Source: Gammaproteobacteria bacterium (lineage in GTDB: Bacteria > Pseudomonadota > Gammaproteobacteria > Acidiferrobacterales > SPGG2). Taken from it: 39,637 bases of DNA. The stretch lies in contig JAOTYM010000032.1 of assembly GCA_029861845.1 (NCBI GenBank), positions 1 to 39,637 of the forward strand. The letters are read 5' to 3'. Numbering within the stretch: position 1 is the first letter of the stretch; each line of letters begins with the position of its first letter. The notes beneath the pieces are model-generated. The model saw nothing but the letters and a program-made list of their open reading frames with translations, had not been told where the DNA came from and ran no database searches. Shown piece by piece: positions 1-39,637 of the stretch. Position numbers and translations under genes: made by a program.

Positions 1-331
1 TCAACCGGGCGGCGACCCTTGCAACCGCCACCTCCAGCATCTTCCTCTCCAGTTCCAACTGCGGGGGCTGGCCCGATCGATCGCTGTCTGCGCTGAGCAT
101 GGCATCGACCGTTTCTGCCAGCGCGCCGGTACGCCGCGCATGCAGCGCAGTGATGCGCCGGTCAGTACGCTCGGCGATTGCACGGGCCTGGTTCCGAGCG
201 CGATCAACGAATTCGACTGCCCACTTCTCACAAGCCTTAATCCCATCAAGTGCCCGCTGCTCCGCCTGCAACGCAGCGTTCATGGCCTCGTCCGAACTCG
301 ACGGTGTTACCGAAGACGTATTCTTGGACAT
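1..331 (-). CDS. Partial coiled-coil hypothetical protein, runs off left edge
   Basis: An open frame starts at an ATG (331) and stays open for 110 codons to the window edge, so the C-terminus is missing. A GGAGAG Shine-Dalgarno sequence lies about 8 bases upstream and supports this start. The visible protein begins MSKNTSSVTPSSSDEAMNAA and is rich in Ala, Glu, Arg and Gln with heptad-like spacing, which suggests a long soluble helix. There is no signal peptide, membrane segment or cysteine cluster. I do not recognise the family. An FNR-type dyad about 190 bases upstream faces only this gene, so oxygen-limited expression is plausible. Competing frames here lack a ribosome-binding site and are compositionally odd. 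Confidence 0.6.
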   Translation of the reverse strand, partial: MSKNTSSVTPSSSDEAMNAALQAEQRALDGIKACEKWAVEFVDRARNQARAIAERTDRRITALHARRTGALAETVDAMLSADSDRSGQPPQLELERKMLEVAVARVAARL

Positions 332-809
332 GGGTCTATCTCTCCACATGAATGTCTGATCGAGACAAGGACAACCGATAGGTAGGGCGGATCGTAATAT
401 TTACGCCGTCTGACAAAGCTAACGCATAGCAACACCGCGAAGAAGGGGTTGTCGCCATGTCCGAGCCAGAAACTTGTTGCACGACATCGCACTCATGCAA
501 TCGTGACAGACTTCTGCGCATAGACCGTTGATCCAAGTCAAGGAGCTGTAAAACTTCTGCGGCAGCTGTTAACTATAATAAACAACTCGGGAAAACGGAG
601 ACCCATTTAGAGCAGCGCACGCCTCGGCGAGGTTGCTTACCTAGATGCCTATCTTGGGTCTACTTGCTTCGAATGTCAGCGACGTGCAACGAGTGCCCGC
701 CGTGTCAGTATCGTAGCACTGATGACCACGGGCAAAATCATTTCGCCAAGCACAAGCAAATGTGGTGTGGCGACGAGTGCCATACCAAGCGCGACGCCGG
801 GAGAGGTCG
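332..809. other. Intergenic region with one FNR-type dyad
   Basis: About 480 bases lie between the left-edge gene and the small cytochrome c gene, both on the minus strand. The only element I can support is the FNR-type dyad at 528-541. Short frames on both strands lack ribosome-binding sites and protein-like composition. Confidence 0.5.
528..541. promoter_or_regulatory. FNR/ANR-type box
   Basis: TTGATCCAAGTCAA matches TTGAT-N4-ATCAA with one mismatch. It is upstream of the minus-strand left-edge gene and downstream of the cytochrome c gene. Regulation of the left-edge gene is inferred from position. Confidence 0.6.
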
Positions 810-1091
810 CTAATACTTATAGTAATGTGCGTTTAGATATTGAAGGACCGCCTTCACCTCCTCATCGCCCCAATCTAGCCGCAACTCACTGGCCCAACGG
901 CGGATCCATGTTTCAACTGCCGTCAGCGATGTTGCTTTGCGATTTTCGCGGATGTGCGCTTGGCTTGTATGGCAGGCCGTACAGTGATTGGAGTAAAGCT
1001 CCATGCTACGCAGGGGACTTGCGGGCTGAGCCACGGCGACCGACCACCAAGCATTACAAACAATAATAATGATCCCTAATGTTCGGCGCAT
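810..1091 (-). CDS. Small monoheme cytochrome c
   Basis: A 93-residue protein starts MRRTLGIIIIVCNAWWSVAV, a Sec-type signal peptide. It has a single heme motif CTACH (Cys37, Cys40, His41), so it should be a periplasmic c-type cytochrome. The tail contains WIRRWASELRLDWGDEEVKA and a C-terminal helix. No late methionine is obvious for the sixth heme ligand. A GGGGGTG ribosome-binding site favours this ATG over one five codons upstream. It follows hsp20 on the same strand, beyond a terminator, so it probably has its own promoter. The short length and missing axial methionine make its role uncertain; it could be an electron carrier or a heme-domain remnant. Confidence 0.75.
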   Translation of the reverse strand: MRRTLGIIIIVCNAWWSVAVAQPASPLRSMELYSNHCTACHTSQAHIRENRKATSLTAVETWIRRWASELRLDWGDEEVKAVLQYLNAHYYKY

Positions 1092-1135
1092 TGTTACACC
1101 CCCCATTCTTACAGGTTGAGGTTAGGTTCACAACG

Positions 1136-1162
1136 AACAAAAGGGGCCGCTCGTGCGACCCC
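1136..1162 (-). terminator. Rho-independent terminator of hsp20
   Basis: Read on the minus strand, GGGGTCGC, a 4-base loop and GCGGCCCC form an 8-bp stem with one G-T pair, followed by TTTTGTT. It lies 26 bases past the hsp20 stop codon. Confidence 0.75.
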
Positions 1163-1187
1163 TATGACTTACCTACTAGAGACCAAT

Positions 1188-1631
1188 TTACTGCACGTCA
1201 ACTGCAATCTTCTTCGGCTGGACTGCCTCAAGTTTGGGAAGAACCAGCTCAAGCATGCCGTCCTCATAGTGTGCCTTGACCTTGCCTTCGTCAACATCAT
1301 TATCCAATCGGAGATGACGCATATATTTTCCGTACCGACGTTCTTGTCGGATAATGCGCCCCTTCTCTTTCTCCTCCGACTCTTCCTTGCTCTCTGCCCT
1401 AATCGTTAGCACGCCGTTCTGCAGGGTAATGTCGATATCCTCTTTCTTGATTCCGGGCAGCTCGGCTTGAACGACATACTCCTTATCTCGTTCGGTGACA
1501 TTCATCGCCGGCACAAAAATTTGACCATTACCCCATCGCGGCATTGGCCTAAAGAAGCCTTGGAACAGATCATCGAACGGCTCATCCCCCCAGCCGAGTT
1601 TCCTTGCTGGAGATCTAATTAGCTCTGCCAT
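1188..1631 (-). CDS. Small heat-shock protein, Hsp20/alpha-crystallin family
   Basis: A 147-residue cytosolic holdase chaperone. Residues from about 40 to 140 form the alpha-crystallin domain: VPAMNVTERDKEYVVQAELP, then GIKKEDIDITLQNGVLTIRA, a charged Glu/Lys loop and the typical GMLELVLPK strand. The N-terminal arm contains repeated Phe residues (DDLFQGFF), as is usual for oligomerising Hsp20 proteins. A strong AGGAGG precedes the ATG. A perfect FNR-type box centred about 71 bases upstream of the start suggests induction under low oxygen rather than, or as well as, heat. No CIRCE or ROSE-like element was seen. The gene is followed by its own terminator. Confidence 0.95.
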   Translation of the reverse strand: MAELIRSPARKLGWGDEPFDDLFQGFFRPMPRWGNGQIFVPAMNVTERDKEYVVQAELPGIKKEDIDITLQNGVLTIRAESKEESEEKEKGRIIRQERRYGKYMRHLRLDNDVDEGKVKAHYEDGMLELVLPKLEAVQPKKIAVDVQ

Positions 1632-1695
1632 ATTTCACCTCCTCTTAAGGTTACCCAACCACGTATTATTAGACTACGCCGGCGTGGACATGTCG

Positions 1696-1709
1696 TTGAT
1701 TTCGATCAA
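1696..1709 (-). promoter_or_regulatory. FNR/ANR box before hsp20
   Basis: TTGATTTCGATCAA is a perfect TTGAT-N4-ATCAA dyad centred about 71 bases upstream of the hsp20 ATG. That spacing fits an activator site near -41.5 with a short leader. Confidence 0.8.
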
Positions 1710-1802
1710 ACTTGCTGCGCCTGTTTGACCAAAAATGATCGTCAGGGATATGGATGTCGCTACGGTCACGCTAAAGTGGGCGGCCCGTAGTAAGGTGAGT
1801 CG

Positions 1803-2558
1803 TTAATGGGTAGCAGATGAGGCGTCGGTAAAGCAAGCGCCGGCGATATTGGCGAGACATTCCCGGTCGACAATTCGGATCAGCCGGCGATCAACCTCCA
1901 ATGCACCGTCCTTCTGCAGGTGGCTAAACGTGCGGCTAATCGTTTCTAACGTAAGCCCAAGATAGTTAGCGATATCCTGCCGCGACATGCTTAGATTAAA
2001 CTCGCGGGCGGAAAACCCTCGCTCCGCAAAGCGGCTGGAAATATTCAGCAGGAAGGTAGCCAGACGCTCTTGTGCACTCTTATCACCGAGTAGCAATAGT
2101 ACCTCTTGATCGCGCGAGATTCGCTGGCTCATGATCTTGTGCAATTGGTGATTGAGACTGGGCAGATGATCGGCAAGGTCCTGTAGGCGGTCAAACGGTA
2201 CTGCGCAAACACTGGCCGTCTCCAACGCACTCGCGGCGGCTCGATACTCGCCATGTCCGAGGCCGGCGAGGCCAAGCAATTCTCCTGGAAGATGAAATCC
2301 GAGGATCTTTTCGTTGCCATCCTCGCCCAAAGAATAGGTCTTGAAAGAACCCGATCGCACGGCATAGAGCGATTTCAAACGGTCACCTTGGCAGAACAGA
2401 TACTCCCCCCGATGTAATGGTCGTGGACGCTTAACTAGCTGATCGAGCCGCTCCATATCGGCGCTGTTAAGCCCTTGTGGTAAACATAGTTGTTGCAGGC
2501 TGCACCTACTGCAGGCAGTTTTGATGGCCGGAAAGTCGATTAGTTTGGTTTTTTGCAT
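1803..2558 (-). CDS. fnr: FNR/ANR-type oxygen-sensing transcription regulator
   Basis: A 251-residue Crp/Fnr-family regulator. It carries the four cysteines expected to hold an oxygen-labile [4Fe-4S] cluster: Cys16, Cys19, Cys25 and Cys118 (E. coli FNR uses 20, 23, 29 and 122). A cyclic-nucleotide-binding-fold beta roll spans about residues 30-140, followed by a dimerisation helix. The winged helix-turn-helix near 190-220 includes LGLTLETISRTFSHL; the E-xx-SR recognition pattern reads TTGAT half-sites. The window holds at least eight good sites of that kind, so this gene is their likely reader. A perfect FNR box about 115 bases upstream suggests autoregulation. The neighbouring cco cluster is a classic target. 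Confidence 0.95.
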   Translation of the reverse strand: MQKTKLIDFPAIKTACSRCSLQQLCLPQGLNSADMERLDQLVKRPRPLHRGEYLFCQGDRLKSLYAVRSGSFKTYSLGEDGNEKILGFHLPGELLGLAGLGHGEYRAAASALETASVCAVPFDRLQDLADHLPSLNHQLHKIMSQRISRDQEVLLLLGDKSAQERLATFLLNISSRFAERGFSAREFNLSMSRQDIANYLGLTLETISRTFSHLQKDGALEVDRRLIRIVDRECLANIAGACFTDASSATH

Positions 2559-2670
2559 TCAGGAACCTTGGCAGTAAAGCCGGTCAACCATACCTCAAAG
2601 TCCAACTATCCTCGCCCACGATCACACATGCGAACTTGGCTGGCAATTACAAGTCCGCAAAGTCATTTCT

Positions 2671-2684
2671 TTGATACAGATCAA
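2671..2684. promoter_or_regulatory. FNR/ANR box upstream of fnr
   Basis: TTGATACAGATCAA is a perfect dyad centred about 120 bases upstream of the fnr ATG and just past the end of the DsbD/SafE-like gene. It probably mediates fnr autoregulation. Confidence 0.75.
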
Positions 2685-2730
2685 GAAACTGCAGGTTAAT
2701 CATAGCCAATACGGCTGAGTTTGGCGATGC

Positions 2731-3516
2731 CTATTTCCGTTGTTTCAGTAAGGGCAAATGCCCGAAAGCAGCCGCCGTGACCTTCTCCTGGCTGGTCGTC
2801 ATAGGGCCATGCGGTTCGTACCAGTGGGGTGAGATCATGGTATAAACCCCGACTAACACCAGCACCGCCGCCACCGATCGACGAAACGCGAGATGGCGAG
2901 TGAGCGTAGTCAGCCACTTTGCGGCCGCACCCATGGCCAATAACATCGGCAATGTACCGAGGCCGAATACCAACATGAAAGCGGCACCTGTCGCCGCGTC
3001 ACCCGCGACTAAGGACCACGCGAGGGCGGCGTATACCAAGCCACACGGCAACCAACCCCACAGCAGCCCCACCGCAAACGCCTGCGTCGCATGTTTCACT
3101 GGCAGGTAGCGTCGACCAATGGGTTCGATACGGCGCCAGGCGTGGGCACCTAACTTTTCTAGGCTGCCCAGGGCTCGCGACCAGCCAGCCACGTACAGGC
3201 CGAGGGCAACCAGGAAACCACCCGCGATCAGCTGGCCAATAAGCCTGGCATTATCAAGCGACAAGGCACGAAGGGCTTGGCCACCCAACATACCCACAAA
3301 CGCCCCCGCCAACACATAACTGCTAATACGGCCGATGTTATAGCACAGGATATAAGGAAGCATCCTCCTCGGCGAAGTGCGTATCGCCTGCGGTAGGCCC
3401 AGCGTGAGTGCACCGACAATGCCGCCACACATGCCGAGACAGTGGACCGAGCCCATCAGCCCGATAAGAAAAGCCGATATCAAGGCTATCTCAGTGCTGG
3501 GGCCAGTTATTGGCAT
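2731..3516 (-). CDS. DsbD/SafE-like membrane protein of the cco cluster
   Basis: A 261-residue polytopic protein of the family annotated as sulfite exporter TauE/SafE or cytochrome biogenesis transmembrane region (DsbD_2-like). It has about six membrane segments. Two conserved cysteine-containing motifs are visible: SVHCLGMCGGIVG in the first helix and WGWLPCGLVYAAL near the middle. Such cysteine pairs suggest metal or thiol chemistry. It is the last gene of the ccoNOQPGH run, 27 bases after ccoH. Relatives are common next to cco maturation genes, which suggests a role in copper supply or assembly of the cbb3 oxidase. Real sulfite export is not supported by anything here. Confidence 0.8.
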   Translation of the reverse strand: MPITGPSTEIALISAFLIGLMGSVHCLGMCGGIVGALTLGLPQAIRTSPRRMLPYILCYNIGRISSYVLAGAFVGMLGGQALRALSLDNARLIGQLIAGGFLVALGLYVAGWSRALGSLEKLGAHAWRRIEPIGRRYLPVKHATQAFAVGLLWGWLPCGLVYAALAWSLVAGDAATGAAFMLVFGLGTLPMLLAMGAAAKWLTTLTRHLAFRRSVAAVLVLVGVYTMISPHWYEPHGPMTTSQEKVTAAAFGHLPLLKQRK

Positions 3517-3543
3517 GGTATTTCGTACACAAGCGTCGCCGCC

Positions 3544-4053
3544 TCATGGCCGTCCTGTCAATGTGACGTGAACTTGGTTATCGTCCGGTGATCGCATCGC
3601 GCCGACCAGGCGCCAGTTGCCGCCTTCCATCTGCAGATACCAGCGCCCTGGCGCCAACTTCGGTAGCAGTGATCGGTAACTGCTGTCCAAAGTACGATGT
3701 AAGACGAGCGTATGATCGAAACCGTCGCGCGTTGCGTGTGACAGCTTTAGTTTGAGCTGCCCAGGCAGTTGATTCAGCTGCTTTGCCGTTAGTCGCGCCA
3801 TCACCAGGCCCAGATCATAATCGATAAGAACATCGGCCTCGATCCCATGTATGGCCGCCCACTGATCGCGCGCGAGTACACGATTTATGTCTTTCCCGCG
3901 CCAATAGTAATCATCTACAACGAGACCGTCGTTAGACATGATTGCCAGAAAGAACGTGGCCACACCGCCAATCACCGCCGCCAGCGGGATCGCGATCAAC
4001 ATCCATACCATTGGTTCGCGATACCAGACAGATTTTTCGTTCATGGACATCAT
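3544..4053 (-). CDS. ccoH: cbb3 oxidase assembly protein CcoH/FixH
   Basis: A 169-residue FixH-family protein with one N-terminal membrane helix (about residues 12-38) and a periplasmic beta-rich domain. The family signature VVDDYYWRGKDIN follows the helix. CcoH is a single-span factor needed for stable assembly of the cbb3 oxidase. Its ATG shares one base with the ccoG stop codon (TGATG), so the two are translationally coupled. A TTG two codons further upstream is possible, but the overlapping ATG is more convincing. Length and order (ccoG then ccoH) match the canonical ccoGHIS group, although ccoI and ccoS are on the opposite strand in this genome. Confidence 0.92.
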   Translation of the reverse strand: MMSMNEKSVWYREPMVWMLIAIPLAAVIGGVATFFLAIMSNDGLVVDDYYWRGKDINRVLARDQWAAIHGIEADVLIDYDLGLVMARLTAKQLNQLPGQLKLKLSHATRDGFDHTLVLHRTLDSSYRSLLPKLAPGRWYLQMEGGNWRLVGAMRSPDDNQVHVTLTGRP

Positions 4054-5525
4054 CAACAACCTGCTGGCCCAAGAAAACGTGCGTCTTGCCGCACCAAGAG
4101 CTTAGGGTTATCCGAGGCGTGTAGTTTGAACGTGACGGCAGTGCTCGCTTTCGCAAGATCACATGGATGCGCCTGCAACCATACGGGAATCTCGCGTATC
4201 CCGCCGGCTTCTACGAGAATCTCACTATGTTCGATGTTCACGCCAAGCCCCTTAATACCTTCGGCGTTGACTACATACCGGTGCGGCTCATTATCCATAT
4301 TGAGGATCTTCAAGATGTACACATTCTCTACAAGGCCGGCGTCAGTTTCGCGATAGAGCGTTTTACGATCGCGGGTGATATCGAGATCTAACGGCACCCG
4401 TAACAATACCGCGACAATCAGGGCCAAGCCGACAGCGGTAAGCAGGCTTGCGTAGATCACGACCCTTGCTCGCAGGATACGGTTGGGTTTGCCTGCGAGC
4501 TCGTTCTCCGTCGTATGGCGGATCAGACCTTTGGCATAACCCATCTTGTCCATAACCGTATCGCATGCATCTATGCAGGCGCCGCAGGCGATGCATTGAT
4601 ACTGGAGACCGTCGCGAATATCGATACCGGTTGGACATACCTGTATACAAAAGGTGCAGTCAATACAGTCACCTAGGCCCATCCCCTTATAGTCGTCACG
4701 GCGCTGGCGTGAACCGCGTGGCTCGCCCCGCGCCCCATCGTAGGAAATGATAAGCGTATCTCGATCAAACATGGCGCTCTGGAAGCGTGCATAGGGACAT
4801 AGATAGATGCATACCTGTTCGCGCAGCCAGCCGGCATTGCCATAGGTCGCAAAGCCATAGAAGGCAATCCAGAATGTCTCCCAGGGGCCGAGCGAAAAGC
4901 CCAGGACAGACTGGGAGAGTTCACGGATGGGGGTGAAGTAACCCACGAAGGTAAAACCGGTCCATAGTGAGAACAGTATCCAAACAAAATGCTTGCTGCC
5001 TTTCTTGATGACTTTCTCTGAATTCCAAGGCTGCTTCGCGAGTTTCATCTGCTTAGGGCGATCGCCTTCGATCTTGCGCTCGATCCATAAGAATACTTCC
5101 GTCCATACCGTCTGCGGGCAGGTATAGCCGCACCACAGACGGCCCGCTACGGCAGTGAACAGGAACAGCGACAACGCAGAGATGATCAGTACGGCAGTAA
5201 GGTAGAATAGATCTTGCGGCCAGAACGTCCACCAGAACAGGTGAAACTTTCGCGCCGGCAGATCGATAAGAAACGCCTGCCGCCCTTCACCCCAATTGAT
5301 CCAAGGCAAAAAATAGTAAACGCCGAGAGTGAGCGCGACCATGATGGTACGCCAGGTCGCAAAGACACCATGGACCGCGCGTGGATAGATAGACTCCCGT
5401 TGGGTATAGAGTGCGTGCTCAAGGCCGTCGTCCGTGCTGACCACGGTGACCGCTTTCTGTCGATCCTCTTGATCGTTCTTTGTGTTGCTTGTCTTCGGTC
5501 GTCGGTGTGTCTCGATTGGTGTCAC
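4053..5525 (-). CDS. ccoG: cbb3 oxidase accessory ferredoxin-like protein CcoG/RdxA
   Basis: A 490-residue polytopic iron-sulfur protein, implicated in reducing copper for the cbb3 oxidase. The N-terminal third holds about four membrane helices with the CcoG motif GRLWCGYTCPQTVWTEVF. The middle has LREQVCIYLCPYARFQSAMF and two [4Fe-4S] ferredoxin motifs (CIDCTFCIQVCP and CIACGACIDAC). The C-terminal part is an Ig-like periplasmic domain (FixG C-terminal type) after a last helix. The GTG start overlaps the ccoP stop (GTGA), so translation is probably coupled. Length is normal for the family and all cluster cysteines are present. Confidence 0.95.
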   Translation of the reverse strand: MTPIETHRRPKTSNTKNDQEDRQKAVTVVSTDDGLEHALYTQRESIYPRAVHGVFATWRTIMVALTLGVYYFLPWINWGEGRQAFLIDLPARKFHLFWWTFWPQDLFYLTAVLIISALSLFLFTAVAGRLWCGYTCPQTVWTEVFLWIERKIEGDRPKQMKLAKQPWNSEKVIKKGSKHFVWILFSLWTGFTFVGYFTPIRELSQSVLGFSLGPWETFWIAFYGFATYGNAGWLREQVCIYLCPYARFQSAMFDRDTLIISYDGARGEPRGSRQRRDDYKGMGLGDCIDCTFCIQVCPTGIDIRDGLQYQCIACGACIDACDTVMDKMGYAKGLIRHTTENELAGKPNRILRARVVIYASLLTAVGLALIVAVLLRVPLDLDITRDRKTLYRETDAGLVENVYILKILNMDNEPHRYVVNAEGIKGLGVNIEHSEILVEAGGIREIPVWLQAHPCDLAKASTAVTFKLHASDNPKLLVRQDARFLGPAGC

Positions 5526-6436
5526 TGAGCCTCTTTCTGATGCGACAGACTATAGACATAGGCCGCCAACAAATGAACCTTGGCTTCCCCTAGGAAGTCC
5601 GCGTGTGCCGGCATCTGTCCTTGACGGCCTTCCGCAATAGTCTTCATCACAACCCGTTGCGATCCACCATAGAGCCACTTATTATTTGTTAGATTCGGGG
5701 CGCCCATAGCCGGATTACCTTTCGCATCAGACCCGTGGCAGGCGATACACAGCTGTTTAAATTTCTGTTCACCTTCGCGAGCTACCTTTTCATCTACCTG
5801 ACGTCCATTCAGACTTAGCACATATTCGGTTACGTTGAACACGCCTTCGCTGCCTAAGGCGCTCCCCCAGCCTGGCATCACGCCGGTGCGTCCGTTCATG
5901 ATGCTGGTCTTTATTTGTTGCGGCTCACCGCCATAAAGCCAGTCGTCATCGCGCAAATTAGGGAAACCCGATCCACCACGGGCATCGGATCCATGACAGG
6001 TCGCGCAATAGTTGAGGAACAGGCGTTGCCCAGTCTTCAGTGCCTGCTGATCGCCGGCCAGCACGCTGATTTGCTCCCGAAAGTACGTTTCGTACAGCGG
6101 TCCGAAACGCTGGTCAGCGGCCTCGACTTCATCCTGGTACTGATTGAGCTGAGTCCATCCCAGCGTACCGGCGAAGTTGCCGAGACCGGGATACAACACT
6201 AGATAACCAATACCAAAAACGAGGGTTATGTAGTAAAGATTAAGCCACCAACGGGGTAACGGATTGTTTAACTCCTTGAGGTCTTGATCCCACACGTGGC
6301 CCATGGTCTTCGGTTTCTCTTGGGGCCTGCGTCTTGGTTCCGTCATCCATATATTAAGGATAAAGAGCGCGATGATCCCAGCAGCAACTAGAACGAAGAT
6401 CAACCAACTCCAAAAAGCGCTCGTGAAATCAGCCAT
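5522..6436 (-). CDS. ccoP: cbb3 cytochrome c oxidase subunit III (diheme)
   Basis: A 304-residue diheme cytochrome c, the electron-entry subunit of the cbb3 oxidase. Two N-terminal membrane helices (MADFTSAFWSWLIFVLVAAG onward, and NLYYITLVFGIGYLVLYPG) flank a short cytoplasmic loop with TMGHVWDQDLKELNNPLPRW, a CcoP signature. Two periplasmic heme domains follow, with CATCHGSDARGG and CIACHGSDAKGN. The ATG at 6436 overlaps the end of ccoQ by 8 bases and has a GAGGAAC ribosome-binding site; upstream codons in the same frame are ccoQ sequence read out of frame. Confidence 0.97.
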   Translation of the reverse strand: MADFTSAFWSWLIFVLVAAGIIALFILNIWMTEPRRRPQEKPKTMGHVWDQDLKELNNPLPRWWLNLYYITLVFGIGYLVLYPGLGNFAGTLGWTQLNQYQDEVEAADQRFGPLYETYFREQISVLAGDQQALKTGQRLFLNYCATCHGSDARGGSGFPNLRDDDWLYGGEPQQIKTSIMNGRTGVMPGWGSALGSEGVFNVTEYVLSLNGRQVDEKVAREGEQKFKQLCIACHGSDAKGNPAMGAPNLTNNKWLYGGSQRVVMKTIAEGRQGQMPAHADFLGEAKVHLLAAYVYSLSHQKEAQ

Positions 6437-6614
6437 CTTGTTCCTCTTTCGGCGTCGACGCTGGCAATCCGGGCGTTTCATCATCTTCCAGTGGCACCCG
6501 TGCTGCCATGTCGAAGCTACTCTTTCGATTCTTACTCCATGCCCAGATGACAATACCGACAAACAGCACCATCAGTACGATCGTCCACAGGCTATGGAAA
6601 ATGGTGAGGTCCAA
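6429..6614 (-). CDS. ccoQ: cbb3 oxidase subunit IV (CcoQ)
   Basis: A 61-residue single-span protein, MDLTIFHSLWTIVLMVLFVG onward, followed by an acidic cytoplasmic tail. CcoQ stabilises the cbb3 complex. The start is TTG at 6614, supported by an AAGGAGA ribosome-binding site 8 bases upstream and by the conserved spacing between the start and the HSLWT motif. It begins 3 bases after the ccoO stop and overlaps ccoP by 8 bases. Confidence 0.92.
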   Translation of the reverse strand: MDLTIFHSLWTIVLMVLFVGIVIWAWSKNRKSSFDMAARVPLEDDETPGLPASTPKEEQDG

Positions 6615-6617
6615 CCG

Positions 6618-7232
6618 TTATCTCCTTGTCTTTATCGTGGTGCCCAGCACCTGCAAGTAAGCGATCATCGCATCCATCTCCGTTTTTCCCTCGAGTTCCT
6701 TCGGCGCGTTTTCGATCTGTTCATCGCTGTAGGGATGACCCAACGTTCGCAATACACGCATCTTCTTTTGGATGTCACCTGTGCCTAGCATATTCTTGTC
6801 GAGCCAGGGATAACCCGGCATGATCGACTCGGGCACGACATCGCGCGGGTTGATCAGATGGATGCGATGCCATTCATCGCTATAACGGCCGCCGACGCGC
6901 GCCAAGTCTGGTCCGGTGCGTTTTGAGCCCCATTGGAATGGTCGATCGTAGACGAACTCACCGGCCACCGAGTAGTGGCCATAGCGTTCGGTTTCGGCGC
7001 GAAATGGCCGGATCATCTGCGAGTGACATGCCATGCACGACTCGCGGATGTATAGGTCGCGCCCAGTAAGTTGCAATGCGCTATAGGGTTTCAGTCCTTG
7101 CACCGGTTCGGTGGTAGATCTCTGGAAGAACAACGGCACGATCTCGACGATGCCGCCAATACTAACGACCAGGATCACCAGGACGACCATCAAGCCAACG
7201 CTTGTCTCAATCTTCTCATGTCCGGTTGCCAT
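6618..7232 (-). CDS. ccoO: cbb3 cytochrome c oxidase subunit II (monoheme)
   Basis: A 204-residue membrane-anchored monoheme cytochrome c that passes electrons from CcoP to CcoN. One N-terminal helix ([20 protein letters not shown]) is followed by the heme site [15 protein letters not shown]. The typical CcoO sequences [20 protein letters not shown] and [18 protein letters not shown] follow, along with a candidate axial methionine in [10 protein letters not shown]. It lies 11 bases after ccoN and is complete. Confidence 0.97.
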
Positions 7233-7243
7233 GCCAGTTCTCC

Positions 7244-8659
7244 CTAGCTCGCCGGCGCTGGGATGCGCGCCTCCACTGGCTTAGCGCCCACGATAGTGTT
7301 CCACAGGTTATATGCCATGATTAACATCCCACCGAGGAAGCACAGCCCACCTAACAAACGCACGATGTAGAATGGATGCATCGCTTGCACGCTTTCGACG
7401 AAGCTATATGTCAACGTGCCATCGGGATTGATTGCGCGCCACATCAATCCTTGCATCACACCCGAAATCCACATCGATGAGATGTAGAGCACGATACCGA
7501 TGGTGGCTATCCAAAAGTGTGTATCGATCAGCTTGATGCTATAGATCTCGCGTCCGAAGAGCCGAGGAATAAGAAAATACATCGCACCGATCGAGACCAT
7601 GGCGACCCAGCCAAGCGCACCCGAGTGTACGTGACCAATGGTCCAATCCGTGTAATGCGACAGGGCATTCACGGTTTTGATGGCCATCATGGGTCCCTCA
7701 AACGTAGACATGCCGTAGAACGAGACCGATACGATAAGAAACTTCAAAATTGGATCGCTGCGTAACTTCTGCCAGGCACCTGAGAGGGTCATGATACCGT
7801 TAATCATGCCGCCCCAACTTGGCGCCAACAGGATCAACGAAAAGACCATGCCTACAGACTGCACCCAGTCTGGCAAGGCGGTGTAATGCAGATGATGCGG
7901 TCCGGCCCAGATGTACGCAAAAATCAATGACCAGAAGTGGACCACCGATAGTCGATAGGAATATACCGGTCGGTTCGCCTGCTTAGGGATAAAGTAATAC
8001 ATGATCCCTAGAAACCCTGCCGTCAGGAAAAACCCCACTGCATTGTGCCCATACCACCACTGCACCATCGCGTCCTGCACGCCGGCATACACGGAATATG
8101 ACTTGATCCAGGTCACAGGCAGCGCCAAGCTGTTAAAGACATGTAACACTGCAATGGTGAGGATGAAGGCGCCAAAGAACCAGTTAGCGACATAAATGTG
8201 GTTAATCTTGCGCTTGATGAGGGTGCCAAAAAACACGATCGCGTAGGCCACCCAGACTACTGTGATCAAGATATCGATCGGCCACTCAAGCTCGGCGTAC
8301 TCCTTGGTGGTGGTGATTCCCAGCGGGAGCGTGACAGCAGCCAACACGATCACCGCCTGCCAACCCCAAAAGGTGAACGACGCCAAACCGTCGCTAAACA
8401 GGCGTACATGGCAGGTGCGTTGAACAACATAATACGATGTCGCAAACAAAGCGGACCCGCCGAAGGCGAAGACCACGGCATTCGTATGGAGGGCACGGAG
8501 CCGGCCGAAGGTAAGCCAGGGAATATCGAAATTTAAGATTGGCCACGCCATCTGAGCAGCAATCAGTACGCCCACCAGCATACCGACAATGCCCCAGACA
8601 ATCGTCATGATGGCAAATTGACGGACGACTTTGTAGTTGTAAGTATCTGTCTTGGCCAT
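7244..8659 (-). CDS. ccoN: cbb3 cytochrome c oxidase subunit I (catalytic)
   Basis: A 471-residue heme-copper oxidase of the C (cbb3) type, reducing O2 at high affinity. It has about 12 membrane helices. Visible ligands are His58 in [12 protein letters not shown] for low-spin heme b, the CuB histidine in [11 protein letters not shown], the CuB pair in WAGPHHLHY and the heme histidines in [11 protein letters not shown]. The active-site tyrosine is in helix VII ([10 protein letters not shown]), as expected for cbb3 enzymes. This makes a useful contrast with the second heme-copper protein in the window, which lacks an equivalent tyrosine. It is the first structural gene of the cco operon and has normal length. 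Confidence 0.98.
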
Positions 8660-8742
8660 GCTCCTTCCCTATTTTTCTTAATCGATCGCCCGTACCCCAA
8701 TCGTCATCACTGCCGGACTTCGTATCATGGCACGACTAAGCG

Positions 8743-9330
8743 CTAGAATGTAAAGGCAGGTCCGGCGCCGACGCTCCACAATATTACCGTAGCGGCTAGC
8801 AGGCCTACCAACATCACCAGCCCCACCGCTAATACGGCGCTGGAAAACAGGAAGCCACGCTCCCTGGAAATGCCCATCATGATGGGCAGACCGGTATAGA
8901 GGAGATAAACGGTATAGGCGAGCGCCGGCAGGCCAATAATAAAATTCAACCACAAGATCGGATATAGCATCATGATGCCTATTAGAAACAACGGCGTGGC
9001 GGTGTGGGCAGAAAGTGCGATGCACTGCGATAGCGGTTGCTTGCTGCCATACGTTTGCCCCATCCAGTGAATCAGCGCACCGACCGTAAAGACCGCCACC
9101 AACATAGTGACGTAAAAGATAATAGCAATTGTCAATGCACTCTCATGGGTGAGTCTTGTCACCTCACTGGTAGCAATGCGCCATCCGACCTTGGTGGTTC
9201 CGAAATACCCCGCAACCGCGGGGATCGCCGCTAACAGTAGCACGTGTGAAAGAAGACTCTTGGTAATCGAGGATTGCTCTTGGCGCACCTTTTTCCATTC
9301 CTCCTCGGGATGCGCCAACAGCCCAGACAT
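8743..9330 (-). CDS. Yip1-family membrane protein
   Basis: A 195-residue membrane protein with about five hydrophobic helices and the short N-terminal signature HPEEEWKKVRQEQSS typical of bacterial Yip1-domain proteins. The molecular function of this bacterial family is not known. It is 83 bases upstream of ccoN on the same strand and is the gene nearest the divergent cco promoter region, so it may be co-transcribed with the oxidase. The ATG has no strong ribosome-binding site, but an in-frame stop two codons upstream leaves no longer option. Confidence 0.75.
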   Translation of the reverse strand: MSGLLAHPEEEWKKVRQEQSSITKSLLSHVLLLAAIPAVAGYFGTTKVGWRIATSEVTRLTHESALTIAIIFYVTMLVAVFTVGALIHWMGQTYGSKQPLSQCIALSAHTATPLFLIGIMMLYPILWLNFIIGLPALAYTVYLLYTGLPIMMGISRERGFLFSSAVLAVGLVMLVGLLAATVILWSVGAGPAFTF

Positions 9331-9504
9331 GACTTAGAATCATTATCTTCTCACAGTTATCCGCCGCGGATTCTCGGGTGAAGATCATCGCGGTGGTGAG
9401 AACGATCTGGAATCTTATGATGAACCGCAACCATTCTTAATTCAAGCGACAAATTAGTCATAACGCCGCTTGAAAAAACATAAGCATATCGTTAAGTTAA
9501 CATC

Positions 9505-9518
9505 TTAATCCATGTCAA
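9505..9518. promoter_or_regulatory. Degenerate FNR-type box between divergent cco arms
   Basis: TTAATCCATGTCAA fits TTGAT-N4-ATCAA with two mismatches. It lies in the 275-base gap between the Yip1/ccoN arm and ccoI, about 95 bases before ccoI and 180 bases before the Yip1 gene. Function is inferred from position and from the known FNR/ANR control of cco genes. Confidence 0.4.
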
Positions 9519-9605
9519 GACTAAAGCGCAGCGCTAGTCGCAGACTTGACGGGTCAGTTTCACAGGACCTTACATCACACGTCTTAACACGCCGGTAACC
9601 GTTAC

Positions 9606-12116
9606 ATGGCGAGCGATTTTACCCAGTCCGCAACCACGGCCGCGTTCGACTCCACGCCAGCAGCGGATTGCTTTCATTGTGGCCTACCAGTTCCGGATGG
9701 ATCGGATTTCACTGTCCAGTTCGAAGGTGAGACCCGCCCGTTATGCTGCAAGGGCTGCGAAGCAGTAGCTGAGGCCATTATCGCCGGGGGCCTGTCGAAC
9801 TTTTATAAGTTTCGCACGCGGCCAGCCGTAACCGGTCGCGAGGTTGTGCCGGCGTATCTACGTCAGGCCGAGAGCTATGATCATCCCCAGGCGCAGAAGA
9901 GCTTCGTACGCACTGAAGATAATGCGACCCGAGAGGCCTCACTGATCCTGGAAGGCATTGTTTGCGCTGCCTGCGCATGGCTTATCGAGCGACATATCGC
10001 GGCGTTACCCGGGGTGTCGCGGGTACAGATCAATTACGGCAACCACCGCGCACGCGTGAACTGGGACGACGCGCGCATTCATCTAAGCCACATCATTAAA
10101 GCGGTGGCTCGCATCGGTTACCGCGCCTACCCCTATGACCCTAGCCACCACGAACAAATCCTCGAGAATGCGCGAAAACTGCATCTGCGGCGACTCGGCG
10201 TCGCCGGGGTGATGGGGATGCAAGTAATGATATTGGCAGTGGCGCTGTATGCGGGGGGATGGTCGGGCATCGAACAGGAGTTCCACGATTTTTTCCGCAT
10301 TCTGAGCCTTATACTTACCGTGCCGGTCGTACTGTATTCTGGTCAACCTTTCTTTCAGTCGGCCTGGCGTGATCTTAAGAACCTACAGCCCGGCATGGAT
10401 GTGCCGGTTTCCTTGGGCATCGCCATAGCATTCATAGCCAGTGCGTGGGCCGCCATCAATGGAACTGGTCACGTCTATTTTGACTCGGTCGTTATGTTCG
10501 TATTCCTCTTGTTGACCGCACGCTACTTTGAGATGGTTGCGCGCAAGCGCGCGACCGAGGCCTGCGGATCACTGGTGCACCCGGTCCCTGAGTTAGCAAC
10601 ACGCCTAGCTCAATCGGGACAAACCCATGAAGAAGAGCACGTGTCGGTTAACGAATTGAGGTTTGGCGATTGTGTACTGGTGCGCCCGGGTGAAACTGTG
10701 CCGATTGACGGCCACATCGTTGACGGTCACTCGACCGTTGACGAATCATTGTTGACCGGTGAATCGATGCCACTGCCCAAAACGCCAGGCCAATCACTTC
10801 TAGCCGGGAGCATCAATATAGAAAGCCCGCTAACAATCAAAGCGGAAAGGCTTGGTCCAGATACGCGACTAGCCGCCATCGTGCGACTGCTAGACCGGGC
10901 GCAAAGCGAGAAACCCCCTATTGCAAGAATGGCGGACCGCGTGGCATCTTGGTTTGTCACCGCGGTGTTAGTGCTGGCCGCTGTCGTGGCTAGCTATTGG
11001 TGGTACGTCGATCCACAGCAGTGGCTACCTATCACCATTGCGGTTCTCGTTATCACTTGCCCCTGCGCGCTCTCACTTGCCACACCGGCGGCGATTACCG
11101 CGGCCACCGGCCGGCTAACGCGCTTGGGCCTGCTCGTCACTCGGGGTCATGCCCTTGAACGCCTCGCGCGCACGACCTATTTTGTATTCGACAAAACCGG
11201 CACGCTCACGTGCGGCCGGCTTCGCTTAGTGGAAACACAGGTATTCTCTGCCATGGACGCGCACACATGCCAGCGCTATGCGATAAGCCTTGAACAATAT
11301 TCAGAGCACCCGATTGCCAAGGCCTTGTTCGACGCCTGTGCCAATCATCGGCGGTTGCCGGTAGCCAAACCCAGCGCTACACCTGGTCGTGGCGTACAGG
11401 GGCTCATTGGTGGCAAGCGCTTCGTACTCGGTACACCCGAGTTTGTGCATCGGCAGACGGGCTTGGCCTTGGAGGGTAATGAGTTGGCTCGCCTATATGA
11501 ACAAGACTGTACCATCGTGCTCTTGGCTTCTGACGACATCGTACATGCAGCGTTTCTGTTGTTGGACGAAATTCGGCCCGGTGCTCGCGACCTGATCGAT
11601 ACCCTCAATGCCAGCGGGAAAACCGTGATGCTGATGACGGGGGATCATGAGCAAGCTGCACGGTATGTTGCTGATCGGATCGGCATCCACCACGTCAATT
11701 GGGACCTAACCCCCGAGATCAAGCTTGAACAAATAAGGATGCTACAGAAACAGGGCCAAATCGTGGCGATGGTCGGAGACGGCGTGAACGACGCGCCGGT
11801 GTTGGCCCAGGCCGATAGCTCGATTGCGATGGGCGGTGGTACTCGGCTAGCGGCGGTGGCGGCAGATATGATTCTGTTGTCGGAACAGCTGCCACATCTC
11901 GCTTCTGCTATCGAAATCGCGGACAAGACATTGAAGATCATTCGTCAGAATATGACGTGGGCCGTTTTGTACAATGTCATTGCGGTGCCGGCGGCGGCGC
12001 TGGGATTTGTCGCTCCATGGATAGCGGTGCTTGGTATGTCGGCAAGCTCGCTGCTGGTAGTCGCCAACGCCCTGCGTCTGGTAGGGGGTGGTACGCGCCA
12101 AGGTCTCGTGAACTGA
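9606..12116 (+). CDS. ccoI: Cu(+)-exporting P-type ATPase CcoI/FixI
   Basis: An 836-residue P1B-type ATPase supplying copper to the cbb3 oxidase. The N-terminus has the CcoI-specific cysteine-rich zinc-finger-like segment (Cys22, Cys25, Cys47, Cys48, Cys51), then a heavy-metal-associated domain with GIVCAACAWLIE (Cys120, Cys123). Further along are TGES near 384 (actuator), the transmembrane copper site CPC at 485-487, DKTGTLT from 529 (phosphorylated Asp) and GDGVNDAP from 724. All catalytic motifs are intact. It begins an operon with ccoS and lies opposite the ccoNOQP arm, across a shared 275-base intergenic region. Confidence 0.96.
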   Translation: MASDFTQSATTAAFDSTPAADCFHCGLPVPDGSDFTVQFEGETRPLCCKGCEAVAEAIIAGGLSNFYKFRTRPAVTGREVVPAYLRQAESYDHPQAQKSFVRTEDNATREASLILEGIVCAACAWLIERHIAALPGVSRVQINYGNHRARVNWDDARIHLSHIIKAVARIGYRAYPYDPSHHEQILENARKLHLRRLGVAGVMGMQVMILAVALYAGGWSGIEQEFHDFFRILSLILTVPVVLYSGQPFFQSAWRDLKNLQPGMDVPVSLGIAIAFIASAWAAINGTGHVYFDSVVMFVFLLLTARYFEMVARKRATEACGSLVHPVPELATRLAQSGQTHEEEHVSVNELRFGDCVLVRPGETVPIDGHIVDGHSTVDESLLTGESMPLPKTPGQSLLAGSINIESPLTIKAERLGPDTRLAAIVRLLDRAQSEKPPIARMADRVASWFVTAVLVLAAVVASYWWYVDPQQWLPITIAVLVITCPCALSLATPAAITAATGRLTRLGLLVTRGHALERLARTTYFVFDKTGTLTCGRLRLVETQVFSAMDAHTCQRYAISLEQYSEHPIAKALFDACANHRRLPVAKPSATPGRGVQGLIGGKRFVLGTPEFVHRQTGLALEGNELARLYEQDCTIVLLASDDIVHAAFLLLDEIRPGARDLIDTLNASGKTVMLMTGDHEQAARYVADRIGIHHVNWDLTPEIKLEQIRMLQKQGQIVAMVGDGVNDAPVLAQADSSIAMGGGTRLAAVAADMILLSEQLPHLASAIEIADKTLKIIRQNMTWAVLYNVIAVPAAALGFVAPWIAVLGMSASSLLVVANALRLVGGGTRQGLVN

Positions 12117-12119
12117 ACC

Positions 12120-12311
12120 ATGGATATTCTCTATCTGCTTATACCGCTGGCACTGGTGCTGGTGGTGCTCATCGCGCTGGCGTTTCTCTGGAGTATCCGA
12201 TCCGGCCAGTTCGACGATCTGGAAGGCCCCGCCCACAGAATCCTGATGGATGAAGATGAGCCGATCGCCGCCAACCACAACCAGGACACAACCCCGTCGC
12301 CCAGGCGATAA
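12120..12311 (+). CDS. ccoS: cbb3 oxidase maturation protein CcoS
   Basis: A 63-residue single-span protein, MDILYLLIPLALVLVVLIAL onward. It has the CcoS signature FLWSIRSGQFDDLEGPAHRI followed by MDEDEP and a polar tail. CcoS is needed for cofactor insertion into the cbb3 oxidase. It starts 3 bases after the ccoI stop. Confidence 0.95.
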   Translation: MDILYLLIPLALVLVVLIALAFLWSIRSGQFDDLEGPAHRILMDEDEPIAANHNQDTTPSPRR

Positions 12312-12348
12312 CCAGCCAGACGTCCAGTGCTGGCGCCCCCGGATAGTG

Positions 12349-12362
12349 TTGATTTAGATCAA
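12349..12362 (+). promoter_or_regulatory. FNR/ANR box before hemN
   Basis: TTGATTTAGATCAA is a perfect dyad about 145 bases upstream of the hemN ATG, in the ccoS-hemN gap. hemN is a standard FNR/ANR target. Confidence 0.8.
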
Positions 12363-12499
12363 GGATTTTCCAGTGTCTTTGGGGGTATGTTTCTCCGCCG
12401 CGAAGAAAAGTAGTGTCAATTGCGACAGCCGCCCGACGGGTACCGGCGTCAAAACCGATATGTACCCAGCGCACCCTGAGCATTGTTAGGACTGCATAA

Positions 12500-13867
12500 A
12501 TGAATACAGCTTGGCAAGAATCCGTGACTTTCGACGTCGAACTGATGCGTAAATACGACACGGCAGGCCCACACTACACATCCTATCCAAGCGCGGTGCA
12601 GTTCGACGAGCGATTCGGCGAAATCGAATATCGCGATTATGCGCAGCATAGCAATGGTGATCCGATACCACGCCCACTTTCGTTGTATTTTCACATCCCA
12701 TTCTGCGCCACTATCTGTTACTACTGCGCATGTGACAAGATCGTGACCAAGAATCGTGCACGGGCGACGGCGTATGTTGAGCGACTAAGAAATGAAATAG
12801 CCCTACAAGGAAGATTGTTTGACCGAGATCGGCCTGTCAACCAACTCCATTGGGGAGGCGGTACGCCTACGTTTCTTGATCTTGAACAGATACGTGGATT
12901 AATGAAAGTCACGGGCGAACACTTTAGTCTGCGAACCGACGATGGCCGAGACTTTGGGATTGAGATCGATCCACGCGAGGTCGATGCCTCTGATATCGGA
13001 CTATTGTGTGGCATCGGTTTCAATCGAATCAGTCTCGGAGTTCAGGACTTCGACCCGAATGTACAGAAGGCAGTTAACCGCATCCAATCCGAAGAACACA
13101 CCTACGCGACCATCGATGCGGCGAGGCGCCATAAGTTCAAATCCATCAATGTCGATCTCATCTATGGTCTGCCGTTTCAAAACGTTGAAAGCTTCAGCCG
13201 AACTTTAGACAAGGTGGTAGACGCTAATCCCGATCGCATCTCCGTATTCAATTACGCCCACTTGCCAGACCGCTTTAAGGCCCAGCAACAAATCGACGCG
13301 GCTGCCTTACCCTCCCCTTCGGAGAAATTATCGATCTTGCAAAACACGGTCATGCATTTGACGTCGGCGGGTTACGCGTACATCGGAATGGAACACTTTG
13401 CTAAGCCGGACGATGGCCTCACGAAGGCTCAGACCAGTTACACACTGTGTCGCAACTTCCAAGGTTACTCTACACATGGGGATTGTGATTTGATTGGGTT
13501 AGGTGTGACCGCGATAGGGATGGTCGGTGACAGTTACTCTCAGAACGCTCACGGGCTGGATGAATATTACGATCGTATTGATCACGGCCGTCTTGCCGTG
13601 AATCGGGGTGTTGCACTTGCACCCGATGACAAACTGCGGCGCGCCATAATCTTGCAGCTCATTTGCCATTTTCAACTAGACATCAAAGCAGTCGAACGAA
13701 AATGGGACATCAAATTTACTGACTACTTTGCAGCTGAAATGCCAGTGCTAAAGACAATGAGGTTAGATGGCTTGCTCGCACTGAGCGAGGATATGCTTTA
13801 TGTGCTGCCAACTGGTCGACTATTGATTCGCAACATCTGCATGGCGTTCGACAGGTATGTGGGCTAA
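12500..13867 (+). CDS. hemN: Oxygen-independent coproporphyrinogen III oxidase/dehydrogenase
   Basis: A 455-residue radical SAM enzyme that decarboxylates coproporphyrinogen III to protoporphyrinogen IX without oxygen, for heme synthesis under anoxia. The SAM-cluster cysteines are Cys69, Cys73 and Cys76 in HIPFCATICYYCACDK, with the extra HemN cysteine at 78. GGGTPTFL follows, then the GYSTHGDCDLIGLGVTAIG region near residue 325. The N-terminal motif KYDTAGPHYTSYPSAVQF is typical of true HemN rather than HemW. It is downstream of a perfect FNR box and of ccoS. Heme supply for the many cytochromes here is the obvious job. Confidence 0.97.
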   Translation: MNTAWQESVTFDVELMRKYDTAGPHYTSYPSAVQFDERFGEIEYRDYAQHSNGDPIPRPLSLYFHIPFCATICYYCACDKIVTKNRARATAYVERLRNEIALQGRLFDRDRPVNQLHWGGGTPTFLDLEQIRGLMKVTGEHFSLRTDDGRDFGIEIDPREVDASDIGLLCGIGFNRISLGVQDFDPNVQKAVNRIQSEEHTYATIDAARRHKFKSINVDLIYGLPFQNVESFSRTLDKVVDANPDRISVFNYAHLPDRFKAQQQIDAAALPSPSEKLSILQNTVMHLTSAGYAYIGMEHFAKPDDGLTKAQTSYTLCRNFQGYSTHGDCDLIGLGVTAIGMVGDSYSQNAHGLDEYYDRIDHGRLAVNRGVALAPDDKLRRAIILQLICHFQLDIKAVERKWDIKFTDYFAAEMPVLKTMRLDGLLALSEDMLYVLPTGRLLIRNICMAFDRYVG

Positions 13868-13914
13868 AAAAAAGACTAAGGCGAGGTTTTGGCGAATTAT
13901 CTGATGCTTGGACT

Positions 13915-14625
13915 CTAGCTCTCTCCCGGCGGGGGTCGATGAATCAGACCACGTAGCGCTTGTACATCACGCAAGATTATGTGGTTCGCATGAACATCAA
14001 TGAGACTACTGTTGCGCAGCTTTGCCAGGATCCGGGACAGTGTTTCTGGCTGCATGGCGAGTCGACCCGCGATAGCACTCTTCGGTGTGGTCAGCAAGAC
14101 TTCCGGGGATTCCTGAATATCTCGTGGGATCTGCTCAAGCAAGTAAGCAACCAAACGGTAAGTCGCGCTTTGCAGGGTTAGGCTTTCTATTTGGTTAACC
14201 AACATGTGCAGCCGGCGGCTCAACGATGCCAGCATCCCAAAGCAAGCATCGGCCGAACTAGTTAGGAGTTCGCGGAAAGGTGCATAGTGAAAGGCAAATA
14301 AGCGACTGTCGTGAATCGCCTGTGCACTCACCGGATAGCGGCCCTCAGTACCCATAAATAGCACCGCCTCGGCAAAAGTCTGACCCGGTTGCGTGATTTC
14401 TATGATCTTTTCATCACCCTCCGGGGACACACGGAAGAGTTTCATGAGCCCCTCCCGCAGCAAAAAGAAACGCTCAGCGCGCTGACCATGCGAAAACAAT
14501 ATCTCCCCCGCTCCAAGTCGGACTTGCTGCGCGCTCTTGATCAGACTCTGTAGATGTTCGTCGGACACTTGCGAGAACAGGTAGGCCCGGCGCAGCTCGG
14601 CCGCATAGCCTTGAACTTCATCCAT
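13915..14625 (-). CDS. Dnr-like Crp/Fnr-family regulator
   Basis: A 236-residue Crp/Fnr-family regulator without the FNR cysteine cluster. The sensor fold contains EKIIEITQPGQTFAEAVLFM and an SRLFAFHYAPFRELL segment. The helix-turn-helix includes IAGRLAMQPETLSRILAKLR. This pattern (TFAEA.MFM and QPET.SRI) closely recalls Pseudomonas Dnr, a heme-dependent nitric oxide sensor that recognises FNR-like sites. NO sensing is therefore an inference. The ATG at 14625 is preferred over a TTG ten codons upstream, though neither has a strong ribosome-binding site. It ends 48 bases after hemN, convergently, and stands about 1.6 kb from the sNOR-like operon it could control. Confidence 0.85.
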   Translation of the reverse strand: MDEVQGYAAELRRAYLFSQVSDEHLQSLIKSAQQVRLGAGEILFSHGQRAERFFLLREGLMKLFRVSPEGDEKIIEITQPGQTFAEAVLFMGTEGRYPVSAQAIHDSRLFAFHYAPFRELLTSSADACFGMLASLSRRLHMLVNQIESLTLQSATYRLVAYLLEQIPRDIQESPEVLLTTPKSAIAGRLAMQPETLSRILAKLRNSSLIDVHANHIILRDVQALRGLIHRPPPGES

Positions 14626-14835
14626 CGCGCCATCATAACCGTTTACGGCCGCCAATTGACCCAGATCAAGGCAAATCCAGGCCCGACTCGCAAGAATTGC
14701 TTGGTTTCAGAGGCGTAGCTGACATGCGTGTCCGGCCCGGCACAGACCGGCGCCGGAAAAAATACGGTTGCACGCAACACCCACGCGGATCGACAGGCAT
14801 GCCTTCCAGCCCATGGGGCTTGGACATAGACATCA

Positions 14836-15087
14836 ATGAAGGTACAGTTACTGGTCTCGAGCTGGAGTCCTTCGTGCCAGCGGGCGCGACAAGTCTGGCG
14901 TGAGCTGGCCGATGAGGAACAGTTCACGCTGGACGTCATGGATGTGGCACAAAAAGAAGGTGAGGCGCTGATTGGTCGTTTGAAGCTTACGACCATCCCC
15001 GCCCTGCTGATCGATGACAAGCTGATCGCGATCGGCGTGCAGAGTAAAGAGGAGGCACGAAGTATCGTCAACGCCGCTCGTCATTAA
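14836..15087 (+). CDS. Thioredoxin-fold small protein
   Basis: An 83-residue protein with the thioredoxin-like pattern: a first strand (MKVQLLVSSW), a single cysteine in SPSCQRARQVWRELAD where CxxC normally occurs, the cis-proline motif TTIPALLIDDKLIAIG, and a C-terminal helix. The CxxC is reduced to SPSC, so a classical dithiol reaction is unlikely. It could be a monothiol-like redox protein or an adaptor. The ATG has only a weak ribosome-binding site. It lies upstream of the c5-type cytochrome on the same strand. Confidence 0.65.
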   Translation: MKVQLLVSSWSPSCQRARQVWRELADEEQFTLDVMDVAQKEGEALIGRLKLTTIPALLIDDKLIAIGVQSKEEARSIVNAARH

Positions 15088-15161
15088 CGCCACTGAACGT
15101 TTGAGTTTTTGTTCCGCCGCGGCGGACGTAGATAATGCAACTAATTAAGGAGTAGACACCA

Positions 15162-15491
15162 ATGAAAGGCAGTCGTGGGCATCCGCCGGTAAGAAACGTT
15201 CTCTTGATGGGCACGGTATTGGGGGCACTGACATTCAGCGGCTCTGTCGCCGCCGACGGTGAAGCGACCTACAATTCCGCATGCGTGGTGTGTCACGCCG
15301 CCGGGGTCGCGGGGGCCCCGATGCTAGGTGACAAGGCGGCCTGGGCGGCTCGTATCGCCAAGGGCAAAGACAGCTTGTACCAGAGCTCACTCAAGGGCCT
15401 CAACGCAATGCCCCCAAAAGGTGGCAATGCAAGTCTGAGCGATGCGGACGTCCAAGCGGCGGTCGATTATATGATATCGAAGGCGCAGTAA
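15162..15491 (+). CDS. Cytochrome c5-type monoheme protein
   Basis: A 109-residue protein with a signal peptide (cleavage near VAADG, residue 31) and one heme motif CVVCH (Cys41, Cys44, His45). The layout GEATYNSACVVCHAAGVAGA, then GDKAAWAARIAKGKDSLYQS, with a methionine in NAMPPKGGNASLSDADVQAA as likely axial ligand, is characteristic of the c5 group. These are soluble periplasmic electron carriers that donate to terminal oxidases and NO or nitrite reductases. An AAGGAG ribosome-binding site precedes the ATG. Confidence 0.93.
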   Translation: MKGSRGHPPVRNVLLMGTVLGALTFSGSVAADGEATYNSACVVCHAAGVAGAPMLGDKAAWAARIAKGKDSLYQSSLKGLNAMPPKGGNASLSDADVQAAVDYMISKAQ

Positions 15492-15516
15492 ATCACGGCG
15501 TTGTCCGGAGGGTCGC

Positions 15517-15900
15517 TTAAGGGACAATGTCGCCGAACGGAAACGGATTTCGCGTAATCGCGACGGCGACGATATAAAGAAAGACGGCGAGCGCGCCGCA
15601 CCAGGCGGTCATTCTAACGATACGGGTTGGACCCCACCTCAGCGCCACCATGCCCAGACCGATATAAGCCAATACGGCAATGAGTTTGGCCGACAACCAC
15701 GCATGGGTGCCAGGAAACTGTTGAATGCGAACGGCTAGTACGATGGCCGAAATCAGCAGTACAGTGTCAATACAATGTGGCGCAAGCTTGACCCAGGCCT
15801 TTCTCAACATGGATGAGTCCATTAACATCCATATGCCGCGGGTGAAGAAAAATAGAAACGTTAGAATTGCACTGCCAATATGAATATATTTCCATGTCAT
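15517..15900 (-). CDS. SirB2-family membrane protein
   Basis: A 127-residue integral membrane protein with four helices and the SirB family opening MTWKYIHIGSAILTFLFFFT followed by RGIWMLMDS. The conserved His in the first helix and the KLAPHCIDTVLLISAI segment fit the family. Despite the name, taken from an invasion-regulator locus, the biochemical role is unknown; conserved histidines suggest heme or quinone contact. It converges with the cytochrome c5 gene, and its ATG interlocks with the ATG of the divergent gene at 15899. Confidence 0.88.
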   Translation of the reverse strand: MTWKYIHIGSAILTFLFFFTRGIWMLMDSSMLRKAWVKLAPHCIDTVLLISAIVLAVRIQQFPGTHAWLSAKLIAVLAYIGLGMVALRWGPTRIVRMTAWCGALAVFLYIVAVAITRNPFPFGDIVP

Positions 15901-16081
15901 GGAAGCTGTCTACTATACGATCACTGCCGTAGCGTTATATTTCATTTCTGATTGGCTTCTACAGCGCATTGAGATCGCGGCTGGCCGTCGCTTCGACCAG
16001 CGTACCCTCATTTTCTTTGCCATTCTGCTCAGCCTAGCGCTGATAAGTTTCGCTGGGATTCGCTCGATAATAGCCCCGTAA
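15899..16081 (+). CDS. Small two-helix membrane protein, unknown
   Basis: A 60-residue protein with an N-terminal helix (YYTITAVALYFISDWLLQRI), a basic loop (AAGRRFDQR) and a second helix (TLIFFAILLSLALISFAGI). Composition and topology look like a real small membrane protein rather than a chance frame. I cannot assign a function. Its ATG overlaps the start codon of the oppositely oriented SirB2 gene (CATG at 15898-15901), and no ribosome-binding site is evident, so translation may be leaderless or weak. Confidence 0.6.
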   Translation: MEAVYYTITAVALYFISDWLLQRIEIAAGRRFDQRTLIFFAILLSLALISFAGIRSIIAP

Positions 16082-16173
16082 TACCACAACTCCACCCACC
16101 CCGGCGAGGGTCGGACGGACTAGAGACCCCTCGCTAGCTTGCCGCCAATACTTAGATCGCGGCCAAACCCCAC

Positions 16174-16187
16174 TTGATCTAGGTCAA
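16174..16187 (+). promoter_or_regulatory. FNR/Dnr-type box before the sNOR-like operon
   Basis: TTGATCTAGGTCAA has one mismatch to TTGAT-N4-ATCAA. It is centred about 80 bases upstream of the first ATG of the heme-copper operon. Either the FNR protein or the Dnr-like regulator could bind it. Confidence 0.75.
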
Positions 16188-16259
16188 GGCACCACCGCCC
16201 AAAAGCGCTTTCAATGCCGCCCTAAGGCACGGCTCCGCTCAGAAAAGGAGGACTTCAAC

Positions 16260-16442
16260 ATGACCGAGTCAGAAGAAAACACCAACCCATCCACACCGGG
16301 CGGCGAGGATGAACGTATCCCAGTCATGCAACGGCTGCTCGATAATCCATTCTTGTTACTGTTCCTGGGCGTCACTATTCCGACCGTGTTTTATGTCATC
16401 TGGGGCGTAATGGAAATCGTCACGATTCCAATCGCGAAGTAA
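16260..16442 (+). CDS. Heme-copper oxidoreductase small subunit (IIa-like)
   Basis: A 60-residue protein with a polar, acidic N-terminus and one membrane helix (FLLLFLGVTIPTVFYVIWGV). It is the first gene of the heme-copper operon, 14 bases before the CuA subunit. Position and size match the single-helix subunit IIa of B-type (ba3-like) oxidases, which supplies a helix missing from a short subunit II. An AAAAGGAGGA ribosome-binding site precedes the ATG. The subunit IIa assignment rests mainly on context, because such small proteins have little sequence signature. Confidence 0.75.
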   Translation: MTESEENTNPSTPGGEDERIPVMQRLLDNPFLLLFLGVTIPTVFYVIWGVMEIVTIPIAK

Positions 16443-16456
16443 AAGGGGGGGAAATC

Positions 16457-16990
16457 ATGGCTGTCGTACCTCCAACTGAACGCATATGGTGGAAGGAGCG
16501 CATCGCCAAGGTCGAAATCATGTGGGTGGCCATCGCCTTCTTGTGGGGCCTGGTCATGTTTTTCATGATGATCTATTGGCATGGCGCAGGTAAGCAGAAC
16601 ATTTCTAATGAGGCCTATCGCACCGATCCCGCTGTATTCGCGCAAAAGGCACAGGCCATGGCGGAGCAATACAAGGTGCGCGAGGAGGCCGGGATTCCGG
16701 TTGTGCATCCACCCCCCGGTAGTGACGTATATCTGATCGCGCGCCTATGGCAATGGTGGCCGATCCTTGAGCTCGAAAAAGATAAGGCTTACCGGCTGCA
16801 CCTCATGTCTATGGACTGGCAGCATGGTTTTTCTGCCCAGCCAGTCAACCTCAACCTACAGATTCACCCAAACTATGACATGGTGCTCACCGTCACGCCC
16901 GATCAGGCGGGGGAGTTCGGTATCATTTGTAACGAATATTGCGGCATTGGCCACCACACCATGGTGGGCAGACTCTACGTGAAAGAGTAA
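16457..16990 (+). CDS. Heme-copper oxidoreductase subunit II with CuA site
   Basis: A 177-residue membrane-anchored cupredoxin. One helix near residues 20-40 precedes a periplasmic CuA domain with all ligands visible: His123 in MDWQHGFSAQ, then Cys158, Glu160, Cys162, His166 and Met169 in CNEYCGIGHHTM. It should accept electrons from a soluble cytochrome c. A complete CuA site next to a tyrosine-less subunit I is the combination reported for sNOR (NorS/NorY) enzymes; ordinary cNOR uses a cytochrome c subunit instead. It has a GGGGG-rich ribosome-binding site and lies 11 bases before subunit I. Confidence 0.9.
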   Translation: MAVVPPTERIWWKERIAKVEIMWVAIAFLWGLVMFFMMIYWHGAGKQNISNEAYRTDPAVFAQKAQAMAEQYKVREEAGIPVVHPPPGSDVYLIARLWQWWPILELEKDKAYRLHLMSMDWQHGFSAQPVNLNLQIHPNYDMVLTVTPDQAGEFGIICNEYCGIGHHTMVGRLYVKE

Positions 16991-17001
16991 AGGGGGCGAC
17001 C

Positions 17002-18675
17002 ATGGCGACAGCGACTCAATTCCGCACCTGTCCCACAACCGGGCTGCGTGTCGATCTCAAGGCGGAGAACCTGATCAAGGCCAACGCGGTAGCAGCCGTG
17101 ATCTTTCTTGCCGTTGGCGGATTTTTTGGCCTACTCGTCGGCCTTACCCGTTGGCCGGCGGTACACCTACTCCCGGCCGACTGGTTCTACTTAGCACTCA
17201 CTGCGCATGGACTCGATGTGCTAATTGTGTGGATCATCTTCTTTGAAATGGCGATTCTGTATTTTGCCTCCGCCATTTTGTTGAATTCGCGACTGGCGGG
17301 ACCGCGGTGGGCGTGGCTCGGTTTTGGCCTCATGGTCGTGGGCGCCGTCGTGGTAAATATCGCGGTGTTACAGGGCGGCTCGACCGTGATGTTTACCTCA
17401 TACGTACCCATGAAGGCGGCGCCACATTTTTACCTCGGGATCATACTGTTCGCGGTAGGCGCACTGATTGGTTGTTTCGTGTTCTTCGGCACGCTGGTAG
17501 TCGCGAAAGAAGAACGTACCTACCAAGGATCGATACCGCTTGTTACGTTTGGCGCTTTGACTGCTGCCATTATCGCCGTATTCACCATCGCGTCCGGCGC
17601 CATTATCTTGATTCCGACGCTGTTATGGTCAATGGGGCTTATTAGTCACATCGATTCGCTCATGTACAAGACCATATGGTGGGCGATGGGTCACTCCTCG
17701 CAGCAGGTAAATGTATCGGCACATGTGGCAGTATGGTACGCGATCGCCGCCATTGTGCTCGGTGCGCGGACGCTCTCTGAAAAAGTGAGTCGCACCGCGT
17801 TTTTGCTATATATCTTGTTCCTGCAGCTCGCCTCGGCCCACCATCTCTTGGTCGAACCCGGGATCAGTTCCGAGTGGAAGATCTTTAATACCAGTTACGC
17901 CATGTACCTGGCCGTGCTCGGCAGCATGATCCATGGCATGACGGTACCGGGATCGATCGAGGCAGCGCAGCGCCACCGAGGGCTCAACCGCGGGTTGTTT
18001 GAATGGCTGCGCAAGGCACCGTGGGGCAATCCGGCCTTCTCAGGTATGTTCCTGTCGTTGATCATGTTCGGCTTTATTGGTGGTATTTCCGGGGTCGTCA
18101 TGGGCACCGAGCAGCTCAACATCATCATGCACAATACGCTGTACACACCGGGGCATTTTCACGGGACCGTGGTCGCTGGCACCACCCTTGCCTTTATGGC
18201 AATCACCTACTTGATCATTCCACTGATCTTCCGTCGTGAGCTGGTGATGAAGAAGATCGCACAATGGCAACCCTATGTATTCAGTATTGGAGTGGCTGGC
18301 CTCTCCCTCTTCATGATGGGAGCCGGCACGCTGGGCGTCTCACGTCGCCATTGGGACATGACGTTCGCAGATGCGGCCCTCAAGTTCGACTACCCTGAGG
18401 CGGCCTTCTTGATGATGGGACTGAACGGACTAAGCGCTATATTGGCGGCGCTCGGCGGAATCATGTACATCGCCGTCGTCGTCGGTTCCGTGCTATTTGG
18501 CAAACGCACGACCGAGCAGTCACTACCAAAGCTGAACGTAATTGCCAGCTACGGTAGCGCCGATTCGGTCAAAGTCCCGGGAACAGTTGTGATGGTAGCG
18601 GTGTTCTTCACTGCGTTTGTGCTTTACTACTTCATCAACTGGAAGTACTTATCGGAAATCTGGCCGTTGAGCTAG
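17002..18675 (+). CDS. Heme-copper subunit I, tyrosine-less, sNOR-like
   Basis: A 557-residue catalytic subunit with about 12-13 helices. All six histidines of the heme-copper fold are present: His69 (TAHGLDVLIVW), His231 (AMGHSSQQVNVSAH), His280 and His281 (ASAHHLLVEP), and His385 and His387 (TPGHFHGTV). The usual helix VI motif GHPxVY reads GHSSQQ here, so the tyrosine cross-linked to the CuB histidine is replaced by Gln235. Helix VII has no cbb3-style tyrosine beside the HH pair. Loss of that tyrosine is a hallmark of NO-reductase branches of the superfamily, and the CuA partner, ctaB and SCO neighbours resemble the norSY-senC arrangement of ammonia oxidisers. An oxidase with another proton/electron donor remains possible. 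Confidence 0.85.
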   Translation: MATATQFRTCPTTGLRVDLKAENLIKANAVAAVIFLAVGGFFGLLVGLTRWPAVHLLPADWFYLALTAHGLDVLIVWIIFFEMAILYFASAILLNSRLAGPRWAWLGFGLMVVGAVVVNIAVLQGGSTVMFTSYVPMKAAPHFYLGIILFAVGALIGCFVFFGTLVVAKEERTYQGSIPLVTFGALTAAIIAVFTIASGAIILIPTLLWSMGLISHIDSLMYKTIWWAMGHSSQQVNVSAHVAVWYAIAAIVLGARTLSEKVSRTAFLLYILFLQLASAHHLLVEPGISSEWKIFNTSYAMYLAVLGSMIHGMTVPGSIEAAQRHRGLNRGLFEWLRKAPWGNPAFSGMFLSLIMFGFIGGISGVVMGTEQLNIIMHNTLYTPGHFHGTVVAGTTLAFMAITYLIIPLIFRRELVMKKIAQWQPYVFSIGVAGLSLFMMGAGTLGVSRRHWDMTFADAALKFDYPEAAFLMMGLNGLSAILAALGGIMYIAVVVGSVLFGKRTTEQSLPKLNVIASYGSADSVKVPGTVVMVAVFFTAFVLYYFINWKYLSEIWPLS

Positions 18676-18693
18676 CACACGAGCACGGGAGCA

Positions 18694-19569
18694 ATGGTCG
18701 TGAGCGATACGATTAGGTTGCTGTACTCGGTCTTCAAGCTTCGCATCGGGTTTGCAATCATGCTGACGGCGCTGGCCGGCGTCGCGGTCACGCCCGGTCA
18801 GGGCCCTGGGGTATGGCAAATCGCGATACTTGCCCTGGCGGTGCTGGCGTCTTCCGCAAGTGCTGGTGCGTTTAACCATTACGCCGAACGCGATCTCGAC
18901 CGGCGCATGAAACGTACTCGCAAGCGACCCTTTGTGACCGGTCGTTTTCACGCCAACCGCTACTGGCTCGCCGGTATCGCCTTATTGCTCCTGGTCGCCG
19001 TGACCACCACCGCACTCGCCGTCAATCCCGTGTCGGCGCTTTACGTATTTCTGGGCGCGTTCGTGTATGGCGTTGTCTACACCGTATGGTTGAAACGCCG
19101 AACCTGGCTCAACATCGTGCTCGGCGGCCTGGCTGGCAGTTTCGCTGTCCTTGCCGGGGCCGCCGCGGTCGATCCGGGCCTTGCGCCAACGCCAGTAATA
19201 CTAGCGATAGTGCTGTTCCTGTGGACGCCACCTCACTTCTGGAGTCTCGCCTTTGTTTTTCAAAAAGACTATGCGGCCGCCGGGGTGCCGATGCTGCCGG
19301 TGGTGGTTGCGGATACGATCGCGGCACGTATTATTCTGGCTCACACCGTACTACTCGTGATGCTGTCGCTCCTACCCATCGCCTTCGGTCTCGGTTGGAT
19401 CTACCTGATTGGCGCCGCCTCGGGCGGTGGTCTTTTTGTCTGCAAGAGCATTGCGTTGTTACGCCGTCCGGGTCCGACGACGGCGATGGCAAATTTTCAT
19501 GCCTCTTTAATTCAGCTGAGTCTTTTGTTGTGTGCAGCGATGTTAGATGCGTTGGTGTTAGCACATTGA
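18694..19569 (+). CDS. ctaB: Protoheme IX farnesyltransferase (heme O synthase)
   Basis: A 291-residue UbiA-family prenyltransferase that converts heme b to heme o. It has about nine membrane helices. The first aspartate-rich site reads NHYAERDLDRRMKRTRKRP, the CtaB/CyoE version, and LFLWTPPHFWSLAF with FQKDYAAAGVPMLPVV marks the second half. Its place between subunit I and SCO implies that the neighbouring complex uses an o- or a-type heme. No ctaA is visible in the window. An ATG at 18694 with a GGGAG ribosome-binding site follows subunit I by 18 bases. The gene end overlaps the SCO start by 4 bases. Confidence 0.93.
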   Translation: MVVSDTIRLLYSVFKLRIGFAIMLTALAGVAVTPGQGPGVWQIAILALAVLASSASAGAFNHYAERDLDRRMKRTRKRPFVTGRFHANRYWLAGIALLLLVAVTTTALAVNPVSALYVFLGAFVYGVVYTVWLKRRTWLNIVLGGLAGSFAVLAGAAAVDPGLAPTPVILAIVLFLWTPPHFWSLAFVFQKDYAAAGVPMLPVVVADTIAARIILAHTVLLVMLSLLPIAFGLGWIYLIGAASGGGLFVCKSIALLRRPGPTTAMANFHASLIQLSLLLCAAMLDALVLAH

Positions 19570-20408
19570 CGAATTACTTAAACCTCACGAGGCCGGTTCT
19601 ACTAGCGGTCGGGATCGCTGTCACGTCGACAGGTACCGTGTCAGCCCACGACAAGAAACATGAACCGGGCCCAAGTTCATCTTTCGATGAGGCCTCAGCG
19701 CTATCAGCGTGTCAAGCGGCTTTAGGGCGCCAGGTTGCTGACCAAAGATTCTTCGATCGCCGAGGACGGGCCGTAACATTGAGTGAGTTTTACGGGCGAC
19801 CAATAGTCATCAGCCTTATTTATACGAGCTGCTACCATACCTGCCCAACTCTCACCAACCATCTCGCTCGGATCGCCAAGGTGGCGCGGGCCGCCGTTGG
19901 CGAAGATAGCTTTTCGGTGCTGACCATCGGCTTTGATACGTCGGCGGATACCCCGGCACGTATGCAAACCTTTGCCCGTGAGCGCGGCATCGACCATGCT
20001 CACTGGCGTTTTCTAACCGCAGATGCCACAACCATAGCAAGCCTGACGCGCGACCTTGGTTTTACGTTCTTTAGGTCGCCGAATGGTTTTGACCATATAG
20101 TGCAGACCACTGTGCTCGATGCCAAGGGAAATGCGTACAGGCAGATTTATGGTGAGGGATTCGATCCCCCAAACCTAGTCGAACCGCTTAAACAACTAGT
20201 CTTTGGTACCAAAGCGAACACAAGCACACTGTCGGGGTGGATCAACGGCGTGCGCTTGCTTTGTACAATCTATGACCCCAGTAGCGAGCGATATCGCTTC
20301 GATTACTCTCTGCTTGTTGCTATAGGCGTCGGCCTTATTAGCCTTGGCGCTGTCGGCGTTTTTATCGTGCGGGCTTGGCGACAAAGCAATTCCCCTACTA
20401 CAGTGTAG
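19566..20408 (+). CDS. SCO1/SenC-family copper chaperone
   Basis: A 280-residue thioredoxin-fold protein that delivers copper to CuA sites. A signal sequence (MTNYLNLTRPVLLAVGIAV) ends near residue 27. The copper site has Cys89 and Cys93 in IYTSCYHTCPTLTNH and His177 in NGFDHIVQTT, all intact. Unusually it also has a C-terminal helix (LLVAIGVGLISLGAVGVFIV) that should anchor it in the membrane. The proposed start is a TTG that overlaps the ctaB stop (TTGA); no in-frame ATG gives a better signal peptide. It most likely metallates the CuA subunit of this operon, as senC does in norSY clusters. Confidence 0.9.
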   Translation: MTNYLNLTRPVLLAVGIAVTSTGTVSAHDKKHEPGPSSSFDEASALSACQAALGRQVADQRFFDRRGRAVTLSEFYGRPIVISLIYTSCYHTCPTLTNHLARIAKVARAAVGEDSFSVLTIGFDTSADTPARMQTFARERGIDHAHWRFLTADATTIASLTRDLGFTFFRSPNGFDHIVQTTVLDAKGNAYRQIYGEGFDPPNLVEPLKQLVFGTKANTSTLSGWINGVRLLCTIYDPSSERYRFDYSLLVAIGVGLISLGAVGVFIVRAWRQSNSPTTV

Positions 20409-20492
20409 CCCCAAAGACCCCACAGGTGCATACTCGGCTGACGAAGCGTGTATGTCACTGATCCATGTAGCGTGCGTAAGAAAACGAAATCA

Positions 20493-22052
20493 ATGACAGC
20501 ACTACGACGATTCGCGAGGGCCAACCTCGAACATATTGAGGGCGTATTTGACCGAGCATTCGGTCCGGCGTGGAACCCGCTTTACCAACTCGGCGCACTC
20601 GGATGGTTCTTTTATTGGGTTGTGGCGGTAAGTGGTATCTACCTCTTCATTTTCTTCGATACCGGAATTACCGACGCTTACGAATCAGTCGAATACATCA
20701 CTAACGTGCAGTGGTATGCGGCCGGCGTGATGCGTAGTCTCCACCGATATGCATCCGATGCCATGGTGATCGTAATGATGGTTCACCTGATTCGGGAATT
20801 TGCCATGGGACGCTATCGCGGCCCGCGCTCGTTTGCCTGGATTACAGGCGTACCCATTCTGTGGTTCATATACGCATCTGGTATCACGGGTTACTGGCTA
20901 GTGTGGGACAAACTTGCGCAGTATGTCGCGATTGCCACCACCGAGTGGCTCGACACATTACCGATTTTTGGCGAAGCGATCGCGCGTAACTTTCTGCACG
21001 AAACAACGCTTAGCAGTCGTTTCTTTAGCTTGATGGTGTTCATTCACATTGCCGTACCATTGATACTGCTTTTTATCATGTGGATACACATTCAGCGGCA
21101 CTCATCGCCCAAAGTAAACCCACCGCGCGGGTTAGCAGTGGGAACTTTGATTATGCTTATGGTGTTGTCGTTCGCCTATCCTGCTACTAGTCAGGGACCG
21201 GCGGATCTCAACGTGGTCGCCGCTGTCGTCGACCTGGATTGGTTTTACCTGCCTGCGTACCCATTCCTGGACATGATTCCGGGTATTACGCTCTGGGCCG
21301 TATTCGGTATCGGCACGGTCGTGCTGCTGCTGGTTCCATGGTTGCCACCGACACGCCGTCAGGCGGTTGCTACCGTAGATCTAGATAACTGCAATGGCTG
21401 TGGTCGTTGTGTCGATGATTGCCCGTTTAGTGCAGTCAGCATGCAGCCGCGCACTGATGACAAGCCTTTTGCGCAAGAAGCCGTAGTGGACGCAAATCTT
21501 TGCACAAGCTGTGGTATTTGCGCCGGGGCCTGCCCCACTGCGACGCCTTTTCGACGCGCCAGTGCGCTTACGCCTGGCATCGATCTTCCCAATTCTTCAA
21601 TACGCGACCTCAGAGACAGAACGCTTAGCGCCGCCGACCAACTTTCGGGTGACGCTAGGGTAATCGTCTATGGCTGCCGGGCGGGCGTCAATCTGGACGC
21701 GCTACAAGGCCCAAGCATAGCAACACTTTGTGCACCATGTACTGCCACCGTACCCCCTTCTTTTCTTGACTTTGTCATTTCGCGTCATCACGTCGATGGC
21801 GTTTTTCTCACGGGTTGTCGCGAGGGTGATTGCTTCAACCGTCAGGGAATTAGGTGGGTACAACAACGCATCGCTGGCCAACGTGACCCTTATCTGCGCA
21901 CGCGTGTCCCGCGTGAACGTATCGCTAAATTGTGGGCAGGGGTGGCCGGTCCCCAACAACTGGCCGATGAACTGGATGCATTCCGTAATCGACTGAGAGG
22001 GCTTGGGGCATTCAGAAAAGCAGCGCCCAAACAGAACGACCACCACGGCTAA
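20493..22052 (+). CDS. Cytochrome b-ferredoxin-FlpD fusion protein
   Basis: A 519-residue fusion. Residues 1-215 are a cytochrome b N-terminal domain with bis-histidine heme sites His84/His98 and His185/His199, spaced 14 as in bc complexes. Residues 216-285 contain further hydrophobic helices. Two [4Fe-4S] motifs follow (Cys300, 303, 306, 310 and Cys337, 340, 343, 347). The C-terminal part (about 388-465) resembles the FlpD/MvhD electron-transfer subunit of heterodisulfide reductase and hydrogenase complexes, with cysteines 395, 413, 416, 442 and 447 (LTGCREGDCFNRQG). It could carry electrons between the quinone pool and a cytoplasmic partner. No Rieske or cytochrome c1 gene is nearby. The ATG at 20493 is a best guess; a GTG 15 codons upstream is possible. 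Confidence 0.85.
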   Translation: MTALRRFARANLEHIEGVFDRAFGPAWNPLYQLGALGWFFYWVVAVSGIYLFIFFDTGITDAYESVEYITNVQWYAAGVMRSLHRYASDAMVIVMMVHLIREFAMGRYRGPRSFAWITGVPILWFIYASGITGYWLVWDKLAQYVAIATTEWLDTLPIFGEAIARNFLHETTLSSRFFSLMVFIHIAVPLILLFIMWIHIQRHSSPKVNPPRGLAVGTLIMLMVLSFAYPATSQGPADLNVVAAVVDLDWFYLPAYPFLDMIPGITLWAVFGIGTVVLLLVPWLPPTRRQAVATVDLDNCNGCGRCVDDCPFSAVSMQPRTDDKPFAQEAVVDANLCTSCGICAGACPTATPFRRASALTPGIDLPNSSIRDLRDRTLSAADQLSGDARVIVYGCRAGVNLDALQGPSIATLCAPCTATVPPSFLDFVISRHHVDGVFLTGCREGDCFNRQGIRWVQQRIAGQRDPYLRTRVPRERIAKLWAGVAGPQQLADELDAFRNRLRGLGAFRKAAPKQNDHHG

Positions 22053-22065
22053 CAACGGGAAAGTG

Positions 22066-22569
22066 ATGACAAAATCATGGCAAATCCTTCTCCAGTGTCT
22101 AGCCTATGTTGCTTTCGCGGTTGTTGTCGGTTACTTTTCGAGCGCCCCCGCCTATGTCCATCTTGATCCAAACAAAGCGCTCATAAAACTGAGCTTGAGC
22201 CACGCTGGTCAACTCAAAGGTGAATGCCGTCGACTGACGCAGGAGGAACTAGAAAAGCTGGCACCGAACATGCGTCGGCCGCTCGACTGTCCACGAGAGC
22301 GCTTACCGTTACTGGTGGAACTTATATTGGACGGGAATTTACTATACCGCGAACTGCTGCCGCCCACCGGCTTAGCGAGCGATGGCGCCTCGGTCGCCTA
22401 CGCGCGCTTTGCGGTCGAACCGGGTTCGTACCAGTTGATCGCTCGGTTGCGCGATAGCAACCGTGAGCAAGGATTCGATTACGAACACGGGGCACATATC
22501 GAACTAAGGCCGCAGCAAAATTTTGTCGTCGACTTCCGGGCGGAACCAGAGGGATTTATATTCAAGTAG
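22066..22569 (+). CDS. Membrane-anchored periplasmic protein, unknown
   Basis: A 167-residue protein with one N-terminal helix (WQILLQCLAYVAFAVVVGYF) and a beta-rich exported domain. Two cysteines (in LKGECRRLTQEE and RPLDCPRERLP) could form a disulfide. The segment YVHLDPNKALIKLSLSHAGQ and repeated short strands suggest an immunoglobulin-like or transthyretin-like sandwich. I do not recognise the family. It begins with a GGGAAAG ribosome-binding site 13 bases after the cytochrome b fusion, so it is probably part of the same operon and may be an accessory subunit or assembly factor of the sNOR-like system. Confidence 0.7.
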   Translation: MTKSWQILLQCLAYVAFAVVVGYFSSAPAYVHLDPNKALIKLSLSHAGQLKGECRRLTQEELEKLAPNMRRPLDCPRERLPLLVELILDGNLLYRELLPPTGLASDGASVAYARFAVEPGSYQLIARLRDSNREQGFDYEHGAHIELRPQQNFVVDFRAEPEGFIFK

Positions 22570-22589
22570 ATTTTGTCGAGTAAGAACTG

Positions 22590-22982
22590 ATGTCACTAAT
22601 AGAGTGGAAAAAGGAATTTTTGATCGGCGTGCCCGATGTCGATCACGAACACAGAGAGTTGATCGAGTTGATCAACCGATTGCACGCGAGCCTGGATCGT
22701 GACGACCCCCCAATAACGGTCGAGGAATTTCTCGGTGATATCTATGCCCAAATCTCAGCCCACTTCGCGCTTGAAGAAAAAATCATGCGTCATCACAACT
22801 ACGACGAGTACAAGGAACACAAGGCCGACCATGAGCGTCTACTCGATGACATTCGTGACATTATGGATGACTATCAGGACGATTCGCGGTTCGATAAGGA
22901 GCGTTTAGCTGAACGCCTGAAGTCGTGGTTCACACTACATTTCAAGACCAAGGATGCGCGATTGCACAAAAGCCTGCGGTAG
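22590..22982 (+). CDS. Bacteriohemerythrin
   Basis: A 130-residue four-helix protein with a di-iron site. Ligands are visible: His21 (DVDHEHREL), His58 and Glu62 (HFALEEKIM), His77 and His81 (EHKADHERL), and His117 with Asp122 (LHFKTKDARLH). Bacterial hemerythrins bind O2, and some bind NO. It starts 20 bases after the unknown membrane-anchored protein on the same strand, so it is likely co-transcribed with the sNOR-like operon. A role in delivering or buffering O2 or NO for the membrane enzyme is an inference. Confidence 0.93.
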   Translation: MSLIEWKKEFLIGVPDVDHEHRELIELINRLHASLDRDDPPITVEEFLGDIYAQISAHFALEEKIMRHHNYDEYKEHKADHERLLDDIRDIMDDYQDDSRFDKERLAERLKSWFTLHFKTKDARLHKSLR

Positions 22983-23062
22983 AGCTTGGCCTTGCCAGCC
23001 GACGACAGACGTCGATTACCCCCCCCCTCGATCCACGCGCCTGATTGCAAGGAACCCTATCC

Positions 23063-23076
23063 TTGATGTAGATCAA
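23063..23076 (+). promoter_or_regulatory. FNR/ANR box before HIG1-domain gene
   Basis: TTGATGTAGATCAA is a perfect dyad centred about 97 bases upstream of the HIG1-domain protein start. Confidence 0.8.
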
Positions 23077-23165
23077 GGCAAAGTGGGTAGGTCCATGTTT
23101 ATGTTTAAAATAGGTTCTATGTTTGTGTTGTGTCTAAAATCGGTGAAAGCGCGTGAGGAAAAATC

Positions 23166-23357
23166 ATGGATATACTCACCATTGTGGTTGTGATTGGTCT
23201 GCTCGCGACAGTGGGAGCTTTATTGGGCGGCATTGTTTCCATGGCTCGTGGCGGAGACTTTGATCAGGCCCATAGCCACCAATTCATGCTGGCGCGGGTA
23301 GGGCTACAAGCAATCACGCTACTTTGCCTACTGGTGGCACTTTTCATTCTCGTGTAA
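23166..23357 (+). CDS. HIG1-domain twin-transmembrane protein
   Basis: A 63-residue protein with two hydrophobic helices (ILTIVVVIGLLATVGALLGG and LQAITLLCLLVALFILV) separated by MARGGDFDQAHSHQFMLARV. This matches the hypoxia-induced gene 1 domain layout. Mitochondrial relatives are respiratory supercomplex factors, and bacterial ones are often found with cytochrome oxidases. A perfect FNR box upstream fits low-oxygen induction. A GAGGAAAAATC ribosome-binding site precedes the ATG. Confidence 0.85.
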   Translation: MDILTIVVVIGLLATVGALLGGIVSMARGGDFDQAHSHQFMLARVGLQAITLLCLLVALFILV

Positions 23358-23472
23358 AGAAAGAACAGCCCAGTTCGAGGGGCCTTGCTCGGGCTTTGCC
23401 ACATACGGTCGCCCGTGAAGAAGTCGATGTAGTGCATAAGTCGGGCGCTACTCCCAAGGCACTGTCCGATCG

Positions 23473-23491
23473 CCTCCCCATGATGGGGAGG
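23473..23491. repeat. Inverted repeat between convergent genes
   Basis: CCTCCCCA-TGA-TGGGGAGG is a perfect 8-bp stem with a 3-base loop in the 190-base gap between the HIG1-domain gene and the broken cupredoxin gene. There is no T tract on either side, so it is at best a Rho-assisted terminator or an mRNA-end hairpin. Confidence 0.5.
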
Positions 23492-23546
23492 GATCCAGCA
23501 ACAGCAATAGCATAAAACCCACTCAGACAGACGCAGTCAGTAAAGA

Positions 23547-23912
23547 TCAATGACGCCGTGCATACCGGTCCACTTGGCTGCGTGGACCCACTTCGATTTC
23601 TGTGACATTGCCTTTGATCTCGGCCACCAACCGACCCTGATCCATCACCTGCACTTTCCGGGTGAAAATCTTCTCGACGAATTCAGGCACTTCGATCTCA
23701 TGTTTGATTTTATCGATGTTTCTCAGCACCAACCTGTAAGCTTTGCCAGTTTCGAAGATCAAGTAGTTTGGGCTGAAATACATCCTGCCGCCCTCTGTCC
23801 CCATTTCCATGGTAATCACTTCGGGGGCCACTCGACTCAGATCGCCCTTCCCGAACGCCACCGAACCAAGCATTGCTAATATCAAGGATACAACGACAAT
23901 TAGGGATTTCAT
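23547..23912 (-). pseudogene. Cupredoxin-like protein with disrupted copper site
   Basis: A 121-residue exported protein with a signal peptide (MKSLIVVVSLILAMLGSVAF) and the first strands of a plastocyanin-like fold, including IFTRKVQVMDQGRLVAEIKG and EIEVGPRSQVD. Family members continue with a long C-terminal part carrying the copper-binding Cys and His. Here translation ends soon after, in DRYARRH. Directly after the break, another frame reads GMHGVIDLY then stop (23566-23537), which resembles the normal family end (A-GM-G-I-I). An out-of-frame deletion of roughly 25 codons that removed the copper ligands would explain this. An AGGAGG ribosome-binding site and an upstream FNR-type box are still in place. 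Confidence 0.7.
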
Positions 23913-23987
23913 GACAACCTCCTTAGTAGGCAAGATTTGAACACCCTACCTACGGGCGTTTCTTACCCAAAGTCCACACAGAAAGCA

Positions 23988-24001
23988 TTGACTTCAATCA
24001 A
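23988..24001 (-). promoter_or_regulatory. FNR/ANR box upstream of the cupredoxin-like gene
   Basis: TTGACTTCAATCAA has one mismatch to TTGAT-N4-ATCAA. It is centred about 82 bases upstream of the cupredoxin ATG and about 207 bases from the divergent diheme cytochrome gene, so the former is the better target. Confidence 0.65.
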
Positions 24002-24028
24002 CAAATAGCCTACGTATTGATACATGAC

Positions 24029-24063
24029 AATTTTGTGCCGGCGCCCGTCAATTTTCTGCCGGC
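24029..24063. repeat. Tandem 14-bp repeats with 21-bp period
   Basis: AATTTTGTGCCGGC (24029-24042) and AATTTTCTGCCGGC (24050-24063) differ at one base and are phased two helical turns apart. They lie upstream of the diheme cytochrome c gene and could be paired sites for a response regulator. This is inference from geometry only. Confidence 0.45.
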
Positions 24064-24137
24064 CGACTGCGTGACAGGCCTTTGAGGTAGCGCAACAGAA
24101 TATCGGATATAAAGAACCGGATAGCGGGGTTGATCTG

Positions 24138-24178
24138 GACCGAGGAAAAAATACCTCGCGTCCGTCAGGTCTTTTTTT
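24138..24178 (+). terminator. Possible attenuator in the diheme cytochrome leader
   Basis: Competing stems are possible: CGAGG (24141-24145) with CCTCG (24154-24158), and ACCT (24153-24156) with AGGT (24167-24170), followed by seven T residues (24172-24178). It ends about 23 bases before the cytochrome ATG. No gene on this strand ends just upstream, so it would act on the cytochrome leader itself. The stems are short, and this is a weak call. Confidence 0.3.
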
Positions 24179-24201
24179 AAACGTCATACAAGGGGAACAA
24201 A

Positions 24202-24972
24202 ATGAAAAGCGAGCTTCTGAAACGATCAGTGTTGTTTGTCTTGCCCTGCATTGCGGCAGCGCTTCCGTGGGTCCCTGGCAGCCTGCAAGCCCACGACGTT
24301 GAAGGCGTCGGTAAGCTCTCGTCGGCCGAGCACCTGGTCGCGATTACCCGTGGTGGCGTGCTGTACGACAAATGGTATGGCGCTCTCGGTAAGGAAGCGC
24401 CCAAGACAACGCATCCGGCCTACCCCAGCGCCGGCAAGCAAAAAGGCGCGTCGACTTGGCGCTGCAAGGAGTGTCATGGCTGGGATTACAAGGGTGCCAG
24501 GGGCGCCTACCACAAGGGCAGCCACTACAGCGGCATAGGGGGCATTCGCAACATGACCCATGCCCCGCTAGACACCATCGTCGCAACGCTTAAGGACAAG
24601 ACCCACGGCCTTGGCGAGCTGATACCGAACAAAGAGCTGATGAACCTGGCCCATTTCATCGCCCACGGACAACTAGACATGGATGTATACATCGACCGCG
24701 CCAGCAAGAAGGCCAAGGGCGATGCGGCCAACGGCGAGCGAATCTTTCAGACGACCTGCGCCCGATGCCACGGCAGCGATGGTAAGCTGATTAACTTCAA
24801 GAGCCCGCCAAAAGTCGAGTATATCGGCACCGTCGCCACGAAGAATCCCTGGGAAACGCTGCACAAGTTACGCATGGGGCAGCCGGGTGTGCCGATGATG
24901 TCCATGCTCGCGTTTGACATCCAGGATCACGTAGACGTTCTGGCCTACACGCAGACGCTACCCGTCAAGTAG
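24202..24972 (+). CDS. Periplasmic diheme cytochrome c
   Basis: A 256-residue protein with a signal peptide ending near SLQA-HD (residue 30). The first heme site is in WRCKECHGWDYKG (Cys88, Cys91, His92), an unusual context followed by a Gly/His/Tyr-rich stretch (YHKGSHYSGIGGIRNM). The second is CARCH (Cys186, Cys189, His190) in a more ordinary class I domain with methionines in GVPMMSMLAFDI as candidate ligands. An AGGGGAACAAA ribosome-binding site precedes the ATG and a clear terminator follows. Strong use of C- and G-ending codons sets it apart from the decayed neighbours and resembles the molybdoenzyme operon at 31 kb. It could be that enzyme's redox partner, but this is only an inference. 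Confidence 0.88.
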   Translation: MKSELLKRSVLFVLPCIAAALPWVPGSLQAHDVEGVGKLSSAEHLVAITRGGVLYDKWYGALGKEAPKTTHPAYPSAGKQKGASTWRCKECHGWDYKGARGAYHKGSHYSGIGGIRNMTHAPLDTIVATLKDKTHGLGELIPNKELMNLAHFIAHGQLDMDVYIDRASKKAKGDAANGERIFQTTCARCHGSDGKLINFKSPPKVEYIGTVATKNPWETLHKLRMGQPGVPMMSMLAFDIQDHVDVLAYTQTLPVK

Positions 24973-25025
24973 CGGCGCTGCCGACGCGCAGCTCAGGCCG
25001 TAACGATCGTGGTAAGCGCCGCGAC

Positions 25026-25048
25026 AAAGCCCTCTTCGGAGGGCTTTT
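25026..25048 (+). terminator. Rho-independent terminator of the diheme cytochrome gene
   Basis: AAAGCCCTC, a TTCG tetraloop and GAGGGCTTT form a stable 9-bp stem ending in T residues, about 54 bases after the stop codon. Confidence 0.9.
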
Positions 25049-25220
25049 CGTTAGATGGGCGCCTGTAAGAAACACAAGACATCAAACAATAGACAAGGTG
25101 CGCGTTTGTAAGATCTCCGACCTGCTCAAACGGTTCCGGTCGCCTCTAAAGTTGCTAATGGCTAACGAGCGGCGACTGTGGTTGAGATCTGAAAGTACCA
25201 TCGTTTTCTGAGTGCGCTGA

Positions 25221-25331
25221 ACCAGCTCGCACTGGGCATTGAAAACGCTGCCGCCCGGCGACAAGGTTGTCATCACCTTGGAGCGCAACGGGGAAGAACG
25301 GACCTTTAGCGTGCAGGCGGTATCCAGGTAA
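25221..25331 (+). pseudogene. Remnant of a PDZ-domain protein (C-terminal end)
   Basis: A 36-codon open stretch has no start codon. It reads LKTLPPGDKVVITLERNGEE and then RTFSVQAVSR before a stop, the typical end of a PDZ domain in Deg/HtrA-type or membrane proteases. Just upstream another frame reads LSALNQLALG, also PDZ-like, so the scrap is frameshifted as well as truncated. No intact gene is associated. The rest of the 389-base gap between cytochrome and PCYCGC gene holds the terminator at 25026 and nothing else I can support. Confidence 0.6.
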
Positions 25332-25361
25332 AACGCCGTGGGATTCTAGAGTAGAGCTGGC

Positions 25362-25802
25362 TTAAAGCCGTTTGCTAAATGCTTGGTCCACCTCTTGACG
25401 GATCTGCAAGATCGGCAACTGCTTTTTGTTCAGCCGCCAGGCCATGATGGCCTGTTGCTGGCAGATGCCGCAATTGGCCCCATGCAGATCAACGAAACAA
25501 CTCTTGAGGCTTTTATGGCCGATGGTGGGCTCGCATTCACAGTAACAATAGAGGTGGTCCAACACATCCGGTATCTCCGCCGCTACCTGGTAGGCGCGAC
25601 CGGCCGGGCCCGCAAAATACTTGCCATCCAGGATGGGGCGCATCTCCCCGCCCCGCAGCACTTTCAGATCCGTCGTCGCGATCGGTCCCCTCGGCGTATG
25701 GCGCCGGGGGTAGCCGCCAGCCGCCTCGGCCAACTTGACCGTGACACCAGCGCTAGACAGCAGCCCTAGTGCCATCAGTTTGAACATACTGCGTCGGTTC
25801 AT
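25362..25802 (-). CDS. Tat-exported PCYCGC-motif protein
   Basis: A 146-residue protein with a twin-arginine-like leader (MNRRSMFKLMALGLLSSAGV). The mature part has a dense cysteine set: Cys86, Cys88 and Cys90 in LYCYCECEP, Cys102, then Cys111 and Cys114 in GANCGICQQQA, with histidines in TIGHKSLKSC and VDLHGAN. This is the PCYCGC-motif family, whose function is not established; metal binding is likely from the residues. Tat export suggests folding around a cofactor before transport. An FNR-type box about 69 bases upstream of the ATG suggests low-oxygen expression. The gene looks intact, unlike several neighbours. Confidence 0.82.
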   Translation of the reverse strand: MNRRSMFKLMALGLLSSAGVTVKLAEAAGGYPRRHTPRGPIATTDLKVLRGGEMRPILDGKYFAGPAGRAYQVAAEIPDVLDHLYCYCECEPTIGHKSLKSCFVDLHGANCGICQQQAIMAWRLNKKQLPILQIRQEVDQAFSKRL

Positions 25803-25864
25803 CGGTGCTCCTCAAATGCTGTTATGAATGATTAAATACTTACGCTATGACGTACCGGATAACA

Positions 25865-25878
25865 TTGACGTAGATCAA
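25865..25878 (-). promoter_or_regulatory. FNR/ANR box before the PCYCGC gene
   Basis: TTGACGTAGATCAA has one mismatch to the dyad consensus and is centred about 69 bases upstream of the minus-strand ATG. The plus-strand cytochrome gene is over 200 bases away and has its own sigma54-type element. Confidence 0.7.
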
Positions 25879-25965
25879 GTTTCTTACCACCATTTGGGTC
25901 AAATTGACGCCTATCCTGCCCGGATCATCGGCAGGTTCTTGCGCTGGACGGAGGTCATGATTTTT

Positions 25966-25983
25966 GCTGTACTTTGGTACAGC
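25966..25983. repeat. 18-bp dyad upstream of a sigma54-type promoter
   Basis: GCTGTAC-TTTG-GTACAGC is a perfect dyad with 7-base arms and a 4-base spacer. It lies just upstream of the sigma54-type element at 25995-26011. It could be an operator; it is closer to the promoter than most enhancer sites. Confidence 0.5.
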
Positions 25984-25994
25984 CTGAGTAGGGG

Positions 25995-26011
25995 TGGGCA
26001 CGGTCAGTGCA
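25995..26011 (+). promoter_or_regulatory. Sigma54-type -24/-12 promoter element
   Basis: TGGGCACGGTCAGTGCA aligns to TTGGCACG-N4-TTGCA with only two mismatches and keeps the invariant GG and GC ten bases apart. The predicted transcript would start near 26022, giving a leader of about 67 bases to the cytochrome c ATG at 26089. Confidence 0.65.
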
Positions 26012-26088
26012 GATAAATATTTTCTTCTACTATGAGGCGCGGACGTATGGATAACACTCTTGTATAATTTAGAGAGGAGATAACTCTA

Positions 26089-26424
26089 ATGCAGAAACGT
26101 AACATTGCCATTCTCTCAACCGCTCTTGCCGCTCTTTTCCTCATGTGGGTTTCAGCCGTCCACGCTGAACAAACTGTTCGACCTGGCGGAAAGAAGACAG
26201 CTCACTGCGAACATTGTCATGGTCCCGACGGATGTAAACCACTGAACGGCCTTATACCTAAGCTTTGCGGGCAAAACCAGGAGTATCTCGAGATGACGCT
26301 CATACAGTTTCGGGACGGTTCACGCGTTAGCCCGATCATGCAGCAGACGACAAAACTCCTGTCCGATAAAGTGATTAACCAGCTTGCCGCTTATTTTGCC
26401 GGCAAATCCGCCTCAGGCAAATAG
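26089..26424 (+). CDS. Class I cytochrome c (c553-like)
   Basis: A 111-residue monoheme protein with a signal peptide ending near VHA-EQ (residue 26). The heme site is AHCEHCHGPDGCK (Cys40, Cys43, His44), with an additional cysteine at 49 and another in LIPKLCGQNQEYLEMTLIQF. A methionine in VSPIMQQTTKLL is the likely axial ligand. The pattern, including the tail DKVINQLAAYFAG, matches small c553/c4-half cytochromes that act as soluble electron carriers. An AGAGGAGATAA ribosome-binding site precedes the ATG, and a good sigma54-type promoter element lies upstream. Confidence 0.9.
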   Translation: MQKRNIAILSTALAALFLMWVSAVHAEQTVRPGGKKTAHCEHCHGPDGCKPLNGLIPKLCGQNQEYLEMTLIQFRDGSRVSPIMQQTTKLLSDKVINQLAAYFAGKSASGK

Positions 26425-26485
26425 TTAATCTTTTCGTTACTGCAAAGCGCGAGCCGATGTCACCTGCGGTTTTTTTGTTTACTAA

Positions 26486-26650
26486 TCAGCTATTTTTGGC
26501 GCCTTGGTCTATCCAGGTCTTGATCGTCTCGACTTGTCGCTCGGGTAACGGGAACTTGCCATGCGGCATTCTGATGGAGCGATCGGTTTTACCAGCCACC
26601 AGTAGCGATAGATGCCTTCAGGAACCACCCAGCGTGTTCAGCCAATTACA
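26486..26650 (-). pseudogene. Remnant of a cytochrome c-type domain (C-terminal end)
   Basis: On the minus strand an open stretch reads LLVAGKTDRSIRMPHGKFPL, then PERQVETIKTWIDQGAKNS and a stop. This R-MP-GKFPL and I-WI-QGA pattern is the usual end of cytochrome c-type domains in large exported heme proteins. An in-frame TGA lies directly upstream (26618-26620), the frame beyond reads CNWLNTLGGS, and no heme motif remains. It appears to be the tail of a lost gene. Apart from this, the repeats at 26659 and a weak FNR-like match at 26735-26748, the 365-base gap holds nothing I can support. Confidence 0.55.
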
Positions 26651-26658
26651 CTTATAAG

Positions 26659-26690
26659 AGTCTAGCGACTATTAACAGTCTAGCGACTAT
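26659..26690. repeat. Two direct copies of a palindromic 14-mer
   Basis: AGTCTAGCGACTAT occurs at 26659-26672 and again at 26677-26690, identical and 18 bases apart. Each contains the dyad AGTC-TAGC-GACT. They lie beyond the 3' end of the broken response-regulator gene, next to the cytochrome-domain remnant. Confidence 0.7.
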
Positions 26691-26789
26691 GTTCGGATTT
26701 GAAGCCAAATAAGCCCAAACAACAGTGATCACCCTTGATCGAGAGCAACCTGCTTCAAACTTGAAGCCGCTACGCATGCGCGACGGGCC

Positions 26790-28003
26790 CTATTCGTCCT
26801 GCCTGTCTTCCTCGAACGTATCGGTGTCGTGCTCTGCGATACCCACCGGTGCCGTCAGGCCATATTGACTCATGAGCCGTCTCAGTCTCGGGCGAGAAAT
26901 GCCAAGGATCTCGCAGGCACGGCCGCGATGCCAGTGGGTGCCTGCAAGCACACGGGCAATGTGGGCCTGCTCCATGTCGCGCAGGCTGCGTTGGCTAAGC
27001 GGACGGTCATCATGGCCGGGCGCCCCGCGCTCTTGGCGCATCGTCTTGGGTATCAGATCCTGGGTGATGGTATCCCCGGGACACAGCGCCACCGCCTTTC
27101 TAAGCACATTCTCGAGCTCGCGGATGTTGCCCGGCCAATCATAGGCATGCAGTGCATCCATCACGTCCATAGCCACCCGATTCACTTTGGTCTGCATTTC
27201 CCGGTTGATACGCGCCAGCAAGGCCGGCACTAGGTCTTGCAGGTCTTCTCGACGTTCTCGCAAAGGCGGTGCGTGTACGGTCACCACCTGCAGTCGGTAG
27301 TAGAGGTCCTCGCGAATTTGCCGATTTGGCGACTAACGGCACCTGTAAAGGCGCCTTTTTCGTGGCCAAACAAATCGGACTCCAGCAGGGTTTCTACGAG
27401 CGCGGCGCAATTGACGGCGACAAACGGGCCAGACGGATTCACACCGGCGTGATGGATCGCGCGTGCAACAAGCTCCTTGCCAGTGCCGCTTTCTCCCGTG
27501 ATCAGAACGGTCGCCGGTTTGGCTGCCACCAAACCGATCGTTTTGAATACCTCTTTCATAGCTCGACTACGGCCTACCATGATATTGCTTCCAGGTTTAG
27601 CAACCTCCTCGCGGCTCAGCGACATCTCGCTGCCCTCGGATTGTGCCCGCCTGACAGCCCTGGCGACCGCCGCATCGAGCTCGTTTATGTCGATCGGCTT
27701 ATGAATGTAGTCGTCGGCACCGCCTTTCATAGCCTCAATCGTGCTGTCCATGTCATGAAAGGCAGTGATCATGATCACATTGGTGCCGGGGAATAGCTTC
27801 TTGAATTCCGGCAAGCCTTCGAGACCGTCTCTGCCAGGCATGCGTATGTCCAGAATGATGAGCTCAGGCGTCGTCGCGCGTGCGGTCGCTAGGCCCTCAT
27901 CGACGCTGTGAGCCACACGCACCTTATGACCCAGGCTGCGAAAGTGCAGTTCCAGCGTTCGGCAACTGGCAGCATCGTCATCGATGATGAGTAAACGTGT
28001 CAT
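26790..28003 (-). pseudogene. NtrC-family sigma54 response regulator, internally deleted
   Basis: The frame from 28003 encodes a receiver domain (Asp8, Asp9 and phospho-acceptor Asp52 in [14 protein letters not shown]), a linker and the start of a sigma54 AAA+ domain with Walker A ([12 protein letters not shown]) and the sigma54-contact loop EKGAFTGA. At about 27313-27316 the sequence passes from SRQIGKF straight into [20 protein letters not shown] in another frame. Roughly 60 residues, including Walker B and sensor I, are missing. The second frame continues to 26790 with the rest of AAA+ and a Fis-type helix-turn-helix (RACEILGISRPRLRRLM). The product cannot hydrolyse ATP, so it should be inactive. 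It is 9 bases downstream of the partner kinase. Confidence 0.85.
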
Positions 28004-28012
28004 ACGGCGTGC

Positions 28013-30448
28013 TCAGTTCTCGATGGATGACAACACTTTCTGGCGGGGTGCTCGTCTCTCTTTGACCTTTTTAAGCTCATTGGTGGAGGCTGGTTCTAGC
28101 GAGCTGTCAACAGGTCCCGTGGGCAGGACGACAACGACACAGGTGCCCGTCCTACCTCCCGGTCGCAACTGCACAGAACCCCTGTGCTGATCAACTATGC
28201 GCTTAACGATCGCCAACCCCAAGCCAGTGCCTTTGGCTCGGGTTGTAAAGAATGGCTCGAAAAGATTGTCTTCCTGACCAGGTTCTATGCCGCACCCGTT
28301 ATCGTATATTTCTACGCGAATCCCGGGTCCGTGATCACCGAGTTCAAGACGCGTGGAAATATTGACCTGCGGTCTGCACTCCTCGAGATTTTCGGTTGCC
28401 TGTACGGCATTAACGATAATATTGGAAAATGCGCGTCGCAGCTTATCGGCGTCTCCATGCAGCGTTGGTAATCCCGCTTGATACGAGGTCTTCACTTGAA
28501 CCTTGTGTTCATCGATGGACTTCTGCGCAAGAATCACCGCGGTGTCCAATAGCTTATCTAAGTTCAGCCATTCTGGCTTGAGGGCATCGGGACGAGAATA
28601 ACTCAACAAGTCCGTCATCAATTCTTCCATGTAACGCACCTGTTCAAGTGCAATCTGCTTAAGTTCCTGCTCTGCTTCTGCCGCCCATTCGTCCCTGTTC
28701 TGAGCGGCAAGCATTTGCAAGCTCATCTTGATCGATGACAGCGGATTGCGCAGGTCATGCGCCACCATACCTGCCATGCGGCCCATTGCCGTTAGTGCCT
28801 GGGTTCTTGCGATCTCGCGATTTCTCTCCTCGAGCTCCCTTTCGAGCGCTTTGCGCTCCGTAACATCCACGATCGCACCTAATATCAGTTTGCCCTCATC
28901 CGTCTCGAAGGGACTCAGACCTATCTCCACCGAAAACTCACTGCCGTCCTTCCGCAGACCAAATAAGTCTCGCCCGATTCCCATGGTCCTTGCACGACCG
29001 TTGGTAAAGAAATGCCTACGGTATCGTGGATGCTTGTCGCGAAAGCGTTCGGGTACGAGCATCTCCACCGGTCGTCCGACTAGCTCTTCGCGCTCGTACC
29101 CAAAAAGTCTTTCCGTCTGAACATTCACCAAGACAATCTTTCCCTTCTGGTTCACCATCACGATACCGTTGGGGGTAGACTCGACAACACGGCGAAACCT
29201 CTCCTCCAGGTGCTTGTGTTTGGTGATATCCTCCTTGACCGCGAGAAAGTGGGTAATTGCGCCGTCTATGTTCCGAATCGGCGAGATGCAAGTTGCTTCC
29301 CAATAAAGCTCACCGTTCTTTTTTTTGTTATGAAATACGCCTCGCCACTCCCCACCGGCCGTTATCGCCTCCCACAATCGCTGATACTCTGCAGGACTTG
29401 TTTCGCCGGACTTCAAGAGTCGAGGATTCTTTCCGCGTACTTCATCAAGGGTATAACCCGTTAATTGCGTAAACCGCGGATTGGCATATTCAATGTTTCC
29501 CCTAGCATCGGTAATGATCACCGTACTCGGGCTTTGTTCGACAGCGCGCGATAGTTTCCGTAGCTGTTCTTCGCTCTGCCGCGACTCTGTGACATCCTCG
29601 CCGATACGAGTCAACCCGATGACTCGTTCTTGGGGGTCAAACAGAAGGGTATCGTTCCATGACACACGAGACGTTGTTTGCCATCGCGCGTCTCTATCGC
29701 GCTCTCGTTTGCCGTCGGAGCCGTCTCCTGCGAGATGAGCCTGTTAAATCCTTGCTTGCCTCGCTCGCGCGCCGCGGCGGGAACAAAGGTATTGAACCAG
29801 TTTTCCCCGATAACATCTTCGCTTTTCCTACCCACCAGTGTGAGCAGGGACTCGTTGCAAAAACCAATCTTGCCCCGTACGTCGAGGCCAACGGCCAGAA
29901 GATCGACGCCCTCTAGTAAGATTCTTGACGTCATAATCGCGGTGCAGCCAACCGATGAACATCTCGTTATGCTCGCCCTGAATCGGTGTCGAAATACGAA
30001 ACAGGTAACGCTGTGTTCCCCCACTAAGACGAAGGCCAGAAACGTTGACGGTCGGTTTTTCAGGGGAACCAACCGTGCCTCCCGTTGACCCGGTTACCCA
30101 GGATGACCGAAGTGCCCATTTGCCCTGCTCTGCTTTCCGGACAGCCGGCCAGTCGATCCGAACCGCGTCGGGCGCGCTGCTCGACAATGCGTTTCGCACC
30201 GCGGGATCGGTCGCAGCCCGTTTGGCCAGCAGGCGATCGGCCGCTACTACCCGTTGGATTTCAGCGTCGACCTTGGAGGCACTTTCCTCCGCCAACACCT
30301 GGAAACTCCCGCCAATAACCTGCTGAAGCTCGCTGTTTCCCTTGATGTACGCCACCGCCAGACCCACCACAATCGGAATCGTGCCGGCGGCCACAATGGC
30401 CAGGACCAATTTTCCCCATAGACCGAAGCGACGACTATTCGACTGCAT
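28013..30448 (-). pseudogene. PAS-containing sensor histidine kinase, frameshifted
   Basis: Kinase segments are spread over three frames. From 30448: an N-terminal membrane helix (LWGKLVLAIVAAGTIPIVVG) and a periplasmic Cache-like half-domain ending IGWLHRDYDVKN. Near 29912-29925 the frame changes and a PAS-like segment follows (LLAVGLDVRGKIGFCNESLL). No second membrane helix exists between them, so part of the sensor was probably deleted as well. Near 29661-29668 a GT duplication shifts the frame again. The third frame is long and intact: three PAS domains, the H-box VAHDLRNPLSSIKMSL, N-box AFSNIIVNAVQAT, G-boxes DNGCGIEPG and GTGLGLAIVKRIV. The third part could still be translated as a soluble kinase if an internal start works. 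Confidence 0.85.
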
Positions 30449-30984
30449 CACATTTAACCCTATCGTAAGAAGTTCAGCGCCTGCAATTAAACCCTGAGCA
30501 GTCTACCGTTGGTTTCGCTCACCATCTCTTCTTTCTCGAACAATGTCACTAGAAAAAACGCAACAAAACCAGCGCACTCGGCATCGGACAATGGAACAAA
30601 TCATGCCATCGCCGTGCTCGCCTCTGTCCGCAATACACCAGACATTTTCTCAAGTATCTGTTTTATTTAACTTTGTGCGCTTGGCGGGTGTGGCTCGCAA
30701 TGGGCAAATCCTGGCGTTGGCGAGGCAGGGCTTGGCTATACTGGATGCTCGTTTTCCTGCCTCAGCCGTCGTCGCAGGGGGGCGAAGATTGTCGTGAAGC
30801 CCCCAAACCGAAGTCCGTTACGTAACCTTTATGCGTCGCCACGCATCACACCCCAACGAGCCTCCCATGTGTTGACGTTGAATCGGCAAGTTGTTGCTGC
30901 GTGGCATTACCCGACCATCTCCGGTGCCGGCATCTGGTCCAGACACCGACTTCGATTCGGTGCGTTGTGCTCTGGTGCAGAACC

Positions 30985-31041
30985 GTTACCAATCGGTAAC
31001 TGATCGCAGAACATCGAGCCCCAGCGTTACTGGCCGGTAAC
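30985..31041 (+). promoter_or_regulatory. Paired dyads, likely enhancer sites
   Basis: GTTACCAATCGGTAAC (30985-31000) and GTTACTGGCCGGTAAC (31026-31041) share the form GTTACY-N4-GGTAAC. Their centres are 41 bases apart, about four helical turns, and lie roughly 97 and 138 bases upstream of the start expected from the sigma54-type element. This geometry is typical of binding sites for an NtrC-type activator. Confidence 0.65.
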
Positions 31042-31103
31042 ACAAAGCTTTGTTTAGTCGGGCGGTACATCTTTATATCTTTGATTTGTAATAGCAAAAC
31101 AAA

Positions 31104-31120
31104 CTGGTTCAGATATTGCA
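31104..31120 (+). promoter_or_regulatory. Sigma54-type -24/-12 element before the molybdoenzyme operon
   Basis: CTGGTTCAGATATTGCA keeps GG-N10-GC and a perfect TTGCA at -12; nine of thirteen consensus bases match. The leader to the ATG at 31224 would be about 93 bases. Confidence 0.55.
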
Positions 31121-31223
31121 GTGGTCTGATGCCAACGTCCCTGTTGGCCGGTTGGCGCCGGTTGAGAGGGGACAGATCTCACGCAACGGTCGACCAGATT
31201 TCAATAAAAGAGGAGGACTAGCT

Positions 31224-32015
31224 ATGACGACAGACTCTGCACCGACGATGACGCGTCGGCAGATGTTAAAGCGCGTCGGGGCGACGACGGCCGGCGTCAC
31301 GGTGGTTGCGGCGGCGCCGATGGCCGCGCGTGCCGCCACGCAGGAAGTACGCTATGCCATGGTCATCGATACGCGGCGCTGTTCTGGATGTCAGGCGTGT
31401 AGCATCGCCTGTAAGACGGAGTTCGAAGTTCCGCTGGGAGGAGTGCGCTCTTGGGTCGAGCACATCGAAGTGGGTAAGTACCCCAACGTCGAGCGCCGCA
31501 TGCTGCCGCGCCTGTGCAACCAGTGTTCTGAGCCGCCATGCGTCGATGTATGCCCCACCGAACCCCGGAAGGCCACCTACAAGCGCGAAAAAGACGGGAT
31601 CGTCGTCGTCGACGAGAGCCTGTGTATCGGTTGCGCCAAATGCGTGGAGGCCTGTCCCTATGACGCGCGCTTCATGAACCCGTTCAAGGGCGATCCGGTC
31701 AAGACCAAGGGCAACGGTGTCGCGGACAAGTGCGATTTCTGCCTGCACCGTATCTCCCAGGGGGTGCAACCGTCATGCGTCAACACCTGTCAAGGCAAGG
31801 CGCGTATCTTCGGTGATCTCAACGACCCAACCAGCGAAGTCGCCAAGCTTGTCGACGAGTTCGAGACGACAGTGCTGCTCCGCGAGAAGAAGACCAAACC
31901 AAGCGTCTTCTACATCGGTGCCGAGTATCTGGAGGCGAAGAAAGATCCGAAGGCCGATCAGTACTTCCGACTGGACACGCATCGCAACGAGCGGTCCAGC
32001 AAACGTTGGGCTTAA
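31224..32015 (+). CDS. Tat-exported four-cluster ferredoxin subunit of a molybdoenzyme
   Basis: A 263-residue DmsB/PsrB-type electron-transfer subunit. A Tat leader (TRRQMLKRVGATTAGVTVVA) ends near AARA-AT. Sixteen cysteines form four [4Fe-4S] motifs: 53/56/59/63, 98/101/106/110, 134/137/140/144 and 170/173/185/189. Carrying its own Tat leader is unusual, since most such subunits travel with the catalytic partner. It is the first gene of the operon, has a strong AGGAGG ribosome-binding site, and lies 13 bases before the catalytic subunit. It should pass electrons from the molybdenum site to a periplasmic acceptor. Confidence 0.93.
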   Translation: MTTDSAPTMTRRQMLKRVGATTAGVTVVAAAPMAARAATQEVRYAMVIDTRRCSGCQACSIACKTEFEVPLGGVRSWVEHIEVGKYPNVERRMLPRLCNQCSEPPCVDVCPTEPRKATYKREKDGIVVVDESLCIGCAKCVEACPYDARFMNPFKGDPVKTKGNGVADKCDFCLHRISQGVQPSCVNTCQGKARIFGDLNDPTSEVAKLVDEFETTVLLREKKTKPSVFYIGAEYLEAKKDPKADQYFRLDTHRNERSSKRWA

Positions 32016-32028
32016 GGGAGGTGAAGCC

Positions 32029-34545
32029 ATGTTAAATCGTCGTAATTTTCTGAAGATCGGCGCTGCTGCCGCAACCACCACGGTTGCTGCCGGGGCCTCC
32101 CTGAACGTTCACGCAGTGAAGGATTTGCCGCACTGGGGGAACAAGGATTTCTCGCCGGGCACGGGTAAGCGGCGTCAGGCCATTCCGAGTGCGTGTTGGC
32201 AGTGTGTCACGCGTTGCGCCAACATAGGCTACGTCGAGGACGGCCGGCTGGTGAAGATCGAATCCAACGTGAACTCGATTCGCACCGAAGGTGTGATGTG
32301 CGCCAAGGGACAGGGCGCGGTCAACCACACCTACGACCCGGATCGCATCCTGTATCCGATGCAGCGTGTCGGTGAGCGTGGTTCCGGTCAGTGGAAGCGC
32401 ATCTCGTGGGACGAGGCGCTCGACATGGTCGCGGCGCGGATGAAGAAGAACCGCGACGCCGGCACCCCGGAGAAGGTCGCGTTCCACTACGGCCGCATGA
32501 AGGCGAGCCACTCGAAGACCATCGGCGGCTTCTTCAAGGCCTACGGCACCGGCAGCATCGGCAATCACACGGCGCTCTGCGAGGGCGGTAAGTGGACCGC
32601 GCAGGAGCTGACTTGGGGCGGTCACTACGACAACTGGGACTTCGACAACACCAAGTTCGTGCTGAACTTCGGCAGCAATGTCCTGGAGACCCACACCAAT
32701 CACATCCCGACGGCGCACCGCCTGCTGTGGGCGATGGCCGAAAAGGGTGTGGAAATGGTCACCTTCGACGTGCGGCTCTCGAACACCGCGGCGAAGTCGA
32801 AGGAGTGGGTGCCGATCAAGGTCGGTACCGACGGTGCCGTCCTCGCCGCGATGATCAACGTCGTCATGAAGGAGGGGCTGTACAAGGGTGACGGCGAGGA
32901 GTTCCTCAAGTACACCCGCGTCACCGAGGACGTCAACGCGTCCGTGGCGGACAAGGTCAAGGCGATCAAGGCACATGTGAAGGGCTACACGCCTAAGTGG
33001 GCCGAGAAGATCAGCGGCGTACCGGCGAAAAAGATCACTGCGCTGGCCCGCCAGTTCGCGACCACCAAGCCGGCCGTGCTGGTCAGCTACCGCGGACTCG
33101 TCGCCCACTACAACGGCAACGAGGGTGAGCGCCTGGCGCAGCTGCTGTGCGCGGTCACCGGCCAGATGGACAAGCCGGGCACCCGCATGAAGGCGGTCGG
33201 CGCCGGCTGGAAGTTCCCCAAGATCCCGTCAGCGAAGAACGTCAAAAAGCTGCACATCTTCGACGGCTTCCCGGGGCAGGTCGCCTACCCGACGCACCAC
33301 GTCTGCGAGATGGTCTTTCCGATGATCAAGGACGGCAAGCACGGCCGGCCCGACATGTACATCATGTACTGCTACACGCCGGCCTACGCCAACGGCAATA
33401 GCGGCGAGGGCATCGAGGTGCTCAAGGACGAAAAGCTGCTGCCGTTCCTCGTCGCGATCGACCCGTTCTACGGCGACTCGACGATGTACGCTGACCTGAT
33501 CCTGCCCGACACGCCGTTCACCGAGCGTTGGACGGCAGAGGATATGGTCGACCCGGCGCAGATCGGCGAATTCTACATCCGACAACCGTTCACCAAGCCG
33601 CTAGGCGAGGCGCGCGACTTCTCGGACGTGGTGTTCGACCTGGCCAAGCGGCTCGGGCTCGACATGGGCAAGGCGAAGTCGCACGAGGACTATGTGCGCT
33701 TGGCGTGCGAGAACACCCCCGGGGTCAAGGAGGCCGGCGGCTTCGCATACATGAAGAAGCACGGTGTCTGGCACGACAAGAACGCCAAGCCGCAGCAGCA
33801 GGTCTACAACCGTCCGGTGCCGGAGTCGAAATACAAGGCCAAGGGCGTGGTGCTCGACAAGGCCTCCGGTGTCTACTGGAAGCCTGCCAGCGCGGCGGAC
33901 GCGAAGAAGGGCTACGTGGCGACCAAGGGGGCGTACAAGAAGTATGTGGCGCAGAACATGCCGCATGGCGTCTTCTCCGGCTTCGCCCCGGACAAGGTCA
34001 ACAAGTCGGGCTACCTGGAGCTCTGGTCGCCGCTGCTGAAGGCGAAGGGCTTCAACCCGATGCCGACCTGGATTGCGATCCCTGAGCACCAGAAGATGGG
34101 CCGAGACGACTTGATCCTGACCACCTACAAACACGCGACGCAAACGCATTCGCGGACCATGAACTGCAAGTATCTGGCGGAGGTCTTTCACAGCAATCCC
34201 GCGTGGATTAACCCAAAAACCGCCAAGGCCCGCGGTATTTATGACGGTGATCGGATCAAGGTCACGTCGGATGTCGGCTCGATGGTCACCAAGGCGCGGG
34301 TGACCGAGGCGATCATCCCGGGCATCGTCGCGGTGTCGCACCACTGTGGTCACTGGGCGTACGGCCGTTATGCCTCGGGCAAGCGAGCGCCGGCCACCGA
34401 CGAGGAACGCGGTGATCGCGACTTCAAGTTGAAGTGGTGGACCGACAACGGGGTCCACCCCAACTGGGTGATCCCCAACTCGCCGGATCCGATCAACGGC
34501 CAGCAACGCTGGATGGATACGGTTGTGAGGGTAACCCGGGTATAA
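32029..34545 (+). CDS. Periplasmic molybdopterin oxidoreductase catalytic subunit
   Basis: An 838-residue DMSO-reductase-superfamily enzyme with a Tat leader (MLNRRNFLKIGAAAATTTVA). Cys56, Cys59, Cys63 and Cys91 bind the [4Fe-4S] cluster (CWQCVTRC and VMCAKG). Cys184 in GNHTALCEGGKWT sits where the Mo-coordinating residue is expected, placing the protein near the polysulfide/thiosulfate, tetrathionate and arsenic enzymes rather than the NarG or DMSO/TMAO branches. The C-terminal molybdopterin-binding domain starts near residue 690 (LILTTYKHATQTHSRT). The substrate cannot be told from sequence alone. The operon is B-A-chaperone with no NrfD/PsrC-type anchor, as in soluble ArrAB-like enzymes. 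Codons end mostly in C or G, unlike flanking genes, which suggests high expression or recent transfer. Confidence 0.9.
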   Translation: MLNRRNFLKIGAAAATTTVAAGASLNVHAVKDLPHWGNKDFSPGTGKRRQAIPSACWQCVTRCANIGYVEDGRLVKIESNVNSIRTEGVMCAKGQGAVNHTYDPDRILYPMQRVGERGSGQWKRISWDEALDMVAARMKKNRDAGTPEKVAFHYGRMKASHSKTIGGFFKAYGTGSIGNHTALCEGGKWTAQELTWGGHYDNWDFDNTKFVLNFGSNVLETHTNHIPTAHRLLWAMAEKGVEMVTFDVRLSNTAAKSKEWVPIKVGTDGAVLAAMINVVMKEGLYKGDGEEFLKYTRVTEDVNASVADKVKAIKAHVKGYTPKWAEKISGVPAKKITALARQFATTKPAVLVSYRGLVAHYNGNEGERLAQLLCAVTGQMDKPGTRMKAVGAGWKFPKIPSAKNVKKLHIFDGFPGQVAYPTHHVCEMVFPMIKDGKHGRPDMYIMYCYTPAYANGNSGEGIEVLKDEKLLPFLVAIDPFYGDSTMYADLILPDTPFTERWTAEDMVDPAQIGEFYIRQPFTKPLGEARDFSDVVFDLAKRLGLDMGKAKSHEDYVRLACENTPGVKEAGGFAYMKKHGVWHDKNAKPQQQVYNRPVPESKYKAKGVVLDKASGVYWKPASAADAKKGYVATKGAYKKYVAQNMPHGVFSGFAPDKVNKSGYLELWSPLLKAKGFNPMPTWIAIPEHQKMGRDDLILTTYKHATQTHSRTMNCKYLAEVFHSNPAWINPKTAKARGIYDGDRIKVTSDVGSMVTKARVTEAIIPGIVAVSHHCGHWAYGRYASGKRAPATDEERGDRDFKLKWWTDNGVHPNWVIPNSPDPINGQQRWMDTVVRVTRV

Positions 34546-34554
34546 TCGCCGTTC

Positions 34555-35232
34555 ATGAACGGCTCGGGTGGTAGCCCTCATCTCCACCCGGAAGATTTGG
34601 CCAGGACAGCCATGGCGGTGAGTCACCTCCATGGCTTCCTGGCTACTGTTTTCCGGCAAGAGGTCTCGGCGGAATTTCTCAGGCAACTCAGATCGGATGA
34701 GATGCGCGCGACCCTGGAGGCAGGGGACGCCGATTTGGGTGAGCGCGTGTTTGATGGGCCGGAGAACGAGGTGTTGGAAGAACTGGCAGTGGAGTACGCG
34801 GCACTGTTCTTGGGCCCGGGTGGCCACATATCACCGCACGAGTCGATCTACGCAGAAGCCGGGACCGGCAGTCTGTGGGGCAAGGAAACAGTCGCCGTCA
34901 AGCGTTACGTCGAGGGGCTGGGGTTCCAGTACGACAAACAGTACGCGGGTATACCCGATCATATCAGTGTTGAACTCGAGCTGATGAGTGAACTGGCAAG
35001 ACGCGAGAGTGTGGCGTGGGAGAATGGCGACAAGGATCAGGCAGCCAATTGCCTGGAGTACCAGCAGGAGTTTGTGCGCGACCATCTGTCCACCTGGGTT
35101 TACACGTTCTGCGACAAGGTCGTAACGACAACGCAACTGCCCTTTTATCGAGAGACGGCCCGCCTGCTGGCCGATTTTCTTGGCGGTGAGGAAGAGGAAA
35201 TCGATCGCCGTCTGGCCGCTGCCAAGGCCTAA
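34555..35232 (+). CDS. TorD/DmsD-family molybdoenzyme chaperone
   Basis: A 225-residue all-helical cytoplasmic chaperone that binds the Tat leader and helps cofactor loading. The family signature AALFLGPGGHISPHESIY is at about residues 81-98. It starts 9 bases after the catalytic subunit stop and is most likely co-transcribed and specific for it. The ATG at 34555 gives a start close to the family norm. It returns to the codon use of the general background, unlike the two structural genes before it. Confidence 0.92.
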   Translation: MNGSGGSPHLHPEDLARTAMAVSHLHGFLATVFRQEVSAEFLRQLRSDEMRATLEAGDADLGERVFDGPENEVLEELAVEYAALFLGPGGHISPHESIYAEAGTGSLWGKETVAVKRYVEGLGFQYDKQYAGIPDHISVELELMSELARRESVAWENGDKDQAANCLEYQQEFVRDHLSTWVYTFCDKVVTTTQLPFYRETARLLADFLGGEEEEIDRRLAAAKA

Positions 35233-35286
35233 GTTTGCCACCTTTACCTGTAGAATAATTTCCTCTTAGTCGCCGCGAACGTGCAC

Positions 35287-36009
35287 ATGTTTGATGTTAG
35301 GGTGTTCTTGGACATTGGGCGAATTCTAGGGCTTGTGACCGCCCTGGTATACGTTCAGCCTGCCTTAGCGTGCGGCTGGTGGGGCGATGGCGAGAGCGAC
35401 GACCTGTTGCGGGCCTTGACCGTTCGTGCCGATGGGACTATCGCTCGTGAAGAAGACTCCGACCGGGAACCGCCGGAGGCGATGATTCGTATCGGTGATC
35501 GATTCCGGACCGGTAGCGGCGGGCTGCGTGACCTGCCCATGGCAGTATATTGGTATCGGGCAGCGGCGCAGCGAAGTTTTGCCCCCGGACAGTACAATCT
35601 GGCCATGATGTATGAGCAGGGTCTGGGTGTAGCCCAGAATTACGACCAGGCGGCCCAATGGTACCGTCGGGCCGCCGAGCAGGGCGACGTGCACGCACAG
35701 CACCATCTGGGGGAACTCTACCAGCAAGGTCGCGGGGTGCCGTTAGACGCCGTCAAAGCGGCCTACTGGTTTCTTCGAGCCGCCGAGCAGGGACACTCGG
35801 ACGTCTTTGCCACCGTTGCCGGATTGTACTGGGAGGGCAATGGTGTCCCGCGTGATGAATTACTGGCTCGGGTGTGGTGGCGGCTGGCCGCCGACCATGG
35901 TGACGCATCGGTACTTGGCGATATGCGGGCGGCGGGCACCCGGCTCGGGCCTGAAGCCGTGGCCAGGGTCCAGGAACTGGTGGACGAGTGGAAAAGAAGA
36001 TGGCATTAG
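35287..36009 (+). CDS. Exported Sel1-repeat protein
   Basis: A 240-residue protein with a signal peptide (GRILGLVTALVYVQPALA) and at least four Sel1-like helical repeats of about 36 residues: MAVYWYRAAAQRSFAPGQYN, DQAAQWYRRAAEQGDVHAQH, VKAAYWFLRAAEQGHSDVFA and DELLARVWWRLAADHGDASV. Sel1 repeats mediate protein-protein contacts, and periplasmic examples often act as scaffolds. The partner here is unknown. The ATG at 35287 is used; a GTG two codons upstream is equally possible, and neither has a clear ribosome-binding site. It follows the chaperone by 54 bases and may or may not be in the operon. Confidence 0.85.
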   Translation: MFDVRVFLDIGRILGLVTALVYVQPALACGWWGDGESDDLLRALTVRADGTIAREEDSDREPPEAMIRIGDRFRTGSGGLRDLPMAVYWYRAAAQRSFAPGQYNLAMMYEQGLGVAQNYDQAAQWYRRAAEQGDVHAQHHLGELYQQGRGVPLDAVKAAYWFLRAAEQGHSDVFATVAGLYWEGNGVPRDELLARVWWRLAADHGDASVLGDMRAAGTRLGPEAVARVQELVDEWKRRWH

Positions 36010-36094
36010 TCCCGGTGTGGGCCGAGCAGTTGGGACCGCCTTAAACCTGGTCTCTGTGTGAGTGGGATGATGCCCAAAGTAGCAATCGCTAGTA

Positions 36095-36700
36095 GTGGTG
36101 GCAGACATTAGCGCAACCGATCTCTCTAAGGGGATCGAGTGCCATCCTGTTTCCAAGGAGCGCTGGCAGGACCTCGAACAACTCCTCGGTGACCGCGGTG
36201 GTTGGCAGGGTTGCTGGTGCATGCGTTGGCGCCTACCGCGGGGCCGGTTTGTGAGTCAGCAGGGCGCACCAAATCGACGTGCGCTGCGCCGGGAAATCGG
36301 AGCCGGGCGCTATACCGGCGTCGTGGCCTACCGGGATGGCGAACCGGTGGCCTGGTGTTCGGTGGGTCCGCGCGAGAGCTATCCGGTTCTGGAAACCAGC
36401 GATCTGCTTGCGCGAGTCGATGATCGCGCCGTGTGGTCAATCACCTGTGTATATGTCGCCAAGCGGGCCAGACGCCAGGGTATTACCGTACCGCTGATCC
36501 AGGGCGCAGTGGCCTTTGCGGCGCAGAACCATGCTGAGGTCGTTGAGGCCTATCCGGTTATTCCACTGTCACCAAGAACGCCCGTGGTCGCGGCCATGAC
36601 CGGGATCTACTCGGCCTTTCAGAAAGCGGGGTTCAGCGAAGTTTTGCGGCGGGTGGACATTCGCCCGATCATGCGTTACGAGATCACACCAGAAGAGTGA
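36095..36700 (+). CDS. GNAT-family N-acetyltransferase
   Basis: A 201-residue GNAT protein. Strand beta4 and the acetyl-CoA loop are seen in SITCVYVAKRARRQGITVPL, where the Q/RxxGx(G/A) loop reads RRQGIT, followed by a long helix (IQGAVAFAAQNHAEVVEAYP). The N-terminal part has a Cys/Trp-rich segment (GWQGCWCMRW). The acceptor substrate is unknown. The start is one of two consecutive GTG codons; there is no in-frame ATG near the expected N-terminus. It ends convergently with the membrane-protein gene on the other strand. Confidence 0.82.
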   Translation: MVADISATDLSKGIECHPVSKERWQDLEQLLGDRGGWQGCWCMRWRLPRGRFVSQQGAPNRRALRREIGAGRYTGVVAYRDGEPVAWCSVGPRESYPVLETSDLLARVDDRAVWSITCVYVAKRARRQGITVPLIQGAVAFAAQNHAEVVEAYPVIPLSPRTPVVAAMTGIYSAFQKAGFSEVLRRVDIRPIMRYEITPEE

Positions 36701-36750
36701 TAGTTGGCCATTGAATCACTGCTACTCGTTCGTTAGTTCTGGGAACGCGC

Positions 36751-36770
36751 ACGCGCATCTGTTAGCGCGT
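36751..36770. repeat. Inverted repeat between convergent genes
   Basis: ACGCGC, an 8-base loop and GCGCGT form a GC-rich hairpin in the 121-base gap between the GNAT gene and the membrane-protein gene. There is no T tract, so terminator function is uncertain. Confidence 0.4.
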
Positions 36771-36821
36771 CTCGGAATCACCCTCAGGGACTGCCCATCC
36801 TGATTACGCGTCGCCCACCGC

Positions 36822-37274
36822 TCAACCCCGCCTCTGGTCCGGAACAATGTGATCACGAAACAGTAATACCTTGTGGCGATATTCGCCTGGCATATGGCTG
36901 GCGACAGCGCCAATGACGAGGGCGGCGATGAGCAATGAGACGCGTGCCTCCCAGAAGATGGGTACGAGCGCCATCAAGACAAGTTTCACCAACACTGCGA
37001 GTCCTCTCACCTCGAACAGAACGCCTAAGCTGGCGTGAAGGTCCGTGGCCAGCAAAAGAAGCCCGGATAACACCGTCCCCAGTAACCACGGCTCCAGGGC
37101 GGCGCTGGGCTGCCCGAAGATATACCCAGCAAGCAGCGTTCCCGCGGTAAAAATGTGCACGGTACGCAGCGCCGTGCGCGCCCCGCGGCGGCAGGAAAAG
37201 TCCCGCGGTACGGTTGGAAACAGGGCAGACACTATCTTTTTTGTCCGCGCTGGCGAGGCGTTGGAGTTATTCAC
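36822..37274 (-). CDS. Four-helix membrane protein, unknown
   Basis: A 150-residue protein with a polar N-terminus and about four hydrophobic helices, among them VHIFTAGTLLAGYIFG, WLLGTVLSGLLLLATDLHAS and VSLLIAALVIGAVASHMPGE. Histidines lie in or near helices (TVHIF, DLHAS, ASHMP). The tail SHMPGEYRHKVLLFRDHIV looks conserved-type, but I cannot name the family. It starts at a GTG that overlaps the stop of the TauE-like gene by 4 bases (GTGA), so it is translationally coupled to it and forms the end of a moaA-tauE operon. Confidence 0.7.
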   Translation of the reverse strand: MNNSNASPARTKKIVSALFPTVPRDFSCRRGARTALRTVHIFTAGTLLAGYIFGQPSAALEPWLLGTVLSGLLLLATDLHASLGVLFEVRGLAVLVKLVLMALVPIFWEARVSLLIAALVIGAVASHMPGEYRHKVLLFRDHIVPDQRRG

Positions 37275-38032
37275 GTTATGACGGCCTGGGCAGTCATGAA
37301 CATCTTCACCCCTGCGATCACCAGCACAACACCGAGCAGCTTACGCAAGTTGGCGGGCGCTACGCGTCGGGTCGCGAGCTCGGAACCAATAACGCCCCCC
37401 ACAAGTGCCGCCACCACTAGCGCCGGCAATCCGGTCGGCCAGCCTGTAGCCACGGTCATGTAGCCGAGCAGGCCAGCGATCGAGTTCGCAAGGATAAACG
37501 CCGCCGCGATGGCGGCATTGGTCCGCATGTTGGTCCAGCACAGAAACAGAAGTAGCGGGCTCAAGAAAATGCCGCCGCCGACCCCGGTCAGCCCGGCAAG
37601 GAAACCGATAGCGGCGCCGACCGGTAAGGCGATCCAGAGCGTCGGTGTGGCCGTCGCAGGCCTGTCTCCAGAGTCAATGAGGAGGCGAGCCGCGGCGACC
37701 AGTAGCACCGCGCCGACGACATATTTATAGGTAGGCTCATCGATGACGTAGGCACCGCCCAGATAGGCCATGGGCACCGAGGTTAGAGCGAGTGGGACAA
37801 ACAGTCGCACGTTGAAATGTCCGGCTCGATACAGCCTGGCAAATACGAGGCTCGCGACAAAGATGTTCATCACCAGGGCGGCAGCCTTCATGTCCTGTGC
37901 CGACAAGCCAAACAGCGCCATCATTGCGATATAACCCGAAGCCCCACCGTGACCAACAGACGAGTAGAGGACAGCCGCCACAACGATGGCGCCGAGTAAC
38001 CACATGAACGGGTCTGTTAACGCGAATCCCAT
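37271..38032 (-). CDS. TauE/SafE (TSUP) family transporter
   Basis: A 253-residue integral membrane protein with about seven to eight helices. The first motif is SVGHGGASGYIAMMALFGL and the second-half counterpart is GLTGVGGGIFLSPLLLFLC, the paired glycine-rich motifs of the TSUP family. Members export sulfite, sulfoacetate or related anions. In a window with a possible sulfur-type molybdoenzyme and its moaA gene next door, sulfite or another oxyanion is a reasonable but untested guess. It is 11 bases after moaA. Confidence 0.9.
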   Translation of the reverse strand: MGFALTDPFMWLLGAIVVAAVLYSSVGHGGASGYIAMMALFGLSAQDMKAAALVMNIFVASLVFARLYRAGHFNVRLFVPLALTSVPMAYLGGAYVIDEPTYKYVVGAVLLVAAARLLIDSGDRPATATPTLWIALPVGAAIGFLAGLTGVGGGIFLSPLLLFLCWTNMRTNAAIAAAFILANSIAGLLGYMTVATGWPTGLPALVVAALVGGVIGSELATRRVAPANLRKLLGVVLVIAGVKMFMTAQAVIT

Positions 38033-38043
38033 CTCTAAATCTT

Positions 38044-39108
38044 CTAACCCCCGGTCATAGACATGAACCGCACGAGCTGTCTGGGCCGTCCACGAAATTC
38101 ATGGCGCGCCGGCTTGTGGGCAATCGCCGCGACGATGGCTTCTTTCAACCCCGCATCGCTGACACCCTGCCTCAGCAGCGGACGCAGTTCATACCGATGA
38201 TCCTGACCCAAGCACAGGTACAACGTACCGTCCACCGCAAGCCGCACCCGATTGCAGGTCTCACAGAAGTGTTGCGAGATAGGGGTAATCAAGCCGATGT
38301 GTAAATTCGTACCGCCGACCTGGTAATAACGCGCGGGCCCACCGCCAGGCATCGCGCTGGGAACAAGGTCGAACTTACGGGCGAGCTTCTCCTTTATGAT
38401 CTGCAGATCTAGGTAGTGCTGGCTAGCGTGGCCACCAGTACTACCCATGGGCATGATCTCAATCAGCCGCAAAACAAAACCATGCACCAGACAAAACTCC
38501 ACCATATCCTCGAACTCGTCATCATTGACATTTCTTAGAGCGACCATGTTTATCTTTATCGGACGAAACCCCGCATGCTTGGCCGCCATAAGCCCCGCGA
38601 GTACGGGCTCTAAACGACCGCCAGTAATGCGCTCAAACCGTTCCGGCTGAAGAGAGTCAAGGCTAACATTGAGGCGAGCGATGCCTGCCTGCCGCAGTGC
38701 CGTTGTGTGACTAGCCAACAAAGTAGCATTGGTGCTGAGCGACAGATCTTCGATTCCGCGAAGCGCTGACAGGCGCTTCGCAAGCAACGGCAGATCCTTG
38801 CGAATCAAGGGTTCGCCGCCAGTGATGCGTATCCTGCTTACGCCAAGCTCGCCAAAGGCACGAACGATGCGTTCGATCTCGTCAAAGGTGAGTCGCTGTT
38901 CTTTATGCTCGAAATCCTTGAAACCTTTCGGGAGACAATAAAAGCAACGCAGATTACATTTGTCTGTGACCGACAGACGGACGTACTCGATTCGTCTGCC
39001 GAAAGAATCTATCAAGGCTGGTCTCATTTTCTTGGTCTCGCTTGCCCTTTCTTCAGATTCCATTATGCAACCACCAAAGTCGGCACTGCTTGCTGTGATC
39101 TTTTTCAT
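38044..39108 (-). CDS. moaA: GTP 3',8-cyclase, molybdenum cofactor synthesis
   Basis: A 354-residue radical SAM enzyme that starts molybdopterin synthesis from GTP. The N-terminal cluster is Cys51, Cys55 and Cys58 in TDKCNLRCFYCLP. RITGGEPLIRKDL and the C-terminal substrate-binding cluster (CETCNRVRLAVDGTLYLCLG) follow, and the chain ends in the essential Gly-Gly (SMTGG). The ATG at 39108 has a GAGGGGGCG ribosome-binding site; later ATGs at 39063 and 39027 would give shorter proteins closer to the usual family N-terminus. It provides the cofactor needed by the molybdoenzyme 4 kb away. A weak FNR-like dyad lies upstream. Confidence 0.95.
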   Translation of the reverse strand: MKKITASSADFGGCIMESEERASETKKMRPALIDSFGRRIEYVRLSVTDKCNLRCFYCLPKGFKDFEHKEQRLTFDEIERIVRAFGELGVSRIRITGGEPLIRKDLPLLAKRLSALRGIEDLSLSTNATLLASHTTALRQAGIARLNVSLDSLQPERFERITGGRLEPVLAGLMAAKHAGFRPIKINMVALRNVNDDEFEDMVEFCLVHGFVLRLIEIMPMGSTGGHASQHYLDLQIIKEKLARKFDLVPSAMPGGGPARYYQVGGTNLHIGLITPISQHFCETCNRVRLAVDGTLYLCLGQDHRYELRPLLRQGVSDAGLKEAIVAAIAHKPARHEFRGRPRQLVRFMSMTGG

Positions 39109-39188
39109 GACGCCCCCTCGACCGCTAGCGCGCCGCCCTGTCTGCCCTCCCAGAACTTGCAAAATATATAACCCGCCTGGTCAAGCGA

Positions 39189-39202
39189 ATGATCAAGATC
39201 AG
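39189..39202 (-). promoter_or_regulatory. Weak FNR-like dyad before moaA
   Basis: ATGATCAAGATCAG keeps the TGAT-N4-ATCA core but loses both outermost bases. It is centred about 88 bases upstream of the chosen moaA ATG. moaA is oxygen-regulated in E. coli, which makes the site worth noting. Confidence 0.35.
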
Positions 39203-39258
39203 TAATGCTCGCCGGGAATGCCACCACCTGCCCTGGTGGGCCAACAGCGGAAAAGGCC

Positions 39259-39637
39259 TTACGGTTTCGACCTCTGAGCGCTGATACCAGCGCGTTGTCC
39301 TCTGAGGTGAGCCAACCCCGCGTTGGCGGGTCCGTCGTTAATCTTGACAGCTAGGTCGATCTGCCGCACCGACCGTTGCATGGCAATCAGTCTCTCGATC
39401 AGCCCAAGATTCTCACGATAGGCCCGGGCGACCCGTTCCACGCCCTCCAAGGCGTCCCGATGCTTACGGAAAAGAAGCGTTTTTGGGTCGATGAGGTCCG
39501 GCTGGCTGAGTTGGCCCGCGATGAGTGAATCCACTGCCAATAGGTTCTCCAGGGCTTCAGTGTGATAACTCTCGTGACCTCGCAGCGCATAGTTCTTGAA
39601 GTTATGAATGGCCTTGCCGTAACCGAGCTGAAACTCG
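39259..39637 (-). CDS. Partial sensor-like helical protein, truncated at both ends
   Basis: An open frame enters from the right edge without a start and ends at a TAA (39259-39261). About 125 residues are visible. They include FQLGYGKAIHNFKNYALRGH, a pattern I associate with helical sensor domains of some bacterial signalling proteins, and then heptad-rich helices (VERVARAYRENLGLIERLIA). Such domains are usually followed by a membrane helix and an output domain. Here the chain stops soon after NDGPANAGLAHLRGQ, with a tail (RAGISAQRSKP) that does not look family-like. It may be a truncated gene. The output domain is not in the window. Confidence 0.5.
   Translation of the reverse strand, partial: EFQLGYGKAIHNFKNYALRGHESYHTEALENLLAVDSLIAGQLSQPDLIDPKTLLFRKHRDALEGVERVARAYRENLGLIERLIAMQRSVRQIDLAVKINDGPANAGLAHLRGQRAGISAQRSKP

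Follow-up and report, generated by a model that had tools for sequence, protein, structure and literature searches.

A cytochrome b-ferredoxin-FlpD fusion accompanies an sNOR-like heme-copper enzyme and may serve as its electron-entry device

To our knowledge, the route by which electrons reach sNOR-type enzymes, which are predicted NO reductases or oxidases, has not been settled in the bacteria considered here. CcoG (RdxA/FixG), a protein of oxidase maturation, combines a transmembrane part, two [4Fe-4S] clusters and a periplasmic domain, and is not known to contain cytochrome b or FlpD. Proteins of the HdrA2/QmoB type end in a tail of two [4Fe-4S] clusters followed by MvhD, and a free MvhD has been proposed as the membrane link of a Sporomusa Hdr complex for which that study did not identify a membrane partner (PMC9430772). 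In ammonia oxidisers, sNOR is encoded in norS-norY-senC(-orf1) operons (PMC3772326; PMC4940428), and norS-norY-senC is the described sNOR gene order (PMC3772326). A combination of cytochrome b with FlpD is already in print: RME88945.1 is a single ORF with cytochrome b6, an Fe-S (DMSOR_beta-like) domain and FlpD, to which, judged by its entry in Table A3 of PMC8756737, a cytochrome c (C1) domain is added, and the material seen from that paper states no link to sNOR. Among the literature matches listed, none describes a cytochrome b-FlpD protein together with sNOR.

The window analysed here, the whole stretch of 39,637 nucleotides, encodes a protein for which the original prediction had proposed that a quinone-type cytochrome b, two [4Fe-4S] clusters and an FlpD/MvhD module are joined in one chain, and this architecture is borne out by the heme histidines, the cluster motifs, and Pfam and fold matches (Table 1). 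The N-terminal part has the bc1/b6f cytochrome b fold with the four heme histidines in helices B and D, and represents a truncated bc1-type cytochrome b. The C-terminal part is identified as FlpD/MvhD by a Pfam profile above its cut-off, by fold and by its cysteine set; a mismatch with such profiles, named beforehand as counter-evidence, did not occur. MvhD of 5odc, 9sw2 and 8rvu matches the fusion by sequence, in the case of 5odc and 8rvu also by fold, and residues 292-506 align to positions 571-773 of the HdrA2 model, a likeness to the HdrA2/QmoB-type tail. All cofactor ligands are conserved and lie on this one chain, and the four cysteines of the FlpD/MvhD module would suit one [2Fe-2S] cluster. 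In contrast to Hdr/MvhD systems, the fusion has no HdrA flavin core, is joined to a membrane cytochrome b and was seen with no Hdr or hydrogenase gene beside it. A cytochrome b fused to MvhD is, by analogy, what the membrane link of a Sporomusa-type Hdr complex could look like. With the general plan of CcoG, the fusion has the transmembrane part and the two [4Fe-4S] clusters in common, and it adds cytochrome b and FlpD. As to membership in the CcoG family itself (TIGR02745, cut-off 316.7 bits), this model is absent among the best 25 of 68 NCBIfam matches of the fusion, the 25th of which scores 23.6 bits.

Unlike the cytochrome b of bc1/b6f complexes, the fusion was seen with no adjoining Rieske or c1 gene, continues past helix F into Fe-S modules and has lost the loop after helix D that carries the K/D pair of the Qi site: aligned with the cytochrome b of its own genome, the corresponding columns are gaps in 12/12 fusions and in 3/3 of the NAD-type siblings described below. 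The PEWY-type motif of the Qo site is present as the variant LDWF, with D249 and W250 invariant in 91/91 sequences, where the bc1 cytochrome b of the same genome reads PLWY in the alignment. In bc1 complexes, the D252/K251 pair and E295 of PEWY act as proton carriers of Qi and Qo, respectively, and the protonable PEWY residue is missing in some organisms (PMC10583091). With the Qi loop deleted and the acid-tryptophan pair retained, the inner quinone site seems to be replaced by the Fe-S clusters, while an outer Qo-like pocket, a putative quinone site on the strength of its motif, may remain.

The gene belongs to a single-stranded operon of the order small transmembrane ORF, NorS, NorY, CtaB, Sco, fusion, orf22063 and bacteriohemerythrin, in which the widest intergenic gap, 84 bases, lies just 5' of the fusion. 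The residues H123, C158, E160, C162, H166 and M169 of NorS, which we take to be the CuA ligands, are kept in 20/20 sequences. NorY groups near the ba3-type oxidase and keeps the heme and CuB histidines, and a glutamine stands in place of the ba3 tyrosine (motif GHSSQQVN); H232, Q235, Q236, N238 and the CuB ligands H281/H282 are invariant in 61/61 sequences. A CuA-bearing subunit II and a subunit I with CuB histidines and without the active-site tyrosine, as expected of NorSY, are thus both present. We call the enzyme "sNOR-like", since the class residue given in Table A4 of PMC8756737 is Asn in sNOR and Gln in eNOR, and in NorY the column of the Tyr holds Gln, with Asn following two positions on, each in 61/61 sequences. 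The small ORF before norS, which fell below the cut-off of the ORF list, is probably a small sNOR subunit; its likeness to the ORFs of the plasmid loci was judged by eye (DNP..LL..., IWG). The order NorS, NorY, SenC/Sco is common to this operon and to those of ammonia oxidisers, for which the available parts of the reports name no cytochrome b-FlpD fusion, 168-aa partner or hemerythrin (PMC3772326; PMC4940428). Among the profiled operon proteins there is no HdrA flavoprotein and no Rieske or c1/f partner, a separate set of the latter being encoded elsewhere in the genome; this agrees with the earlier statement that no Rieske, cytochrome c1, Hdr or hydrogenase gene is near, none of them being seen beside the fusion among these proteins.

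Table 1. Features of the sNOR-like operon, of the fusion protein and of its siblings. Positions refer to the window unless a locus (L) is given.
Feature	Position	Strand	Remarks
Small ORF before norS, one TM, 60 aa	16260..16442	+	Resembles the short ORFs that precede norS on Defluviimonas, Thermomicrobium and Thermus plasmids
NorS-like subunit II, one TM and CuA cupredoxin	16457..16990	+	CoxB-like profile match, below cut-off
NorY-like heme-copper subunit I	16999..18675	+	ATG at 17002; residue numbering from 16999
CtaB heme O synthase	18694..19569	+	TIGR01473, 259.6 bits, over cut-off
SCO1/SenC-family protein	19551..20408	+	PF02630; start uncertain
Fusion, cytochrome b - two [4Fe-4S] - FlpD/MvhD	20493..22052	+	519 aa
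Fusion, cytochrome b helices A-D	20571..21095	+	Heme ligands H84/H98/H185/H199
Fusion, D249-W-F-Y in ef loop, PEWY position of Qo site	21237..21248	+	D249, W250 invariant
Fusion, two 4Fe-4S motifs	21366..21542	+	C300/303/306/310, C337/340/343/347
Fusion, FlpD/MvhD module	21648..22013	+	Four conserved Cys: 395, 416, 442, 447
168-aa partner orf22063	22063..22569	+	N-terminal TM helix 3-27, beta-sandwich, conserved C55/C76
Bacteriohemerythrin	22590..22982	+	NF033749, 98.4 bits, over cut-off
NAD-type sibling	L062:10640-12619	-	[2Fe-2S]-FAD-NAD(P)H reductase, MmoC/BenC-like
NAD-type sibling	L090:7552-9477	+	As above
NAD-type sibling	L091:9151-11139	+	As above

In the genomes sampled, the fusion nearly always accompanies the sNOR-like heme-copper enzyme. 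In the phylum sample (398 genomes; thresholds here and in the other samples E ≤ 1e-60 for the fusion and E ≤ 1e-80 for NorY), 34 genomes encode the fusion, 30 encode NorY and 29 both (Fisher p 8e-38), and counted by genus (213), 14 have both, none the fusion only and one NorY only (p 5e-21); since the genomes are related and not independent, and the three samples overlap in part, these p values are only a guide. The class sample (369 genomes) gave 34, 34 and 33, respectively. In the order sample (57 genomes), 22 matches were reduced to 20 fusions by leaving out two genomes with NAD-type siblings only (G438, G440), and the fusion occurs in 18/18 NorY genomes; the remaining two fusion genomes have terminal pieces of NorY at contig edges. 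NorY without the fusion was seen only in G069 and G702, where both contigs stop just after Sco or NorY. Conversely, the fusion lacks a NorY match in 5/34 cases of the phylum sample and 1/34 of the class sample (G121, G137, G145, G227, G278, G655), all of them incomplete or fragmented assemblies (completeness 69-96%, the 96% one in 730 contigs). Among the taxon names on homologues are Gammaproteobacteria, Chromatiales, Betaproteobacteria and Candidatus Aalborgicola.

This association extends to gene order. Synteny was assessed in 62 distinct loci, a subset of all matches fetched without the repeat L073 and loci lacking the fusion, and with the most downstream copy counted in tandem arrays (three loci with full tandem fusions and a fourth, L061, cut in the second copy). 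Of the 41 loci with 7 kb of room, 37 have NorY 5' of the fusion in the same orientation, the exceptions being L054, L056, L058 and L095, in the last of which norSY is divergent beside the fusion. A constant neighbour is orf22063, which has 946 homologues, with no Pfam domain in the 120 listed, and seems to be a fixed partner of the fusion: it is in the same gene group in 57/58 loci with room, at most 1.3 kb downstream in 55/58 and upstream in L062 and L090, and the 58th locus, L061, is a short contig that ends inside the second fusion copy. In 15 of the 29 phylum-sample genomes with both genes, fusion and NorY lie within 6 kb, two have them on one contig at 13.6 kb (G085) and 19.2 kb (G065), and 12 on different contigs, many of which are short. 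In G045 and G073, though, the two genes lie well inside separate long contigs (127-152 kb). Therefore, as the fusion and its 168-aa neighbour are far from norSY in some genomes, hitchhiking alone does not account for the association. At four fusion loci without norSY, the five neighbouring proteins searched against Pfam included no Hdr or hydrogenase protein; they comprised an rRNA methylase, a serine acetyltransferase-like protein, a TPP enzyme, a class V aminotransferase and one protein without a match. A random distribution of the fusion with no operon link to heme-copper genes, the outcome that was to speak against the original prediction, was thus not observed; a search for the domain order next to tyrosine-less heme-copper subunits, proposed there as a check, tied the fusion to NorY in all three samples, in synteny and on a plasmid.

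On plasmids, the fusion was found in 1/72,556 records, namely in Defluviimonas sp. SAOS-178_SWC (Alphaproteobacteria), which carries the complete cassette from the small ORF through hemerythrin. NorY matched 54 plasmid records. Three others were inspected, with distant NorY relatives from one Thermomicrobium and two Thermus plasmids (44.6-46.1% identity); they encode NorS together with the small ORF, and the fusion is absent. One of the Thermus copies is adjoined by nirS. These loci indicate that the fusion marks one branch of the enzyme and not the enzyme as such, and together with the ammonia-oxidiser operons, in which it is not named, they suggest that sNOR itself does not need it.

Besides, there is a sibling of approximately 640-660 aa in which the same cytochrome b domain is joined to Fer2, FAD and NAD domains; these most resemble reductases of the MmoC/BenC type. 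The sibling occurs in 4/62 fusion loci, 8.5 kb from the fusion in L089, and fills the usual slot of the fusion after Sco in L062 and L090. MmoC-like heads are known as NADH oxidisers. That a single b core is combined with interchangeable heads on the cytoplasmic side suggests electron entry from there.

The ligands on one chain, the co-occurrence with NorY, the constant 168-aa partner, the missing Qi loop and the retained DW motif are the basis on which we propose, with a probability of roughly 0.42, that the fusion is a membrane electron-entry device leading from a cytoplasmic donor to the outer face and on to NO reduction. A cytoplasmic ferredoxin-linked protein would dock on FlpD and donate electrons. 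The two [4Fe-4S] clusters, taking over from the lost Qi site, would relay these electrons to the inner heme b. From the outer heme b they would reduce quinone in the Qo-like pocket or a periplasmic acceptor, at a face that the anchored 168-aa protein may shape, and reach CuA of NorS either via bc1 and cytochrome c or more directly, driving 2 NO to N2O. In the sibling with the NADH-reductase head, this device would take its electrons from NADH.

With respect to the last step, the genome encodes cytochrome cd1, with no match for a Cu nitrite reductase, and its COX1-family proteins are the aa3 and cbb3 oxidases and NorY, which leaves NorY as the sole NOR candidate in this 92%-complete assembly. 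This is indirect evidence for the predicted reduction of NO to N2O by NorY. Against it, the Nitrosomonas sNOR has been suggested to be mainly a high-affinity oxidase, and the evidence noted for NO reduction is only indirect and comes from Nitrococcus (PMC6967387); if an oxidase role held here, the device would feed oxygen instead of NO reduction. Further points count against electron entry: the genome also encodes bc1, so that cytochrome c could supply NorS unaided, quinone reduction at the outer face with electrons from the cytoplasm would spend membrane potential, and there are the six fusion genomes without a NorY match as well as the fusion-less plasmid loci and ammonia-oxidiser operons. 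In addition, no partner of FlpD was found. With one HdrA-like query, an HdrA-type protein gave a strong match in 10/20 fusion genomes of the order and a weak one in 1/20, and was not found at E ≤ 1e-30 in 9/20, some of the genomes being incomplete; an Hdr-type bifurcating complex is thus unlikely as a general partner.

The gene also adjoins the assembly genes CtaB and Sco, directly after which it stands in most loci, and this brings up a maturation reductase as the best-surviving alternative, which we regard as doubtful. Here, the fusion and its periplasm-facing partner would reduce Cu(II) or Sco thiols to load CuA and CuB of NorS/NorY, as CcoG does for cbb3. The plan of transmembrane part, two [4Fe-4S] clusters and periplasmic beta-sandwich recalls CcoG, and such a role would account for co-occurrence with NorY at unlinked loci. 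However, the window already has a CcoG, and two b hemes, a Qo-type motif and an FlpD head would exceed the needs of such a reductase, and a dedicated paralogue with an NADH head, encoded in the same operon, fits respiration better. The fold list of orf22063 contains no CcoG-type folds, although absence from such a list is a weak test.

Somewhat less probable is a general outlet for redox balance, by which the fusion would pass electrons from excess ferredoxin or NADH to the quinone pool and would be linked to sNOR through their shared occurrence in low-oxygen, denitrifying cells. The quinone-type b part and the unlinked position in several genomes fit this explanation, but a near one-to-one association across many genera and the single plasmid cassette point to a specific partner, and the genomes that break the pattern on the fusion side are those with incomplete or fragmented assemblies.

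An electron-bifurcating or reverse-flow unit, as put forward in the original prediction, would oxidise quinol at the Qo-like site; of the two electrons, one would go towards sNOR and the other inward via b hemes and Fe-S clusters to a low-potential cytoplasmic acceptor. The retained DW motif, an Fe-S exit in place of Qi and the occurrence of FlpD modules in bifurcating Hdr complexes speak for it, but we consider it improbable, since the operon shows no Rieske-like acceptor, HdrA does not regularly accompany the fusion and the MmoC-like head of the sibling points the opposite way. Moreover, with potentials of about +0.09 V for ubiquinol, about +0.25 V for CuA and -0.32 V for NAD, the yield would fall far short unless the electron passed straight to NorY at high potential.

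Returning to electron entry, a bolder version is conceivable, though we think it unlikely: the cytochrome b-FlpD protein, or its NADH-headed sibling, and the 168-aa subunit would dock on sNOR and form a new respiratory complex. This complex would span the membrane as a cytoplasmic-reductant:NO oxidoreductase, circumvent both complex I and bc1, and carry exchangeable heads (ferredoxin/FlpD or NADH/flavin) on one bc1-derived diheme b core. Almost always found with the enzyme, at unlinked loci too and in a plasmid cassette, the fusion is a concrete candidate for the electron route of sNOR. If electron entry as proposed above holds, a bc1-type cytochrome b would have been turned into a plug-in injector of electrons whose heads on the cytoplasmic side can be swapped, and NADH or ferredoxin could be direct electron sources for the reduction of NO to N2O. 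Defluviimonas sp. SAOS-178_SWC, a named isolate with the plasmid cassette, makes the proposal testable.

Some additional observations concern the surroundings of these genes. Downstream of the fusion, 21/51 loci with room encode a second heme-copper-superfamily protein of 455-480 aa (e.g. L078:11684-13084, L008:886-2274), which keeps the heme histidines and lacks the CuB His-His pair in the aligned members; four members tested gave no NCBIfam match. Elsewhere in the genome of the window, contig C104 (L102:5440-10550) carries an HdrA-like pair, one member of which has a ferredoxin-MvhD tail of its own, together with an HdrB-like protein, a cluster of the Qmo/Hdr type. In the window itself, genes for the cbb3 oxidase subunits CcoN, CcoO and CcoP and for CcoG (4053-5525) occupy 4053-8659 (-), followed by a copper P-type ATPase at 9606-12116 (+), approximately 4 kb before the start of the sNOR-like operon, and a CYCXC-family (seleno)protein is encoded at 25362-25802 (-; NCBIfam NF041379, over cut-off).
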